A DNA stretch of 64,000 nt from Clostridia bacterium (GTDB lineage: Bacteria > Bacillota > Clostridia > Oscillospirales > Acutalibacteraceae). Under the pieces are notes generated by a model. That model did no database searches, was not told the DNA's origin, and saw only the letters and a list, made by a program, of their open reading frames with translations. Shown here piece by piece: positions 1-64,000 of this stretch; the stretch's first letter is position 1, and every line of letters begins with the position of its first letter. The stretch covers positions 1 to 64,000 of the forward strand of contig JAGAJB010000014.1 of the NCBI GenBank assembly GCA_017626295.1. Direction: 5' to 3'. The position numbers and the translations under genes are program-made.

Positions 1-52
1 CTACTGTAAAAAATAAAAGCTGAATAGCAGCCCAAAAAGGAGGGGAGCAAAA

Positions 53-637
53 ATGAGTCTGAAAGAACGAGTTTACAGCGTTCTGATCGTTTCGGCGGCA
101 GAAGGTTTTAATGATGCACTCTCCGCTCTGCTCCCTACCTCAAAATATTCACCAACCAATTTCGTATCGAACATCAGTGCCGCCAAGCGAGCATTTGCCG
201 AACGTGCTTTTGATTTTGTTATCATCAACTCTCCGCTCCCTGATGATATAGGTACTCGTTTTGCGATTGACACAGGTAGTTCAAAAGAGACCGTCGTACT
301 CCTGATGGTACGGGCAGAACTTCAAGCAGAAATCTACGACAAGGTTGCAGAACACGGTGTGTTTGTGCTTCCAAAGCCAACCTCAAAGCCGACAATGGCA
401 ATTGCTCTCAGCTGGCTTTCAAGTGCACGGGAAAAACTTAGAAAGACTGAAAAGAAAACACTATCCATTGAAGAAAAAATGGAAGAAATCCGTATCGTCA
501 ACCGGGCAAAATGGCTACTTATCAGCGAACTCAAATTGGACGAACCGGAGGCACATCGTTACATAGAAAAACAGGCAATGGATCGATGCATTTCAAAACG
601 GATTGTTGCAGAAGAAATTATTAAAACATATTCATAA
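53..637 (+). CDS. ANTAR-domain response regulator (pseudo-receiver type)
   Basis: The 194-residue protein has an N-terminal CheY-like fold (about residues 8-125) and a C-terminal ANTAR RNA-binding domain (about 140-192, with the EEKMEEIRIVNRAK helix and a basic end). ANTAR proteins act as transcription antiterminators that bind paired hairpins in nascent mRNA, and in Clostridia they often sit beside glutamine synthetase and nitrogen genes (family knowledge). The receiver looks inactive: the usual acidic pair is missing near VLIVSAAEG, and the expected phospho-acceptor Asp is Asn in VIINSPLPDD. A strong AGGAGG site lies just upstream of the ATG. A truncated relative lies at 3165-3452. The gene before it is outside the window, so its target is unknown. 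Confidence 0.88.
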   Translation: MSLKERVYSVLIVSAAEGFNDALSALLPTSKYSPTNFVSNISAAKRAFAERAFDFVIINSPLPDDIGTRFAIDTGSSKETVVLLMVRAELQAEIYDKVAEHGVFVLPKPTSKPTMAIALSWLSSAREKLRKTEKKTLSIEEKMEEIRIVNRAKWLLISELKLDEPEAHRYIEKQAMDRCISKRIVAEEIIKTYS

Positions 638-650
638 AGAGGAATCAGAA

Positions 651-1196
651 ATGGAAAGTGAGATTTATCAACAGACTAATAGAACAATAAATGAACTCTT
701 TTGCAAAGCAAAATTACTTCCGGGTGATATTGTTGTCGTAGGTTGTTCTACCAGTGAAGTCGTTGGGTCAAAAATCGGAACCAACTCCAATCTTGATGTA
801 GCGGAACAAATTTTTACTGCTCTTTATGATTTTTTGAAGGAGCAACATATTCACCTGGCAATACAATGTTGCGAGCATTTAAACCGTGCGATTGTCGTAG
901 AACGTGCAGCTGTTCCGTGTGCAGAAATTGTCAATGTTATTCCACAACCAAAAGCGGGAGGTTCCCTTGCTGCAACGGCATATAGCCATTTTGAACACCC
1001 AATCATTATTGAGGAAATACAAGCAGATGCCGGTTTAGATATTGGATCAACTCTAATAGGTATGCACCTTAAAAAAGTTGCTGTTCCCACACGACTTGAA
1101 AACAACAAAATAGGATATGCAACTGTTGTCGCTGCCCGTACTCGTCCAAAATTTATTGGTGGTGTAAGAGCAGTCTATGATGAAATGTTACTGTAA
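651..1196 (+). CDS. TIGR01440/YwlG family protein (DUF436)
   Basis: This 181-residue protein matches the YwlG/UPF0340 family across its full length. Recognisable pieces are GDIVVVGCSTSEVVG near the N-terminus, the QCCEHLNRA segment in the middle and the VPTRLENNKIGYA stretch near the end. The biochemical role of the family is not established. I start at the ATG at 651, which follows an AAGAGGAA site; a TTG-started extension to 603 would overlap the ANTAR gene and has no better ribosome site. The gene sits 13 bases after the ANTAR gene and is probably co-transcribed with it. Confidence 0.88.
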   Translation: MESEIYQQTNRTINELFCKAKLLPGDIVVVGCSTSEVVGSKIGTNSNLDVAEQIFTALYDFLKEQHIHLAIQCCEHLNRAIVVERAAVPCAEIVNVIPQPKAGGSLAATAYSHFEHPIIIEEIQADAGLDIGSTLIGMHLKKVAVPTRLENNKIGYATVVAARTRPKFIGGVRAVYDEMLL

Positions 1197-1232
1197 TTCT
1201 ACAGATTATTTTGAGATTTTACCGTAAAACTA

Positions 1233-1261
1233 TTGACACATGCATATGGCGTGAGTATAAT
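1233..1261 (+). promoter_or_regulatory. Sigma-A promoter of the T-box/trpB unit
   Basis: TTGACA at 1233-1238 and TATAAT at 1256-1261 are both perfect consensus boxes, separated by 17 bases. Transcription would begin about 1268, just before the T-box stem I, giving an untranslated leader of about 375 bases before the first small reading frame. Confidence 0.9.
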
Positions 1262-1284
1262 ATATAACAAGTTAATACTTCAAA

Positions 1285-1505
1285 CCGTTGAAGCGGAGAT
1301 AACGGCAATAATGCCTTTACAGAGAACCTGTGGGTGCTGAGAGTCAGGTAAGAAACAAGTTGTCAAATGGACCGCTGAGGGCGCAGTCAAATGGGATTTC
1401 CCAGAGTATTCTGCGACGTTGTAGGCAGACGTCATTTGCCGGGGATATGTTGGTATCCTGCTAAGCGCACAGGTCATGCTGTGAATCAAGGTGGCACCGC
1501 GGATA
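1285..1505 (+). ncRNA. T-box leader, predicted tRNA-Trp sensing
   Basis: Hallmarks in order are the AG-rich AGAGAACC and GGTGCTGAGAG region of stem I (1321-1343), the specifier segment AAATGGACCGCTGAG (1365-1379), and the T-box core AAGGTGGCACCGCGG (1488-1502). Aligning the specifier segment with the usual layout (codon followed by ACC and GAG) puts TGG at 1368-1370, i.e. tryptophan, which fits the downstream trpB. In the family, uncharged tRNA pairs with the specifier and the TGGC bulge and stabilises an antiterminator, so the gene is read when charged tRNA-Trp is scarce. The exact 5' end of the structure is approximate. Confidence 0.93.
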
Positions 1506-1530
1506 GTGTCGTACTTTATTTGTACCTATT

Positions 1531-1575
1531 CGTCCTTGACAGAGTGTATATTTCTGTCAAGGGCGTTTTTGTTTT
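1531..1575 (+). terminator. T-box intrinsic terminator
   Basis: CGTCCTTGACAGA and TCTGTCAAGGGCG form a 13-pair stem (one G-U pair) around a short AU-rich loop, followed by a U-rich run. It lies directly after the T-box core, where the alternative antiterminator must form. Confidence 0.92.
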
Positions 1576-1582
1576 ATATGAA

Positions 1583-1621
1583 GGCTCCTTTGACGGAAGA
1601 TATAAGTCAAAGGAGCTTTTT
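1583..1621 (+). terminator. Second terminator hairpin in the trpB leader
   Basis: GCTCCTTTGAC (1584-1594) pairs perfectly with GTCAAAGGAGC (1606-1616) and is followed by TTTTT. It lies only 8 bases after the U-run of the T-box terminator. Its 5' arm is also complementary to the AAGGAG ribosome-binding site of the leader peptide at 1630-1635, and the arms resemble those of the first terminator, so alternative pairings are possible. Confidence 0.85.
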
Positions 1622-1644
1622 CCTGTATTAAGGAGGTAAATATA

Positions 1645-1728
1645 ATGATGACAAAACGCTGGTGGCGCTCCTTGCGCCGAATATATGAAATCAAACAGAA
1701 AGAGATTATAAACCCAAAACCAACCTAA
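1645..1728 (+). CDS. Trp-rich leader peptide upstream of trpB
   Basis: A 27-codon reading frame starts with two ATG codons behind a near-perfect AAGGAGG (1630-1636) and contains two adjacent Trp codons at 1660-1665 (KRWWRSLRR). A short GGCGC/GCGCC hairpin follows at once at 1664-1678, and the stop at 1728 is 29 bases before the trpB ATG. The layout (T-box, then a Trp-rich leader peptide, then a Trp gene) resembles the rtpA (anti-TRAP) leader of Bacillus subtilis, where ribosome stalling at Trp codons controls translation of the next gene. A similar role here is inference. It is basic and too short for an enzyme. Confidence 0.7.
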
Positions 1729-1757
1729 AACAAAACTTATTTATGGAGGAAACTATA

Positions 1758-2978
1758 ATGAAATTTAACAATATTGATTTTGATACCTATTTTAAGAATT
1801 ATCCCGACACCAACGGCTACTTTGGCAAATACGGCGGCTCCTATATTCCACCCGAACTGCAGGTCGCTATGAATGAGATCAGCGAAGCATACCAGACCAT
1901 CTGCAAGTCCCGCAAATTCATCAACGAACTTCGCCGTATCCGCAAAGAATTTCAAGGCAGACCGACACCGATTTCCCACCTTGCAAGGCTTTCGGATAAA
2001 ATCGGCACGGGCGTTCAACTCTATGTTAAGCGTGAGGACTTAAACCATACCGGCGCACACAAGCTTAATCACTGTATGGGTGAAGTGTTGCTGGCAAAGT
2101 ATATGGGCAAGAAAAAGGTCATTGCCGAAACGGGTGCGGGTCAGCACGGCGTTGCGCTCGCTACCGCCGCTGCATACTTCGGCTTGGAGTGTGACATTTA
2201 TATGGGTGCTGTAGATATTAAAAAACAGGCTCCCAATGTGGCAAGAATGAAGATCCTTGGTGCAAGAGTGGTCGAGGTAACAGATGGTCTGCAAACCCTA
2301 AAAGAAGCAGTAGATGCCGCTTTCGCCGCATATTGCAATGAATATAAGGAAGCCATCTACTGCATCGGCTCGGTGGTCGGTCCTCATCCGTTTCCGATGA
2401 TGGTACGCGACTTCCAGAGTGTTGTTGGTATTGAAGCAAGAGAACAATTCCTTGATATGACGGGAGAACTTCCCGACGCGGTGGTTGCCTGTGTGGGCGG
2501 CGGCTCAAACGCAATGGGACTTTTCTCAGGCTTTTTGAACGACCCCGTTGATATTTACGGTGTAGAGCCTCTCGGAAGAGGCATTAAAATGGGTGACCAC
2601 GCCGCAAGTCTCACCTATGGTGAAGAAGGCATCATGCATGGCTTTAACAGCATTATGCTGAAGGATGAAAACGGTAATCCTGCTCCCGTGTATTCCGTGG
2701 CAAGCGGCTTGGATTATCCGTCCTGCGGACCGGAGCACGCATTCCTGCACGACCTGGGCAGAGTAAAGTATGATGTGGTTACCGACGACGAAACCATTGA
2801 TGCATTCTTTGAACTTTCAAGAATGGAGGGTATCATCCCGGCTATTGAAAGTTCCCATGCCGTTGCTTACGGTATGAAGCTTGCAAAGACAATGGGTAAG
2901 GGATCTGTGCTTATCAACCTCTCCGGCAGAGGCGACAAGGATATGGACTATATCATTGAAAAATATGGTATTAGATAG
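1758..2978 (+). CDS. trpB: Tryptophan synthase beta subunit
   Basis: TrpB condenses indole with L-serine to make tryptophan, using pyridoxal phosphate. The 406-residue protein has the family's cofactor lysine in HTGAHKLNH (Lys102), the phosphate-binding GGGSNAMG loop near residue 247 and the [10 protein letters not shown]-terminal motif. The sequence is of the TrpB1 type, which normally works with TrpA, but no trpA or other trp gene is in the window; the enzyme may act with a TrpA encoded elsewhere or salvage free indole. The ATG at 1758 follows GGAGGA at 1745-1750; the ATG at 1743 has no such site. Control is by the T-box leader and probably the Trp-rich leader peptide. By eye, its GC content is higher than that of its neighbours. 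Confidence 0.96.
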
Positions 2979-3000
2979 TGTAAGAAACAAATAATTTCAA

Positions 3001-3036
3001 AAGCCAAGATACAGTAATCGGTATCTTGGCTTTTTC
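3001..3036 (+). terminator. Terminator after trpB
   Basis: AAGCCAAGATAC and GTATCTTGGCTT form a perfect 12-pair stem with an 8-base loop, followed by TTTTTCT, 22 bases after the trpB stop codon. Confidence 0.9.
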
Positions 3037-3164
3037 TAAATATGCGTTTTAATCGCCTGTATATAGATAATATATCTCTTATTATAGGATTGTATATCTC
3101 GTTTAATGAGAAATGCTGTTTCTGTATAATATTATAAATAGACAAAATACAACAGGCGGTGAGC

Positions 3165-3452
3165 TTACACGGTGTTTTCACGCTTTCAAAGCCAACCTCA
3201 AAACCCACTTTGTTAACAGCCCTCAACTGGATGTCAAGTGCAAGGGAACGCTTTAGAAAGTCAGAAAAGAAAACACTATCCATTGAAGAAAAAATGGAAG
3301 AAATCCGTATCGTTAACCGTGCAAAATGGTTGCTTATCAGCGAACTGAAAATGGACGAGCAAGGAGCTCATCGCTACATAGAAAAACAGGCAATGGATCG
3401 ATGCATTTCAAAACGGATTGTTGCAGAAGAAATTATAAAAACATACGCATAA
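3165..3452 (+). pseudogene. 5'-truncated copy of the ANTAR regulator gene
   Basis: The reading frame matches residues from about 99 to the end of the ANTAR protein encoded at 53-637, and DNA identity is very high toward the 3' end, including over 60 identical bases. The receiver-like half is missing. A GTG at 3159 could open a 97-residue product, but no ribosome-binding site or promoter is evident, and homology begins abruptly a few codons later. The intact ANTAR domain could in principle still work if expressed, so this is either a remnant or a stand-alone ANTAR protein. Together with the intact gene it brackets the YwlG and trpB genes. Confidence 0.7.
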
Positions 3453-3453
3453 C

Positions 3454-3497
3454 AGCAACAGCACGGCTTACAGTTTCTTGAAAGTCGTGCTGTTGCT
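3454..3497. repeat. Strong inverted repeat after the truncated ANTAR gene
   Basis: AGCAACAGCACGGCTT (3454-3469) pairs with the arm at 3482-3497 over 16 positions with one G-U pair and a 12-base loop. No U-run follows on either strand, so it is a weak candidate for a terminator; it may be a mobile-element boundary or an mRNA-stabilising hairpin. Confidence 0.6.
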
Positions 3498-3524
3498 ATA
3501 CAATATTCAAATGCCTGGCTGTTT

Positions 3525-3884
3525 TTATTTGTATATCAGTTCATCAAGTACAATTTCTTTTGCTTGTTGCTGAATGTTATTCATTCTCTGTACCCATTCA
3601 AGTTGATTTTCTTCTTTCAACTGCTCAGTAACACCCTCAGCCGCTTTCATTTGTTCAATGAGAGTATCAAACATATCACGAGCCTGCCTCTCAACTTCAG
3701 CACAGTGCTGATAAAGCTTACCTTGCATAAGCAGTGTGTTAAAGAATACATACTTATGCTTTTCAAGATATGTTTTATGTATAATACCCCACTTCCCAAG
3801 TGTGACTTTTGCTTCTTCGGGTGGTAAGATGAGGTTAGGAATTAAATAGTCACCAACACGGCGATATTGAATTTTGTTTGACAT
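3525..3884 (-). CDS. tnpV: TnpV family transposon-encoded protein
   Basis: The 119-residue protein matches the TnpV family found in mobile elements of gut Firmicutes: RRVGDYLIPNLILPPEE near the start, then LGKWGIIHKTYLEKHK, the GKLYQH segment, and EGVTEQLK with WVQRMNNI near the end. Its function is unknown. The ATG at 3884 follows AAGGAGGCTG and is preferred to the upstream in-frame ATG at 3917, which lies inside the preceding gene. It is translated just after the 51-residue gene at 3898-4053, whose stop codon overlaps the tnpV ribosome site. No recombinase or transposase is present, so this is probably a residual element. Confidence 0.85.
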   Translation of the reverse strand: MSNKIQYRRVGDYLIPNLILPPEEAKVTLGKWGIIHKTYLEKHKYVFFNTLLMQGKLYQHCAEVERQARDMFDTLIEQMKAAEGVTEQLKEENQLEWVQRMNNIQQQAKEIVLDELIYK

Positions 3885-3897
3885 AATGACAGCCTCC

Positions 3898-4053
3898 TTA
3901 TTTTTCACTTTTATCAATGATTTTCAATAACAGCTCGTCAACATCCTCGGTGGGCAAATTCTCCGCCAAGAGCATATTGCGAAACTCATTCATACCGTTG
4001 ATAAGTAAGTTGCACTCAAAATCCGTAAACTTAATTTTTGTCTTTCTACCCAT
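3898..4053 (-). CDS. Small TnpV-linked protein of unknown function (51 aa)
   Basis: This 51-residue reading frame has a basic start (MGRKTKIKFTDFECN) and an acidic C-terminal half (LPTEDVDELLLKIIDK). I do not recognise a characterised family. It lies directly upstream of tnpV, whose ribosome site overlaps its stop codon, so the two form one transcription unit. Its own AGGAGGT ribosome site is the 3' arm of a long hairpin at 4062-4106. A decayed homologue with the same hairpin arrangement occurs at 62861-63004, which shows that gene and hairpin travel together and supports real coding. Confidence 0.7.
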   Translation of the reverse strand: MGRKTKIKFTDFECNLLINGMNEFRNMLLAENLPTEDVDELLLKIIDKSEK

Positions 4054-4061
4054 AAAAAATG

Positions 4062-4106
4062 ACCTCCTGTTATTTGGTAGCTTTATTCTACCTTATAACA
4101 GGAGGT
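4062..4106 (-). promoter_or_regulatory. Hairpin sequestering the ribosome site of the 51-aa gene
   Basis: ACCTCCTGTTAT (4062-4073) and ATAACAGGAGGT (4095-4106) are perfectly complementary, with a further GGTAG/CTACC inner stem. In the minus-strand transcript the 3' arm contains the AGGAGGT ribosome-binding site 8 bases before the ATG at 4053. The fold should therefore block initiation unless it is opened. The same layout is repeated at 63012-63049. Confidence 0.75.
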
Positions 4107-4131
4107 TAGTCGAATGTGTGGATATGTAATT

Positions 4132-5571
4132 TTATATCATATTAAAATGTTTTAATGCATCCATTATGGCTTCTTCTTTTTCCTTCGGACATTTCGGCAA
4201 TCGGTGTCCTTCTTTGCCCTTGTTATAATTCTCACGCTCAATAATACCACACTTTGCCTTAACCTGTGATATGTAAAGACTTGACACTTTAAGACCGTGT
4301 TTATCAAGCACATAATTCTTGATTTCCTGATATGTTGCCTTGGTTTCAGCTGCGGTTACATCAAGCTCTGAGAGGTCAAGTTTTATGTCGATATGTGTGT
4401 CCGGTCTGCGATGGGACAAAAGAACAACCGTCTCCACATGGCTCGTATACGGAAACATGTCCACAGGCTGAATTTTCTTTACCTTGTAACCGTTTTTGGT
4501 TAAATAATATAAATCTCTCTGCTGGGTTTCGGGGTTGCAGGAAATGTAAACTATTTTCTCGGGTGCAAGGGACACTGCACAGGAAAGAAATTTTTTGTCA
4601 CTGCCTGCTCTTGGGGGGTCCATAAAAAGAACATCGCATTTCTCTCCCTGTTCTTTCATTGAAACCATAAATTCGCCTGCATCCGCACAGTAAAAACTTA
4701 TATTTTCTATCTCATTTATTTTTGCATTCACTTTGGCATCACGGACAGCATCGGGGTTTACTTCCACGCCTATAACTTCCCCTGCACCACAGGAGGCAAC
4801 GATACCTATTGTACCGATTCCGCAATAGGCATCTATTACCCTTTCTTTACCGGTAAGATCTGCAAACTCAACTGCCTTACCGTAAAGCACTTCTGTCTGA
4901 ACAGGGTTTATCTGATAAAAAGATTTGGGTGAAATTCTGAAACGGCAACCGCAGAGGATATCCTCAATATAACCTTTGCCGAAAAGTACGGTTTCTTTAT
5001 CCCCCAAAACCATACTTGTAAATTTATTGTTTATATTCTGTACTATTGTTGTAATATCGGGGTGAAGTCTGAGAAGTTCTTTTACGAAAGCGTTTTTGGA
5101 GGGGAAAACGGAAGTTCCCGTAACGAGAACCACCATTATTTCACCTGTTGTAAAACCGCGTTTCACAAGAACGTGACGGAGAAAACCTCTTGAATTTTTT
5201 TCATCGTAAACTGTCAGTTTAAAACTTTTTACAAGTTTTCTTACAGTTAAAATAATTTCATCCGCTTTTTTATCTTCAATAAGGCAAAAATCAGTTTTAA
5301 CTATATTATGTGTGCTTGACTGATACACACCCGAAATTATTTCACCGCCACGGGTTCTTCCGAAAGCAGCCTGCACTTTATTGCGGTAATGAAAAGGCTC
5401 TTCCATACCTATTATGGAGTTCACTCTGTGAAAACCCGACAGAAGTTTAACCACTTTTGACTGTTTAAAACGAAGTTGCTCTTCATAAGTCATATTCATA
5501 AGCTGACATCCGCCGCATTTTCTTGAAACAGGGCAAATTCTTGTGTTTTTAGTTGATTTAGTTTGTGGCAT
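4132..5571 (-). CDS. rlmD: 23S rRNA (uracil-C5)-methyltransferase, RlmD/RumA type, with C-terminal extension
   Basis: The enzyme methylates a uracil of 23S rRNA with S-adenosylmethionine. The N-terminus carries the CPVSRKCGGC iron-sulfur cysteines with a further Cys in TDFCLIED. The methyltransferase domain shows DAYCGIGTIG for SAM binding, the FMDPPRAG motif and the catalytic cysteine in YISCNPET. After the normal end of the domain (VETVVLLSHR) about 90 more residues follow, including DLSELDVTAAETKATYQEI and SSLYISQVKAKCG, an extension also seen in other clostridial homologues. I choose the ATG at 5571, which has AAAAGGA upstream and overlaps the gtrA end by 14 bases; the ATG at 5589 lacks a ribosome site. 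Family assignment is firm, the exact target base is inferred. Confidence 0.9.
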   Translation of the reverse strand: MPQTKSTKNTRICPVSRKCGGCQLMNMTYEEQLRFKQSKVVKLLSGFHRVNSIIGMEEPFHYRNKVQAAFGRTRGGEIISGVYQSSTHNIVKTDFCLIEDKKADEIILTVRKLVKSFKLTVYDEKNSRGFLRHVLVKRGFTTGEIMVVLVTGTSVFPSKNAFVKELLRLHPDITTIVQNINNKFTSMVLGDKETVLFGKGYIEDILCGCRFRISPKSFYQINPVQTEVLYGKAVEFADLTGKERVIDAYCGIGTIGIVASCGAGEVIGVEVNPDAVRDAKVNAKINEIENISFYCADAGEFMVSMKEQGEKCDVLFMDPPRAGSDKKFLSCAVSLAPEKIVYISCNPETQQRDLYYLTKNGYKVKKIQPVDMFPYTSHVETVVLLSHRRPDTHIDIKLDLSELDVTAAETKATYQEIKNYVLDKHGLKVSSLYISQVKAKCGIIERENYNKGKEGHRLPKCPKEKEEAIMDALKHFNMI

Positions 5572-6064
5572 TGCTGGTTTCCTTTTCATCTTTTTTAGCA
5601 GAACTGTTTGTATTCATACTGTTTTTATAAACTACAAAACGGCAGTACAAGAATTCCAATACCATATTAGATAACATCGTTACAGCGAGTACTATATATT
5701 CGCCGAAATCAAAAGGTATTTTTTGAGTTGCCATTTCACCAAGGATAACGGAAACAGGTGTGAACACGCAATAAAAGCCGAAAACCTTGAGCATAGCAAC
5801 GGGAATATTTGCCGCAGACTTAAACGTAAATTTGCGGTTAACGGTAAAATTCCAAAGTATAGAAAGAATCAGTGCCACAAGGTAGCAGCCGCCGTATTCG
5901 GACTCAAAAAACCATTTTGTAAAAGCATTTGTGCCCTGAACGTCGGGCATAAGTTCGTTAAGAAGTGTAAAACTAACCACTTGAATAACTCCTGCCGAAG
6001 CAGAAAACAGCGCAAACTTTACGGCTTGCAATATATTATCTTTTTTACTCATAGTGCCTGACAT
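5558..6064 (-). CDS. GtrA family membrane protein
   Basis: This 168-residue protein has four hydrophobic segments typical of GtrA (about residues 10-32, 50-70, 88-108 and 118-140 with the WNFTVNRKFTF signature between the second and third). GtrA-like proteins are linked to flipping lipid-linked sugars for cell-surface glycans. The start at 6064 follows AGGGG with 8-base spacing; the ATG at 6070 is too close to that site. The gene overlaps rlmD and is probably co-transcribed with it. Confidence 0.85.
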   Translation of the reverse strand: MSGTMSKKDNILQAVKFALFSASAGVIQVVSFTLLNELMPDVQGTNAFTKWFFESEYGGCYLVALILSILWNFTVNRKFTFKSAANIPVAMLKVFGFYCVFTPVSVILGEMATQKIPFDFGEYIVLAVTMLSNMVLEFLYCRFVVYKNSMNTNSSAKKDEKETSNATN

Positions 6065-6202
6065 ATACATTACCCCTGACTTTAATTATTTATAAAATCA
6101 GTATATCATAGGCATCACAATAATTCAATCAGATTATACTGCAAAAACAGTAATCAAAATCATACCGGACAAAACACACTTCACTTTTTGTATTGTCAAG
6201 TA

Positions 6203-6231
6203 TTGTTTTTTATATTTCTATATGCTATAAT
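6203..6231 (+). promoter_or_regulatory. Promoter of the large surface-protein gene (extended -10)
   Basis: TTGTTT (6203-6208) and TATAAT (6226-6231) are 17 bases apart, and TGC immediately before the -10 box makes it an extended -10 promoter. It lies 38 bases upstream of the ATG at 6269. Confidence 0.7.
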
Positions 6232-6268
6232 TTTTTTGTATACGATAATTTTGAAAGAAGGCAAAACC

Positions 6269-9200
6269 ATGAAAAAAACGCTAAGCTTCCTTGTAAGCAT
6301 CTTTCTGATACTTTCCTGTTTTCCCGTAATATCGGTGCAAGCGCATTCTTATGCGGAAATTTTTTATGAAAACGCACAGGTAACAGACAAAATATATCTC
6401 CAGGAGTACCGTTCAGCCGAACTTTCCTTACGTACCCCCCTAACAGCCGAGGACGGCACGACAACATATACCGATATAGATACATCAGATGGTAAATACA
6501 TAGTTTGGAACAGTAATCTACCTTTACTCGCCGGTGTTGACGATACCGGAAAAGTTACAGCCTACGATTTTTCAAAAAAAGCCATAATTCAGCTTTGGAT
6601 TGACGAAAACATAAAAACTCTTCCTCTTGTGGGTGAAAGCACTGCAAATGCAATATGGGCAGCACTTGATTCTTCGGGAATAGATTTGGATAACACCGAT
6701 ACCGACACTATCGTAAAAATAGTATCCACCATCGTGGGTGAAACACTTGCAGAATCCTTACGCACTTATCTTGACAACATGAATGTAATTATAACCGCAA
6801 CTGTTTACGATGCGCAAGGTAATATATTGGGTAGCGACAGTGTTGAATTTGTTATAGAAAAGAGCGTTGTCGCATCCGTAGCACCAACAGGCGTTCACAT
6901 AACTAACAAAAAAACTGTACCATCTCTTGTTGCAGTGGGCTCCACTGTTCAATTGTATGGAGCCTGCACACCTGTAAGACTTAATCAAGGAATAAAGTGG
7001 GCAGTAGGCAAAAATGCACTTGATACCGCTGCTTCAAATTATGCGAATGTTACCACAGATGGTCTAGTAACATTTTTAGCGGCAGGCGAAGTTACGGTAA
7101 GAGTAAATCCCGAAAGCACTCTTTATGCCGCTTTTACAGATACCATAACATTTACAGTTGTGAACCAATCGGAATTACCGGTTACAGATTTCGAAATCAC
7201 AGGCGAAACAAATGTAGCAGAAGGCTCTACAATACAACTTTCCATTCAAAATGTAAATCCTGCGGGTGCATATAAAGGTGACCTCACCTGGTCAACCTCA
7301 GACCCCACAATAGCCGTTGTGGATGAAAACGGTGTAGTAAGTGGTCTCGACGGTGGTAGCGGACTTACTGAATACTCAAAAAACGTAATAATAACAGCAT
7401 CTATGGGCGGTGTTTCCAAAGAAATTGAAATCCAGGTTACCCGTTCACTGCTTAATACAACCGTGTCCTCAGTAGAAATAAGCGGTGATGAAATTTTGGG
7501 TATAGGTGTAGGTGCACAGTACACCGCAAATATATACCCTTCAAGACTCAATGCCTCCACAAGTGTTTCACGGCAATGGGGTTTAATTGATGCAGTAAGC
7601 GGAGAATATATTCACGCAACTGCGGATACCCCTGCACAAGATTCTGCTGTAAGTATCACCGCAGACGGATATGTAACCGCATTAGGAGCAGGTGTTGCTA
7701 CCATATACTGCACAGCAACATATGGCTCCTCAAGTGCTACGGGCACATATCAGATTGTTTGTGGCAAAGCAATTACAAATTTTGAAATTGCAGGAACATT
7801 AGACATTGACGAAGGTGAATATTCTCAACTTTCTATAAATGTTCTGGAACCCACAGACTACGAAACAAGCCTTTTAAAAACGGTTAAATGGAGTGTGACT
7901 GATAATTCCATTGCATACGTTGATGAAAACGGTATGGTTTTAGGTCGTGATGCAGGTGGCAGAAACTCTTCAAAAACTACAACGGTTTACGCAACTGTTT
8001 CAGGTATCACAAAAAGCGTAACAGTTAAAGTTTCCAGAGGTTTTTTTAATCTTTCAAAATTTACCGACGGTCAGATTGACGGTCCGGACTATGTTGTTCG
8101 AGACATTCCGCATTCATTTACAATGACAACATACCCTACCAACCTTTCACAATCCGCAACATATTGGGCTTTAATAAAAGATGATGGTTCTACCCCATGG
8201 AGTGTTTCAAATGCTTATATGGGCACTAACAGAAACACAGAAAATGCCTTTGCGTTTGTTTCCGATGATGGTGTTGTGTCAGGCAAATCCGCAGGCAAAA
8301 CAATTCTTTACGGTTTCAGCCGTTACCTTCTCCAGACACACGTGGAAAGAACAAAAGAAATCGAAATAGTTGAAATTGCCCCAGAAAGTATAACACTTAA
8401 AGCACCCGAAAAAACAGAATATCTTGAGGGCGAAACACAACTTGACCTTACGGGTATGGAAGTTTATCTGAACTATAATAAAGAATCGCTTTCACCCTAC
8501 TATACCGACTGGGAAAACTTTACTGAGGATGCTCTTAAATGCAATGTAACTGATTATACTGTCAGCGAACTTAACCCCAACGCTCTTGATATGCAGCAAT
8601 ATATTATTGTTTCCGTAGAAAGAGCAGGTAAAATATATAACGCGGTTTTTGCCGTACAAATAAACTCAAAACAGGTTGATTCTCTGACTGTTACACCACC
8701 CGATAAATCCGTTTATGTTGAAGGTGATGAATTTGACACAACAGGTCTTAAGGTTATTGCAAATTACCTTAATGCAGAAAGTGAAGAAATCTCCGATTAT
8801 GAGATTGATTATAATTCTTTTTCGATGGAAACTTTTGATGTTGAACAACAAGTCAGAATTTTCTATGAACACGCAGGCAGAACTGCTGAAGCATTCTTTC
8901 CTATAACAATTTATGGTAAACCCGTTGTTTCTGCAGAGATTGACGGAATTTTGGGAGAATGGACTTCCGAAAATATTGTATTTAATCTTTCGTGTACACA
9001 TCCTCTTGACGGTGTAACGTATTTCTGGCGAATTGAAGGAAGCACAAGTTGGGTAAGAATTAACGGAAATGTGTATACCGTTTCTTCCAACCGTGATTAT
9101 ATTATATACTTTAAAGCCGTCAACAGTTTAGGATATGAAAGTGATGAAACCGAAGGTTTTGAAGTTAAATTTGATAATACAACACCATCATTCACACTGA

Positions 9201-11293
9201 CACAATCAGTAACAACCATCACAAACACTGATTACAGCGTAAATATTGATAATTTAACATATGGTGTTTCCGGTATAAAATCGCTCACACTAAATGGTAA
9301 AGAAATCGGCGAAGCTGATTCTTTTACAGTCAGCCACAACGGAATTTATACAGTAAAAACTGTATCAAACTGCGGTCTTTCTTATGAAACGTCAATAGAA
9401 ATCAACAACATTGACAAAGAAGCACCGGGTATCACAAATGTTGCTGTTACGCAAGAGCCTGAAGATGCACCGCAACGTCATACCGAAGGTGAGTTCGGTA
9501 ATTATTACAGCGGTAACCTCGTTGCAACACCAACAGCAGAAGACAGCGGTGTTGCCGGTGTTGCTTACATCAAATATCGTTTAGTAAACCCTAACTACTC
9601 CGCAAAAACTGATTGGATAATATTATCCGATGAATTAAAAGCAGTTTGTGATATTAACTTTAAAGGTTATTTTGAATTTGTGGCTGTTGATAAAGCAGGG
9701 AACGAATCTTCCTCGTTCTATACAGACGGTTTCATTCGCGACAGCACAAAACCCGTTATAACAACGCTTAATGCTGTTTGCGGTGAAAACGGTGAAAGTT
9801 ACACAAGTGGCGAATGGGCGGATGATATTGTTTATTTCACACCCGAGGCCGACACATTCTCAGGTGTTTACGAGTATTATTACAACATTGACGGTGGAGA
9901 ATGGAATCAACTGACAACTGACACTCTCAAAGCAAAAGAAGACGGCACTTTCACATACGCATTCAAAGCAATTTCATATTCTGGTCTTGAAAGTGATATT
10001 TATGAATTCACAGTAAATATCGACAGAACTGTACCTCTTATAAGAGTTGATTTTGAAGGCACCTTCGGCAGATGGACGAGTGATAATGTTATCTTCACTT
10101 TGGGTACACTCAATAACTGTCCTTCGGGTTGTACTTATTATTACAGTGACGGTACAGATTGGTATGAACTCGATAGCAACACACTTATTCTTGACAACAG
10201 CACCAATGCTTTTTATTCTTTCAAAGCAATAAACGGTGCAGGTCTTGAAAGCGCACCGTCAGATTCATATAAAGTAATGATAGATAAGGTTAAGCCCTCA
10301 GGATATATTATACCCGGAGTTACTGTGAATACCGATGCACCTTACGAAGTTGCTATCGTTCCGCAAGTGGGCGAAGCAGGTTGTATGACCGTTTATTTTA
10401 ACGGCGAAGATGTTACTCAAACTTTAAAAGCAACGGTCAGTAAAAACGGCAGTTACGCTCTCACTATTATAGGTAACAACCTTCTTTCAAGTACGGTTAT
10501 GGTAGATATAACTAACTTCAATGTAATACCTACTGCCCTTTTTGATTATGAAAAACTTAGTGAAGATGCATTAACCATAACTTCATATAACGGCGTTGCT
10601 GAAAATGTAACCGTACCGTTAGAAATAGACGGTTCGGAAACAAAATCTATATCCGCAAACGCATTTTTAAACAAAACAAGCGTTATTTCCGTAAATATTC
10701 CCAACACCGTTGAAATAATAGGAGATAACTGTTTCTCTGGTTGCGAAAACTTACAAAAAATAACCATACCTGCATCAGTTACCGAAATCAGCGAAACGGC
10801 ATTTTCGGGATGCGCTGATGTCACAATACACTGTTACAACGGTTCATATGCACAAACTTACGCAGAAGAAAATCATATTCCTTATATTCTCCTCGATCTT
10901 GTGCCTGTGGGTAAAACCGTAATAAATACAGAAGCGGGCACCATATTCACCCAACAATCCGTAAAAACTTCTGTTGATGAAATTGTAAAATCTGACGGCT
11001 ATAACATAATGGCTATTCCATCATACATAAACGGAAATACCAACTACTACGGAACAGGTTCAACACTTTACTTCTTTAAGGATGGTGCTTTGTCTTTCAC
11101 TTATAAACTCATAGTATATGGTGACCTCAATGGTGACAGTGCAACAGATGTTATAGATGCCTCAATTGCCGAAAAGGCAGTTTCTGAAAAAAACACTCTA
11201 GAAGAAATTTATATCCTTGCAGGTGATTTTGATAGTAGCGGCGTAATAACCATTTCAGACTACCAGCAAGTAATAAATTTAGTTTTAAGGTAA
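6269..11293 (+). CDS. Large secreted multi-domain protein: Big-like domains, BspA LRR, dockerin
   Basis: The start at 6269 follows GAAAGAAGG and gives a signal peptide (MKKTLSFLVSIFLILSCF, cleavage near VQAHS). The 1674 residues then contain several Big_2-like domains (about 60-590, e.g. LTWSTSDPTIAVVDENG and VKWSVTDNSIAYVDENG), two Big_3-like modules (about 700-885, e.g. KSVYVEGDEFDTTGLKV), at least three Ig-like repeats with a GxWTSxNIVF core (about 890-970, 1157-1250, 1257-1340), a BspA-type leucine-rich repeat (about 1474-1530, IPASVTEISETAFSGC), and a C-terminal dockerin-like pair (GDLNGDSATDVIDAS and GDFDSSGVITISDYQQ, from about 1617). There is no catalytic domain or LPXTG. It is probably an adhesin or scaffold held by cohesin-dockerin pairing (inference). 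Confidence 0.85.
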   Translation: MKKTLSFLVSIFLILSCFPVISVQAHSYAEIFYENAQVTDKIYLQEYRSAELSLRTPLTAEDGTTTYTDIDTSDGKYIVWNSNLPLLAGVDDTGKVTAYDFSKKAIIQLWIDENIKTLPLVGESTANAIWAALDSSGIDLDNTDTDTIVKIVSTIVGETLAESLRTYLDNMNVIITATVYDAQGNILGSDSVEFVIEKSVVASVAPTGVHITNKKTVPSLVAVGSTVQLYGACTPVRLNQGIKWAVGKNALDTAASNYANVTTDGLVTFLAAGEVTVRVNPESTLYAAFTDTITFTVVNQSELPVTDFEITGETNVAEGSTIQLSIQNVNPAGAYKGDLTWSTSDPTIAVVDENGVVSGLDGGSGLTEYSKNVIITASMGGVSKEIEIQVTRSLLNTTVSSVEISGDEILGIGVGAQYTANIYPSRLNASTSVSRQWGLIDAVSGEYIHATADTPAQDSAVSITADGYVTALGAGVATIYCTATYGSSSATGTYQIVCGKAITNFEIAGTLDIDEGEYSQLSINVLEPTDYETSLLKTVKWSVTDNSIAYVDENGMVLGRDAGGRNSSKTTTVYATVSGITKSVTVKVSRGFFNLSKFTDGQIDGPDYVVRDIPHSFTMTTYPTNLSQSATYWALIKDDGSTPWSVSNAYMGTNRNTENAFAFVSDDGVVSGKSAGKTILYGFSRYLLQTHVERTKEIEIVEIAPESITLKAPEKTEYLEGETQLDLTGMEVYLNYNKESLSPYYTDWENFTEDALKCNVTDYTVSELNPNALDMQQYIIVSVERAGKIYNAVFAVQINSKQVDSLTVTPPDKSVYVEGDEFDTTGLKVIANYLNAESEEISDYEIDYNSFSMETFDVEQQVRIFYEHAGRTAEAFFPITIYGKPVVSAEIDGILGEWTSENIVFNLSCTHPLDGVTYFWRIEGSTSWVRINGNVYTVSSNRDYIIYFKAVNSLGYESDETEGFEVKFDNTTPSFTLTQSVTTITNTDYSVNIDNLTYGVSGIKSLTLNGKEIGEADSFTVSHNGIYTVKTVSNCGLSYETSIEINNIDKEAPGITNVAVTQEPEDAPQRHTEGEFGNYYSGNLVATPTAEDSGVAGVAYIKYRLVNPNYSAKTDWIILSDELKAVCDINFKGYFEFVAVDKAGNESSSFYTDGFIRDSTKPVITTLNAVCGENGESYTSGEWADDIVYFTPEADTFSGVYEYYYNIDGGEWNQLTTDTLKAKEDGTFTYAFKAISYSGLESDIYEFTVNIDRTVPLIRVDFEGTFGRWTSDNVIFTLGTLNNCPSGCTYYYSDGTDWYELDSNTLILDNSTNAFYSFKAINGAGLESAPSDSYKVMIDKVKPSGYIIPGVTVNTDAPYEVAIVPQVGEAGCMTVYFNGEDVTQTLKATVSKNGSYALTIIGNNLLSSTVMVDITNFNVIPTALFDYEKLSEDALTITSYNGVAENVTVPLEIDGSETKSISANAFLNKTSVISVNIPNTVEIIGDNCFSGCENLQKITIPASVTEISETAFSGCADVTIHCYNGSYAQTYAEENHIPYILLDLVPVGKTVINTEAGTIFTQQSVKTSVDEIVKSDGYNIMAIPSYINGNTNYYGTGSTLYFFKDGALSFTYKLIVYGDLNGDSATDVIDASIAEKAVSEKNTLEEIYILAGDFDSSGVITISDYQQVINLVLR

Positions 11294-11298
11294 AAACA

Positions 11299-11336
11299 AG
11301 GGGATGTAAAAAAACTCACGTTTTTTTACATCCCCT
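11299..11336. terminator. Bidirectional terminator between the surface protein and beta-propeller genes
   Basis: AGGGGATGTAAAAAAA pairs perfectly with TTTTTTTACATCCCCT around a 6-base loop. The A and T runs serve as U-tracts on both strands, which suits the two convergent genes. Confidence 0.85.
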
Positions 11337-11344
11337 CTTCTATT

Positions 11345-13783
11345 TTATCCGATTTCAACGGAATAAAGTTGTTTTTGCGTGGTTTTATCGAATGAAGTTA
11401 AAATATTATCAGCAGATGAATAACCGAAAATTATATTATTTATATACGTTGTTCTTGTGAACTCAATTGAGTTTTTATACTCTGTTGAATTGCTTACGTA
11501 ATTTGCTGACGTTGAAAGTTTTTTGTTATTCGTATCAACCGTTACTGCAAGAATTCCTCCCACATCCTTGTGAGAATAACCTGAGCCGTCATAAGAAGCC
11601 CACAAATCTTCACTTTTTCCGTAAGGAATGTACATTGTACTGTGAGCACTGTCCCAACACATAGCCTTATGTGTATGGTATGCTGCGGAGTTTACATATA
11701 CTCTGCGGTAATCCGTATTATTTCCGCTTACAGTTACTTTGTCACATTCCACAGGATTTTCGGGGTCGGAAACATCGAAGAGCGATACTTTCATTCCACC
11801 GTTCTGACCGTTTTCATCACCGTCAACGCCTACGCCAAGAACAAGGTTTTCACCTACGGGGTGAAGGTAAGTTGAAAATCCGGGGATTTTAAGTTCACCT
11901 TTTATTTTCGGGGCTTTCGGGTCTGTAAGGTCTATTACAAATAAGGGGTCTGTCTGCTCAAAGGTTACCACATAACCTGTGTTACCTGTAAACCTGACTG
12001 ATTCGATAGTTTCACCTTTTGCCATATTTTCCACTAAGCCTACTATATTAAGGTCACCGTCTAAAACATAAAGTTGGTTCACAAGGCTATCGCCCCAATC
12101 ACCTGTTGTGGTGGCAATACGAAGATAACCGTTATATTCATCAATGCTGAACTGATTAAGGGCTCTGCCGTCAACTGCACCGCAACCGAGATATTTTACA
12201 TCAAAGTTTCTTATATCGAACTTATAAATCTGAGTTTGGGAGGAAGTTGCACCGAAAATTTCTTCGACTCCGCTGTCATAATCGTAATCGGTGCTTGTTG
12301 CGTAAAGAGTTTCTGTTGTACAGTAAACATTCTCGCCCGCACCTAAAATAGCCTGTGTTTTTAACGTTTCCTTATCGTTTGTATTAAGTGTTGATACCAC
12401 AATGTAACGGGAATCATAAACGTTTTCCATTACAGAGATGCAGTCTTTATCTACCCTTTGCATTTCTGCAGAATCACAACCTATTTCGGGAACGCAAGTC
12501 TTTTTAACCGTTTCTTCATCAAGAGAAATATCCACATAATAATTTGAAATCATTACAAGTTGATTTCCTATAAGTCTTGAGGAAACATAGTTTCCGTCCT
12601 GATAAATGCGCCAGGTTTCAACAGGCTCTGCTCTGTTGGAAATATCAAAGCACACAGCCATTGTCAAAGTAAGGTCATTACTTCCGTAATAACAACCGCT
12701 ACGGTATGTTTTAGAGTTTTCAGAGGTTTCTTCCCTGTCGTTATACTTCCGACAATTAACAAGTGCTATAAGTTTATCTCCGCTTACATACATTTCGGAA
12801 ATATCCATATAATAAATATTCTCATTTTCCGGTTTTGCTATGTCAAAAGTAAATACTTTACCCATTGAGCCGTCACTTTCGGGAAGAACAACGGAAATTG
12901 AACAGTCATATTTGAGTATGGGCATTCCCGACTCTGTTTTTTCGGAAAGTTTCTCTGTTTCCTCTGCACTTTCGGGTACAGGATCGGTTATTTTAGCATT
13001 GGGGTTATATCCGGGTGTAGACTGACCGCCTTTTACGGTAGTTTCTTCTAAGTCGCTGTACAACTCATCATAGTAACTACCCCAATCCGCATTATCCGGG
13101 TTAACAATATACAGATATTTTCCGTCGTTCTTAATAATATCCGCTTCACTGACACCTTTTACCTGCTCGTTGGTTTCACCGTGTTCATTTTTCTGGGTTG
13201 CCTGTGCTACGGGTGTTGTAGGAGAATTGGTATCACTACTTGAAGACCCTACAACAGTGGATGAACCGTTCATAGAAGGAGCAGACGCAGAATTTTGTGC
13301 TATCACTTCTTCTCTTGAATCTTCAACTATGGCACTGTCTGCTTTACTACCGAACAAATTAAAATTGTCCAGTACATCCGAATATTTTGTAGATTCGTAG
13401 TACTCTTTATAATTCTCCGAATACTGAGCGAACATTGTTTCAATTTCGGCATAATCCTGCACTTCAACAGGTTTTGAAGTTTCACCGCCGTTTTTTATAG
13501 GTGGCTCTTTTTCCCAGGGTTTTATAATCATTACTGAAGTAAACGCTATTACAAATGCCGCTGCAGTTGCAAGGGATCTGAATATTATTTTCTTTTTGTT
13601 GCGTTCTTTAGTTGCTTTCTTTTCACCGTTGGGAACAAATTGCTCAATATTTTCTAGTTTTTCAGCCATATTTTCAGGACTTAAACTTTCGGGTAATGTG
13701 ATATTTTCGTTTGCTTTTAATTTTTCATTTAATTCTGTAAGTTCTTCCTTAGTGAGTATCTCATTTAAATTACCGTTATTCAT
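11345..13783 (-). CDS. Membrane-anchored beta-propeller domain protein, sigma-factor partner
   Basis: The 812-residue protein has a cytoplasmic N-terminal segment of about 65 residues, one membrane helix (about 66-88), a Ser/Thr-rich linker and a long outer domain of the beta-propeller type (pfam09826). The domain opens with the hallmark TNEQVKGVSEADIIKNDGKY. The start at 13783 follows GAAAGGAGC. The gene is 13 bases downstream of a sigma-factor gene, an arrangement typical of regulators in which the short cytoplasmic region controls the sigma factor and the outer domain senses an envelope signal; that role is inference. The upstream extension to 13903 overlaps the sigma gene and is rejected. 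Confidence 0.85.
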   Translation of the reverse strand: MNNGNLNEILTKEELTELNEKLKANENITLPESLSPENMAEKLENIEQFVPNGEKKATKERNKKKIIFRSLATAAAFVIAFTSVMIIKPWEKEPPIKNGGETSKPVEVQDYAEIETMFAQYSENYKEYYESTKYSDVLDNFNLFGSKADSAIVEDSREEVIAQNSASAPSMNGSSTVVGSSSSDTNSPTTPVAQATQKNEHGETNEQVKGVSEADIIKNDGKYLYIVNPDNADWGSYYDELYSDLEETTVKGGQSTPGYNPNAKITDPVPESAEETEKLSEKTESGMPILKYDCSISVVLPESDGSMGKVFTFDIAKPENENIYYMDISEMYVSGDKLIALVNCRKYNDREETSENSKTYRSGCYYGSNDLTLTMAVCFDISNRAEPVETWRIYQDGNYVSSRLIGNQLVMISNYYVDISLDEETVKKTCVPEIGCDSAEMQRVDKDCISVMENVYDSRYIVVSTLNTNDKETLKTQAILGAGENVYCTTETLYATSTDYDYDSGVEEIFGATSSQTQIYKFDIRNFDVKYLGCGAVDGRALNQFSIDEYNGYLRIATTTGDWGDSLVNQLYVLDGDLNIVGLVENMAKGETIESVRFTGNTGYVVTFEQTDPLFVIDLTDPKAPKIKGELKIPGFSTYLHPVGENLVLGVGVDGDENGQNGGMKVSLFDVSDPENPVECDKVTVSGNNTDYRRVYVNSAAYHTHKAMCWDSAHSTMYIPYGKSEDLWASYDGSGYSHKDVGGILAVTVDTNNKKLSTSANYVSNSTEYKNSIEFTRTTYINNIIFGYSSADNILTSFDKTTQKQLYSVEIG

Positions 13784-13796
13784 TTTAATGCTCCTT

Positions 13797-14318
13797 TCAC
13801 GAAAGAATTGCTTTAAGTTTTTCAAGTGCGCGTTTCTGCCTTGAACGGATTGTTGCGGCAGGCATACTGTAAATCTCCGCCAACTCATCACTTTTAAACC
13901 CACCGATTACGGAGAGTAAAATAATTTGTCCGTCAGGCGGTGTTAAAGAGGAAAGTGCTTCTTTAAGTTCTGCGCTGTCGAAAGAAAAATCTTCGTCACC
14001 CAACATAAATTCATAATCCTCAACGGGTAATATGTCGGGCAGTTTGTTTTTCTTCATAAGGTCTGTTTTACATCTGTTGGAGAGTATTTTAAAAATCCAC
14101 GCTTTAAAAAGAGATGTATCCTTTAAAGTATGTATATTACGCCAGGCGGAGAATACCGCTTCCTGCACCGCATCCTCAGCATCCTCGCGGGTACCCATCA
14201 TATACATAGCGAAACGGAACATATCCGTAGCATACAGTGAATAAAGTTGTGAAAAAGCACAGGTGTCACCTTGTTTTGAACGTTCAATAAGTAAGGTATT
14301 ATTGTCGGTAATATCCAT
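13797..14318 (-). CDS. ECF-type RNA polymerase sigma factor
   Basis: This 173-residue protein has region 2 (about 20-85: FSQLYSLYATDMFRFA, then DAEDAVQEAVFSAWRN) and region 4 (about 120-170: LTPPDGQIILLSVIGGFKSDELAEIYSM and IRSRQKRALEKLK), with no region 1 or 3, as in ECF sigma-70 factors. It would redirect RNA polymerase, probably to its own operon and envelope genes. The start at 14318 is chosen because the upstream in-frame extension is encoded by the repeat element beginning at 14336. It is co-transcribed with the beta-propeller protein gene, 13 bases away. Its promoter must lie in or beyond that repeat. Confidence 0.92.
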   Translation of the reverse strand: MDITDNNTLLIERSKQGDTCAFSQLYSLYATDMFRFAMYMMGTREDAEDAVQEAVFSAWRNIHTLKDTSLFKAWIFKILSNRCKTDLMKKNKLPDILPVEDYEFMLGDEDFSFDSAELKEALSSLTPPDGQIILLSVIGGFKSDELAEIYSMPAATIRSRQKRALEKLKAILS

Positions 14319-14335
14319 AAAATCACCATCCTGTT

Positions 14336-14519
14336 TAAATGCAAAATTCAAAATGCAGAATGCAAAATTTCGGGGCAAAGCCGATTATATAGCTTCGCAA
14401 ACCTTATTGTTCCTTCGTATATTCATATACTATTTTAGAAATGTAGTTATTTCTATTTCAGAATTGCTGACCGCAGGTCCCTTAATTTTGCATTTTTCAT
14501 TCTGCATTTTGCATTTTAT
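14336..14519. repeat. MITE-like element with long terminal inverted repeats
   Basis: The outer arms are variants of the same word in opposite orientation: AAATGCAAAATTCAAAATGC at 14338 onward and TTCTGCATTTTGCATTTTA at 14500 onward, each about 35 bases. The core contains a small GCAAAGC...GCTTCGC hairpin and has no coding capacity. The size (about 185 bases), palindromic ends and lack of genes suggest a miniature inverted-repeat element; a scrap of the same word (CAATGCAAAATGCAAA) occurs near 49333. It sits only about 20 bases from the sigma-factor start codon. Confidence 0.6.
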
Positions 14520-14652
14520 TTTACTCTCCGCATATATAGAGTGTTAAATATTTCATTTTGTTGCAAAAATTTGAAAATTTTTTTTAAATCTTACTTTTAT
14601 GGTAACAACTTTAAAGACAATTGTAAATAAAAAATTAAATATTATAAATCAT

Positions 14653-14681
14653 TTGCAATAGCAAAGTGTATGTGGTACAAT
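14653..14681 (+). promoter_or_regulatory. secA promoter
   Basis: TTGCAA (14653-14658) and TACAAT (14676-14681) are separated by 17 bases and lie 47 bases upstream of the secA ATG. Confidence 0.65.
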
Positions 14682-14727
14682 GTAATTTAAATAGTTATAA
14701 TTTTCCACAATGAAAGGACAGATATAA

Positions 14728-17457
14728 ATGTCTTTACTTAAAAGACTTTTCGGAGATTATTCTACTAAAGAGATTAAGAGAATAAACGGTATTAAAGATA
14801 AAGTTCTCGCTCTTGACGGTGAATTCTCCAAACTTTCCGATGAACAACTTCAGGCAAAAACACCTGAGTTTAAAGAACGCCTTCAGAAAGGCGAAACTCT
14901 TGACGATATTTTACCCGAAGCATTTGCCGCTTGCCGTGAGGCTGCGTGGCGCGTTTTAGGTATGAAGCACTACCCTGTTCAGATTCTCGGCGGTATCATT
15001 CTTCACCAGGGACGAATTGCCGAAATGAAAACAGGTGAAGGTAAAACTTTAGTTGCAACCCTCCCCGCTTACCTTAACGCGCTTTCGGGTAACGGTGTTC
15101 ATATTGTTACCGTTAACGATTACCTTGCAAAGCGTGACTCTGAGTGGATGGGTAAAATCTACCGTTTTATGGGCCTTACCGTAGGTCTTATTATCCACGA
15201 GAAAAACAATGCCGAAAGAAAAGAGGCATACAATGCCGATATTACTTTCGGTACAAATAATGAGATGGGCTTCGACTATCTTCGTGATAATATGGTTATG
15301 TATGCTTCTCAACGAGTTCAGCGCGGTCACGCATTCGCAATTGTGGACGAGGTTGACTCTATCCTTATTGACGAAGCAAGAACACCCCTTATCATTTCGG
15401 GTATAGGTGACGCTTCCACAGACCTTTACCGTATGACAAACGATTTCGTTAAGCGTCTTAAAATGGTTAAGGTTAAAGAATTGGACTCAAAAACAGATGC
15501 GGAAGATATTGTTGCAGAAGCCGGTGGCGATTACCTTGTTGACGAAAAGGCAAAAACTGCAACTCTTACAAAATCCGGTATTGCAAAAGCCGAGGCAGCA
15601 TTTAATATTGAAAACCTTATGGATGCCGAAAACCTTACTTTGCAACATCACATAAACCAGGCTCTTAAGGCATACGGCACAATGCACAGAGATGTTGACT
15701 ACGTTGTAAAAGACGGTCAGGTTCTCATTGTTGACGAATTTACAGGCCGTATTATGATGGGCAGACGTTACAGCGAAGGTCTTCACCAGGCTATTGAAGC
15801 AAAAGAAGGCGTAAAGGTTGAACACGAAAGCAAAACCCTTGCCACCATTACATTCCAGAACTATTTCCGTCTTTATAAAAAACTTTCCGGTATGACAGGT
15901 ACTGCTATGACCGAAAGTGCTGAATTCCAGGAAATCTACTCCCTTGACGTTGTGGAAATTCCCACTAACAAACCCCTCGCCCGTAAAGATAACGATGACG
16001 TACTTTATAAAACCGAGGAAGCAAAATTCGGTGCTATTGTTGATACTATTGTAGAGTGTCACGAAAAAGGTCAGCCTGTTCTTGTAGGTACCGTTAATAT
16101 CGAAAAGAGCGAAAAACTTTCAAGATACCTTAAAAAACGCGGTATCAAGCACGAAGTTCTCAATGCTAAATTCCACGAAAAAGAAGCAGAAATCGTTGCA
16201 CAGGCAGGTAAATACGGTGCAGTTACAATTGCCACAAATATGGCGGGCCGCGGTACTGACATTATCCTTGGCGGTAACCCCGAATTTATGGCAAAAACAC
16301 AGATGAAGAAAATGGATTTCGACGATGAACTTATTGCAGAAGCAACAGGTTTCGCCGAAACAGATAACGAAGATATTCTTAACGCCCGCAAAACTTTCCG
16401 CGAACTTGAAGCAGAATACAAAAAGCAGACAAGCGAAGAAGCAGAAAAGGTAAGAGCCGCAGGCGGTCTTTATATCATCGGTACAGAGCGTCACGAATCA
16501 AGACGTATCGACAACCAGTTGCGCGGCCGTTCGGGCCGTCAGGGTGACCCCGGTGAGAGCCGTTTCTTCCTCTCTGCAGAAGATGACCTTTTAAGACTTT
16601 TCGCAGGCGACCGTTTCTACAACACCCTTAACGCATTCAAGAGCATTGGCGATATGCCCGTTGAAGCAAAACTTTTCACCTCAACCATTGAAAACGCACA
16701 GAAGAAAGTTGAGGGCAATAACTTTGCTATCCGCCGTAACGTTCTTAAATACGACGACGTTATGAACAAACAGCGTGAAGTTATTTACGGTCAGCGTAAC
16801 CAGGTTCTTGACGGTGAAGATATAAGTTCACTTATTCAGAAAATGGTAGTTGATACCATCTCCGAATCTGTTGATTTCTACTGTCCCTCTAAAGTGTCAA
16901 CTGACGAATGGAACACAAAGGGACTTCTCACAAAATACGCCTGGCTTGTTAAAGAAAGTGATATTGACGGACTTAACAAAACAGAAGATATTGCAGAAGT
17001 TTTACTCAACAAAGCACAGGAAATCTACGATGCAAGAAAAGAAGAATACGGCGAAGAGGCTATTAAAGAAATTGAGCGCGTAGGTCTTCTCAGAAACGTT
17101 GATATTCGTTGGATGGACCATATTGATGCTATGGACCAACTCAAACGCAGTATGAACCTTATGGGTTACGGTCAGAAAGACCCTGTTATAGTTTTCCGTG
17201 ACCAAGGTCTTGATATGTTTGAAGAAATGACAAACGGCATACGCGAAGGTACTGTTGACTTTGTATTACAGGCAAGAATCCGTAAAGAAGAGCCTGTTGA
17301 AAGAAAACAGACAGTAAAAATTACCTCCACATCGGGATCCGATGACGGAACAGTTAAAAAAGAGCCTAAAAAGGCAAATAAAAAACCCGGCAGAAATGAC
17401 CCTTGTCCCTGCGGCAGCGGTAAAAAATACAAAAAATGCTGCGGAATGAATGAATAA
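14728..17457 (+). CDS. secA: Preprotein translocase ATPase SecA
   Basis: SecA drives secretory proteins through SecYEG with ATP. The 909-residue protein has the normal full-length layout: Walker [11 protein letters not shown] (about residue 100), the DEAD-type box [14 protein letters not shown] (about 208), the second nucleotide-binding domain with NMAGRGTDI and [23 protein letters not shown] motifs, the helical scaffold and wing domain, and a C-terminal zinc motif [13 protein letters not shown] for SecB or ribosome contact. The ATG follows GAAAGGA. It stands alone, with its own promoter and terminator. It would export the many signal-peptide proteins of this window. Confidence 0.98.
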
Positions 17458-17465
17458 TAAAAATG

Positions 17466-17500
17466 CCCTAAGAGTTGCGTTAAACTCTTAGGGTATTTTC
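17466..17500 (+). terminator. Terminator after secA
   Basis: CCCTAAGAGTT (17466-17476) pairs with AACTCTTAGGG (17483-17493) and is followed by TATTTTCCATTTT. It may also serve the convergent GH2 gene. Confidence 0.8.
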
Positions 17501-17504
17501 CATT

Positions 17505-19277
17505 TTATAATTTAATTTTAGAGTTAATATCTTTCATAACTTCGGGTGTTACTTTTATAACCTCGCGGTCGTATGAAAGAAGTCCGTTACATTCATCCTC
17601 AACGTCGCTTACTTCTGTATAAATAATGGCAGACAAGCCCTTTTCTTTAATACAACGGAGAATTCTGTTTTCGTAAAGGTTTCTTATAGCCTCATCGAAT
17701 TTATCCTGGTCATAGTATTTACGGTAACCGAAGAATTTCTTTTTATTATAAGTGTGTCCCTTTGCCTGAATTGAGTAACCGCCGAATTCTGTAAGGGCAA
17801 TAGGTCGTGTGTCCTCTTTATTGTATTTCGGGAAAAGGAAGGGAGTGAAGTAAATATGGAAACTGTTCACGTCACCTGAACCCTGGTCCGACCAACCGCT
17901 TGCGTGGTCAATAAGCCTTGTTGGGTCTTTTTCACGGTAGAAACGATACGCCGCTTCACTTTCAAACTGACCCCAACCCTCGTTAAAGGGAGTCCACAAT
18001 GCTAATGAGGGTACATTGTAAAGAAGGTCAATCATCTTTTCGGAATCTTCAAAATATTCGTCTCTGCCTGCAGGGTCTGTTCTTGCGTAGAATCTGTAAT
18101 GGTTTTTGCCGTCGCTTACCCTACCGACGTGCTTGTTGTTGAAAAGCATACCCAAGAAAGGCAAAGTTCCGATTGCAAGGAAGTTATATGCTCCGCCACC
18201 GTTAATCATATCCTGCCAGACTATCATACCGAGTCTGTCGCAGTGATAATACCAACGAAGAGGCTCAATTTTAATGTGTTTTCTTAAAGTATTGAAACCT
18301 AAATCTTTCATAGTCTGAATATCGTAAATGAGTGCATCGTCACTGGGTGCAGTATACATACCGTCACTCCAATAACCCTGGTCAAGCAGACCGTTGAAGA
18401 AATAAGGTTTATTATTAAGCATAAATCTGGGTGTACCCTTTTCGTCCTCGCCAACGCTGAACTTACGCATACCGAAGTAACTTTCAACCTGGTCGTTACC
18501 CGCTACTATTTTAAGGTCGTAAAGTTTCGGGTTTTCGGGACTCCAACACTCATAATCGGAAAGTTTGATTACACCTTTGCCGTTTTCAAGTTTGCAACCT
18601 GCCATTACAACGCCTTTATCAAGAGCAATTGCTGCCATTTCTGCATTGGGGTCGCCGTTGTAATTTATTTCAATTTTCAATTCATCATAATCAATATCGG
18701 GGGTGAGTTTAACTGACTCAATATAACCCTCGCAGACTTCCTCAATCCATACTGTCTGCCAGATACCTGACTGAGGTGTATACCAAATACCGCCACGTTT
18801 AAACGTCTGCTTACCGCGAGCCTGTGTGCCTGTTTGTGTTGGGTCCTTAACCTCAACGCGCAAATCATTTTCGCCGTCGAGTATGAGGGTGGTAATATCG
18901 AATGTAAAGGGAAGATAACCGCCCTTATGTTCACCTACAACTTTGTTATTAAGAATTACGGTGCATTCATAATCAACCGCACCGAAGTGAAGAAGAACAC
19001 GGTGGTTTGTTCTTTTGAAATCAAAAAATTTCTGATAATACAAAATATCGGTGGGCTCTACTATTTTTTCAACACCGCTGAGGATACACTCGGGGCTGAA
19101 AGGAACTGTAATTTTACCTTGATAGCCTGCGAATTTTTTGTATTCATCATAAATAGCATAGTTCCATTCACCGTTAAGGTTAATGAAACTGTCACGCCTC
19201 ATCTGAGGTCTGGGATAGTCGTTCAAAGGTAACTCCTTATTGAGAGTTTTACCCCATCTTGTAAGTAATCTTTCCAT
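17505..19277 (-). CDS. Glycoside hydrolase family 2 enzyme (beta-galactosidase/glucuronidase-like)
   Basis: GH2 enzymes release terminal beta-linked sugars. This 590-residue protein has an N-terminal jelly-roll domain (about 10-190, with FGAVDYECTVILNNKVVGEHKGG-type sequence split by a GGYLPF turn), an immunoglobulin-like domain (about 190-285) and a TIM barrel. The likely acid/base Glu is in TPFNEGWGQ and the nucleophile Glu in ALTEFGGYS. There is no signal peptide, so it acts in the cytoplasm on imported oligosaccharides. The ATG follows TAGGAG. The exact sugar cannot be read from the sequence. Confidence 0.88.
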   Translation of the reverse strand: MERLLTRWGKTLNKELPLNDYPRPQMRRDSFINLNGEWNYAIYDEYKKFAGYQGKITVPFSPECILSGVEKIVEPTDILYYQKFFDFKRTNHRVLLHFGAVDYECTVILNNKVVGEHKGGYLPFTFDITTLILDGENDLRVEVKDPTQTGTQARGKQTFKRGGIWYTPQSGIWQTVWIEEVCEGYIESVKLTPDIDYDELKIEINYNGDPNAEMAAIALDKGVVMAGCKLENGKGVIKLSDYECWSPENPKLYDLKIVAGNDQVESYFGMRKFSVGEDEKGTPRFMLNNKPYFFNGLLDQGYWSDGMYTAPSDDALIYDIQTMKDLGFNTLRKHIKIEPLRWYYHCDRLGMIVWQDMINGGGAYNFLAIGTLPFLGMLFNNKHVGRVSDGKNHYRFYARTDPAGRDEYFEDSEKMIDLLYNVPSLALWTPFNEGWGQFESEAAYRFYREKDPTRLIDHASGWSDQGSGDVNSFHIYFTPFLFPKYNKEDTRPIALTEFGGYSIQAKGHTYNKKKFFGYRKYYDQDKFDEAIRNLYENRILRCIKEKGLSAIIYTEVSDVEDECNGLLSYDREVIKVTPEVMKDINSKIKL

Positions 19278-19313
19278 AATATTACTCCTAAAAAATAAAC
19301 TATTACGAAGATA

Positions 19314-19342
19314 ATCATACCATATACATTGTAATTTTTCAA
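19314..19342 (-). promoter_or_regulatory. Promoter of the GH2 gene
   Basis: Read on the minus strand, TTGAAA (19342-19337) and TATGAT (19319-19314) are 17 bases apart and lie 37 bases upstream of the ATG. Confidence 0.65.
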
Positions 19343-19370
19343 CAAAAATCGCAAACTAAAAAAATAGTCA

Positions 19371-19399
19371 TTGACGAAAATTTCCAATAGTGGTATAAT
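19371..19399 (+). promoter_or_regulatory. Promoter of the metallophosphoesterase gene
   Basis: TTGACG (19371-19376) and TATAAT (19394-19399) are 17 bases apart, 33 bases before the ATG at 19433. It stands back to back with the GH2 promoter. Confidence 0.8.
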
Positions 19400-19432
19400 G
19401 ATGAAAAATATTATGGAAAAGGTTGTGTAATA

Positions 19433-20470
19433 ATGCCTCATTTCAGTAACGCAATTTATCAACTTATGTCAATACTTATGTCAGTTCTTATGGCTTTAGG
19501 TGCAATCACCATCCCTTCAACTGACGATACACTCAGAACTATGGATCCCTCTACCGTTCTTGATTTTGTAGTAACAGGTGATACCCAGGTTTCTAACATA
19601 ATGCCTGAAAGAGAAAAAAATCTTATCTCCTTCTCTCAGGATGTTATGAATTCTCAGATTGAACTTGATGCTTTCATAGTTGCCGGTGACGTCACAGAAA
19701 ACGGTTTCCAGGAAGAATTCGACAGAATTTATGACAGCATTAACGGTTTCAATACAAGAAACTTCATTATGTGTACAGGTAACCACGACATTCGTCTTAA
19801 CGAATATGGTCAGAGCACCGCTCGCTTCTTTGAATTTATGAACAAACTTAACAAAGGACAGAATGACCAGAACAGTACACACTACAAATATATGGTAGAT
19901 GGTTATACTTTCCTTGTTATAGGTTCTGACGAGTGGAGATTTGAAGACGCATTCATCAGCGACGCTCAACTTCAGTGGCTTAACCTCGAACTCAAAGAGG
20001 CTACCAAAACAGGCAGACCCGTATTCGTTGTTTCTCACTATCCCCTTGCTGAATCACACGGTCTTCCCGGTACTTGGGGTTCATCAAACAGCGACGATGT
20101 TTACGGTTCACTTCCCACATACGAAGCAAAGTCAGACCCCGATTTAACAGGTTCTATCGGCAAACAGACAAACGAAGTTTACGAAATCCTTAACGATTAT
20201 AAGAATGTATTCTTCATTACAGGCCACCTTCACACAGGTTTCGGTAAGAACACTTACCAGACAATTGACGAAGCAAACAACGTTCAGGGTATCAATGTTC
20301 CCTCTGTTGGTATTGACAACAAAGACGGTTCTTACAACAATCCCGGTACAGGTCTTTACGTTGAAGTTACTCCCGACAGCGTTATTTTCTACGCAAGAGA
20401 CTTTGCTCAGGGCAAATTCCTTACAACTGATGAATTTGAACAGGCAGTAATGACATACGAACTCGTTTAA
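19433..20470 (+). CDS. Secreted or membrane-anchored calcineurin-like metallophosphoesterase
   Basis: The 345-residue protein starts with a hydrophobic segment (LMSILMSVLMALGAITI) that should direct export. The metallophosphoesterase motifs follow in order: GDTQ (about residue 49), AGDVTE, TGNHDIR, SHYPLAE and TGHLHTG. The first motif has Gln in place of the usual His of GDxH. Such enzymes hydrolyse phosphomonoesters or diesters outside the cell; the substrate is unknown. The gene has its own promoter and terminator. A related enzyme with the same Gln change is encoded at 29060-30235. Confidence 0.85.
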   Translation: MPHFSNAIYQLMSILMSVLMALGAITIPSTDDTLRTMDPSTVLDFVVTGDTQVSNIMPEREKNLISFSQDVMNSQIELDAFIVAGDVTENGFQEEFDRIYDSINGFNTRNFIMCTGNHDIRLNEYGQSTARFFEFMNKLNKGQNDQNSTHYKYMVDGYTFLVIGSDEWRFEDAFISDAQLQWLNLELKEATKTGRPVFVVSHYPLAESHGLPGTWGSSNSDDVYGSLPTYEAKSDPDLTGSIGKQTNEVYEILNDYKNVFFITGHLHTGFGKNTYQTIDEANNVQGINVPSVGIDNKDGSYNNPGTGLYVEVTPDSVIFYARDFAQGKFLTTDEFEQAVMTYELV

Positions 20471-20477
20471 TAATGAA

Positions 20478-20510
20478 GGGACTGTTGCTACGGCAACAGT
20501 CCCCCTTTTT
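20478..20510 (+). terminator. Terminator after the metallophosphoesterase gene
   Basis: GGGACTGTTGC and GCAACAGTCCC form an 11-pair stem with a short loop, followed by CCTTTTTC. Confidence 0.9.
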
Positions 20511-20549
20511 CACCTCCGGCATATTATAATGCAGGAGGTGTTATTTTTT
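20511..20549 (+). promoter_or_regulatory. Hairpin containing the ribosome site of the 20550 gene, followed by a U-run
   Basis: CACCTCC (20511-20517) pairs with GGAGGTG (20534-20540), with an inner GCAT/ATGC stem. The 3' arm holds the AGGAGGTG ribosome site of the next gene, and the hairpin is followed by TTATTTTTT, so it could act both as a weak terminator and as a translation block. Confidence 0.6.
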
Positions 20550-20873
20550 ATGTGGTCAGATATTATAACTTTAGGTCTTGCTGTTTTAGGAATTATATTT
20601 CTCTTAATGCTGTGCGTAATTCGTGTGATGGTTTGGCGCACGGATGATATTACAGTCACAATACCCCTTTACGACAGTGATAAGTCAATTTTCAACCGCA
20701 TATACAATATACGGTCAATTTTTGAATTCTGCGGAATGAAAAACAAATGCACCGTAGTAATTATAAACTACGGCGCACCTGAAGATTTTTGTAATGAAAT
20801 TTTATCTTTTTACGAGAAATACAATTTTTTAAGACTTATACATTACTACGACATACAAGATAAACTCTTTTAG
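20550..20873 (+). CDS. Small single-pass membrane protein of unknown function
   Basis: The 107-residue product has one N-terminal membrane helix (about residues 5-30) and a cytoplasmic domain of about 70 residues rich in aromatic and charged residues ([20 protein letters not shown], then [14 protein letters not shown]). I do not recognise a family; the second half has an alternating beta/alpha look. The ATG at 20550 has AGGAGGTG with 9-base spacing, better than the ATG at 20529 which lies inside the hairpin. Its stop codon overlaps the convergent argF stop by a few bases. Confidence 0.7.
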
Positions 20874-21853
20874 AGTGTTGCGTACATTACGGCTTTGATT
20901 GTGTGCATTCTGTTTTCAGCCTCTTTGAAAACAACTGACTGCTCGCTTTCAAAAACTTCATCAGTTACTTCCATAGCATCGCGGTTGAATTTTTCACACA
21001 TACGTTTACCGATTTCCGTCTTTTTATCGTGATATGAGGGAAGGCAATGCATAAATATCGCTTTATCGCCTGCATTAGCCATAAGAGCCTTATTCACCTG
21101 ATATTCAGACAAATCGTTGATTCTTTCAGCCCAAACAAGTTCAGGCTCGCCCATTGAAACCCAAATATCTGTATAGATAACATCGGCATTTTTAGTTGCT
21201 TCTAAGGGGTCTTCAACAAAAGAAAGGGTTGAGCCTGTTTCTTTTGCAATTTCTCTGCACTCGTCAACAAGGGCAGAATCGGGGAAATATTTTTTGGGAG
21301 CGCAAGCGGTGAAATTGAGACCCATTTTTGCACAACCGACCATAAGGGAGTTGCCCATATTATATCTTGCATCACCCATATACACAAAATTGATTCCTTT
21401 AAGATAACCGAAATGCTCCTTAATTGTAAGGAAATCTGCAAGAATCTGCGTGGGGTGGAATTCATTTGTAAGTCCGTTCCACACAGGTACTGAAGAATAT
21501 TTTGCAAGTTCTTCTACAATTTCCTGACCGTGACCGCGGTATTCAATACCGTCATACATAGAACTTAATACCCTTGCTGTATCGGCAATGCTTTCTTTTC
21601 TGCCTATCTGTGAAGCGGCAGGGTCAAGGTATGTAACACCCATACCCAAATCCCTTGCGGCAACTTCAAAACTGCAACGGGTTCTTGTACTTGTTTTTTC
21701 AAAAATAAGGGCAATATTTCTGCCTTTAAGTGTATCGTGAGGGATACCGCTTTTTTTCTTCTTTTTAAGGTCTGCGGCAAGGTTAATAAGATACTCAATT
21801 TCCTCACTTGTGAAATCTAATAATTTTAAAAAATCGCGTCCTTTAAGATTCAT
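20870..21853 (-). CDS. argF: Ornithine carbamoyltransferase
   Basis: ArgF joins ornithine and carbamoyl phosphate to citrulline. The 327-residue protein contains the carbamoyl-phosphate loop STRTR (residues 55-59), YRGHGQE, NEFHPTQ, and HCLP near the C-terminus, at normal family length. The ATG at 21853 has GAGGTG upstream; the GTG/ATG-extended form to 21877 would overlap argD. It is the last gene of the arg operon and lies 10 bases after argD. No terminator separates it from the convergent small gene, whose stop overlaps its own. Confidence 0.97.
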
Positions 21854-21863
21854 CTGAGACACC

Positions 21864-23024
21864 TCATTTACAAGCATTTTTGATTACTTCTACTGCTGTT
21901 TTTAAATCTTCAAAAGAGATATTAAGCGGCGGAAGAAGTCTTAATTTATTTTTGGCTTTTATGGGAAGAACGCCGTTATTCTGACATTCTTTAAGAACTT
22001 CGCTGACATCTTTCTCGGTTTCAATGCCAAGCATAAGGCCAAGACCTGTTATACTGATAACACCGTCGCTGTTCTGAAGTTCATTTATAATGTAATCGTG
22101 TTTTTTCTCAACTTCATTAAGAAAATCACTGTCTAATCTCTTAATAATATTGTAAGCACCTGCACAGGAAACAGGATTACCGCCGAAAGTTGAGCCGTGT
22201 GTACCGGGTGTGTAAACATCCTCGGTTTTCTCAAAAAACATAGTAGCACCCAAAGGAAGTCCGCCGCCTAAACCTTTTGCGGTTGACACAATATCGGGTG
22301 AAATGCCGTACTTCATAAAACCGTAAAGTGCGCCTGTTCTTCCGTTACCTGTCTGCACTTCGTCAACAATAAGAAGAATATCGTTTTCTTTACAAAGTTT
22401 TTCAAGGCCTTTTACAAAATCTTCACCGAGAGGCACAACACCGCCCTCACCCTGTATAGGCTCTATCATAACCGCGCAAACTTTATTTTCTTCAATAAGT
22501 TTCTTAATGCCCTCAAGGTCGCCTGCATCAGCGTAAAGGAAGCCTTCCGTTAAAGGAAGAAAATCCTTGTGGAAAGTTTCCTGACCTGTGGCTGCAAGTG
22601 TGGTTATTGTTCTGCCGTGGAAACTGTTGTTAAGGGTTATTATATTGTAATACTCTGCGCCTTTTTTCTCTGCGGCATACTTTCTTGCTGCTTTTATGGC
22701 ACATTCATTTGCTTCCGCACCGGAATTGGAGAAGAAAACTTTTTTTGCACCTGTTTTTTCGCAAAGAATTTCAGCAAGTTTAACACAGGGCGAAGAATAG
22801 TAAAGGTTAGATGTATGTTGAAGAGTGGTAAGTTGCTCAGTAACTGCACTCACCCATTCTTCATCGCCTACACCGAAAATACTGACACCGATGCCTGTAC
22901 CCATATCAATATATTCTTTGCCGTTTTCGTCATAAAGTTTACTGCCCTTACCCTTTACAATTTCAATGGGAAAACGTGCGTATGTATTAGCAATATATTT
23001 ACTGTCAAGTTCTTTTATGTTCAT
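21864..23024 (-). CDS. argD: Acetylornithine aminotransferase
   Basis: This class-III aminotransferase makes N-acetylornithine from N-acetylglutamate semialdehyde and glutamate. In the 386 residues are the [17 protein letters not shown] helix, [11 protein letters not shown], and the cofactor lysine in [14 protein letters not shown] (near residue 245). Its ATG overlaps the argB stop in TAATG, so translation is likely coupled. Confidence 0.96.
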
Positions 23025-23890
23025 TATTCCATCCCCTTAACAAGAGTACCTGCACCCTCATCAGTAAGTAATTCCAGAAGAACTGCGTGGGGTACACGTC
23101 CGTCAAGAATTGTAACCCGTCTTACACCTTTTTCGATAGCCTCTATACAACATTCAACCTTAGGAATCATACCGCCGGAAATAACGCCCTCTCTGAAAAG
23201 TTGACGCGCTTCTTCGGTATTAACTCTTTTTATTATAGAGTCGGGGTCGTTAACATCCCTTAAAATGCCGGGAATATCTGTCATTGTGATAAGTCTTTCG
23301 GCTTTCATAACACCGGCAATGAAAGAGGCGGCAGTATCAGCATTTATGTTATAAACGTTACCTTCATTATCGCAACCTACTGTTGAAACAACAGGGATAT
23401 AGCCTTTTTCAATAAGGTCAAAAATAGGTTGAACGTTAACCTTTGTAATTTCGCCCACAAAACCGAGTCTTTCATCCTTGACCTTTGCTTCAATAAGGTG
23501 TCCGTCAATACCCGAAATACCAACCGCATTACCGCCGTACTCACCTAAAAGGTTTACAAGATGTTTATTGATTTTACCTGCCAGAACCATCTGTACGATT
23601 TCTGCAGTTTCTTTGTCCGTAACACGAAGTCCGTCAACGAAAACGCTCTCTTTACCTACTTTTTTGAGCATTTCCGAAATTTCGGGACCGCCTCCGTGAA
23701 CAAGCACGGGTTTTACGCCTATAAGCCAAAGAAGAACTATATCCTCCATAACCTGCATTTTAAGGTCTTCGCTTATCATAGCGTTACCGCCGTATTTTAC
23801 AACAATTATTTTATCGTGATATTTCTGAATGTACGGAAGAGCCTGTGTAAGAATTTCCGCACGCTGATGATTATTTATATTCAAATCCAT
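23024..23890 (-). CDS. argB: Acetylglutamate kinase
   Basis: ArgB phosphorylates N-acetylglutamate. The 288-residue protein has VVKYGGNAM and VLVHGGGPEIS nucleotide and substrate loops and the arginine-sensitive type C-terminus (SGGMIPKVECCIEAI, then GRVPHAVLLEL). Feedback inhibition by arginine is therefore likely (family knowledge). The ATG at 23890 follows AGGA; an upstream TTG at 23899 sits too close to that site. It overlaps nothing essential and begins 6 bases inside the end of argJ. Confidence 0.96.
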   Translation of the reverse strand: MDLNINNHQRAEILTQALPYIQKYHDKIIVVKYGGNAMISEDLKMQVMEDIVLLWLIGVKPVLVHGGGPEISEMLKKVGKESVFVDGLRVTDKETAEIVQMVLAGKINKHLVNLLGEYGGNAVGISGIDGHLIEAKVKDERLGFVGEITKVNVQPIFDLIEKGYIPVVSTVGCDNEGNVYNINADTAASFIAGVMKAERLITMTDIPGILRDVNDPDSIIKRVNTEEARQLFREGVISGGMIPKVECCIEAIEKGVRRVTILDGRVPHAVLLELLTDEGAGTLVKGME

Positions 23891-23895
23891 ATTTA

Positions 23896-25107
23896 TCAAG
23901 TCCTGTAATCGCCGTTTATTTTTACATATTCATAGGTCAAATCACAACCCCAGGCAGTTGAGGTAAACTCGCCCGAATTAAGACCTACGTTTATTATAAT
24001 TTCTTTTTCAAGAAGAATTTCTTTTGCTTTTTCTTCGGAGAAGTCAATGCCCGAACCGTCTTTGCAGACAGGTATTGTTCCCTTAGCGGAAGTAAACGAA
24101 ACATCAACCTTAGTAACGTCTACATCTGCACCGCTGTAACCGATAGCACAAAGAACTCTGCCCCAGTTAGCATCTGCACCGAACATAGCCGCCTTTGTAA
24201 GCGAAGAACAAATAACGCTCTTTGAAACTGTTTTAGCGGTTTTCTCATCCGAAGCACCTGTTACACGGCATTCGAGAAGTTTTGTAGCACCCTCACCGTC
24301 ACCTGCAATCATTCTGCAAAGGTGAACGGTAACGGTATTAAGGGCTTTCATAAATGCATCGAAATCTTCGCCCTCCGCTGTGATTTCCTTATTACCTGCC
24401 ATACCGTTTGCGAGAACGGACACCATATCGTTTGTTGATGTGTCACCGTCAACGCTGACCATATTAAATGTGTTCTGAATATCACTTGAAAGTGCCTTTT
24501 GAAGCATTTCGGGTGAAATAGCAGTATCCGTAGTGATAAACACAAGCATAGTAGCCATATTGGGATGAATCATACCCGAGCCTTTTGCAATACCGCCGAT
24601 TTTACAGGTAACACCGCCGATTTCAAAAGAAACTGCAATTTCTTTCTGAACCGTATCGGTAGTCATAATACCCTCTGCGGCTTCGGCACTATTGTTGCCT
24701 AAAGACTCTTTGAGTTCACCTATGGAATTTTTTATAGGTGTTATATCAAGAGGCTGACCGATAACACCTGTTGAAGCGACAATAACGTCATCATCATCTA
24801 TTCCCAGAGCCTCTGCAGTAATCGCTGACATCTGCTGAGCGATTTCAATGCCGTTGGCGTTACAGGTATTTGCGTTACCGCTGTTACAGATAACCGCCTG
24901 TGCAATGCCGTTCATAAGATGCATTTTAGTTACTGCAAGGGGTGCGCCTTTTACAAGGTTAGTGGTGTAAACCGCCGCCGCACTTGCTTTAGTTTCGCTG
25001 AAAATAAGGGCAAGGTCCCTTTTAGATTTATTTTTTCTTATTCCGCAATGGATACCGCCTGCGGTAAAACCTTTTGCGGCACAAATTCCGCCGTTTATAA
25101 TTTCCAT
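23896..25107 (-). CDS. argJ: Glutamate N-acetyltransferase/amino-acid acetyltransferase
   Basis: ArgJ recycles the acetyl group from N-acetylornithine to glutamate, and bifunctional forms also use acetyl-CoA. The 403-residue precursor has the self-cleavage site in KGSGMIHPNMATML, with Thr186 as the new N-terminal nucleophile. It replaces ArgE and, if bifunctional, ArgA. It follows argC by 3 bases. Confidence 0.96.
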   Translation of the reverse strand: MEIINGGICAAKGFTAGGIHCGIRKNKSKRDLALIFSETKASAAAVYTTNLVKGAPLAVTKMHLMNGIAQAVICNSGNANTCNANGIEIAQQMSAITAEALGIDDDDVIVASTGVIGQPLDITPIKNSIGELKESLGNNSAEAAEGIMTTDTVQKEIAVSFEIGGVTCKIGGIAKGSGMIHPNMATMLVFITTDTAISPEMLQKALSSDIQNTFNMVSVDGDTSTNDMVSVLANGMAGNKEITAEGEDFDAFMKALNTVTVHLCRMIAGDGEGATKLLECRVTGASDEKTAKTVSKSVICSSLTKAAMFGADANWGRVLCAIGYSGADVDVTKVDVSFTSAKGTIPVCKDGSGIDFSEEKAKEILLEKEIIINVGLNSGEFTSTAWGCDLTYEYVKINGDYRT

Positions 25108-25110
25108 ATT

Positions 25111-26040
25111 TTATACCTCAAGTCCGTTTGTATCTGCATTTCCTAAAACAATGTTAAGACATTCTATTGCTGCACCGGATGCGCCTTTGCCTAAGTTATC
25201 GTAACGCGCTGTAAGAAGAATTCTTTCCTCATTTCCGAAAACGGAAACTATTATTGAATCTTTACCCGAAAGAACACCTGCGGAAATAAAACCGTTTTCG
25301 CTTAAATCATCGCAGTATGTAACAAGCGGTCCTGTATATTTGTTTTTGTATATTTCTTTTATTTTTTCTATATCGAATCCTTTTTTAAGTTCGCTTTTAA
25401 ATACGGGAACAGTTACTTCCATACCCGAATAGAAATCACCTACTACGGGGCAAAATGCAGGGGCGTTTTTAAGTCCCGATATTTTAACCATCTCTTTAAG
25501 GTGTTTGTGATTCTGAGTAAGTCCGTACTGTCTGGGCGCACCTAAAAGTTCGTCTTTCTTCTCCTTGTATTCGGCTATCATTTTTTTGCCGCCGCCACTG
25601 TAACCTGTAAGTGAAAAGCAAGAAAGATTTTCGCTGCCGTCAAGAGCGCCTGCCTCAATAAGAGGATAAATAAGGGATATAAATCCGCTTGCGTGACAAC
25701 CGGGAACGGCAATCCGCTTTGAATTCTTCACTTTTTCGCGGTGAGAAGCGGAAAGTTCGGGGAAACCGTATGCCCAATCATCAAGAGTACGGTGTGCAGT
25801 AGACGTGTCAATAACTACTGTATTTTCGTTTTCGATAAGTGAAACAGACTCTCTTGCGGCATCATCGGGTAAACACAGGAATGCAATATCCGCATTATTA
25901 AGTGCTTCCTTTCTGCAAGCAGGGTCTTTTCTTTTTTCATCGTCAAGACTTATAAGTTCAATACCCTCAAACTTTTCAAGTCTTTCATATATTCTCAAGC
26001 CTGTTGTACCGGCTTTACCGTCAATAAATATTTTCGTCAT
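25111..26040 (-). CDS. argC: N-acetyl-gamma-glutamyl-phosphate reductase, short (type 2) form
   Basis: ArgC reduces acetylglutamyl phosphate to the semialdehyde with NADPH. The 309-residue length and GKAGTTGLRIYERL start are typical of the shorter type 2 group. The catalytic cysteine is Cys115 in VPGCHASG. It lies 4 bases after argH and 3 before argJ. Confidence 0.95.
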   Translation of the reverse strand: MTKIFIDGKAGTTGLRIYERLEKFEGIELISLDDEKRKDPACRKEALNNADIAFLCLPDDAARESVSLIENENTVVIDTSTAHRTLDDWAYGFPELSASHREKVKNSKRIAVPGCHASGFISLIYPLIEAGALDGSENLSCFSLTGYSGGGKKMIAEYKEKKDELLGAPRQYGLTQNHKHLKEMVKISGLKNAPAFCPVVGDFYSGMEVTVPVFKSELKKGFDIEKIKEIYKNKYTGPLVTYCDDLSENGFISAGVLSGKDSIIVSVFGNEERILLTARYDNLGKGASGAAIECLNIVLGNADTNGLEV

Positions 26041-26044
26041 AACG

Positions 26045-27418
26045 TTATCCTTTGTTTAAAACTTTAACTCTTTCAACCTGAGTTAAAACATTCTGCGGTG
26101 CAGGACCTCCGAGAGAAGTACGGTCATTTACGCACTTGTCAAGGTTTATTGCCTCATACACACCTTCATCAAATATTTCGCAAATACCTTTGTATTCACT
26201 GAGGGGCAATGTTTCAAGAGTAAGGCCCTTTTCAATACAAAGTGCCACAAGTTCGCCCGTTGCTTTATATGCATCACGGAAAGGAAGTCCCTTACCTACA
26301 AGATAATCGGCACAGTCTGTTGCATTGATGAAACCGCCTGCGGCAGCCTTACGCATATTTTCGGTAAGCGCTGTCATAGTATCAAGCATTGGGATGAATG
26401 CGGTTAAACACATTTTCACCGTATCAAATGCATCAAAAATTGCCTCTTTATCCTCTTGCATATCTTTGTTATATGCTAAAGGTAAACCTTTCATCATTGT
26501 AAGAAGTGTTATCAAATCACCGAAAACTCTGCCCGACTTACCGCGAATCAACTCTGTAATATCAGGGTTTTTCTTCTGAGGCATAATTGATGAACCTGTT
26601 GAAAACGCATCGTCAAGTTCTATAAATTTAAATTCCCATGAACACCAAAGAACAATTTCCTCTGAAAAGCGGGAAAGGTGTACCATCAATATTGATAAAG
26701 CAGAAGCCAACTCCATACAGAAATCCCTGTCGGAAACGCCGTCAAGTGAATTCTGCATAGGTCCGTTAAAACCTAAAGCCTCGGCGGTCATTTCGCGGTC
26801 TGTATTGTATGTAGTACCTGCGAGAGCGCAAGACCCGAGGGGGCAGTAATTCATACGGTTTTCAGCATCAACTATTCGCTCTTTATCGCGAAGGAGCATT
26901 TCTGCATAAGCCATTAAATGATGGCCGAAAGTTATAGGCTGTGCTCTCTGAAGATGTGTGTAACCGGGCATAACCGCACCCGCATACTGCTCCGCTTTCT
27001 TACAAAGCACATCAATAAGTTCCGTAAGTTGATTAAGTACATCATCACACTCGAGACGCAGGTAAAGTCTTATATCAAGTGCAACCTGGTCATTTCGGCT
27101 TCGTGCTGTGTGAAGTCTTTTTCCCGCCGCGCCTATACGCGAAGTCAATTCACCCTCAACAAAAGTATGAATATCCTCGGCATTGGGGTCAATAAGCAAC
27201 GTACCTGCTTCAATTTCAGTCTTGATATTATTGAGTCCCTCGACAATAAGTCCAAGGTCATCACTTGAAATAATACCTTGTGTGCAAAGCATAGTTGCGT
27301 GAGCAATACTGCCGTCAATATCTTCTTTGTACATACGGCTGTCAAATTTTATTGATGAGTTGAAGTCATTGGTTTTAGGGTCGATTTCTTTTGAAAATCT
27401 GCCTTTCCAGAGTTGCAT
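26045..27418 (-). CDS. argH: Argininosuccinate lyase
   Basis: ArgH splits argininosuccinate to arginine and fumarate. The 457-residue protein has the HTARSRNDQVALD segment and the superfamily signature GSSIMPQKKNPD with the catalytic serine. The ATG at 27418 follows AGGAG and begins the conserved LWKGRFSKE; an upstream in-frame ATG at 27454 has no such site. An 80-base gap with a hairpin separates it from argG. Confidence 0.96.
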   Translation of the reverse strand: MQLWKGRFSKEIDPKTNDFNSSIKFDSRMYKEDIDGSIAHATMLCTQGIISSDDLGLIVEGLNNIKTEIEAGTLLIDPNAEDIHTFVEGELTSRIGAAGKRLHTARSRNDQVALDIRLYLRLECDDVLNQLTELIDVLCKKAEQYAGAVMPGYTHLQRAQPITFGHHLMAYAEMLLRDKERIVDAENRMNYCPLGSCALAGTTYNTDREMTAEALGFNGPMQNSLDGVSDRDFCMELASALSILMVHLSRFSEEIVLWCSWEFKFIELDDAFSTGSSIMPQKKNPDITELIRGKSGRVFGDLITLLTMMKGLPLAYNKDMQEDKEAIFDAFDTVKMCLTAFIPMLDTMTALTENMRKAAAGGFINATDCADYLVGKGLPFRDAYKATGELVALCIEKGLTLETLPLSEYKGICEIFDEGVYEAINLDKCVNDRTSLGGPAPQNVLTQVERVKVLNKG

Positions 27419-27453
27419 AACATTATATCTCCTATAGTGAAATAAACACAACA

Positions 27454-27480
27454 CGACAAAGGCGGAATATACCTTTGTCG
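27454..27480. promoter_or_regulatory. Intercistronic hairpin between argG and argH
   Basis: CGACAAAGG and CCTTTGTCG form a perfect 9-pair stem with a 9-base loop, with partial extension outside. No U-run follows on the minus strand, so it is more likely an mRNA stabiliser or processing site than a terminator. Confidence 0.6.
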
Positions 27481-27498
27481 CAGTGTTTTATATCAGAA

Positions 27499-28734
27499 TC
27501 AGTTTTCTTCGTTTCTCTGTTTATCGAGAAGAGCCTTAACCTTTATTGAAAGACCGAAGAGGTTAATGAAACCTGCAGAATCCTGCTGGTTGTATGCACC
27601 GCCGTCATCACCGAATGATGCAACGTTTTCATCATAAAGTGAATAGGGTGATGTGATACCTGCGTTGATGATATTACCCTTATAAAGTTTAAGTTTAACA
27701 TCACCTGTAACAGTTTCCTGAGTCTTATCAACAAATGCTGAAAGTGCTTCACGAAGAGGTGTGAACCAAAGTCCGTTATAAACAACTTCACCGAATTTCT
27801 GTGCTACAAGTTTTTTGTAGTGTGATGTGTCACGGTCAAGAGTAATCATTTCAAGAAGTTCGTGTGCTTTGTAGAGAATTGCACCGCCGGGAGTTTCGTA
27901 AACGCCACGGCTCTTCATACCAACAAGTCTGTTTTCAACAATATCAAGAAGACCTATACCGTTTGCGCCGCCGAGTTCGTTGAGTTTTTCAACAATTGCA
28001 AGACCGCCCATTTCAACGCCGTCAATAGCAGTGGGAACACCCTTTTCAAAGTGAATTGTTACATATGTGGGTTCATCGGGAGCCTGCTCGGGAGAAACGC
28101 CCATTTCAAGGAAGCCTTCCTTGTTGTAAAGAGGCTCGTTTGCAGGGTCTTCAAGGTCAAGACCTTCGTGTGAAAGGTGCCATACGTTTTTATCTTTTGA
28201 GTAGTTGGTTTCACGGTTGATTTTAAGAGGAATGTTGTGTGCTTCAGCATAAGCGATTTCTTCCTCACGGGATTTAATATCCCACTCTCTCCAAGGAGCG
28301 ATAATAGCCATTTCGGGAGCAAAAGCCTTAAGAGTCAATTCAAAACGAACCTGGTCATTACCTTTACCTGTACAACCGTGGCAGATAGCATCTGCACCCT
28401 CTTTAATTGCGATTTCTGCAAGACCTTTAGCAATGCAGGGACGTGCGTGAGATGTACCGAGAAGATACTGCTCGTATTCAGCACCTGCTTTAAGGCAAGG
28501 CCAGATGTATTCTTCAACATATTCTTCTTTTAAATCGAGAATGTAAAGTTTTGAAGCACCTGTTGCAATTGCCTTTTCCTCAAGGCCGTCAAGTTCTGTA
28601 CCCTGTCCGACGTCACCGGAAACAGCAATAACTTCACAGTTGTTGTAGTTTTCCTTAAGCCAAGGAATGATAATTGATGTGTCAAGTCCGCCCGAGTAAG
28701 CGAGAACTACTTTTTTAATGTCTTTCTTATCCAT
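27499..28734 (-). CDS. argG: Argininosuccinate synthase
   Basis: ArgG joins citrulline and aspartate with ATP. The 411-residue protein has the ATP pyrophosphatase P-loop [11 protein letters not shown] (residues 10-20), [11 protein letters not shown], and [12 protein letters not shown]. It is the first gene of the seven-gene arg operon argGHCJBDF. The ATG follows GGAGGAAATACAGTT, and the upstream region carries a good promoter overlapped by palindromes, pointing to arginine-responsive control. Confidence 0.97.
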
Positions 28735-28780
28735 AACTGTATTTCCTCCAAAAACAAGATTTATTTGTCTTGTGCAAAAA

Positions 28781-28828
28781 TATTCATTCGATATGCATAG
28801 TTATACACCTTTGTATAAAAAAAGTCAA
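28781..28828 (-). promoter_or_regulatory. argG promoter with overlapping operator-like palindromes
   Basis: On the minus strand, TTGACT (28828-28823) and TATAAC (28805-28800) are 17 bases apart. The spacer and -10 box are covered by the palindrome TTATACAAAGGTGTATAA (28818-28801). A second imperfect palindrome, TATGCATATCGAATGAATA (28799-28781), follows at once, with half-sites resembling ARG boxes. An ArgR-type repressor bound here would block polymerase. The repressor gene is not in the window. Confidence 0.65.
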
Positions 28829-28922
28829 TACTTTTCAATAAATTATTTCAGTTATTAAAATTTTCGCTGATTTGCCGTAAAACCTAATGAAAACCTCGAT
28901 TATTTTGTGTATTTTTGTGATA

Positions 28923-28940
28923 TTTTACACCTTTGTAACA
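28923..28940. promoter_or_regulatory. Upstream copy of the argG operator core
   Basis: The sequence TTTTACACCTTTGTAACA repeats the ACACCTTTGT core found at 28805-28814 and is palindromic (TTACA...TGTAA). It lies 122 bases from the promoter copy. Confidence 0.45.
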
Positions 28941-29000
28941 AAAATTACAACATTTTACACCGTAAATATTTATGCAATATAATTGTATATATGTAAAAAA

Positions 29001-29019
29001 TATGCATTTCCAGTGAATA
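29001..29019. promoter_or_regulatory. ARG-box-like site near the far end of the argG upstream region
   Basis: TATGCATTTCCAGTGAATA resembles the TATGCATATCGAATGAATA palindrome next to the argG -10 box, in opposite orientation and about 220 bases away. The rest of the 28829-29000 interval is AT-rich without a reading frame. Confidence 0.4.
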
Positions 29020-29020
29020 A

Positions 29021-29047
29021 AAAACGGCACCCGAAGGCGCCGTTTTA
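29021..29047 (-). terminator. Terminator of the secreted metallophosphoesterase gene
   Basis: On the minus strand ACGGCGCC and GGTGCCGT pair (one G-U) around a TTCG tetraloop closed by C-G, followed by TTTTTT. Confidence 0.85.
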
Positions 29048-29059
29048 GCTTTTCACTGA

Positions 29060-30235
29060 TTATTCAATTACAATGCCGCCGAGAAGATTACGGAAAACAT
29101 TCATAAACATTGCAAAGAATTTTTCAAAATAATAGAAGAATGTATACTCAAATTCACTTCTGTCATTACCTAAACCTGAGCCCTCATCCTGTGCAAGTTC
29201 ATTTGATGTTAAGCAGTATGTTGAATACTCCCAAGGATTCTCTTCGTTGATTTCAATTACACGAGCACCTTGGATAAGGTTGTTGTAATATGAAGAAAAT
29301 GTGCAACCGGGTGTCTGAATAAGGTCAATGCCGTCAACATCAGCAATAAAGTTATTAACGTGGTCGTGACCTACAACTACACCGAGAACGTCGCCGCCCT
29401 CCTGCATTGCTGCCCACTGGCCGTCATTACCGTAACTGGGGCAGGATTTCTCGAAGAGATAACCGCCGTAAGCGTTAACATCGGGAATAAATGTGTGGCT
29501 TGTGCCGTCCTGGAAGTTAATGGTAAGGTCGCCCATATTAACGTCGGAAGGAACAAAAATCTTTTCGCAGGGTTCCTGAGGAATAATGTGCTGGAAAGCG
29601 ATGGAGGGAACAAGTTCGCCGCCGTTTTCTGCTGTCATTTCATCACGAACTGTGTTGTACCATTCGATCTGGTCTTCACGAACCCAGTCATAACCGAGCC
29701 ATTCGCCGTGTGAATCGTAAACATAGTCGCCGCAGTCGAACATCCAGAGGTTAAATGCTACCTTAGAGCCGTCACTTGAAAGAACGGGAAGGTTATGAGT
29801 ACCTGCACCGTGAAGTGCGGGGTCAGCATCATAAACAAGACTGCCGTCATAAGACATATATTTTTCGATTATTTCGTCTCTTGTAAGACCGCCTGATGAC
29901 TCTTCATCGTGGTTACCTAATACTGCAGTATAGGGAACGCCTGTTCTGTCGAGGGCATTGAACACATCATCAAAAGCCTCGGGTTCTTCTGTATTGATGT
30001 TATCACCGCAAAGAACAATTACGTCGGGCTGAGCGAATTCAACAGACTCATAGATAAACGTAATCATATCGTCGGGAACAGGGTAGCCTGTCTGAATATC
30101 CGCAAGAACGAGAATTTTGAAGTTTCCGTTCTCATCGAATTGAAGTTTTGCTTCATCTTTGTAACTTGCGAAACCTACATTTACAAGTGAAACGAGCATT
30201 ACTGCTGCAAGAAAGACAGATAAAATCTTCTTCAT
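29060..30235 (-). CDS. Secreted calcineurin-like metallophosphoesterase
   Basis: The 391-residue protein has a clear signal peptide (MKKILSVFLAAVMLVSLV, cleavage near GFAS). Metal-binding motifs follow: LADIQTG, LCGDNIN, LGNHDEE, FQHIIP and GHDHVNN. As in the protein at 19433, the first motif has Gln instead of His. The C-terminus ends with an amphipathic, aromatic-rich stretch (FFYYFEKFFAMFMNVF) common in exported clostridial proteins and possibly membrane-associated. The ATG follows AAGGAG. It likely releases phosphate from extracellular compounds; the substrate is not evident. Confidence 0.88.
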   Translation of the reverse strand: MKKILSVFLAAVMLVSLVNVGFASYKDEAKLQFDENGNFKILVLADIQTGYPVPDDMITFIYESVEFAQPDVIVLCGDNINTEEPEAFDDVFNALDRTGVPYTAVLGNHDEESSGGLTRDEIIEKYMSYDGSLVYDADPALHGAGTHNLPVLSSDGSKVAFNLWMFDCGDYVYDSHGEWLGYDWVREDQIEWYNTVRDEMTAENGGELVPSIAFQHIIPQEPCEKIFVPSDVNMGDLTINFQDGTSHTFIPDVNAYGGYLFEKSCPSYGNDGQWAAMQEGGDVLGVVVGHDHVNNFIADVDGIDLIQTPGCTFSSYYNNLIQGARVIEINEENPWEYSTYCLTSNELAQDEGSGLGNDRSEFEYTFFYYFEKFFAMFMNVFRNLLGGIVIE

Positions 30236-30276
30236 AAATACTTCTCCTTATACAAATTGTAATTTTTGATGGGAAT

Positions 30277-30305
30277 ATTATACAACTCAAATCTTATTTT
30301 GTCAA
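30277..30305 (-). promoter_or_regulatory. Perfect-consensus promoter overlapping the murD stop codon
   Basis: On the minus strand TTGACA (30305-30300) and TATAAT (30282-30277) are 17 bases apart. The -35 box is made of the last Leu-Thr codons of murD, just before its stop. It would drive the metallophosphoesterase gene strongly. Confidence 0.85.
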
Positions 30306-31607
30306 TTCTGCAATAAGTGATTTGTAATGTTTGCCCTTTTCCTCAAAGTTTTTATAGTAATTATAACTGGCAGCAGCAGGTGAGAACAAACAGGATTTAC
30401 CTTTTTCGGTACATTCATCAGCAGATTTTACCGCGTCAGCCATATCTTTTGCACAAACCATATTTTTTGTGCAACCCTGTTTTTTAAGTTCCTCAATTAT
30501 GGTGTGACCTGTTTCGGGCAAGCCGATAAGGTTATTTACACTGTTTGATTTAAGAAATTCAATAAAATCTGTGTAATCTATTCCTCTGTCAAGACCGCCG
30601 AATATATGTGTATCTACATTTCCGATAGCCTTAACCGCACCCATAACCGCTGTGGGAATCGTCGCAATACTGTCGTTATAATAAGTCACACCGTTAACAA
30701 CGCCCACATATTCCATTCTGTGCTCTATTCCGCCGAAGTTCTTTATGGCAAGTTTTGCGGCTTCGTCGCTTACGCCGAAAACCCTTGCAGCCGCCAAGGC
30801 ATACGCAATATCCTGTCGGTTATGTTCACCCTTAAGGTGTTCTGTTGAGTTCCAGAGTTCATTTATGAAAGCGTCATTTTCAGCATCCGTAAACGTAACG
30901 GGTGCGGGTATACCCTTTACTGTTTCGTCCCAATTGACAACACCCTCAAGATTCTGCTCGGGATTATATATCAGAACATCGTCTTTTTGCTGATGAAGGG
31001 CAATGTTAAGTTTTGCACCTACATAGCCTTTGAACCCTGTTTTATAGTGGTCAAGATGTTCTTCGTAAATATTGACAATTACCGCAACGTGAGGCGAAGC
31101 GGTTGTAAATTCAAGTTGATGTGATGACATCTCAATAACTGCCACAAGGTCTTTACCCTCGTCCGCTTTTTCAAAAACAGGCACACCGATATTACCGATA
31201 AGGCAGGTATTAACACCGCCCGCTTTGAGCATTTCGTAAATAAGGGTTGATGTTGTAGTTTTACCCTTTGAGCCTGTGATGCCTACAACCGTAGGCTCGC
31301 AGAAACGAAGAAACATATCTGTCTGACAGGTAATTTCGGTAGTTTCGGGGTACATATTATCCTCAAGAAATGCAATACCCGGGCTTTTAAAAACAATATC
31401 AAAATCGCCCAAGCATTTAAGATAATCATCACCGTAAATAATATTAACATTACTGTCGTCAATTTCAGGCTTGTTTTTATCACCTATTGAAAGCGTTTTT
31501 TCAGGTAAATGCTTTCTTATATAATTGTAAGTTGATTTACCCTCTCTTCCGAAACCGAGAATGAGAATCTTTTTATCTTTTATATACTCAATTATTCGTG
31601 ACATCAT
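30294..31607 (-). CDS. murD: UDP-N-acetylmuramoyl-L-alanine:D-glutamate ligase
   Basis: MurD adds D-glutamate to the peptidoglycan precursor in the cytoplasm. The 437-residue protein has the N-terminal ILGFGREGKST fold, the ATP loop VVGITGSKGKTTT (about residues 106-118), NIYEEHLDHY, GEHNRQDIAYALA and the C-terminal FGGLDRGIDY domain. It stands alone rather than in a division-cell wall cluster. Either of two adjacent ATG codons (31607, 31604) could be used behind GGAGTG. Confidence 0.93.
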   Translation of the reverse strand: MMSRIIEYIKDKKILILGFGREGKSTYNYIRKHLPEKTLSIGDKNKPEIDDSNVNIIYGDDYLKCLGDFDIVFKSPGIAFLEDNMYPETTEITCQTDMFLRFCEPTVVGITGSKGKTTTSTLIYEMLKAGGVNTCLIGNIGVPVFEKADEGKDLVAVIEMSSHQLEFTTASPHVAVIVNIYEEHLDHYKTGFKGYVGAKLNIALHQQKDDVLIYNPEQNLEGVVNWDETVKGIPAPVTFTDAENDAFINELWNSTEHLKGEHNRQDIAYALAAARVFGVSDEAAKLAIKNFGGIEHRMEYVGVVNGVTYYNDSIATIPTAVMGAVKAIGNVDTHIFGGLDRGIDYTDFIEFLKSNSVNNLIGLPETGHTIIEELKKQGCTKNMVCAKDMADAVKSADECTEKGKSCLFSPAAASYNYYKNFEEKGKHYKSLIAELTK

Positions 31608-31640
31608 AGTACACTCCGTTACCGTTTTTTTAATATTAAC

Positions 31641-31669
31641 AATATATCATAAAACCATTTCTATAACAA
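31641..31669 (-). promoter_or_regulatory. Candidate murD promoter
   Basis: On the minus strand TTGTTA (31669-31664) and TATATT (31646-31641) are 17 bases apart and lie 34 bases upstream of the start. Confidence 0.5.
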
Positions 31670-31686
31670 GGATTTTTCAAAAAGAC

Positions 31687-31715
31687 TTGAATAAATGTGT
31701 TTATTTGTATATAAT
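31687..31715 (+). promoter_or_regulatory. Promoter of the Fe-S assembly/sugar operon
   Basis: TTGAAT (31687-31692) and TATAAT (31710-31715) are 17 bases apart, 54 bases upstream of the SufC-like gene. It diverges from the murD promoter. Confidence 0.75.
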
Positions 31716-31768
31716 CTAAAATTGAATAACTATATAATAGTTAAATATAATTATTTCCGGAGAAATTT

Positions 31769-32485
31769 ATGCTCAAACTAAAAAATATTTCATTTAATGT
31801 TGCCGACGAAAAAGGCGAAAAAGATATTATAACCGATGTTTCGCTCACCCTTGAGGACGGCAAATTTCTTGTTATAACAGGACCCAACGGCGGCGGCAAA
31901 TCCACTTTAGCAAAACTTATAATGGGTATCGAAAAACCCACAGGCGGTAAGATACTCTGGAACGGTACTGATATTACCGATATGTCCATTACAGACCGTG
32001 CAAAACTCGGTATCGGTTACGCTTTCCAGCAACCGCCACGCTTCAAAGGTCTTTCCGTGCGTGACCTGCTCAGCCTCGCCCACGGCAGTGACCTTCCCGA
32101 AGACCAATGCTGTGCATATCTTACACAGGTCGGACTTTGCTCTAAAGATTATCTCAACCGTCAGGTTGACTCTTCCCTCTCGGGCGGTGAAATAAAAAGA
32201 ATAGAAATTGCAACCCTTATGGCAAGGGATTTAAGCCTTGCAATTTACGACGAGCCCGAGGCAGGCATTGACCTTTGGAGTTTCAATATGCTTGTTGAAA
32301 GTTTCAAAGCAATTACAAAAACCCGTAAAGAGAGTATGGTTATAATTTCCCATCAGGAGCGAATTATGAGAATCGCTGATGAAATTGCAATTATAGCAAA
32401 CGGCGTGGTTAAAAAGCACGGACCTACTGAGGAAGTTTTCCCCGAACTCATGGCAGAATTTGACAACACTTGTACATTCAGATAA
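31769..32485 (+). CDS. smsC: SufC-like ATPase of a minimal Fe-S cluster assembly system
   Basis: The 238-residue ABC-type ATPase has Walker A TGPNGGGKST (about residues 37-46), Q-loop GYAFQQPPRF, signature SLSGGEIKRIEIA and Walker B LAIYDEPEAGID. The QPPR segment after the Q-loop and the DEPEAGID form point to SufC rather than to a transporter ATPase. Its partner, a SufB/D-like scaffold, follows 12 bases later. In the family SufC powers opening of the SufB scaffold during Fe-S assembly. No sufS, sufU or sufD is present here. Confidence 0.85.
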   Translation: MLKLKNISFNVADEKGEKDIITDVSLTLEDGKFLVITGPNGGGKSTLAKLIMGIEKPTGGKILWNGTDITDMSITDRAKLGIGYAFQQPPRFKGLSVRDLLSLAHGSDLPEDQCCAYLTQVGLCSKDYLNRQVDSSLSGGEIKRIEIATLMARDLSLAIYDEPEAGIDLWSFNMLVESFKAITKTRKESMVIISHQERIMRIADEIAIIANGVVKKHGPTEEVFPELMAEFDNTCTFR

Positions 32486-32497
32486 AGGAAATACTAT

Positions 32498-33415
32498 ATG
32501 AATAAAACAGAACTTCATATGCTCGAGGCAGTTGCCGACCTTCACGGCGTACCTCAGGGCGCATACAACATAAGAAAAAACGGCAAAGGCGTTGAAAGAC
32601 AGTCAAGTGCCAACATAACCATTGAACCTAAAACGGACAAGCCCGGTATTGATATTATAGTAAAACCCGGCACAAAAAACGAAAGCGTTCACATCCCTGT
32701 TATCATAACAGAAGCAGGCGTGGAAGACCTTGTTTACAATGATTTCTTTATAGGCGATGATGCAGACGTTCTTATCGTTGCAGGTTGCGGTATTCACAAC
32801 TCAGGCGACAAAAAGAGTAAACACGACGGTATTCACCGTTTCCATATAGGTAAAAACGCTCGCATTAAGTATGTTGAAAAACATTACGGCGAGGGCGAAG
32901 GTACAGGCGAAAGAATCCTTAATCCCCAAACAGAGATTTATATGGATGAAAATTCCTTCTGTGAAATGGAGTCCGTGCAAATACGCGGTGTTGACTCCAC
33001 AAAGAGAGATACCGTTGCTAAACTTGAAAAAGGTGCAAGACTCGTTATTCTCGAAAAACTTATGACCCACGGAAAACAGATTGCCCATTCCGATATGGTT
33101 ATTGAACTCAACGGCGAAGGCGCATCTTCACAGATAATCAGCCGTTCCGTTGCAAAGGATACATCCGAGCAGGTTTTCTATCCCCGCGCAGTTGGTAACG
33201 CTGCCTGTCGCGCTCACGTTCAGTGTGACTCTATTATTATGGACGATGCAAAAATCCGTTCCATTCCCGAAATTGCCGCAAATCATTGCGATGCAAACAT
33301 TGTTCACGAAGCCGCCATCGGCAGAATTAACAATGACCAACTTCTCAAACTTCAGACAATGGGTAAAACAGAACAGGAAGCCGAAGAAATTATTATTAAC
33401 TGTTTCCTTAAATAA
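32498..33415 (+). CDS. smsB: SufB/SufD-like scaffold of a minimal Fe-S assembly system
   Basis: At 305 residues this is much shorter than SufB (about 470) and corresponds to the SufBD beta-helix core. Family features include the EIYMDENSFCEMESVQIRG strand region, SRSVAKDTS, and the C-terminal NIVHEAAIGRINNDQLLKLQ, which matches the SufB HEA...IGxI..DQLFYL motif. Paired directly with a SufC-like ATPase, it fits the two-gene SMS (SUF-like minimal) system described in archaea and anaerobic bacteria. RBS AAAGGAAA precedes the ATG. Confidence 0.82.
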   Translation: MNKTELHMLEAVADLHGVPQGAYNIRKNGKGVERQSSANITIEPKTDKPGIDIIVKPGTKNESVHIPVIITEAGVEDLVYNDFFIGDDADVLIVAGCGIHNSGDKKSKHDGIHRFHIGKNARIKYVEKHYGEGEGTGERILNPQTEIYMDENSFCEMESVQIRGVDSTKRDTVAKLEKGARLVILEKLMTHGKQIAHSDMVIELNGEGASSQIISRSVAKDTSEQVFYPRAVGNAACRAHVQCDSIIMDDAKIRSIPEIAANHCDANIVHEAAIGRINNDQLLKLQTMGKTEQEAEEIIINCFLK

Positions 33416-33430
33416 TTAGGAGTGATTATT

Positions 33431-34897
33431 TTGAAAAAAAGAGTTCTCGCTTTCGACTTTGGTGCATCAAGCGGCAGAGCCATAGTAGGTGTTTTTGACG
33501 GTGATAAAATCGAATTGCGCGAAGTTCACCGTTTCTCTAACGACCCCGTAAAAATCAACGGAACATTTTATTGGGATGTCCAGCGTTTATTCTTTGAAAT
33601 AAAGCAAGGTATTCTCAAGGCTAAAGAGGACGGCGGTTTTGACTCTATCGGTATTGATACCTGGGGTGTTGACTTCGGTCTTCTCAGAAAAGACGGTACG
33701 CTTGTTGAAAACCCCGTTCACTACCGCGACGCACGTAACGACGGTATGGTTGAACTTGCAAAAAAGTATATGTCCCACGAGGAAATGTACGATATTACAG
33801 GAATTCAGTTTATGGATTTCAATACAATTTTCCAACTTCTTTCATTAAAGGAAAACCGTCCTTATATTCTTGAAGAAGCAGATAAACTTCTTTTTATGCC
33901 CGACCTTCTTTCATATATGCTTTCGGGTGTTAAGTCAACAGAGTATTCCATTGCAACCACATCACAGATGGTTGATTTAAAAACACACGATTGGTCCGAT
34001 AAAATTCTTGATACCTTCGGCATCAAAAAGGACCTTTTAACACCTATAGTTCCCACAGGTGCGGTTATCGGTCAGTTAAGCGATGATATATGTGAAGAAT
34101 TAGGTGTTCCCAAGGCAGATATTATAAGCGTCGCTTCCCACGATACACAGAGTGCTATTACAGCAGCACCCTGCGAAAACGATGATTTCGCTTTCATCAG
34201 TTGCGGAACATGGTCCCTTTTCGGTACAGAGGTTAAAGAGCCCATTCTGAACGAAGCATCTAAAAAACTCAACGTTACGAACGAAGGCGGTTACGATTAC
34301 ACTATCGCTTTCCTTAAAAATATCTGCGGACTCTGGCTCATACAGGAGAGCCGCCGTCAATGGATTCGCGAGGGCAAAGAATATTCTTACGCTGACCTTG
34401 AAAAAGTGGCTTTGGAATGCGAGCCCTTTAAATGTTTCATTGACCCGGATGCTCCCGAATTCGCCCCTATGGGCAATATCCCGAAACGAGTACAGGAATA
34501 CTGTGAAAAAACTAATCAGTATGTTCCTCAGACCGTGGGCGAAATTATGCGTTGCATATACGAAAGCCTTGCAATGAAATACCGTTACACATTTGACGGC
34601 ATTAAGGACTGCACAGGAAAAGACTATGACCGTATTCACGTTATGGGTGGAGGTACTAAAGATAAACTTCTTCTCAGTATGACTGCACAGAGTTGTAACG
34701 TAGACGTTTACGGCGGTCCCATTGAAGCAACTGCCCTTGGTAACATTGCAGTTCAACTTATGTCAAGCGGTGCTATCAGCGATATTAAGCAAGCGCGTAA
34801 AATAATTGCTGACGGCGAAAATCTTAAACTCTATACTCCCGATAACAGAGATGAATGGGAGAATGCATACAGCACGTTTAAGAAAATTATAAAATAA
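33431..34897 (+). CDS. rhaB: Rhamnulokinase
   Basis: This FGGY-family kinase of 488 residues phosphorylates L-rhamnulose. Features are LAFDFGASSGRAIVG at the N-terminus, GIDTWGVDFGLL, the SVASHDTQSA segment and VMGGGTKDKLL in the C-terminal ATP domain. I start at TTG 33431, with AGGAGTGAT upstream; a GTG at 33422 lies inside that ribosome site. Rhamnose isomerase and aldolase genes are not in the window, but a GH78 rhamnosidase is at 50126. It lies within the Fe-S/GH130/MATE run. Confidence 0.92.
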   Translation: MKKRVLAFDFGASSGRAIVGVFDGDKIELREVHRFSNDPVKINGTFYWDVQRLFFEIKQGILKAKEDGGFDSIGIDTWGVDFGLLRKDGTLVENPVHYRDARNDGMVELAKKYMSHEEMYDITGIQFMDFNTIFQLLSLKENRPYILEEADKLLFMPDLLSYMLSGVKSTEYSIATTSQMVDLKTHDWSDKILDTFGIKKDLLTPIVPTGAVIGQLSDDICEELGVPKADIISVASHDTQSAITAAPCENDDFAFISCGTWSLFGTEVKEPILNEASKKLNVTNEGGYDYTIAFLKNICGLWLIQESRRQWIREGKEYSYADLEKVALECEPFKCFIDPDAPEFAPMGNIPKRVQEYCEKTNQYVPQTVGEIMRCIYESLAMKYRYTFDGIKDCTGKDYDRIHVMGGGTKDKLLLSMTAQSCNVDVYGGPIEATALGNIAVQLMSSGAISDIKQARKIIADGENLKLYTPDNRDEWENAYSTFKKIIK

Positions 34898-34921
34898 TTA
34901 CTACGTCTCGGAGTGTATATA

Positions 34922-36136
34922 ATGACAACATTACCAAACCTTGACGACAGAAATGTAAATTATGTTTTAGAAACGGCGGAAAATATTCTGGAAAACACCG
35001 ATGACCGCCGTGCAGGTTCAAAAGGCGAGGAACAGGCGCGACACCTGTTTCTTAATGAACTTATGAAATACTGCGATGAAACATCGGAACAAAATTTCAC
35101 AACACATCCCGGGGCGGGCACTTTGACGCAAAAGTTACTGTGCGCGCTCCTGATTATCTGTGTTGTATTTTTCTCCGTTTCCGTAAACAAAGGACTTATT
35201 ATCCCTGTTATTATCTCTTTAATATTAAATCTTGTTGTTTTTTGTGTTTTTGTATACAAATTCATTTTTGACGGAACTAAATTTGATTTTATCAAACCCA
35301 AAAAACGTTCGGGCAATATTTTAGGAAAAAGATATTCACGGGGCGAAACGGGAATGCGGGTTGTACTTACCGCTAATATTGATGCACCCCAAAGTTTAAG
35401 AGGTTTTATCTTCGGCAACAGAGCGCCCTTTATTTTAAGTGTTTGCGCAATTGTGGGTAACACGGTTTTATTCTGCTGTCAACTTTTTTATTTATTTGCG
35501 GGTGCTCCTGCAAACTCTGATTTATTCAACTTCTTCAGAGGTCTTTGCTTGATTTTTCTCCCCTTTTACATCGTATCGTTATTTCTCGTAAACCCTAAAG
35601 TATCCGCTTCGGGCGTCAGTTCAAGCCTTATTCCCTCCTCAGTTATATTAAGCGTTATGAAACAGTTGTTCGAGGACGGTTTCAGATACGAAAAAACCGA
35701 AGTATGTTGTTTACTCACAGGCTCGGGATATTCGTCAAAAGTGGGCTCATATGCTTTCGCTAAAAAATACAGACGCCTTTTTTCAGACGTGCGCACAGTG
35801 TTTATTCCCATTGAAGAAATTACAACTTCCGAGAAATTGGCAGTATTTTTCCGTGACGGAAGCGGTACAAACGGTTCCGCGGAAGTAGCCTCGGTTATAG
35901 CACAGGCTGCAGACAACCTCCAACTTAAATTATCAAAAGAAAGTTCTCTTTTAGGCACGGCTTCATTCTCGCCTTTTTCGGCTGAGCATTTTGCCGCTTG
36001 CTCTTTGGGAACATCTAAAAAACACATATCAAAAAGCGTTTCCTCTACGGCAGATAAAATTACTGCAGTGCGCAGAAAAACTATAGGTGATGTGGGTGCG
36101 CTGATTATAGAAACAATAAATTATTACGACAGTTGA
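34922..36136 (+). CDS. Membrane protein with a degenerate M28-peptidase fold
   Basis: The 404-residue protein resembles M28 zinc aminopeptidases in layout: DRRAGSKGEEQARHLFLNEL at the N-terminus, a strand VVLTANIDAPQ, GVSSSLIPSSVILSVMKQL and CCLLTGSGYSSKVGSYAFAKKY. The usual zinc ligands are missing: the AHxD motif reads ANID, the D of GxxDNxSG reads S, and the EE pair reads SGY. Two membrane segments lie between residues 75 and 105 and two more near 165-220, inside the domain. It is probably a non-enzymatic M28 relative. The ATG at 34922 follows GGAG. Confidence 0.65.
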   Translation: MTTLPNLDDRNVNYVLETAENILENTDDRRAGSKGEEQARHLFLNELMKYCDETSEQNFTTHPGAGTLTQKLLCALLIICVVFFSVSVNKGLIIPVIISLILNLVVFCVFVYKFIFDGTKFDFIKPKKRSGNILGKRYSRGETGMRVVLTANIDAPQSLRGFIFGNRAPFILSVCAIVGNTVLFCCQLFYLFAGAPANSDLFNFFRGLCLIFLPFYIVSLFLVNPKVSASGVSSSLIPSSVILSVMKQLFEDGFRYEKTEVCCLLTGSGYSSKVGSYAFAKKYRRLFSDVRTVFIPIEEITTSEKLAVFFRDGSGTNGSAEVASVIAQAADNLQLKLSKESSLLGTASFSPFSAEHFAACSLGTSKKHISKSVSSTADKITAVRRKTIGDVGALIIETINYYDS

Positions 36137-36146
36137 GGTGCTTTAA

Positions 36147-37097
36147 ATGGCAAAAATCATCAATTCAAAAGTTAAAAACATTCCCTGGCAGGACAAACCT
36201 GTCAACTGCTCCGACCCTGTTTGGAGATACACCGAAAACCCTATTATTGACCGCACATTCGTAAAAGATGCAAACAGCATTTTCAACTCCGCAGTCGTAC
36301 CTTACGGTGACGGTTTTGCAGGCGTTTTCAGAATGGACGATGTAACCCGCGGGCAGTACCTTGTTACAGGTGAAAGTCCCGACGGTATTCATTGGAAATT
36401 AAACGATGAAAAGATTTTCCACGGCTATGACCCCAGACTTTGCGAAATCGACGGCAAATACTATCTTTCCTGGGTTTGCCATACAGAGCGCGGTACTTCC
36501 ATAGGTATTGCCTCAACCGAAGATTTTAAATCCTGGGAACGCTTTGAAAACGCAGTTTTACCCGTATCAAGAAACGGCGTGCTTTTCCCCCGAAAAGTAA
36601 ACGGCGAATATATGCTCTTCTCCCGTCCCTGCGACAAGGGTCACACACCTTACGGCGATATTTTCCTCAGCCACAGCCCTGACCTTACATACTGGGGCAA
36701 ACACCGTTTTGTTATTAAACCCGAAATGAATTGGGAAATGACAAAGGTGGGTGCAGGTCCTACACCTATTGAAACGGATGAAGGTTGGCTCTGCTTCTAC
36801 CACGGCGTTATTACAAGTTGCAACGGCTTTACTTACAGTATGGGTGCTATGATAGTTGACCGCGATGAGCCTTGGAAAGTTCTTCACAGGGCAGACAGAT
36901 ACCTTCTTTCTCCCCGCGAAACTTATGAATTTGTGGGTGACGTGCCTAATGTTGTATTCCCCTGTGCTGCGCTTGCAGATGAGGATACAGGCAGAATTGC
37001 TATTTATTACGGCGGTGCAGACACAGTTGTAGGCCTCGCTTTCACAACTGTTGACGAAACAATTAACTACATTAAGGAACACGATTTAATTAAGTAA
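36147..37097 (+). CDS. Glycoside phosphorylase family 130 (beta-mannoside phosphorylase type)
   Basis: GH130 enzymes phosphorolyse beta-1,4 or beta-1,2 mannosides to mannose-1-phosphate. The 316-residue five-bladed propeller has RYTENPIIDR, IFNSAVVPYGDGFAGVFR, YDPRLCEIDGKYY with the likely catalytic Asp, GTPIETDEGWLCFYHG-type blade sequence and FPCAALADEDTGRIAIYYG. No signal peptide, so it is cytoplasmic. Subfamily choice (mannosylglucose or mannooligosaccharide phosphorylase) needs comparison. RBS GAGGTG. Confidence 0.9.
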   Translation: MAKIINSKVKNIPWQDKPVNCSDPVWRYTENPIIDRTFVKDANSIFNSAVVPYGDGFAGVFRMDDVTRGQYLVTGESPDGIHWKLNDEKIFHGYDPRLCEIDGKYYLSWVCHTERGTSIGIASTEDFKSWERFENAVLPVSRNGVLFPRKVNGEYMLFSRPCDKGHTPYGDIFLSHSPDLTYWGKHRFVIKPEMNWEMTKVGAGPTPIETDEGWLCFYHGVITSCNGFTYSMGAMIVDRDEPWKVLHRADRYLLSPRETYEFVGDVPNVVFPCAALADEDTGRIAIYYGGADTVVGLAFTTVDETINYIKEHDLIK

Positions 37098-37098
37098 T

Positions 37099-38481
37099 AT
37101 GACTCTCAAAAAATACTTCGGCGACAAAAATTTTTATAAAACGGTAATGTCGGTTGCCGTACCCATTATGATACAGAACTTTATCACAAACTTTGTCAGT
37201 ATGCTCGACAATCTTATGGTAGGTTCTCTGGGTACTGAGCAGATGTCGGGCGTTTCCATAGTAAACCAACTTATATTTGTTTTTAACCTTGCCGTATTCG
37301 GTGCATTAAGCGGTGCGGGTATTTTTACTGCGCAGTTTTTCGGCAAAAATGACCCTGACGGAATAAGGTACACAATACGCTATAAAGTAATAGTTACATT
37401 GTTGCTTTTCGGTGTTGCAATATTTATATTCAACGTGTTTGAAGAACCGCTTATAAATATGTTTTTACATGAAAGCGATGCCAATGCCGATGTGGCACTG
37501 ACATTGGAATTTGCTAAAAAATATTTAAAAACTATACTTTGGGGTATTTTTCCGTTCTGTGTGGCACAAATTTTCTCAAGCACTTTACGCGAAACAGGCG
37601 AAACCGTTGCACCTATGGTGGCAGGCTTTATTGCAGTTCTTACCAACTGCCTTTTTAACTGGGTTCTTATTTTCGGTAAGTTAGGTTTCCCCCAATTAGG
37701 CGTACAGGGTGCGGCTATTGCCACCAATATTTCACGATATGTGGAATGTGCGGTTATAATAGTTTTCGTAATACTCAAACGCAAAAAATTTACCTATTTC
37801 AAAGGCGTTTTCAGAAGTTTCGGAATACCGAAGAAAGTGTTCAAGGATATTACCGTCAAAGGTATGCCCCTACTGTTTAACGAGTTTTTCTGGTCTTTGG
37901 GAATGTCACTTCTCAGTGTTGCGTACAGTTTACACGGTATTGACGTTGTTGCAGGTTACAGTATTTCTTCAACTGTTATGAATCTTGCAAATATCGCTTT
38001 CATTTCTTTAGGAAGCAGTATAGGAATTATAATCGGTAAACAGTTAGGCGCAAATGAATTTGAAAAAGCCTATGACACCGACAGAAAACTTATTACATTC
38101 TCGGTTGTTTTAAGCATTGGAATAGGTGTTATAGTATTCTTAATAAGTGATAAAATTCCGCTTCTTTACAATGTTTCCGACGCATCAAAGGAATACGCCG
38201 CTTTCTTTATAAAAGTTTGTTCCATATTTATACCTGTTCACGCTTTCGCAAACGCTTCCTATTTCACAATACGAAGCGGTGGCAAAACTCTTGTTACATT
38301 CCTTATGGACAGCGTGTTCATTATGTGCATAAACGTCCCTGTTGCCTTTGCACTTTTCTATGCGTTCCACCTTTCTATATGGGTTATATTCCCCATAGTT
38401 CAGGCTATTGACATTATTAAAGTTATAATAGGTATGACTTTAGTTAAAAAGAAGGTCTGGTTAAACAACATAGTTGAATAA
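37099..38481 (+). CDS. MATE family efflux transporter
   Basis: The 460-residue protein has about 12 membrane helices and the MATE hallmarks near the start: VAVPIMIQNFITNFVSMLDNLMVG, and SGAGIFTAQFFG. MATE proteins export drugs or metabolites with H+ or Na+ exchange. It begins one base after the GH130 stop codon, so translation is probably coupled, and it closes the operon. The substrate is unknown. Confidence 0.92.
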   Translation: MTLKKYFGDKNFYKTVMSVAVPIMIQNFITNFVSMLDNLMVGSLGTEQMSGVSIVNQLIFVFNLAVFGALSGAGIFTAQFFGKNDPDGIRYTIRYKVIVTLLLFGVAIFIFNVFEEPLINMFLHESDANADVALTLEFAKKYLKTILWGIFPFCVAQIFSSTLRETGETVAPMVAGFIAVLTNCLFNWVLIFGKLGFPQLGVQGAAIATNISRYVECAVIIVFVILKRKKFTYFKGVFRSFGIPKKVFKDITVKGMPLLFNEFFWSLGMSLLSVAYSLHGIDVVAGYSISSTVMNLANIAFISLGSSIGIIIGKQLGANEFEKAYDTDRKLITFSVVLSIGIGVIVFLISDKIPLLYNVSDASKEYAAFFIKVCSIFIPVHAFANASYFTIRSGGKTLVTFLMDSVFIMCINVPVAFALFYAFHLSIWVIFPIVQAIDIIKVIIGMTLVKKKVWLNNIVE

Positions 38482-38487
38482 ACAAAG

Positions 38488-38530
38488 AAAAAAGCCTTCG
38501 CAAGTTTCATTGAACTTGCGAAGGCCTTTA
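38488..38530. terminator. Bidirectional terminator between MATE and HU genes
   Basis: GCCTTCGCAAGTT (38494-38506) pairs with AACTTGCGAAGGC (38513-38525), flanked by AAAAA on the left and TTTATTTATTT on the right, so it can serve both converging genes. Confidence 0.88.
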
Positions 38531-38539
38531 TTTATTTAA

Positions 38540-38809
38540 TTATTTTACAGCGTTCTTAAGAGCTGCGCCTGCTTTGAAAGCGGGAACTTTAGAAGCTTCG
38601 ATTTTGATTGTTTCGCCTGTTCTGGGGTTACGGCCTTCTTTAGCTGCTCTTTCGCGAACTTCAAATGTACCGAAACCGATAAGCTGAACCTTATCACCTT
38701 TAGCAAGAGCGCCTTCGATAGCACCGAAAACTGCTGCAACTGCTGCTTCTGCTTCTTTCTTCTTTAAGCCTGTTGCTACAACTGCATTTACAAGATCTGT
38801 TTTGTTCAT
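38540..38809 (-). CDS. hup: HU family DNA-binding protein
   Basis: The 89-residue histone-like protein has the full HU layout: [40 protein letters not shown] with the DNA-intercalating arm GRNPRTGE, and a [14 protein letters not shown] tail. It bends and compacts DNA as a dimer. RBS GGAGGAATTCTAAA. A small palindrome AAATCGT/ACGATTT (38849-38866) lies just upstream between it and mazG. Confidence 0.96.
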
Positions 38810-38875
38810 TTTAGAATTCCTCCAAAAATTTTTTGTTTTCTATTTTCCAAATCGTAAACACGATTTATATTGGAC

Positions 38876-39685
38876 TTACTCAGAGGCTTTCGCCTTTTTT
38901 GCTTCTTCCCAAAGTTCATCAAGAACTTCCAAAGAAGAGGTTTTCATATCAATACCCTTTTCTTTTGCAAGGCTTTCGGTAATTGTGAAACGCTCCATAA
39001 ATTTCTTGGTTGCTTTATCGAGAGCCGTTTCAGCCTCACATCCGCAAAAGCGGGCAACATTAACAACAGAGAAAAGCAAATCACCCAATTCATCTTCAAC
39101 AGCGTTTTTATTTCCGCCTGCCAAAGCCTCTTTAAGTTCTTTTGTTTCCTCGTCGATTTTAAGGAATGCACCCTCGGCGTTATCCCAATCGAAGCCTGCT
39201 TTCTTGGCTTTTTCCTGAACTTTCTGTGCTTTCATAAGTGCGGGGTAAGTTGCGGGAATTGCCGCCATTGCTTCACTCTGTGTGCGTTGTTTTTTAGTCT
39301 GGCGTTTAATATCGTCCCAATTCTTTAAAACATCGCCTGTATTATTTACCGTAACGTCACCGAAAACGTGGGGATGCCTTATAATAAGTTTTTTACAAAT
39401 ATCGTTGGCAACGTCATCAATAGTGAACCAACCCTCTGTACGAGCCATATCGGAGTGCATAAGCACCTGTAAAAGTACGTCGCCCAATTCCTCTTGCATA
39501 AGGTCTTTGTTGTTGGTATCTATTGCCTCGATAACTTCGTAAGTTTCTTCAAGGAAATTTTCACGTATTGACTGATGTGTCTGCTCCATATCCCAAGGGC
39601 AACCGCCCGGTTCACGAAGCACCCTTACAATACGTACTAAATCATCAAAATTATAACGTTCTTTAAATTCAAAATTCACTGCCAT
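38876..39685 (-). CDS. mazG: Nucleoside triphosphate pyrophosphohydrolase
   Basis: MazG hydrolyses (d)NTPs, including damaged ones, to monophosphates. The 269-residue protein has two MazG domains: the first with CPWDMEQTHQSIRENFLEE and EELGDVLLQV, the second with DEETKELKEAL and EDELGDLLFSVVNVAR, both carrying the ExxE and ExxD metal residues. The ATG at 39685 follows GAGGAAAACG; the longer frame to 39826 enters the preceding gene. Confidence 0.95.
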   Translation of the reverse strand: MAVNFEFKERYNFDDLVRIVRVLREPGGCPWDMEQTHQSIRENFLEETYEVIEAIDTNNKDLMQEELGDVLLQVLMHSDMARTEGWFTIDDVANDICKKLIIRHPHVFGDVTVNNTGDVLKNWDDIKRQTKKQRTQSEAMAAIPATYPALMKAQKVQEKAKKAGFDWDNAEGAFLKIDEETKELKEALAGGNKNAVEDELGDLLFSVVNVARFCGCEAETALDKATKKFMERFTITESLAKEKGIDMKTSSLEVLDELWEEAKKAKASE

Positions 39686-39710
39686 AATCGTTTTCCTCGT
39701 AACTTCTATT

Positions 39711-41492
39711 TTATACGATAAGTTTATATTTTTCAAGTATTTTGGCAATTTTTTCTCCCTTTGGAAGCAATAAAATGTCATTTTTGACCAAAGTTTTTGA
39801 CAAAAGTATGGAAATGGCATATACAACCACTGCTACACCGATTGAAATTATACAAGCAAGGGAGTTGCCGTTAAGTCTGCCGGACATATCGCCGAAGGTT
39901 AAAACAGAACTTAAAAGTCTGTATGAACCCCAGGCTGCTGCACCGCAAAGGACTGCTGAAATAAGGGGTTTTACTATAACTGTTTTAATATCAATTCTGA
40001 CGCCTGTTTCTTTTCTGAGAACAGCGTAGTTATAAATAATACATACGAAATAGAAGAATGCCGTTCCGAACACTGCGCCTTTGATATTGATTTCGGGAAT
40101 GCCTATAAGAAGATAGTTAAAACCTATTTTGAAAGCACAACCCAAAGCCAGTGCCTTTGCAGGAACGTCGGCTCTGCCGATAGCTTGTAAAATATTTGTA
40201 AGTGGCGAAGAAAGGGTAAGAATTGCCATCATAAGTCCGTAAAGAGCAAGAACAGGAGCCGCAATCGCAATACCCGACTGATTTTCCGTGCCGTTATAAA
40301 GAAGCGTTAAAATCGGCTCGGAAAGGGCAAAGAAACCTGCGCCTGCGGGAAGTGCAATAAGCATTGTAGTTCTGAAAACGGTATTTACCGTTTCATTTAC
40401 TAGTTTATAGTCTTTCTTTGCAACTGCACCGGAAATAATGGGAATAGCACTTACACCTAAAGTCATCATAATTGTAGGAATAAGATTTCTGAAATCGAGA
40501 GTTGTATCGTAAGCGCCGTAAAGGAAAGTATGAATATTCTCTTTAGCGATATTTGCGGCTGTAATTGAGTCACCGTAAATACCCATTATTACGTCATAAT
40601 TCTCCTGCACAACGCTTTCAAGGCGATTTTGTATCATCCAGGTATCAATAAAGTTTGTAACGTTAAGAACAAGTGAACTGATAGCAGTAGGCACTGCAAT
40701 GGCAACAATTTCCTTAACAGTATCTTTTTTAGGCGATGCAAGGGGTGAATTAACGAGCATCTCTTTAGTTACGCCGTCTTTTTTGATTTTATGGCGCAAA
40801 ACCGTATAAATCGCACCGAAAACAGTACCTAAAGTAACACCTAAAATTGCCGCTGCCGCCGCAATGGCGTAAACTATGGCTTTATCGCCCTCGGTTTCTA
40901 TAACCTGACCGAATACTTCACCCGTTGAGGCTATCTGTACCTCGGCATAGTTAATTACTGCGTATGAAAGCACAAGACCGAAAATGAGTTTTCCCAAAGA
41001 CTCTATAACCTGGGAAATAGCCGTGGGGTACATATTGTTAAGGCCCTCGTAATAACCACGGTATGTACTCATAATACAGCAGAAAAGTATTGAGGGAGAA
41101 ATAGCGAAAACGCTGTAAATAGCAAGGGGTGAGCCTACTGAATCAACATAGGGCTTTGCCGCAAGGAAAAGTGCGCCTGTGCCCACAATACCCAAGGCTA
41201 AGAATAAGGGGAAAGTAATCTTAAGAGCCTGTTTTACATCACGGTACTTACCTAATGCGGCATTTCTTGAAACAATGGTAGAAACCGCAACAGGAAGACC
41301 CGCCATAGAAATAGCGTAAATAGGGGTATAGATGTTATAAGCCGACGCAAAATAACCCCTGCCCAAAGAGCCTATAATACCCGTAAGCGGTATTTTATAA
41401 ACCGCACCGATTACTTTAACAAGGGCAGTAGCAACAACAAGGACCATTGCACCGCCCAGAACATTCTGTTTTTTTGCAGATTTATCAGTCAT
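39711..41492 (-). CDS. SpoVB/MurJ-type polysaccharide flippase
   Basis: The 593-residue protein has about 14 membrane helices and matches the SpoVB branch of MVF/MOP lipid flippases (LGGAMVLVVATALVKVIGAVYKIPL, GYFASAYNIYTPIYAISMAGLPVAVS). Such proteins move lipid-linked sugars, e.g. for spore cortex or peptidoglycan. The ATG at 41492 has AAGGAGAG upstream and lies one base after the kinase gene stop. A sporulation role is inferred from family only. Confidence 0.9.
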   Translation of the reverse strand: MTDKSAKKQNVLGGAMVLVVATALVKVIGAVYKIPLTGIIGSLGRGYFASAYNIYTPIYAISMAGLPVAVSTIVSRNAALGKYRDVKQALKITFPLFLALGIVGTGALFLAAKPYVDSVGSPLAIYSVFAISPSILFCCIMSTYRGYYEGLNNMYPTAISQVIESLGKLIFGLVLSYAVINYAEVQIASTGEVFGQVIETEGDKAIVYAIAAAAAILGVTLGTVFGAIYTVLRHKIKKDGVTKEMLVNSPLASPKKDTVKEIVAIAVPTAISSLVLNVTNFIDTWMIQNRLESVVQENYDVIMGIYGDSITAANIAKENIHTFLYGAYDTTLDFRNLIPTIMMTLGVSAIPIISGAVAKKDYKLVNETVNTVFRTTMLIALPAGAGFFALSEPILTLLYNGTENQSGIAIAAPVLALYGLMMAILTLSSPLTNILQAIGRADVPAKALALGCAFKIGFNYLLIGIPEINIKGAVFGTAFFYFVCIIYNYAVLRKETGVRIDIKTVIVKPLISAVLCGAAAWGSYRLLSSVLTFGDMSGRLNGNSLACIISIGVAVVVYAISILLSKTLVKNDILLLPKGEKIAKILEKYKLIV

Positions 41493-41493
41493 T

Positions 41494-42426
41494 TTAACTC
41501 TCCTTTGCACCAATAAATTCTCTCAGAAGGGAATTGTCGGGAACAATATCCGATTCAATCGAGGGGAATTTACTAAGACTTCTGATAAGCCGTTGGGATT
41601 CCTTATAAAACTCTGACGATTTATCAATTTCACCCAGTAGTTTTATTGCCGTATCTTTAAGAACACAGGATTCGTAAAGATGTATGGTGTTAAGTTTTAT
41701 ATCCGCATTATCTTTAAAGGGGAAAAGATACATATCTTCACCGTAACGCACTGTCATCCACATTTTATAAGATGTTTCAACGGAGTTACCGCGGAATTTA
41801 TAATCGCGTACCATTCGCCTTACGAAACGCATATTGCGTTTATTTAAAACAATATTTCCGTTTTTGTCATAAATTCTCGAAGAAAGATTTATATAGATTT
41901 TAAGAAGTCTTTCTTGGGGTAAATGGTCTGTTATTTTAGGGTTAAGGGCGTGTAAACCCTCTACAATAATAACATCTTTGTCGGAAACCTCAATATGATT
42001 ATACTCAGGTTTTCGCTGACCTTTAAGAAAATCAAATTCGGGAAGTTCAGCCTCACCTTTTTCAATAAGGTCTGTCATAGCCTTTTGAAAATATGAAATA
42101 TCAAGCGCATCAACGGTTTCAAAATCGGGTGTACCGTCGGGGAAACGGGGCGCATCGCAGTTATCCACATAAAAATCGTCAAGGGAAACCGTATGGCTTT
42201 TTAAACCAAGTTCTGAAAGATGTTCCCTTAGTTTTTTGGCGGAAGTAGTTTTACCTGCGGAACTTGGTCCCGCAATCATAACGATTTCGGTCCTTCCGCT
42301 TTTCTCTATTTCCTCTGCTATACGTTTAATCTTATTATTGTAACGGTTTTCACATTCCTCTATAAATCCGTTCGGCTCTTTCGCCGCATTCTGAATGTAT
42401 TCTAATGTATTATTGATATTTGCCAC
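41494..42426 (-). CDS. Uridine kinase family protein
   Basis: The 310-residue P-loop kinase has MIAGPSSAGKTTSAKKL (about residues 50-65), SLDDFYVD, and IIVEGLHALNPK, as in uridine kinases, with a longer C-terminal region. In this clostridial group it is often annotated as a nucleoside kinase; the true substrate may differ from uridine. It starts with GTG behind AAGGCGGTG. Confidence 0.87.
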   Translation of the reverse strand: MANINNTLEYIQNAAKEPNGFIEECENRYNNKIKRIAEEIEKSGRTEIVMIAGPSSAGKTTSAKKLREHLSELGLKSHTVSLDDFYVDNCDAPRFPDGTPDFETVDALDISYFQKAMTDLIEKGEAELPEFDFLKGQRKPEYNHIEVSDKDVIIVEGLHALNPKITDHLPQERLLKIYINLSSRIYDKNGNIVLNKRNMRFVRRMVRDYKFRGNSVETSYKMWMTVRYGEDMYLFPFKDNADIKLNTIHLYESCVLKDTAIKLLGEIDKSSEFYKESQRLIRSLSKFPSIESDIVPDNSLLREFIGAKES

Positions 42427-42449
42427 GTTACACCGCCTTATCTTATTTC

Positions 42450-43922
42450 CTATCTATTATCATACTCTGAAAAGAAGGTAGATATTCGCTCTTTCTTTTC
42501 TAAAAGACCGGAAAATCTTGATATGTATTCAAAAGGAAACTTGTAATTGAAAATTCTTTCGATTTTTTCTATACCGGGCGAAAGAAGTTTTGTAACCGAC
42601 CCTGCACCTACGGAAAGGATATGCTGATATTCTTCCATCATAAGAATATTGTATCGGCATTCTTTCCCCTCTTTGCACCAGCCTACATTTTCAAAATTAC
42701 CCAAAGATTTACTTTGACGGTACATATAGTAGGGGTGATACCCGCCCTGTGTCAAGGCGTTGAAGGCGTAGTCCAGCATATTTGAAATACCCTCTGCATT
42801 GACGGAATCGCTTTCATTCTCCGTAACAATGGCAGAGGAGCGTTTGAGAGCGAGTGTATGAACGGTAATATTATCTGCACCTAAGTGTATTGCCCTGTCA
42901 ACACTTCTTTTAAAACTTTCAAAGTTATCCATCGGAAGTCCTGCAATTAAATCCATATTTATGGAGTCGAAACCTATCTTTCTTGCAAGATGGTACTTTT
43001 CCTCTGTTAAAGCAGTTGTGTGACATCTGCCTATTGCCTTAAGCACGCTGTCGGAAAATGTCTGTGGATTTATACTGATTCTGCCTACATTGTGTTTTTT
43101 GAGAACAAGAAGTTTTTCTTCCGTAACAGTATCGGGTCTTCCTGCTTCTACGGTGTATTCTCCGCACTCGCTTAAATCGAAATTATCTTCTATGGCAGTT
43201 AAAACCCTGTCTAAATCCTCTGCCTCAAGGGTTGTGGGAGTGCCACCACCCCAATAAACATTTGTAAGAACAAGTCCGTTTTCTTTCGCTTTCTTTGCGG
43301 TAAATTCAATTTCTTCGCAAAGTTTATTGACGTATTCGGGCATAAGTTTCTTCGCTGACTCCGTTCCTATTGAATGAGAAACGAAGGAACAGTAACTGCA
43401 CCTTGTAGGGCAAAAAGGAATACTCACATAAAGGCTGAAAGAGTTTTTCGGTGAATTTTCAATAATTCGGAGTTCCGTTTTTGCTACGCTGAGTGCAAGT
43501 TCCGTTTTCTTTTCATCGGCAAAAAACCGTTTGGTAAAATAATCCCTTGCACCGTCCTCACCTATCTCAACCATTTTATTCATAATAAGTTTTGAAGGTC
43601 TGACGCCCGTCAGCATTCCCCATTTCGGCGCAAAACCGCAAAGTTCTTTTAACAGCGGATATGCAAGGGAAAGAAGTTCATATTCTTCGTCGGTACATTC
43701 TTCGGAAGACATATTTTTCTCCGCCGAACGGTTTTGTCCCTTATATGAAAAAACTGCTTTAAAACGGATATTATTTTCACCGCGGTCTATTTCCGTATAG
43801 AAATAATCGCCGCTGTCCTCTGTAAATTCCTTTAATGCGGTATTCTTTTCAAGAGGAAAAAACAACATCAGCAGTTTTTCCGTTTCATATAAAAAATCGT
43901 GTGATATACAGTAAATATTCAT
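42450..43922 (-). CDS. hemZ: Coproporphyrinogen dehydrogenase-like radical SAM protein HemZ
   Basis: The 490-residue protein has a family-specific N-terminal region and a radical SAM core with CPTRCSYCSF (about residue 171), VYWGGGTPTTL and RISINPQTF, and the HemN-like C-terminal domain YYMYRQ. It is classed as an oxygen-independent coproporphyrinogen oxidase relative; true heme synthesis in this organism cannot be judged from the window. Its ATG overlaps the stop of the MBL gene (ATGA), giving coupling. Confidence 0.92.
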   Translation of the reverse strand: MNIYCISHDFLYETEKLLMLFFPLEKNTALKEFTEDSGDYFYTEIDRGENNIRFKAVFSYKGQNRSAEKNMSSEECTDEEYELLSLAYPLLKELCGFAPKWGMLTGVRPSKLIMNKMVEIGEDGARDYFTKRFFADEKKTELALSVAKTELRIIENSPKNSFSLYVSIPFCPTRCSYCSFVSHSIGTESAKKLMPEYVNKLCEEIEFTAKKAKENGLVLTNVYWGGGTPTTLEAEDLDRVLTAIEDNFDLSECGEYTVEAGRPDTVTEEKLLVLKKHNVGRISINPQTFSDSVLKAIGRCHTTALTEEKYHLARKIGFDSINMDLIAGLPMDNFESFKRSVDRAIHLGADNITVHTLALKRSSAIVTENESDSVNAEGISNMLDYAFNALTQGGYHPYYMYRQSKSLGNFENVGWCKEGKECRYNILMMEEYQHILSVGAGSVTKLLSPGIEKIERIFNYKFPFEYISRFSGLLEKKERISTFFSEYDNR

Positions 43923-44548
43923 CTTAAAAACATATTATATTTCAATTCGTGTTCTACGGTTGTTTTTTCACCGTGACCGCTGAAGATAACGCAGTCTGCG
44001 GGTAATTTTTTAATCTTTTTCAAAGAGTCCGTAAGAGTTTTAGTGTCACCGCCGTAAAGGTCGGTTCTGCCTATACTCCCTTTAAAAACAGTATCACCTG
44101 TAAAAACTGTCTTTTCACTTTCCGAGTAAAAAAGCACACCGCCGGGTGAATGACCGGGGGTTGATATTATTTCAAAAGAAATATCACCTATTGTGATTTC
44201 ATCGCCGTCTTTTAAAGTTTTATCCGAAACACAGGGGTAAAAAGGCGCACCGAAAAATGTAGCAAGGCTGAAAACCGCGTCATTTAATGCGTGAGCATCT
44301 TCCTGACCTACCAATATCTTCGCATCGGGATATTTTTCTTTTAGTCTTCCTGCACCTGAAACGTGGTCAAAATGGCTGTGGGTACAAAGAATGTATTTTA
44401 ATTCTTTCATACCTGAAGCCACTATTTCTTTTAAAAGAACAGCATTATAATCACCCGGGTCTATAACTGCGCCGATTTTAGTTTTTTCGTCACAAATAAT
44501 GTAACAGTTAGCGCTGACAGGACCTAACGGAATTGCTTTAACGTACAT
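43919..44548 (-). CDS. MBL-fold metallo-hydrolase (glyoxalase II-like)
   Basis: The 209-residue protein has the metal motif THSHFDH, GVLFYSES, GDTVFKGSIGRTDL and SGHGEKTTVE, typical of hydroxyacylglutathione hydrolase-like proteins. The substrate is unknown. The ATG at 44548 follows GGAGTG; the extended frame to 44575 overlaps dtd. It sits in an overlapping run with dtd and hemZ. Confidence 0.92.
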   Translation of the reverse strand: MYVKAIPLGPVSANCYIICDEKTKIGAVIDPGDYNAVLLKEIVASGMKELKYILCTHSHFDHVSGAGRLKEKYPDAKILVGQEDAHALNDAVFSLATFFGAPFYPCVSDKTLKDGDEITIGDISFEIISTPGHSPGGVLFYSESEKTVFTGDTVFKGSIGRTDLYGGDTKTLTDSLKKIKKLPADCVIFSGHGEKTTVEHELKYNMFLR

Positions 44549-44549
44549 T

Positions 44550-45005
44550 TTAAACACTCCATATATCTGTATCAAAACAGATTGTAACAGGGCCGTCGTT
44601 TACAAGTGACACTTTCATATCCGCACCGAATATGCCCTGTTCTACTCTTTTCACGCCGTACTCTTTGAGTTTTTCGCAATAAACTTCATAAAGTTCTTTT
44701 GCTCTTTCGGGTTCTTCACTCGGTGTAAAAGAGGGTCTGTTACCTTTTTTACAGTCGGCGCACAAGGTAAACTGTGAAATAGCCAGAATTTCACCGTCAA
44801 TATCAAGAACGGATAAATTCATTTTACCGTTTTCATCCTCGAAAACACGCAAAGAGGCAGTTTTTCTTGCCAGTAAATCGGCGTGTTTTTCGGTATCGCC
44901 TTTAACTACGCCCACAAGAATCATATACCCTTTATCCGATGAGCCTACAACCTTTCCGTCAACGCTGACAGAACTGTTTAAAACTCTTTGTATTACCGCT
45001 TTCAT
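44550..45005 (-). CDS. dtd: D-aminoacyl-tRNA deacylase
   Basis: Dtd removes D-amino acids and glycine wrongly attached to tRNA. The 151-residue protein has MKAVIQRVLNSSVSVDG, the SQFTLCADCKKGNRPSF active-site motif and the C-terminal NDGPVTICFDT motif. It overlaps the rel stop by four bases (ATGA), the usual rel-dtd pairing. Confidence 0.97.
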   Translation of the reverse strand: MKAVIQRVLNSSVSVDGKVVGSSDKGYMILVGVVKGDTEKHADLLARKTASLRVFEDENGKMNLSVLDIDGEILAISQFTLCADCKKGNRPSFTPSEEPERAKELYEVYCEKLKEYGVKRVEQGIFGADMKVSLVNDGPVTICFDTDIWSV

Positions 45006-47209
45006 GAATTACTGCTCCTTGTAACATTTATAACGCCGTTTATCTTTTTGAGTTTTGAAATAACAACGTTAAGGAAATCCGTACTTTTTACGGTTATGGT
45101 TAAATAAATATACGCTCTGTCGTCTTTAAGTTCGCGTGTGTTAATAGCGTTAATCATAACCCGCATATCTGCAAGAAGTGTGGCAACGTCAGCCATAAGC
45201 GCAACTCTGCTTTCGCAGAGAATAGCAAGACCCGCCTTGAACTCCTGCATTGTGTTACCTGTAAGCCAACGGGCGCTTACCCAACGTTCAGGTTCCTCAC
45301 AGGCTGTTATATCCTTAGGAACGTTGGAACAGTCCCTTTTATGAATAGAAACACCGTGACCGCGGGTTATAAAGCCTATTATTTCGTCACCGGGAATAGG
45401 CGCGCAACAGCGGGAAAGTTTAATAAGGCAGTTATCAATACCCTCAACCGTAACACCTTCGCCCACTGCACGCTTCGTTGACTTTGAAGTATCCTGAACT
45501 TTGATTTTTTCAGGTTGGTTAGCAGATGCAATTCGGTTATATTCATCCCTTATAAAAGGCATAACCCTTGAAATGAACAAACCGCCGTAACCTATTGCCG
45601 CATAAAAATCGTCAACTGTGGCGCAATGCTGACGCTCGGCGAGAGTTTCAATAAGTTTCTGATACTCTTCGTCGGTAAATCGCATCTTGTTGCGTTTGAT
45701 TTCTCTTTCAAGTTCGGAACGGCCCTCCACGATATTTTCATCGCGACGTTCCTTTTTAAACCACGCACGAATTTTAGTTCTTGCGCTGCTTGTCTTTACA
45801 ATATTAAGCCAATCTCGGCTGGGGCCCTTACCCGGCTGTGACGATGTAAGAATTTCCACAATATCGCCTGTTTGCACCTTGTAATCAAGAGGTACTATTC
45901 TGCCGCCCACTTTAGCACCAACCATCTTTGTGCCGACGGCTGAGTGAATAGCATAAGCGAAGTCAATAACAGTTGAGCCGACAGGCAAATCTATAACGTC
46001 ACCTTTGGGGGTGAAAACAAACACTTCCTCTGTAACAAGGTCGCTTTTGATGGTCATAACGATGTCTTTGACGTCATCGGCTTCTTTCTGAGTTTCAAGA
46101 AGTTGGCGAATCCACGCAAGGCGTTCTTCAAACTTCTCAGTACCGTTAAGACCTAATTTATATTTCCAATGGGCAGCAATACCGAATTCAGCGGTCTTGT
46201 GCATATCCCAGGTACGAATCTGCACTTCAAAGGGAATACCCGCTTTACCGATAACGGTAGTGTGAAGTGACTGATACATATTGGGTTTAGGTGTGGAAAT
46301 ATAGTCCTTGAATCTTCCGGGAATGGGTTTAAACATATCGTGAATAATACCCAGACAGTCGTAACATTCAATAACCGAGTTCACTATGATTCTGACGGCG
46401 TATATATCATAAATCTCGTCAAAATTCTTATTCTGCATATACATTTTACGGTATATGCCGTGAACACTTTTGATACGCGCTTCAAGAGCCGCCTCGGGAA
46501 CTACCGTGCACACTCTCTCGCCTATTTGTTTTTTGATGGTTTCAAGGAATTCCTTGTGGGATTTACCCTGTTTTGAAAGTTCATCCTCTATCTCTTTGTA
46601 ACCTACGGGGTCAAGGAAACTTATGGCTCTGTCCTCAAGTTCCTCTTTAATCGCCCTGATACCTAAACGGTGGGCAATAGGCGCGTAAATTTCTAAAGTT
46701 TCAAGGGCTTTATCCCTGCGTTTCTGAGGCGCAACGAAATTAAGCGTTCTTATATTATGAAGTCTGTCGGCAAGTTTAATGATAATAACTCTTATATCTT
46801 CCGACATTGCAAGAAGCATTTTTCTTACGTTTTCCGCCTGTTGCTCTTCTTTATCCTTAATATCAAGGGGAACTTTACCTAACTTTGTAAGTCCGTCAAC
46901 AAGAGCAGCAATTTCCGTGCCGAAATCTTTCTTCACTTCCTCCAAAGTTAAATCGGTATCTTCAACCGTATCGTGAAGCATCGCCGCCGCAACGGACTGA
47001 TAATCCATACCATAATCAAGTACAATTTTAGCAACTGCAACAGGGTGAATAATATACGGCTCACCCGAAGAACGCCTTTGACCGTTATGGCGTTCCCTTG
47101 CCACGTTAAAGGCTTTATCCACTACTGCCGCATCTTTTTCGCTGAAAAGTTCGGCTGCCTGTTCTTTTAATTCGTTGTACATAAGTTCAACACTGGTATT
47201 TTCATCCAC
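45002..47209 (-). CDS. rel: Bifunctional (p)ppGpp synthetase/hydrolase
   Basis: The 735-residue Rel/SpoT protein makes and degrades (p)ppGpp in the stringent response. The HD hydrolase domain keeps HDTVEDT; the synthetase domain has YDIYAVRIIV, KDYISTPKPNMYQSLHT and VQIRTWDMH; then TGS (VFTPKGDVIDLP), a helical and zinc-finger region with SRCCAPIPGD, and a C-terminal ACT domain. I start at GTG 47209 behind AGGGGTGAT; a GTG at 47218 lies within that site. It follows recJ closely. Confidence 0.96.
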   Translation of the reverse strand: MDENTSVELMYNELKEQAAELFSEKDAAVVDKAFNVARERHNGQRRSSGEPYIIHPVAVAKIVLDYGMDYQSVAAAMLHDTVEDTDLTLEEVKKDFGTEIAALVDGLTKLGKVPLDIKDKEEQQAENVRKMLLAMSEDIRVIIIKLADRLHNIRTLNFVAPQKRRDKALETLEIYAPIAHRLGIRAIKEELEDRAISFLDPVGYKEIEDELSKQGKSHKEFLETIKKQIGERVCTVVPEAALEARIKSVHGIYRKMYMQNKNFDEIYDIYAVRIIVNSVIECYDCLGIIHDMFKPIPGRFKDYISTPKPNMYQSLHTTVIGKAGIPFEVQIRTWDMHKTAEFGIAAHWKYKLGLNGTEKFEERLAWIRQLLETQKEADDVKDIVMTIKSDLVTEEVFVFTPKGDVIDLPVGSTVIDFAYAIHSAVGTKMVGAKVGGRIVPLDYKVQTGDIVEILTSSQPGKGPSRDWLNIVKTSSARTKIRAWFKKERRDENIVEGRSELEREIKRNKMRFTDEEYQKLIETLAERQHCATVDDFYAAIGYGGLFISRVMPFIRDEYNRIASANQPEKIKVQDTSKSTKRAVGEGVTVEGIDNCLIKLSRCCAPIPGDEIIGFITRGHGVSIHKRDCSNVPKDITACEEPERWVSARWLTGNTMQEFKAGLAILCESRVALMADVATLLADMRVMINAINTRELKDDRAYIYLTITVKSTDFLNVVISKLKKINGVINVTRSSNS

Positions 47210-47223
47210 TCTTATCACCCCTG

Positions 47224-49275
47224 TCAGATGCGCTGATTTTTAAGTTCTGTAACACGTCTGAAAACAGACGAATTTTCCAGCGAAGATTTCACGTTTTCTG
47301 AGGGTAATATATATTTTCCCTCTTTACAAATTATGATACCCAAATCACTTAATACATCCAGCGCAATTTTACAACTTGTGAGATACTCCTCAGAGAGTCC
47401 CAGCCTGTAACAAAGCATTTCGGCAGAAAAATTCCATCCGTTATTTGCCTTTATAAATCTGTAAATATTACCGCAGAAATCACGGTCTACCGAAAGATTT
47501 TTCACGGCAGAAGATGACAACGCTTTGCCGCTGCAAAAATCTTCATAATCCTTTTCGGAATTTAAAACTTTACCGTCGTCATATTCAGTCAGGCGTATAT
47601 CTTTAACTTGTATACTTACCTGAGTTTTACCCATATATTCATTACTTGAAAGTTTAACAGCCAAGTCAACTTTATCCGAAACTTTGTACGGAAAATCTGC
47701 AGGTGAAACCGAGAACAAAATCACCGTTACCGAATAGCCTTTTCTTTTTACGGTTATTCGCAGATGTTTGCCGTTACCAACAGGCTGAACAGATGAAATT
47801 TCCATATTATAAAGCCCGAATAACGGCTGAGGATTATCCGCACCGTATGGTTCAAGAATTTCCATAGCAGAAAGAACATCCGAATTTATAGACGCAGGAT
47901 TAAGTTTGCAGTCGATATGAAGAACGGGAACTGCCGGCGGAACTGTAAGGGCATACTCGTTAATCATATCTCTGAATTCATCAATTTTACCGTTTTCAAT
48001 AGTTAAACCCGCAGCAAGAACGTGACCTCCGTACTGCACAAGCAAAGGCGCACAGTAGGAAAGAGCATCGTACAAGGAGAAACCGTCTATACTTCTGCCG
48101 CTGCCCTTTGCTTCCTCACCGCATTCGGATATAACTATACAGGGTTTTGCGTACCTTTCCGCAAGGCGTGACGCAACAATACCGATAACGCCCTGGTGCC
48201 AGTCTTTACCGCTGACAACAATAACACGCTTGTATTTTATATGGGGATTATTCTCTATAATCTCAATTGCCTCTTCGGTAATACCTGCCTCGGTCGATTG
48301 CCTTTGTGAATTAACTTCTGAAATTTCGCGGGCAATGGTCTCCGCTTCGGTTTTGTCGTCTGATAAAAGGAGTTTCAAAGCACGCTCCGCAGACCCCATT
48401 CTGCCTGCCGCATTTATCCTGGGTGAAAGTCTGAAAGCAAGACTTCCGGCATTGAGTTCACCCGAACTGTCGCACACATCAACCAGCGCACGTATACCCG
48501 TACGCAAAGTTCCGTCGCTTAAAGAAGCATTCATAAATGCAAGTCCGCTTCTGACAAGTATTCTGTTTTCACCTTTAAGGGAAACAATATCGGCAACCGT
48601 ACCCAAAGCCACCAAATCGCCGTATTCTTCAAGAAGTTCGTAACCCTCGCTTCCGTCAAGGGCACAAATAAACTTAAACGCAACACCTACGCCTGCCCAT
48701 TCGCTGAACTCACACATAGAATCAGACCTGTGAGGGTCAACTACCGCCACGGCATCAGGCAAAGTTTCACCGACCCTGTGGTGATCCGTTACAACGACAT
48801 CTATCCCCAAGGTTTTCGCATATTCAATTTCGCTGAGCGCACTTATGCCGTTATCAACAGTAATAATAAGGCTTGTTCCGCGCTCTTTAAGAGTATCAAT
48901 GGCACAGTTATTCATACCGTACCCTTCCCCTGTTCTGTCGGGAATATAATAATCCACACTTGCGCCTTGCGATGAAAGATAGGAATACAAAAGTGCCGTC
49001 GATGTAACACCGTCAGCATCATAGTCACCGAAAACAGTAATTTTTTCGCCGTTTTCAAGTGCATTATGTACTCTTTCGCAGGCTTTATCCATATCGGGAA
49101 GGGTGAAAGGGTCAATTAAGTCTGTGTCATATAAAAAACTCTCAACTTCAAATTCATCTGTCATTCCGCGAGAGCAAAGGAGAAATGCCGCAAAAGGCTC
49201 TATACCGCAGTTTTCTGCAATATCTGCCGCACGGTCTCTGTCGCACTGGGAAACGACCCATTTCTTTCGACTCAA
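47224..49275 (-). CDS. recJ: Single-stranded-DNA-specific exonuclease RecJ
   Basis: RecJ degrades single-stranded DNA 5' to 3' in repair. The 683-residue protein has the DHH phosphoesterase motifs VFGDYDADGVTS, VDNGIS, VTDHHRVGETLP and VALGTVADIV, the DHHA1 GGHVLAAGL motif, and an OB-like domain. The TTG at 49275 has GGGTGAT upstream; a GTG at 49284 is the alternative. It heads the recJ-rel-dtd-MBL-hemZ run. Confidence 0.94.
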   Translation of the reverse strand: MSRKKWVVSQCDRDRAADIAENCGIEPFAAFLLCSRGMTDEFEVESFLYDTDLIDPFTLPDMDKACERVHNALENGEKITVFGDYDADGVTSTALLYSYLSSQGASVDYYIPDRTGEGYGMNNCAIDTLKERGTSLIITVDNGISALSEIEYAKTLGIDVVVTDHHRVGETLPDAVAVVDPHRSDSMCEFSEWAGVGVAFKFICALDGSEGYELLEEYGDLVALGTVADIVSLKGENRILVRSGLAFMNASLSDGTLRTGIRALVDVCDSSGELNAGSLAFRLSPRINAAGRMGSAERALKLLLSDDKTEAETIAREISEVNSQRQSTEAGITEEAIEIIENNPHIKYKRVIVVSGKDWHQGVIGIVASRLAERYAKPCIVISECGEEAKGSGRSIDGFSLYDALSYCAPLLVQYGGHVLAAGLTIENGKIDEFRDMINEYALTVPPAVPVLHIDCKLNPASINSDVLSAMEILEPYGADNPQPLFGLYNMEISSVQPVGNGKHLRITVKRKGYSVTVILFSVSPADFPYKVSDKVDLAVKLSSNEYMGKTQVSIQVKDIRLTEYDDGKVLNSEKDYEDFCSGKALSSSAVKNLSVDRDFCGNIYRFIKANNGWNFSAEMLCYRLGLSEEYLTSCKIALDVLSDLGIIICKEGKYILPSENVKSSLENSSVFRRVTELKNQRI

Positions 49276-49343
49276 AAATATCACCCGATTATAATTTTAC
49301 ATTTTATTATAACATCTCAAGCCCTCTTTTTCAATGCAAAATG

Positions 49344-49373
49344 CAAAAAAATCGCCACTCTTAGAGTGGCGAT
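49344..49373 (-). terminator. Terminator after the alpha/beta hydrolase gene
   Basis: ATCGCCACTC and GAGTGGCGAT form a perfect 10-pair stem with a 3-base loop, followed on the minus strand by TTTTTT. The U-run continues into a GCATTTTGCATTG scrap of the repeat word found at 14336-14519. Confidence 0.88.
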
Positions 49374-49377
49374 TCAT

Positions 49378-50124
49378 TCATACTCCTAAAAACTTTTTAA
49401 CTACGGGCAAAATGAGAAAATCGGTTTTCTTAAATGCTGTACTATGGCCGGCGTTTAAGACCATAACTTCCTCTGCACCTTTTACTGCCTTTGTTATTCT
49501 TCTTGAATGCCTGCGTTTTATCATATCAAACTCGCCGAAAACATTAAGGAACGGAACGTTTATTGCAGAAAGTTTTTTGTAATTAAGTTTGGGTTGCCCT
49601 ACCATCATACCCTCAATTTCGCATCTTCTTTTCCACTCGTGGTCTTTTGTAAGAGCCGCTTTAATTGCATATATACGATGGTCTTTTATAATACCTAATT
49701 GGTCAAGCGTTTTTGTTCCCCTTGTGTTAAGGTTAGAACCGAAAACCGCAAGTCTTGAAACATATTCGGGATATGCAACCGCAAAGCACATACCGAGATT
49801 TCCTCCGTCAGAAAAACCGCAGACATTAGTTTTTTTAACGCCTAAATAATCAAGAAGTGCTTTTAAGTCATCACAAAAAAGTTCAAAAGTAAGTTTTTTA
49901 TCGCCCAAGGGAGTGTTGCCTGTTCCTCGGGTTGAAAAACGGATAATTCTGAAATATTCTGATAACGGAACATATAAATCCCCCTCAAAACAACGATAAT
50001 CTCCCCCGTTACCGTTAAGCATAACAAGTGCTTCACCGTCGGGATTTCCGCTGACCTGGTATTCAAAATCCAGACCGTCGTGTTTAAAAAATCCGTAGTC
50101 AATTACATTAACTTTGTTTTCCAT
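49378..50124 (-). CDS. Alpha/beta hydrolase
   Basis: The 248-residue protein has the hydrolase fold with nucleophile Ser in VCGFSDGGN, acid Asp in VFGEFDMIK and His in NAGHSTAF. It begins one base after the GH78 gene and its GAGGTG ribosome site lies in the last codons of that gene. An esterase acting on acylated rhamnosides is plausible from context but not shown. Confidence 0.85.
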   Translation of the reverse strand: MENKVNVIDYGFFKHDGLDFEYQVSGNPDGEALVMLNGNGGDYRCFEGDLYVPLSEYFRIIRFSTRGTGNTPLGDKKLTFELFCDDLKALLDYLGVKKTNVCGFSDGGNLGMCFAVAYPEYVSRLAVFGSNLNTRGTKTLDQLGIIKDHRIYAIKAALTKDHEWKRRCEIEGMMVGQPKLNYKKLSAINVPFLNVFGEFDMIKRRHSRRITKAVKGAEEVMVLNAGHSTAFKKTDFLILPVVKKFLGV

Positions 50125-50125
50125 T

Positions 50126-52459
50126 TTACACCTCTATAATGTTTTCGGGTTCCCAACTCAAATCTATAACGCGGTAAACTCCGCTTTCAAATTTTCTGTA
50201 TCCTAATTTTTTATCCTCAAAAATATAACCTTTCGGAAGTTGAATTTTTCCGTAAACCCCGTCGGGCTTCTGAACGGTAAGTTCAATTACACCGTTCTCG
50301 CGTTTCCAGGAAACACCGACCCTGCCTTTTACGCTTTCATAAAAAGCGGTAGCAGTTGTAAGTTCATTTACAAAGCAGGGCTCTATATTTATTTCGTTAC
50401 AGTCATCGAGGTAAGGATTAACTTTGATACCTGCAAAGTACTGTGTAAACACTGCCGAAACATCGGAATAATTGTGGTGGTTAAGGGAATCCGGAAACTC
50501 GTTTTCGGGGTGGAAATTTTCGGGAAGTGCCGTATAACCGCGTTTTATCCAGTTGCCGTAGGACGGGTAATCGGGACGTGCTATCATTTTATAAGCAAGG
50601 TCACACCTGCCATACTCGCAAAGAGTTCTGAATATGGGTTTTACACCTATGAAGCCGAAATCAACGTGTACTCCGTCATTTTCAACAATTTCTGCAAGCA
50701 CATTGAAAGCCTCCGGTTTTTCACTTTCATCAAAAACATCGTAATAAATTGCCATTGACTGCGATGTCTGGCAATTACCTATGGCGGTCATTGTTTTAAA
50801 GTCCACAAGATATTTTCTTACGGCGTCGCGAATTTCTCCGCGGAGTTTATCACAAAACTCTTTTTGAAGTTTCTTACCCATAACACCGAACATATACGAT
50901 GCTTTTTTGAGTATATCCATACCTATAACGCTGCTTGTAAATTCGAGTGGTGATTTAATAACCGTAACAGGACACCAATCGCCTAAACCGAACTCCAAAG
51001 TACCGCGTTTTGTTCTCATATTTGAAAGATATTCTGCATATCTGAAAATCGCTGGTGCACATTCTTCCATTATAGATTTATCACCGCGGTAAATATACTC
51101 GTAATACGGAATATACGTTAAAACGCAATCCCACGCAGGACCGTTACCCCACTCATAACCCCAGTCGCCTGTAGGAACAATTCCCGGAAGTTGACCGTCT
51201 TGTTTTTGAGCCTTAACTATATTGCGTATCCATTCCCTGTAACTTTTTTCAGGAGTAAGGTTCATAACTGTTTGCTCGCAAGATATGGCGGCGTCACCCG
51301 TCCAACCGTTTTTCTCGCGGTGTGGACAGTCTGTGGGGAAATAATAGAAATTGGAAAGGGTGGAATTTCGTGCCATTGCCTGCAACCTGTTTAAAGTGGT
51401 ATCGGAACAACGGAAATTTGCTCGTTCTTTAAGTTCTGAACTGCAAACTATAAAGGTAAGTAAATCTTCCGTAGCCTGTTCTTCGGTAATACCGAAAACA
51501 ACGCAATAACGAAAACCGTGGTATGTAAACTGCGGTTCAAAAATCTCCTCGCCCTCACCTTTAAGAACATATATATCGCGCTGAGAGAAACCGTCGGGAT
51601 AGAACTGAACATTGCTGATGTCGGGATTACCGTTTTCATCTAAATATTCGCCGAACTGCAAGTCAACTTTCTGACCTCTCTGCCCCTTGATTTTAAGGCG
51701 TTCTATACCTGCGGAAGTTATACCGAAATCATAAAGCCAACCCTCACGCTCTTTAGACGGAAAATCCGAATAATCCTTCGATACATCGCCTCTCGGTCTG
51801 AAAGGTAAAACCTTACACTTTCTTATACTTATGGGTTTGAGGTGTCTTATGGGCGAAATGGGGTCTGCCTCGCAAATACGTTTTTCCCCTCGGGGAGTTT
51901 CGGCTTTAATAGCATTTTTCCAATCAAAATCCGAAAAACAAGGCTCGGACCAGTTATCGTATTCTTTTCGTGCATCGTAAAAACAGCCTGCACGCAAATC
52001 ATCAAACATTACAGGTGAGTCTGCAGTTTTAACAGTTTCATCTGCTTCAAGAACAGTTGTTTTTCCGTAACTGTCCGTGATTTCGATGCTGAAAGCAAAT
52101 CTGGGAGAACCGCGAAAATCTGATTTTTCAAAGTCCCATATTTCTCCGCCGGGGCAGTTCTGCATACCGTTACCAAGTTGAATACCGAGAATGTTTTTAC
52201 CCTGTTGAATATACGGTGCTATATCATATTTATCATAATAAACAAGATGATCAGGGTTAGATATATATGGCGCAATAAGACCTTTGGTTATTTTATTGCC
52301 GTTAATAAAAACATCGTAAAAGCCTGCGCAACCGATAGTGACTGTGGCTTTCTCCCATTTTTCTTCAACATCAAATGCTTTTCTGAACAACGGTGATGCC
52401 ACAAAATCTTTGTATGTAGAATAATCGTATGTAGCACAAATAAATTTTTTAGAAAGCAT
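50126..52459 (-). CDS. Alpha-L-rhamnosidase, glycoside hydrolase family 78
   Basis: GH78 enzymes release L-rhamnose from plant glycosides and polysaccharides. The 777-residue protein has N-terminal beta domains (GCAGFYDVFINGNKI), the RCSDTTLNRLQ helix, the (alpha/alpha)6 barrel with catalytic-region DCPHREKNGWTGDA, and a C-terminal beta domain. No signal peptide, so it is cytoplasmic. The ATG at 52459 has AAGGGGTG upstream. Together with rhaB at 33431 it indicates rhamnose use. Confidence 0.92.
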   Translation of the reverse strand: MLSKKFICATYDYSTYKDFVASPLFRKAFDVEEKWEKATVTIGCAGFYDVFINGNKITKGLIAPYISNPDHLVYYDKYDIAPYIQQGKNILGIQLGNGMQNCPGGEIWDFEKSDFRGSPRFAFSIEITDSYGKTTVLEADETVKTADSPVMFDDLRAGCFYDARKEYDNWSEPCFSDFDWKNAIKAETPRGEKRICEADPISPIRHLKPISIRKCKVLPFRPRGDVSKDYSDFPSKEREGWLYDFGITSAGIERLKIKGQRGQKVDLQFGEYLDENGNPDISNVQFYPDGFSQRDIYVLKGEGEEIFEPQFTYHGFRYCVVFGITEEQATEDLLTFIVCSSELKERANFRCSDTTLNRLQAMARNSTLSNFYYFPTDCPHREKNGWTGDAAISCEQTVMNLTPEKSYREWIRNIVKAQKQDGQLPGIVPTGDWGYEWGNGPAWDCVLTYIPYYEYIYRGDKSIMEECAPAIFRYAEYLSNMRTKRGTLEFGLGDWCPVTVIKSPLEFTSSVIGMDILKKASYMFGVMGKKLQKEFCDKLRGEIRDAVRKYLVDFKTMTAIGNCQTSQSMAIYYDVFDESEKPEAFNVLAEIVENDGVHVDFGFIGVKPIFRTLCEYGRCDLAYKMIARPDYPSYGNWIKRGYTALPENFHPENEFPDSLNHHNYSDVSAVFTQYFAGIKVNPYLDDCNEINIEPCFVNELTTATAFYESVKGRVGVSWKRENGVIELTVQKPDGVYGKIQLPKGYIFEDKKLGYRKFESGVYRVIDLSWEPENIIEV

Positions 52460-52482
52460 AATATACACCCCTTTTACACAAT

Positions 52483-52511
52483 ATAATACTCCAATAAATT
52501 ATCCGCCGCAA
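52483..52511 (-). promoter_or_regulatory. Candidate promoter of the GH78 gene
   Basis: On the minus strand TTGCGG (52511-52506) and TATTAT (52488-52483) are 17 bases apart, 24 bases upstream of the start codon. Confidence 0.5.
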
Positions 52512-52552
52512 TAGGCAGGTTGTAAATAAATTTAACACATTTTTCGTTTTAG

Positions 52553-52581
52553 TTGACGGAAATAAAAGTTTTTAGTAAAAT
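52553..52581 (+). promoter_or_regulatory. Promoter of the 52616 membrane-protein gene
   Basis: TTGACG (52553-52558) and TAAAAT (52576-52581) are 17 bases apart, back to back with the GH78 promoter. Confidence 0.7.
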
Positions 52582-52615
52582 ATCTTCTATATTATTCATA
52601 TACGAAGGAACGATA

Positions 52616-54001
52616 ATGGAACTTAAAGAATATTTTTCTACACAGTGCCGAGGGAGTGCAATTATATTAAAAACGGGAAGTCCTGCTTTTAAAACACTCG
52701 TTTCGGGGAAAAACGGCAAAAACAAAAACGGAATTGTTGCTACATATAATTTTGACGGTTTCAAACTTGATATTTCATATATAGAACAAGGCAGTGCGGC
52801 TTATGCTCAGCAGACAATATGGCTTTCATTCGCCCTTGACTGCGACCCGACCATTCCCTTTTCCGTGTATGATATTTTAGCCTTTGCAGAGCCTACTAAC
52901 TTTAACTGTTACACCTATACTTTTGTTGACTCAAGAGAACTTATGAGGGATTGTTTCGGCGATATTAACGAATTACTTATTTCACTTATACCGAAACTCA
53001 CTGCTATACTCCAAAACGGCATTACTAAAAACCGACTTATAACATCCCAAAAAGAAAGTGTAAACCGATACTTTGGTGACAATGTCCTTGAAAGCGGCGA
53101 TATGTTAGGCGGTGCGGCAGATAAAATTATAAATATGATGCTCAAAAATTTCTTTGAGGCACAAATTGAATCTGCGGTAGTAGGCGCACAATCATTATTT
53201 TTTACGGGTAAAACCGAAAAAGCCTTAAAAAAACTCAAAAAAGCCAAATACCGTTCACAATACAACGAAAATCTTATTAAATATATTGAAAACGGCGGTA
53301 AAACTGATGAAATAAGTTCCGCAGTCAAAAACGCTTCTGTGGAGAAAGGGGTTATCCGTCACGGCGGCGGAGCAAAAGGCACTGTAAAATTACTGTTTAT
53401 TTCATTGTTCTTTGATGTTTTAATTTCAGTTGTCTTATGCGCTATTTTTTATTTAATATGTACCTTTTCATTTAAGGACAGCATTTTTATTACGGGTATT
53501 TCAGAAAATATGATTTTAATACCCATTTTCGCTTTTCTTCTTTCAACGGCTTTGGGTACCCATTTTATAAAACACCGAGAGCAAAAAGTAAAATCTCAGG
53601 GTGATAAAACAATACATTCTCCGAAGTTCAGCAAGACAACCGAAATATTCTTAAAATATTTTACAATTACAGCAGAGTGCGTTGCAATTTTAGGTCTTTT
53701 AACCTGTGTTAATTCTACTGCGGTTTTTTATGAAAATTCTTTTAAATATTCGGAAGAATTCTTCCCACTCTACCAAAGTGAAATCAACTATTCCGCAATA
53801 GATTACTTTTCTTTGGTTGACGGATACACCGTTGACGGCAAATTTCAAAAAGACCCTCATATTATTGCCGTTACCAAAAGCGGAGAGCAAATTGATTTAT
53901 ATAATTCTACGTTTTTTTCGGCTGAAAAATTCAAAGAAAACTCTACTGAATTTTTTGAGGAAAAAGGTATAGAATTCAAAGAAATTAAAAACTTTAACTA
54001 A
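52616..54001 (+). CDS. Membrane protein of unknown function
   Basis: The 461-residue protein has a soluble N-terminal domain of about 250 residues (MELKEYFSTQCRGSAIILK, with SAAYAQQTIWLSFAL), then three membrane segments (about 262-290, 302-325 and 350-378), and a C-terminal outer or inner domain. I do not recognise a family. The N-terminal domain has no visible catalytic motif. The ATG at 52616 follows GAAGGA and has its own promoter and terminator, so it is an independent unit. Confidence 0.75.
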   Translation: MELKEYFSTQCRGSAIILKTGSPAFKTLVSGKNGKNKNGIVATYNFDGFKLDISYIEQGSAAYAQQTIWLSFALDCDPTIPFSVYDILAFAEPTNFNCYTYTFVDSRELMRDCFGDINELLISLIPKLTAILQNGITKNRLITSQKESVNRYFGDNVLESGDMLGGAADKIINMMLKNFFEAQIESAVVGAQSLFFTGKTEKALKKLKKAKYRSQYNENLIKYIENGGKTDEISSAVKNASVEKGVIRHGGGAKGTVKLLFISLFFDVLISVVLCAIFYLICTFSFKDSIFITGISENMILIPIFAFLLSTALGTHFIKHREQKVKSQGDKTIHSPKFSKTTEIFLKYFTITAECVAILGLLTCVNSTAVFYENSFKYSEEFFPLYQSEINYSAIDYFSLVDGYTVDGKFQKDPHIIAVTKSGEQIDLYNSTFFSAEKFKENSTEFFEEKGIEFKEIKNFN

Positions 54002-54002
54002 T

Positions 54003-54037
54003 AAAAATTCTCCTATGATTAACATAGGAGAATTTTT
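54003..54037. terminator. Bidirectional terminator
   Basis: AAAAATTCTCCTATG pairs perfectly with CATAGGAGAATTTTT around a 5-base loop, serving the converging membrane-protein and GH92 genes. Confidence 0.9.
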
Positions 54038-54039
54038 AT

Positions 54040-56286
54040 TTATTCTATAAACGAATTAAAAACTTCTTTCAATACATCTTCGCAAGGCTCTTTTGAAAGT
54101 TCAAAAGTTAAAACACCGCCCGATGTAATTTCGGAGAATGTCAGATACGGTTTTGTTATTTCTGTTCCGTTTAAATGCACTGTTTTAATATACGGATATT
54201 CCAACGGATTGTTATCACATTCAACGAAAAACGTGTCCGAAACTTCGCAAGAATGGTATTTCGGGTCAAGTTTAATTTTTGCCTTTTGGAAAAGCGGTGT
54301 GTTTATAAAATATTCCTCATTACACGGACAAACCTGAGCAAATCCAAGCGCCGATAAAACATACCAGGCAGAAAGTTGCCCTACGTCTTCGTTACCGCAA
54401 AAACCGAATGCGCCTGTGCGATAGGCTTCTTTTTGCACTCGTCTTGTCCAATACTGCGTTCTGTGGGGAAGTCCCAACATACTGAAATAATGGGTTATAT
54501 TATGACAAGGTTCATTTGAATGGTTATAGTCATCATTCCACAAAGCGCCGAAATCGGCTCTGCTGAAAAACTCTTCTAAAAGTTCTATTGTGCGCTCTTC
54601 ACCGAACAGTTCTGAAAGTCCGATAACGTCATAAGGCACGAACCAGGACTGTTGGAAAATATTGCTTTCCACGCAACCGTCGTCATCGTATCTGTCATTT
54701 TCAAAGACGAAAGCACCTGATTCTTCTCTGGGTGCCATAAATCCGAGCGATTTATTGAAGTTCTCTTTATACCGTTTTACACGATTCATAAAAAATTCTT
54801 CATCTTCGGTTTTACCCAGCATTTTCGCAAGTTTTGCGGTGGTGTAATCTGCAAGTAAAAATTCCAAAGTATCACTTAATTCTTCAGGAACGTAGCAATT
54901 TTCAAGGTACTGCTTGCAGTCGGGTCTTACCGAGCGGAAAGGTTTTCCGAAAAGTTCCTTTTTACAAAGTGCAGAGGCTTTCATAATTTCATAAGCCTTC
55001 TCTACGTCAAAGTTTTTGATACCCTTAACAGCCGCATCACAAACCACAATTGTAGCAGGGTCACCAACCATACAACCTGCATTTATTCCCAGAAGTTCCC
55101 ATTGAGGTAATGACTCATTTCTGTGTTCTGCAATTCTGAGTAAAGAATTAACTTCGTCATTTACCATTTCGGGTCTGATAACAGTAAGCAAAGGGAACTC
55201 GCTTCTGTAAACATCCCAACCGCTGAACAATGTGCGGTGTGTATAATCGGCAGTAAAAACAGTTCCGTCACCGATAGTAAATCTGCCGTCCACATCCATT
55301 GCAGAACGAGGATCTAAAAACACGTGGTAAAGACAAGTATAAAAAAGTTTAAGGTCAATTTCATCTGTGCCTGTTACTTCAACGCCATCAAAAACTTTTT
55401 CCCATTCATAAGATGCTCTCTCTTTCATCTTATTGAAATCGAAGTCTTTGCTTTCCGCTTCAAAATTTTTGAGAGCACCCTCTGAATCCACATAGGAAAC
55501 ACCTGCTTTTATGATTACAGGCTCGTTTACGTCTTCACCGAAGTGAACTACAAGACCTACGTCTTCGCCTTCGTAAGTTTTTATATCACCGTCAATATAT
55601 GTTTCATTGGAGAAAAACTGCATTTTCGTTGCAGGAACGGATAATTCGCACACGAAATAAAAGTCATATGAAATACCGCCGTGGCCGTGACCGAATCCGC
55701 CACCTTTGGGCGTACAGTGAATGTAACCTTCTATTCGCCTGTCATTGATAATATCAATATGTTGAAAATCAGCCTTACCGCCGATTCTTCGTGAGAAATT
55801 AAAAATGGCTCTTTTATCCGCATTTTCGGGGTATGTAAATCTGAGCATACCTGTATGGGCAGAAACCGTGGCTTCCGCTAAAATATTGTATCTGTCTAAC
55901 AATACGGAGTAATACCCCGCACCTGCAGTTTCGTTTTCGTGAGAAAATCCGGATTTCCAACCCACAGTTCCTTTTTCAAAAGGTACGTGCTCGTTACTGC
56001 CGCTGCGAAGGTCCGTTTCCCCCACAACAGGCATAATCTGTAAATTACCCAAATCACCGTACCAACCGATGCCACTCATATGATTAAAACTGAAGCCTTC
56101 AATTGTGTTCTGGCAATAATTGTAGCCCGTGCCGTTATCCCCCCCTGTAACAGTATCGGGTGAAAGTTGCACCATTCCTCCGGGGGTACAAGCACCGGGA
56201 TGGGTTTTACCGCCACCGTGGGAAGTTTCTGATTGTTCTTCACCCACAGTGCCTATCATCGGATCAATATATTTTGCCTTTTCCAT
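54040..56286 (-). CDS. Alpha-mannosidase, glycoside hydrolase family 92
   Basis: GH92 enzymes are calcium-dependent exo-alpha-mannosidases. The 748-residue protein has YIDPMIGTVG and HPGACTPGGMVQLSPDT in the N-terminal domain and the family motif GNEDVGQLSAWYVLSALGF with the catalytic region in the C-terminal barrel. No signal peptide is visible, which is unusual since many GH92 enzymes are exported. The ATG at 56286 is preferred because AAAGGA touches the ATG at 56295. It lies 15 bases after the GH3 gene. Confidence 0.93.
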   Translation of the reverse strand: MEKAKYIDPMIGTVGEEQSETSHGGGKTHPGACTPGGMVQLSPDTVTGGDNGTGYNYCQNTIEGFSFNHMSGIGWYGDLGNLQIMPVVGETDLRSGSNEHVPFEKGTVGWKSGFSHENETAGAGYYSVLLDRYNILAEATVSAHTGMLRFTYPENADKRAIFNFSRRIGGKADFQHIDIINDRRIEGYIHCTPKGGGFGHGHGGISYDFYFVCELSVPATKMQFFSNETYIDGDIKTYEGEDVGLVVHFGEDVNEPVIIKAGVSYVDSEGALKNFEAESKDFDFNKMKERASYEWEKVFDGVEVTGTDEIDLKLFYTCLYHVFLDPRSAMDVDGRFTIGDGTVFTADYTHRTLFSGWDVYRSEFPLLTVIRPEMVNDEVNSLLRIAEHRNESLPQWELLGINAGCMVGDPATIVVCDAAVKGIKNFDVEKAYEIMKASALCKKELFGKPFRSVRPDCKQYLENCYVPEELSDTLEFLLADYTTAKLAKMLGKTEDEEFFMNRVKRYKENFNKSLGFMAPREESGAFVFENDRYDDDGCVESNIFQQSWFVPYDVIGLSELFGEERTIELLEEFFSRADFGALWNDDYNHSNEPCHNITHYFSMLGLPHRTQYWTRRVQKEAYRTGAFGFCGNEDVGQLSAWYVLSALGFAQVCPCNEEYFINTPLFQKAKIKLDPKYHSCEVSDTFFVECDNNPLEYPYIKTVHLNGTEITKPYLTFSEITSGGVLTFELSKEPCEDVLKEVFNSFIE

Positions 56287-56300
56287 ATTATGCATTTCCT

Positions 56301-58556
56301 TTAATCTAATATTACTTCTCCGCTGAGCCTTATATCTCTCGAAGATGATGCGGCATAAATGCCGAATTTACCGGGCTCTACAACCCATTCATACGCCTGA
56401 TTCATAAGGCGGAATGCGTAATAATCAAGGTTAAATTCAACCTCTTTTTTCTCACCCGGTTCTAATGTAACACGCTTAAAATCTTTAAGAAGAAGCGTTG
56501 GCGTCACAACAGAACTCTCACAGTCCTCAACGTAAATCTGAACAACTTCATCGCCTGTTACGCTACCGATGTTTTCAACGGTAAGTTTAACTTTTACATC
56601 GGTTTTTCCTGTCTTTTCAATTACAAGGTCAGAATATCGGAAATCGGTATAACTTAACCCGAAACCGAAAGGATAAAGGGCATCGCCCTTGCCCTCGTAA
56701 TATTCGTTACTGGCACCCGGAAGCATTGAATAATAACAGGGAATCATAGTTGACCTTCGCGGAAGTGAAAACGGAAGTTTTCCGCCGGGGTTTACTTTGC
56801 CCAGAAGAACATCACAAATAGCCTGAGGTCCGCTTTCGCCCCCAAACCAACAGGAAAGAACTGCATTGGAAATATCGCTTTCTTCCTTAATTGCAAGGGG
56901 TTTGCCGTGAATCATAACAAAAACCACGGGCTTTCCTGTTTCGGAAAGTTTCTTCATAAGTTCCGTCTGTCTGCCGCAGAGGGTAAGTTCGCATCTGTCC
57001 CTGCCCTCACCGCTTGAAATGGTATCGTCACCGCCGCAGAAAATTATCAAATCACATTTTCCGGCGATACTTACGGCTTCTTCTATATTTTCTTGCTGTT
57101 CTTCCGCCTTAATACCCATCAAATGATGTTGGTCGCCTAAGGCGAATTGGAAATCACCGTCACTTATTCCGCAACCGTCACATTGTAAAATCTCCGTGTC
57201 GGGAAGTTCTGACTTTAAAATATCGTATATAGTTTTAAGATTTCTGCCCACAGGTTTTGCAGAATATCCGCCGAGGCGAACTTTATCTGATGAGGGACCT
57301 ATCAAGGCTATTTTTTTATATTTAATTTTATCAAGAGGAAGAATTCCGTCATTTTTAAGGAGAATAATTGATTTTCTCGCAATTTCAAGTGCCTTGTCAA
57401 GATGTGCCTGACAGTTGATTATATCTTTATACGCTTCTTCATCAGTATATGGATTTTCAAATATACCAAGTTCGAATTTAAGTTTAAGTACACGACGGCA
57501 AGATTCATTGATATTTTCAACGGGGATTTTACCCTCGTTTACAAGTTCTTCCAAAGAATCCACCCAAAGTTTGTTGGGATATTCGTCGCCGCCCTGACAG
57601 TCAAGGCCGTTCTTTTTTGAAAGATATATAGCATCTTTGGGGTCTTTAGCCATTTTATGAAGATAGTGAACCCGTCTGAGACCGCCCCAGTCGGAACGGC
57701 AAATACCCTGAAGTCCGAAGCGATTTTTGAGAACTTCCTGTAAATAATGCTTTGACGTCATTAAAAGGTCGCCGTCTATGGAGTTATAACTTACCATAAC
57801 GTCCTTTGCGCCACCCTCTTTTATAGCAGCCTCAAACACAGGCAAATAACAACTTTCAATTTCCCGCAAGCCTGCCCTTGCAGTACCGCAGTTTACACCG
57901 CCCTCGGGAATACCGTGAACGCAGTAATGCTTAGGCTCGGAAATTACAGAGTCTTTTGCGGATATATCATCATTCTGGTGACCTTTTACAATATTTACCG
58001 CCATTTTTGTCGAAAGGCAAGTGTCCTCGCCGAAAGTTTCCTCTGTTCTGCCCCATCGCGGGTCTCTTGCAACGTCAAGGTTAGGAGCAAGAATTTCATA
58101 AATACCTAAAGCCCTTGTTTCAGAAGCAATAACACGGCCTGCCTCGTAAGCATATTTCGGCTCGAAAGTAGCCGCCCACGCAGTAGGTATAGGTAAAATT
58201 GTAGCCCTCGTTCCCGCAATACCGTGAAGTGCTTCACCTGTAAATATTACAGGGATACCGAGCCTTGAATTCTCCATAAAGAATTTCTGTAATTTATTCA
58301 TAACAGACGGCACGCAGTAATTGTCGTGAAGATAACCCAGACCGTCGGGGAAATCTTCCCTTAATTTATCCCAATGATAATCTGTAGTTTCCGTTACTGA
58401 GCAATGGTCGTTGGGGTCAACTTCCGTTGCGTACTGACTGCCGAATTTCATATCAAGTTGAGCAATTTTTTCGCGCAAAGTCATACGGGAAAGCAAATCT
58501 TCCGCACGTTCTTCGGGAGAAAATCGGGGATTTTTATACAAGGGTATTTCAGACAT
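56301..58556 (-). CDS. Glycoside hydrolase family 3 (beta-glucosidase-like)
   Basis: The 751-residue protein has the two GH3 domains and a fibronectin-III-like C-terminus. Substrate residues include ARDPRWGRTEETFGED, KHYCVHG, and the nucleophile Asp in CRSDWGGL; the second domain has WFGGESGPQAICDVLLGKVNPGGKLP. No signal peptide. It could act on beta-glucosides or xylosides; the neighbouring GH92 suggests a glycan with both alpha-mannose and beta-linked sugars. RBS CGGAGG. Confidence 0.93.
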   Translation of the reverse strand: MSEIPLYKNPRFSPEERAEDLLSRMTLREKIAQLDMKFGSQYATEVDPNDHCSVTETTDYHWDKLREDFPDGLGYLHDNYCVPSVMNKLQKFFMENSRLGIPVIFTGEALHGIAGTRATILPIPTAWAATFEPKYAYEAGRVIASETRALGIYEILAPNLDVARDPRWGRTEETFGEDTCLSTKMAVNIVKGHQNDDISAKDSVISEPKHYCVHGIPEGGVNCGTARAGLREIESCYLPVFEAAIKEGGAKDVMVSYNSIDGDLLMTSKHYLQEVLKNRFGLQGICRSDWGGLRRVHYLHKMAKDPKDAIYLSKKNGLDCQGGDEYPNKLWVDSLEELVNEGKIPVENINESCRRVLKLKFELGIFENPYTDEEAYKDIINCQAHLDKALEIARKSIILLKNDGILPLDKIKYKKIALIGPSSDKVRLGGYSAKPVGRNLKTIYDILKSELPDTEILQCDGCGISDGDFQFALGDQHHLMGIKAEEQQENIEEAVSIAGKCDLIIFCGGDDTISSGEGRDRCELTLCGRQTELMKKLSETGKPVVFVMIHGKPLAIKEESDISNAVLSCWFGGESGPQAICDVLLGKVNPGGKLPFSLPRRSTMIPCYYSMLPGASNEYYEGKGDALYPFGFGLSYTDFRYSDLVIEKTGKTDVKVKLTVENIGSVTGDEVVQIYVEDCESSVVTPTLLLKDFKRVTLEPGEKKEVEFNLDYYAFRLMNQAYEWVVEPGKFGIYAASSSRDIRLSGEVILD

Positions 58557-58586
58557 TTGAAAGCCTCCGAATTTCGAGTTTTAAAA

Positions 58587-58616
58587 ATTATACCCCATAC
58601 ACCCCTTCTTAGTCAA
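58587..58616 (-). promoter_or_regulatory. Promoter of the GH3-GH92 operon
   Basis: On the minus strand TTGACT (58616-58611) and TATAAT (58592-58587) are 18 bases apart, about 30 bases upstream of the GH3 start. Confidence 0.7.
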
Positions 58617-58635
58617 GGGATGTATAGGGCTTAAA

Positions 58636-59262
58636 TTATATTGATTTATGGCGTTTTTCAGAAAGTTTATTGAAACCTTTATCAACTAAAGGAGAAAGGA
58701 ATTTAACAATAACTACCGCAATGAGAGCACAAATTATTCCTGAAATAACTCCGCCGATTACATCAGTACAGTAATGCACCTGAACATAAACTCTTGAAAA
58801 ACCCATAAATGCCGCAAAAACCACAGTGGGAATGCCGAATTTTCTGTTATGACAAAGCAGAGCAACAGCCGCCGCAAAGGCTGAAGCCGTATGTCCCGAC
58901 GGGAAAGAGAAACTTGTGGGTCTGCTTACAAGTTCGGGGTAAATATATTCCCTGCCCCAAACCGCATATTTTTCGGGGTCTGTTTCAAAAAGGTTAAAGG
59001 GACGGGGTCTTGCAAAGAACTCTTTGAGAAAAAGGTCGTTACAAAGAAGCATTACAAGAAGTGCCACAATAACGGCAAACCCTGCCTTACGGTATTTTTT
59101 TGTAAATAAAAGCGCAAGACCGAGAACAATAAAAATTGCGCCTGCGTTACCGAGGGTTGTAATACCTACCATAAGCGCATCAAGGAAATCATTATGTATA
59201 CTTTGAATCCATTGAAATACACTGAGGTCAAATTCTAAAAACGAATCAAATATCGTCTGCAT
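58636..59262 (-). CDS. PAP2-family membrane phosphatase
   Basis: The 208-residue protein has five to six membrane segments and the three PAP2 motifs: KEFFARPRP, PSGHTASAF and SRVYVQVHYCTDVIGG. These enzymes remove phosphate from lipids such as undecaprenyl pyrophosphate or phosphatidic acid at the membrane surface. It is 28 bases downstream of the MFS gene and could share its transcript. Confidence 0.92.
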   Translation of the reverse strand: MQTIFDSFLEFDLSVFQWIQSIHNDFLDALMVGITTLGNAGAIFIVLGLALLFTKKYRKAGFAVIVALLVMLLCNDLFLKEFFARPRPFNLFETDPEKYAVWGREYIYPELVSRPTSFSFPSGHTASAFAAAVALLCHNRKFGIPTVVFAAFMGFSRVYVQVHYCTDVIGGVISGIICALIAVVIVKFLSPLVDKGFNKLSEKRHKSI

Positions 59263-59290
59263 TTTATCACATCTTTCCGGAATGTTTTTG

Positions 59291-60685
59291 TTATCCTATT
59301 ATATCAAGATTTGCACCTTTTGTTTCTTTCACTTTTAGCGTAAATATAATTGCAGCTACCGAAACCGTGGGAATTGATACCATAAGGCAAGCCCACCAAA
59401 TAGGCATAACCGTCATACTGATAATTGTAGTTATATATCCAACAGCAAGACCGATAATTACCAGTAGCCCCTCTGCCCCAACAACAGATGCACGTATATC
59501 CGTGGGTACTTTTTCAGTCATCATAACATTCATATAATCTCTGCCAATCCAATATGAACCCTGATATAAACCTGCAAACGAGCCTATAAGGTAAGGATTC
59601 CAATTATTAAGAATACCCACTACAAAAAGAATGTACCCTGCTACACAAGTTACCGAGAAAAGTGTAACCGTCGTTTTTCTGCCCGCTTTATCAGCAATAA
59701 ATCCCGAAAGAAATGTGCTAGCGGCATAAATAACAGGAACCATAAACAAAGCCTTTGTAATATCGCTTGTGCTCATTCCTGCACGGTGCATTGAAGATTC
59801 AAAATACAACGCAATTGCAGGCATTGCCGTATCAAAAATGATATGAGCGATAATCAGCATTTTAGTGTCTTTATTAGCGAAAATATATTTCACACCATTA
59901 AACACGCCGGCTTGATTTCTCTGAGCTTCTTTTTTTTGCTTTTTTACAGCCTTTTGTGACTGTCGCTCTTCAAAAGGACGAGAAAGATATGCAATTCTTT
60001 CATTGATAAAAACTTTTGTATCCTTTGCTAAAAGAAGAACAAGGCAAACTGCTGCAAAACCGATAAGAGCAGGAACAAGGAAAATGTCACGCCATTTTGT
60101 TGCATCGTCCCCCATCAAAACATCTCGGAGCGCGGGAATAAGAATAACACCCAGAATACCGAAACTTTTAAGAAAACTATAAATTTTTGCACGGTGTTTT
60201 GTGGGCGCTTCTTCAAGAATATAGATAATTTGAATATCGTGACCCATAAAAAAGCTTATGATGGCATAGCCGACAAGGAACATTATGTAACTCGACGACA
60301 TATGAATCACTAAAAGTCCCACTGCCATACCGAGAGTTGAAATAACAAAAAGGGGTTTTCTTCCCCATTTGTCCGCCAGTGCCTTATAAAACGGTGTAAA
60401 CAAACCTAAAACATAGGTAAAAACGCCTATACCCGAATGGAAAGCAAGCCCATCTTCGTAGGTATAATATTTACCCATAAACGGATTATTTACGAAAAAT
60501 TCCGTTACAAAGGATGACTGTACTGTAACAGTAAGATTACTTGTAACCTCGTCAAGAATATTAACTACAGCAATAAGAACAAGCAAAATAAAAAAGTATT
60601 TTCTTCCCAAACTTCTGTTCTGAGTTTTATGAAGTTTTGCAAGTTCTCGCTTTTCCCCTTGCAATATTTTTTCAGTAGTTTTCAT
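59291..60685 (-). CDS. MFS transporter
   Basis: The 464-residue protein has 12 predicted membrane helices, the MFS signature ADKWGRKPLFV between helices 2 and 3, its repeat ADKAGRKTTV in the second half, and a long charged central loop (about residues 225-260, RQSQKAVKKQKKEAQ). The substrate is not evident; a sugar or oligosaccharide is plausible among the glycosidases. The ATG follows GAGGAAAGGA. The leader of about 220 bases contains an operator-like palindrome and a gene remnant. Confidence 0.87.
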   Translation of the reverse strand: MKTTEKILQGEKRELAKLHKTQNRSLGRKYFFILLVLIAVVNILDEVTSNLTVTVQSSFVTEFFVNNPFMGKYYTYEDGLAFHSGIGVFTYVLGLFTPFYKALADKWGRKPLFVISTLGMAVGLLVIHMSSSYIMFLVGYAIISFFMGHDIQIIYILEEAPTKHRAKIYSFLKSFGILGVILIPALRDVLMGDDATKWRDIFLVPALIGFAAVCLVLLLAKDTKVFINERIAYLSRPFEERQSQKAVKKQKKEAQRNQAGVFNGVKYIFANKDTKMLIIAHIIFDTAMPAIALYFESSMHRAGMSTSDITKALFMVPVIYAASTFLSGFIADKAGRKTTVTLFSVTCVAGYILFVVGILNNWNPYLIGSFAGLYQGSYWIGRDYMNVMMTEKVPTDIRASVVGAEGLLVIIGLAVGYITTIISMTVMPIWWACLMVSIPTVSVAAIIFTLKVKETKGANLDIIG

Positions 60686-60727
60686 GCAACTTTTTCCTTT
60701 CCTCAGTGGAAAATCATATATTATTTT

Positions 60728-60871
60728 TTAGTCAAAAATAACCTTTATTTCGTGTGCCACTGTTTCGCCTACGTCGCGGAGTCTGCGTATAATTTTCTCG
60801 AAAAAACCTTCCTCTTCGTACTCAACATCCGCACCTGTACTGCCGTAGCAACCGATGTTTGTGCTTGTGAT
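60728..60871 (-). pseudogene. C-terminal remnant of a lost gene upstream of the MFS gene
   Basis: A 47-codon open stretch on the minus strand reads as a plausible protein tail (NIGCYGSTGADVEYEEEGFF, then a basic amphipathic FEKIIRRLRDVGETVAHEIK and a stop). It starts directly after an in-frame stop, has no start codon or ribosome site, and its codon pattern is gene-like. The aromatic/amphipathic ending resembles that of the exported phosphoesterase at 29060. I read it as the 3' end of a deleted gene. Confidence 0.5.
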
Positions 60872-60880
60872 TTAAATTTC

Positions 60881-60894
60881 ACAAAACGTTTTCA
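60881..60894 (-). promoter_or_regulatory. LacI-type operator-like palindrome
   Basis: The sequence ACAAAACGTTTTCA contains the AAAACGTTTT palindrome typical of LacI/CcpA-family operators. It lies about 25 bases downstream of the -10 box at 60918-60923, a position suited to repression. Confidence 0.5.
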
Positions 60895-60917
60895 CTTTTT
60901 ACAAAGATTTCTTGTTT

Positions 60918-60946
60918 ATTATATCATTTCAATTAATCTTCCTCAA
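60918..60946 (-). promoter_or_regulatory. Promoter upstream of the MFS gene
   Basis: On the minus strand TTGAGG (60946-60941) and TATAAT (60923-60918) are 17 bases apart. Confidence 0.65.
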
Positions 60947-61001
60947 CAGTTACTTTAACATATTTATTTGTAGTGTATAATACTCCGCAAAAACTTTAAC
61001 T

Positions 61002-61742
61002 TTACTTTTTACGGCTATATTTTGCATAAATTTCTTCAACACATCTTTTAACAGTTTCTATCTGCGCAGGAGAAATTTCTTCATCAAAACAGGAAAACGT
61101 ATTGTTTTTGACGTTGTTCCCTGTTAATACGGCATACCATATAAGTCCGAGAGCATACCTGCCTAACCCCAGACTTGCATGGAAAGTATCGCGATGTACT
61201 TTTTCTGCGCTGTTTGCAATAATCGACTGAAAAACCTCACCCGACGGAATTATAAAAGACGCATCAATTTCATCAGCAGCCTTTTGGTACGACAGTTTAA
61301 TATCTTTAAACATATCCGTATGGCTACTGTACCCCAACTCAACATTCAAACGGTAACTATCCTGCTCATATGCCCAGGTCTGATGAACGGCAATTTCCGC
61401 TTTCGGTACACACTCTCTTATATATTTAACAAGATGGTTAAGATATGGCTGATATGTATCGTAATACGGCGACTCGTTACTGACCTGCTGAACAGTAACA
61501 ACATCCCATTCACGATTGAGAAGCGCTTCCTTTAAAGACACCTTGAAGCCCGTGCTCTCTCCGTTCATCTGTAGTGTGTATTCCCGTTGCTCGCTAAGCA
61601 TATTTCTGTAATGCAGAGCCAAAGAGCAACCGCCGATAAAAAGGTTAAATGTGTTAAGTTCAACACCGTCAGTCTTAGCAATACCGTTCAAATACCTCTG
61701 AGAATCTTCCGAAAAACTATTTCCGATGGATAAAACATCCAT
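61002..61742 (-). CDS. SGNH-hydrolase-like protein (DUF4886)
   Basis: The 246-residue protein begins with LSIGNSFSEDSQRYL, the serine block of DUF4886 SGNH-like proteins, and has VVTVQQVSNESPYYD in the middle and RDTFHASLGLGRYALGL near the end, with the likely Asp-His pair. Such proteins are found in polysaccharide-use loci, perhaps as acetyl esterases. No signal peptide. RBS GAGGAGG. It follows the PHP gene by 61 bases. Confidence 0.85.
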   Translation of the reverse strand: MDVLSIGNSFSEDSQRYLNGIAKTDGVELNTFNLFIGGCSLALHYRNMLSEQREYTLQMNGESTGFKVSLKEALLNREWDVVTVQQVSNESPYYDTYQPYLNHLVKYIRECVPKAEIAVHQTWAYEQDSYRLNVELGYSSHTDMFKDIKLSYQKAADEIDASFIIPSGEVFQSIIANSAEKVHRDTFHASLGLGRYALGLIWYAVLTGNNVKNNTFSCFDEEISPAQIETVKRCVEEIYAKYSRKK

Positions 61743-61803
61743 ACCCTTTTCCTCCTCAACATTTTAAAATCCGTATCGTTATCTGAAGTATAACACATTT
61801 GAA

Positions 61804-62751
61804 TCATTCATAATCTTCAACAAAATATGCGTTAGTGTTCGCCTTTTTCCCTGAGGGACCTATCACTTCAATTCGGAAGTATACGTCCTCATCCTCCAGT
61901 TGAAAATCTGCTTGAGTTACGTATTCGCCCGCAGGAGCATGCAAAGCCTTTGAGCGTCTGCCTGCTGTTGAGAGCGCTATACGTTGAGCCTGCGAACATT
62001 CAACGTGAACTCTACCATCCTCTAAAGTCAGTTCAAAAATTCTCGGCTCACGGGTACAATAAAAAGACCCACTCTGCATGGCAGATATAACAGATTCATA
62101 ACTGAGAGTATCGCAGAGAAAAACTGTTTTACCCCCGAAACTGTCGCAACGCACATCGCCAAAAGGAAATTCATTATGATTATCGTCTGCCATAGTACAA
62201 AACAGTCGCTTTCCGCTACGGAGCATTTCATCATAAACCTGCTCTTGTCCGTCATCTCCGCCCTCAATAAACACAGAATTGTTATATATTTCAACAATAC
62301 TGCAACCTTCTAAATCACGATAGTCATCAAGACACTGCATTGACCAGTAAGGATGATTATACGCAACTATAAAGCCTAAATTTTTGAGTTTTTGTATATA
62401 TTCGTTTACGCCCTTCATATCTCTATAGTCAGGTGTGGCAGGAAGCGAAACTTCTTTGTCGCCATTTATATTGAATGCATTGAGGTGATAACATCTTCGG
62501 AACTGACTGCTACTCACAATATTGTCGCTGATATCTGCCTCAAAGGAATTTATGGCAACAAAATCATTTGTGCAAAAATCACTGTGGTCAAAATAATTAT
62601 CATGGTCCGAAAATGCAACTATGCTGTACCCCTGTTCTTTATATGCATCACGAATTTCCTCGGGCGTTCTTCTGCCGTCAGAAAGTGTTGTATGACAATG
62701 CAAATTAGCAACGTATTGGTTTTTCTCTTTAGAAATTAGTATATGCTTCAT
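61804..62751 (-). CDS. PHP-domain metal-dependent phosphoesterase-like protein
   Basis: The 315-residue protein has the PHP motifs NLHCHTTLSDGRRTPEEI, FSDHDNY, YNHPYWS and ADDNHN, a full set of metal ligands, followed by a C-terminal beta-rich extension of about 80 residues (RIALSTAGRRS). The substrate is unknown. The ATG follows AAGGAGAG. Pairing with the SGNH-like protein suggests a shared catabolic role. Confidence 0.88.
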   Translation of the reverse strand: MKHILISKEKNQYVANLHCHTTLSDGRRTPEEIRDAYKEQGYSIVAFSDHDNYFDHSDFCTNDFVAINSFEADISDNIVSSSQFRRCYHLNAFNINGDKEVSLPATPDYRDMKGVNEYIQKLKNLGFIVAYNHPYWSMQCLDDYRDLEGCSIVEIYNNSVFIEGGDDGQEQVYDEMLRSGKRLFCTMADDNHNEFPFGDVRCDSFGGKTVFLCDTLSYESVISAMQSGSFYCTREPRIFELTLEDGRVHVECSQAQRIALSTAGRRSKALHAPAGEYVTQADFQLEDEDVYFRIEVIGPSGKKANTNAYFVEDYE

Positions 62752-62860
62752 CAGCGCTCTCTCCTTAAATATTCACTTCATTTTTATCCGTATTTTATCA
62801 TATCAAATCCATATAATCAAGCAACTATCCTAACAACCTTTGTTGTTTAAATCCTATTTG

Positions 62861-63004
62861 ATTAATAATTATCAATAGCCGTTCGTCAACATCTTATGTG
62901 AGGATACCGTCCGAGAAAGTTTTGTTTCGGAACTCTTTCATTCCGTTGATTAAAAGGTTACACTCAAAGTCCGTGAGTTTCAGTTTTGTTTTCTTACTGA
63001 ACAT
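62861..63004 (-). pseudogene. Decayed second copy of the small TnpV-linked gene
   Basis: From the ATG at 63004 the product MFSKKTKLKLTDFECNLLIN closely matches the 51-residue protein encoded at 3898-4053, through KEFRN. An indel then shifts the frame and a stop occurs at 62894 after 36 codons. DNA homology to the intact gene continues past that stop (CAATAGCCGTTCGTCAACATC at 62872-62892), so the original frame was longer. The tnpV that should follow is absent. Confidence 0.72.
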
Positions 63005-63011
63005 AAAAATG

Positions 63012-63049
63012 ACCTCCTTGTATTTGGTAATACCATTTTACAAGGAGGT
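63012..63049 (-). promoter_or_regulatory. Second ribosome-site-sequestering hairpin
   Basis: ACCTCCTTGTA (63012-63022) pairs perfectly with TACAAGGAGGT (63039-63049). In the minus-strand transcript the 3' arm is the AGGAGGT site of the decayed gene, as at 4062-4106. Both hairpins are followed in the plus direction by TCGAATGTG. Confidence 0.7.
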
Positions 63050-63071
63050 TTGTGTTTTGTCGAATGTGCGG

Positions 63072-63100
63072 AAAAAGTCACCTAAGTTATTAGGTGACTT
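63072..63100 (-). terminator. Terminator directly after the tRNA/tmRNA 3' end
   Basis: On the minus strand AAGTCACCTAA and TTAGGTGACTT form an 11-pair stem, followed by TTTTT. Confidence 0.75.
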
Positions 63101-63140
63101 TGGTGGATGCTTGAGGATTCGAACCTCACGCCTACATCCC
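63101..63140 (-). other. 3' end of a tRNA or tmRNA, probable attachment-site remnant
   Basis: On the minus strand the sequence ends with a T arm TGAGG-TTCGAAT-CCTCA (63128-63112), an acceptor strand AGCATCC, discriminator A and CCA (63103-63101). No matching 5' acceptor (GGATGCT) or anticodon arm is found upstream, so only the 3' part is present. Integrative elements commonly use and duplicate such 3' ends. The GGCG just before the T arm also fits a tmRNA end. Confidence 0.6.
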
Positions 63141-63364
63141 TTTATATTAATGCACTCTACTTATAAATACAACCTTCAGCTACCTCAACAGCACCCACGT
63201 AAGACGGCGGATAAATCCCCAGGAACACCTATCAAAACTATACAAATCATTAATAAATACAGTCCTTTCATTTCACATTTAAGTTCAAATCCATTTTTGA
63301 ATTTCTTAATAAAAGATAGTGTTGAGTTGGCTATAAATATGAGCAGAGCACAGATAAAGGACAA
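63141..63364. other. Intergenic debris next to the att-like site
   Basis: No convincing gene is seen here. On the minus strand the frame of the upstream gene stays open for 59 codons after its stop codon (to 63185) with a hydrophobic, Cys-containing tail, but it lacks a start signal. Confidence 0.4.
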
Positions 63365-64000
63365 TTATTTAGAGCAAATATACATTTTCTTCAATCTCTC
63401 CAATTCTTCTTTTTGTGGACAAACAACATAGCCCCAATTTCGTTTGATTTGAGCTAAAAAAGAGGCTTGATTCATTATCATAACATCATCTGATTTGTTA
63501 ATCTGAAACATAGATATTGAACCATCCTTTTGTTTAACTCTATTTGAATAGTGTTTTGGAAACAAACTAACCGTTATCTTAGGAGATATAGGTAAGTTTA
63601 ATACTAAATAATTATTAAACGAATATCCGTATAGTCCGTCCATTGACAACACAAAAGGAATGTCTGTTTCATTTATCATGAATGTTACAATAAAATTAGA
63701 TAGAAGATTGTTTTCTTTTGCAATATCAATCCCTTTATATGCAATAAAATCGTGTTGTTCTTGTCGTGTGAAAATTTGCAACCAATCCTCTGCTTCGTTC
63801 ATTTGATTTTCGAACTTTGGACCACGAACAATTAAAGCATACAAGAAATTTTTAGTGGTTGTCTCAAAGCTAGAAGGCATAGCTAATGTTTGATTATTAA
63901 AAGAAGTTTTTTCAAGTAAAGAAAGCATCTCACCAAAAGGTGTTTCTATAGAATCTCTTAAATAATGCTCCATACCAACAGAGTAATAACCCAATTCTGT
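63365..64000 (-). CDS. Uncharacterised protein, 5' end beyond the window (DUF4238-like)
   Basis: The frame stays open to the window edge, so at least 211 residues of a longer protein are seen. The visible part has a helical half (YLRDSIETPFGEMLSLLEK, then FLYALIVRGPKFENQM) and a beta-rich end (PFVLSMDGLYGYSFNNYLVL, then LPISPKITVSLFPKH and NWGYVVCPQKEEL). The order of a surface strand, PISPK and a late NQASF helix resembles DUF4238 proteins, which are common in accessory regions; this assignment is weak. Base use is more AT-rich than in the main chromosome block, and it borders the tRNA-end fragment, so transfer is likely. Confidence 0.5.
   Translation of the reverse strand, partial: TELGYYSVGMEHYLRDSIETPFGEMLSLLEKTSFNNQTLAMPSSFETTTKNFLYALIVRGPKFENQMNEAEDWLQIFTRQEQHDFIAYKGIDIAKENNLLSNFIVTFMINETDIPFVLSMDGLYGYSFNNYLVLNLPISPKITVSLFPKHYSNRVKQKDGSISMFQINKSDDVMIMNQASFLAQIKRNWGYVVCPQKEELERLKKMYICSK

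Follow-up and report, generated by a model that had tools for sequence, protein, structure and literature searches.

In IS10/Tn10, RNA that enters the element by read-through reportedly folds over the ribosome site, while RNA begun at the element's own inward promoter is said not to do so, and a parallel protection against read-through operates in IS50. A passage of PMC2965389 credits Davis, Simons and Kleckner (1985) with having established that the transposase of Tn10 is protected from read-through, and the same article describes mobile attenuators upstream of insertion sequence genes, 5′ structures that silence an inserted element in transcribed regions. For IS200, PMC3196728, which summarises Beuzon, Marques and Casadesus (1999), describes two stem-loops, one that terminates impinging transcripts and a second that occludes the ribosome site. 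For the TnpV protein of Tn4451, a role in excision has been postulated from its likeness to lambda Xis (PMC3158075), and the title of Lyras et al. (2004; cited in PMC5704250) states that TnpX alone is enough for the transposition of Tn4451/3.

The leader described here stands at the left end of a tnpV-bearing unit in a 64,000-nucleotide stretch of Clostridia DNA (the window). As in IS10/Tn10, the ribosome site would be closed in read-through RNA and open in RNA from the unit's own promoter; IS10, however, protects a transposase, whereas the TnpV leader heads a 51-residue protein or tnpV and carries its 5′ arm within the −35/−10 spacer, and no sequence relation between the two is claimed. IS200 likewise has a stem-loop near its left end that occludes the ribosome site, but IS200 possesses a terminator for impinging transcripts, which the TnpV leader, with no T-run, does not, and TnpV (PF14198) is not a Y1 transposase. 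Mobile attenuators are transcription terminators, in contrast to the TnpV leader, which would act on translation. Compared with Tn4451/Tn6104-type elements, with which the TnpV family (PF14198) is held in common, the present unit is small (ca. 0.6 kb) and has no recombinase of its own; of the features that mark Tn4451-type elements, tnpV is present, and the tnpX large serine recombinase and a mobilisation gene are both absent from within the unit. With regard to the read-through-protected elements, a class defined by function and not by sequence family, closure of the Shine-Dalgarno sequence (SD) in entering transcripts is found here by computation, and the first gene of the unit, be it the gene for the 51-residue protein, tnpV or a gene for an 82-residue protein, is in no case a known transposase.

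Genes of the TnpV unit

The first gene of the unit in the window (3898-4053, minus strand) comprises 51 codons and encodes a protein for which AlphaFold predicts two helices (residues 11-30 and 36-50) and for which nothing matched in Pfam, NCBIfam or PHROGs. The second gene is tnpV (3525-3884, minus strand; PF14198, E = 1.7e-43). Its SD shares bases with the stop codon that ends the 51-codon gene (TAAGGAGG); on account of this overlap, translational coupling between the two genes is probable, and tnpV would be subject to the same gate. A TTG at 3917 is a possible start of tnpV, and the ATG at 3884 is the one provided with the SD. Fold searches of the PDB with TnpV and the 51-residue protein gave no match below E = 1. 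An inverted repeat after tnpV (3454-3498, minus strand) is probably a terminator at the 3′ side of the unit, which stops behind tnpV here and at most other loci. Upstream, on the same strand, lies a rumA/rlmD-like gene (4132-5589), the putative source of read-through, with its stop codon only 12 nt from the conserved motif of the leader.

A predicted promoter within a hairpin

The initial annotation had proposed that a perfect 12-pair stem, together with an inner stem, covers the AGGAGGT site of the 51-codon gene, and this is confirmed by folding. On the minus strand, positions 4106-4062 read ACCTCCTGTTAT-AA-GGTAG-AATAAAG-CTACC-AA-ATAACAGGAGGT, in which an outer stem of 12 perfect base pairs encloses an inner stem of 5 bp (GGTAG/CTACC), with a minimum free energy of −25.5 kcal/mol (z = −5.9), a value equalled by 0 of 200 shuffled sequences. 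On the combined evidence of sequence and fold, the 5′ or anti-SD arm is ACCTCCTGTTAT (4095-4106, minus strand) and the 3′ arm is ATAACAGGAGGT (4062-4073, minus strand), which contains the SD (AGGAGG, 4068-4063) and is followed after 8 nt by the ATG of the 51-codon gene; the inner stem, assigned from the fold (4076-4092, minus strand), appears in relatives with GGTAG/CTACC exchanged for GGTAA/TTACC. Perfect inverted repeats with arms of 11 bp or more and a short loop arise by chance about once per Markov-resampled window on average (largest, 5), and in 60 such windows there was no case of an SD core inside a perfect short-loop repeat of at least 11 bp. A search of the leader against Rfam 15 matched no family, whether riboswitch or other known leader. 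A transcription terminator was considered as a reading of the stem and was ruled out, since no T-run follows it.

What had been overlooked is the key feature of the leader, a predicted promoter that overlaps the hairpin. Conservation and spacing point to a −35 box (TCGACT, 4108-4113, minus strand) and, separated from it by 17 nt, a −10 box (TAGAAT, 4085-4090, minus strand), such that the 5′ arm falls inside the spacer, the inner stem overlaps the −10 box and the predicted transcription start lies at about 4078, some 7 nt past the −10 box. The consensus of this promoter, TCGACW-N17-TARAAT, comes directly after a conserved left-end motif, which in the window reads CACACATTCGAC (4109-4120, minus strand; consensus CRCACATTCGAC). 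The promoter in the window is also listed by a general promoter scan; the deviation of its −35 box from TTGACA counts against the guard reading given below.

A search of the GTDB species genomes with the 51-residue protein gave 131 confirmed loci, of which 80 were kept, all from Clostridia, Oscillospiraceae or Eubacteriales assemblies and often several to a genome; 78 of these have sufficient upstream sequence. Among the 78 leaders, the motif (CATTCGAC or a close variant) is retained in 72, a −35/−10 pair is found in 74, and the pairing probability of the SD exceeds 0.8 in 72. The two boxes are 17 nt apart in 71 of the 74 promoter-bearing leaders and 18 nt apart in the other 3, the leaders having been collected by protein homology alone, and a spacing of 17 nt is also seen in almost all of 72 distinct leaders from two stem subfamilies. 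When the hairpin is not required, the pattern TTCGAC..TARAAT..GGAGG has 27 matches in 200 genomes of the family, where its reversed control yields about 10; the hairpin is present at the majority of the 27, new stems among them. The DNA upstream of the motif is host sequence, unrelated between loci, or else one of a handful of shared sites.

A recurrence of the arrangement at 63 kb, with other bases in the stem, had been noted at the outset and is borne out. The hairpin of this second leader (63012-63063, minus strand) extends from 63049 to 63012 (z = −5.0) and pairs ACCTCCTTGTA (5′ arm, 63049-63039) with TACAAGGAGGT (3′ arm with the SD, 63022-63012), a stem that differs from that of the first copy and stands in another register. 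Its motif (CGCACATTCGAC, 63059-63070, minus strand), −35 box (TCGACA, 63063-63058) and −10 box (TAAAAT, 63040-63035) are all present, and the promoter spacing is equal in the two copies (TCGACT-N17-TAGAAT versus TCGACA-N17-TAAAAT), whereas the offset of the hairpin is different. The 51-codon gene at 63 kb is a pseudogene with an in-frame TAA (62858-63004, minus strand), and tnpV is absent behind it. A third copy is found elsewhere in the genome, on a different contig. At 63101-63196 (minus strand), immediately upstream of the 63-kb copy, ARAGORN predicts a tRNA to which it assigns no type, 96 nt long and with an odd anticodon, which is probably degenerate because Rfam shows no tRNA match.

Selection on the pairing

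Compensatory change that preserves the stem, initially proposed from the two copies in the window, extends well beyond them. In an arm-swap test using one representative of each of 25 stem families, the arms pair with their own partners at −17.5 kcal/mol and with swapped partners at −12.2 kcal/mol, and 0 of 20,000 permutations reach the observed value. Read column by column along the SD arm, the collected stems also contain two or three Watson-Crick types at several positions; T-A, G-C and C-G pairs, for instance, all occur at the third base upstream of the SD core. Furthermore, one leader (L148) has a long stem of entirely different sequence, and two others (L163 and L143) have independent stems as well. 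These observations support selection on the pairing that closes the ribosome site. Loss of the stem with retention of the SD is rare, the stem being weak or degenerate only in L041 and L086 among the 78 loci; in L062, L067 and L076, fusion to other DNA has removed the leader entirely. In the 5′ arm opposite the SD, changes are mostly from C to T, by which a G-U pair is kept in RNA, but pair-breaking T-to-C changes are common too, and the wobble pairs are for this reason not decisive between selection at the RNA level and at the DNA level.

A probable guard against read-through translation

The placement of the promoter atop the hairpin, where the spacer takes in the anti-SD arm and the −10 box falls within the loop or next to it, suggests a means by which the leader could distinguish between transcripts. 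RNA from the unit's own promoter would begin past the anti-SD arm and leave the SD largely free, so that the 51-codon gene and the coupled tnpV could be translated; RNA entering from an upstream host gene would possess both arms, form the long hairpin and be blocked in translation. After insertion downstream of an active gene, a unit would in this way stay under the control of its own promoter. As computed for 70 leaders, the median cost of opening the SD is 14.2 kcal/mol in read-through RNA versus 2.2 kcal/mol in the predicted native RNA, in which some residual structure is left. An SD closed in the one and mostly open in the other argues that the leader is probably a guard against the translation of read-through transcripts, and not a ligand-sensing switch, a reading drawn from sequence and computed structure.

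Read-through appears to be a real exposure for these units, to judge from the short distance behind the rumA/rlmD-like gene and from the setting of the relatives: at 33 of 54 distinct sites the unit follows a gene that runs in its own direction, and in 18 of these 33 the stop codon is no more than 37 nt from the motif. Where the gap is this short, the unit has no space for a second promoter of its own ahead of the hairpin. Against the guard count the weak or absent hairpins of some standalone relatives in which the motif is kept (L173, L183 and L186), the absence of the hairpin from two serine recombinase leaders, and the CRCACATT stretch of the motif, which is conserved beyond the needs of a promoter; lying upstream of the −35 box, CRCACATT may be the site of a recombinase or a regulator.

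Such a guard would constitute an undescribed version, in a widespread Clostridia unit, of the IS10-type answer to accidental activation, and the hiding of the closing arm in the promoter spacer would make of it a compact translation gate that senses where transcription began. The only named gene of the unit, tnpV, is without established function, and a guard on the pair formed by tnpV and the 51-codon gene suggests that expressing them out of turn carries a cost. This hints that they take part in excision or transposition, and the guard would open a direct route to the study of both. It may be speculated that a guard makes sense if TnpV or the 51-residue protein influences excision.

Alternative readings

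The palindrome could instead serve as DNA, either as an operator over the promoter for a regulator of the element, such as the 51-residue protein, or as a cruciform or recombination end, although we consider this unlikely. The initial alternative of a palindromic element end has in its favour that the palindrome spans the promoter and sits only a few nucleotides in from the conserved left end, and compensating changes alone do not tell RNA from DNA. However, the stem sequence differs greatly (25 families) between units in which the motif is preserved, which is unusual for a protein site, and only the SD and its complement are invariant. No matching palindrome, as expected of a terminal inverted repeat, was found at the right end, and the serine recombinase genes that bear the same motif and promoter at L048:1102 and L157 do so without the palindrome, which speaks against the hairpin as a recombination site.

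A switch in the unit's own mRNA, in which a longer transcript of the unit would contain both arms and be opened by a signal (a protein, a small RNA or temperature), is somewhat less probable again. The earlier idea of an RNA switch or translation gate is supported insofar as the stem covers the SD completely and the pairing that closes it is selected; a switch on the gene's own mRNA is not supported, given that the predicted start of the conserved promoter lies past the 5′ arm. Nor is there conserved sequence upstream of the motif from which a longer transcript could start, the stop codon of the upstream gene being only 5-37 nt away in many sites, and a conserved alternative fold, a ligand-binding core and an Rfam match are all absent.

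That promoter and SD were selected separately, with their complementarity a by-product of copying in a few recent families, is very improbable: many loci are indeed closely related, and an SD facing an anti-SD-like CCTCC supplies part of the pairing, but the arm-swap test took a single representative per stem family and the stems of L148, L163 and L143 are independent.

Distribution and apparent mobility

Although the hairpin was at first tied to the 51-codon gene, the same leader also precedes tnpV directly (L143, L145, L148 and L149) and a gene for an 82-residue protein that begins with MHSFDETK (L146 and L127), and would therefore belong to the left end of the TnpV unit and not to the 51-codon gene. 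Downstream of the leader, the 51-codon gene is followed by tnpV, by a gene of 92-103 codons and then tnpV, or by neither; homology between loci ends at the tnpV stop codon or just beyond, and differing terminators follow.

A guard would be of use to units surrounded by nothing but host DNA, and the pattern among diverged relatives of the 51-residue protein, though the sample is small, fits this. In other families of the class, about 15 relatives located within operons, behind an open frame, nearly always lack both motif and hairpin, while some 8 diverged standalone relatives have CRCACATT-like motifs. Three loci from outside the family (L163, L164 and L177) possess the motif, the 17-nt spacing, TACAAT and a closing hairpin; in other standalone relatives with the motif, the hairpin is borderline (L175) or weak to absent (L173, L174, L183 and L186). 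A simple-regex test of the association between motif and hairpin in the distant relatives gave no significant result (p = 0.09), in part because L175 and L186 were missed by the regex.

Named relatives of the 51-residue protein occur in two plasmid records only and in no phage record. Three named tnpV genes on plasmids (L235, L236 and L237) have tet(O), HTH or recombinase genes as neighbours, and the leader is absent from them: in the Streptococcus plasmid pSGG1 (L235), tnpV adjoins tet(O/W/32/O) without a hairpin leader, and in the Campylobacter coli plasmid pCOS502 (L237), it lies directly behind a recombinase gene, again without the leader.

The unit is apparently mobile, as suggested by its copy number, diverse flanks and common left end. 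A clean empty site was found neither for the 63-kb copy, whose relatives have the flank with the PHP gene and then diverge at a variable spot, nor behind the rumA/rlmD-like gene, where the nearest orthologue (L127) has another gene with the same type of leader. A recombinase lies near the unit in a few loci only (L048 and L080). Three serine recombinase genes, identified by reading the translations (L048:1102; L157:1497, minus strand; L080:15), start with the CACATTCGACAAA motif and the promoter spacing of the TnpV unit, and the last has a weak hairpin; a shared end or a shared regulator site would explain the motif that they have in common with the unit. Tentatively, then, the pair formed by tnpV and the 51-codon gene could be a minimal mobile element of an undescribed sort, which serine recombinases with the same CRCACATTCGAC end would move in trans, and the leader with its promoter in the hairpin could be a portable start module that keeps an excision-type TnpV and its helper from being expressed by accident once the element has landed where transcription passes.

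Tandem units are present in L014 (236 and 1163) and L039 (2584 and 2938), as well as in the upstream flank of L020, L025, L030 and L036. Their order is a leader with the genes of 51 and 92-103 codons, or with the 82-residue MHSFDETK gene, then the palindrome CGGTAGCGGCTACCG or a close variant, then a second leader unit. In L066, just past the stop codon of the 51-codon gene and about 220 nt from the motif, there is a second hairpin (CCTCCTGTAAATGGTGTTACCAAATACAAGGAGG) from which CATTCGAC is absent, as if two leaders had recombined.

Within the window, a C-terminal extension of about 90 residues (4132-4420, minus strand) sets the rumA/rlmD-like protein apart from most relatives in the genus, whose matches end near residue 391-394; the one relative with the extension, L127, also has a leader gene behind it. 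The ANTAR response-regulator gene at 53-637 has a truncated duplicate, 86% identical in DNA sequence, in the 97-residue ANTAR gene behind trpB (3159-3452), and this duplicate is not present at the corresponding place in a close relative (L009). A perfect inverted repeat of about 18 bp with a short loop (AATAAAAATTCTCCTATG) is located at 54000-54040.
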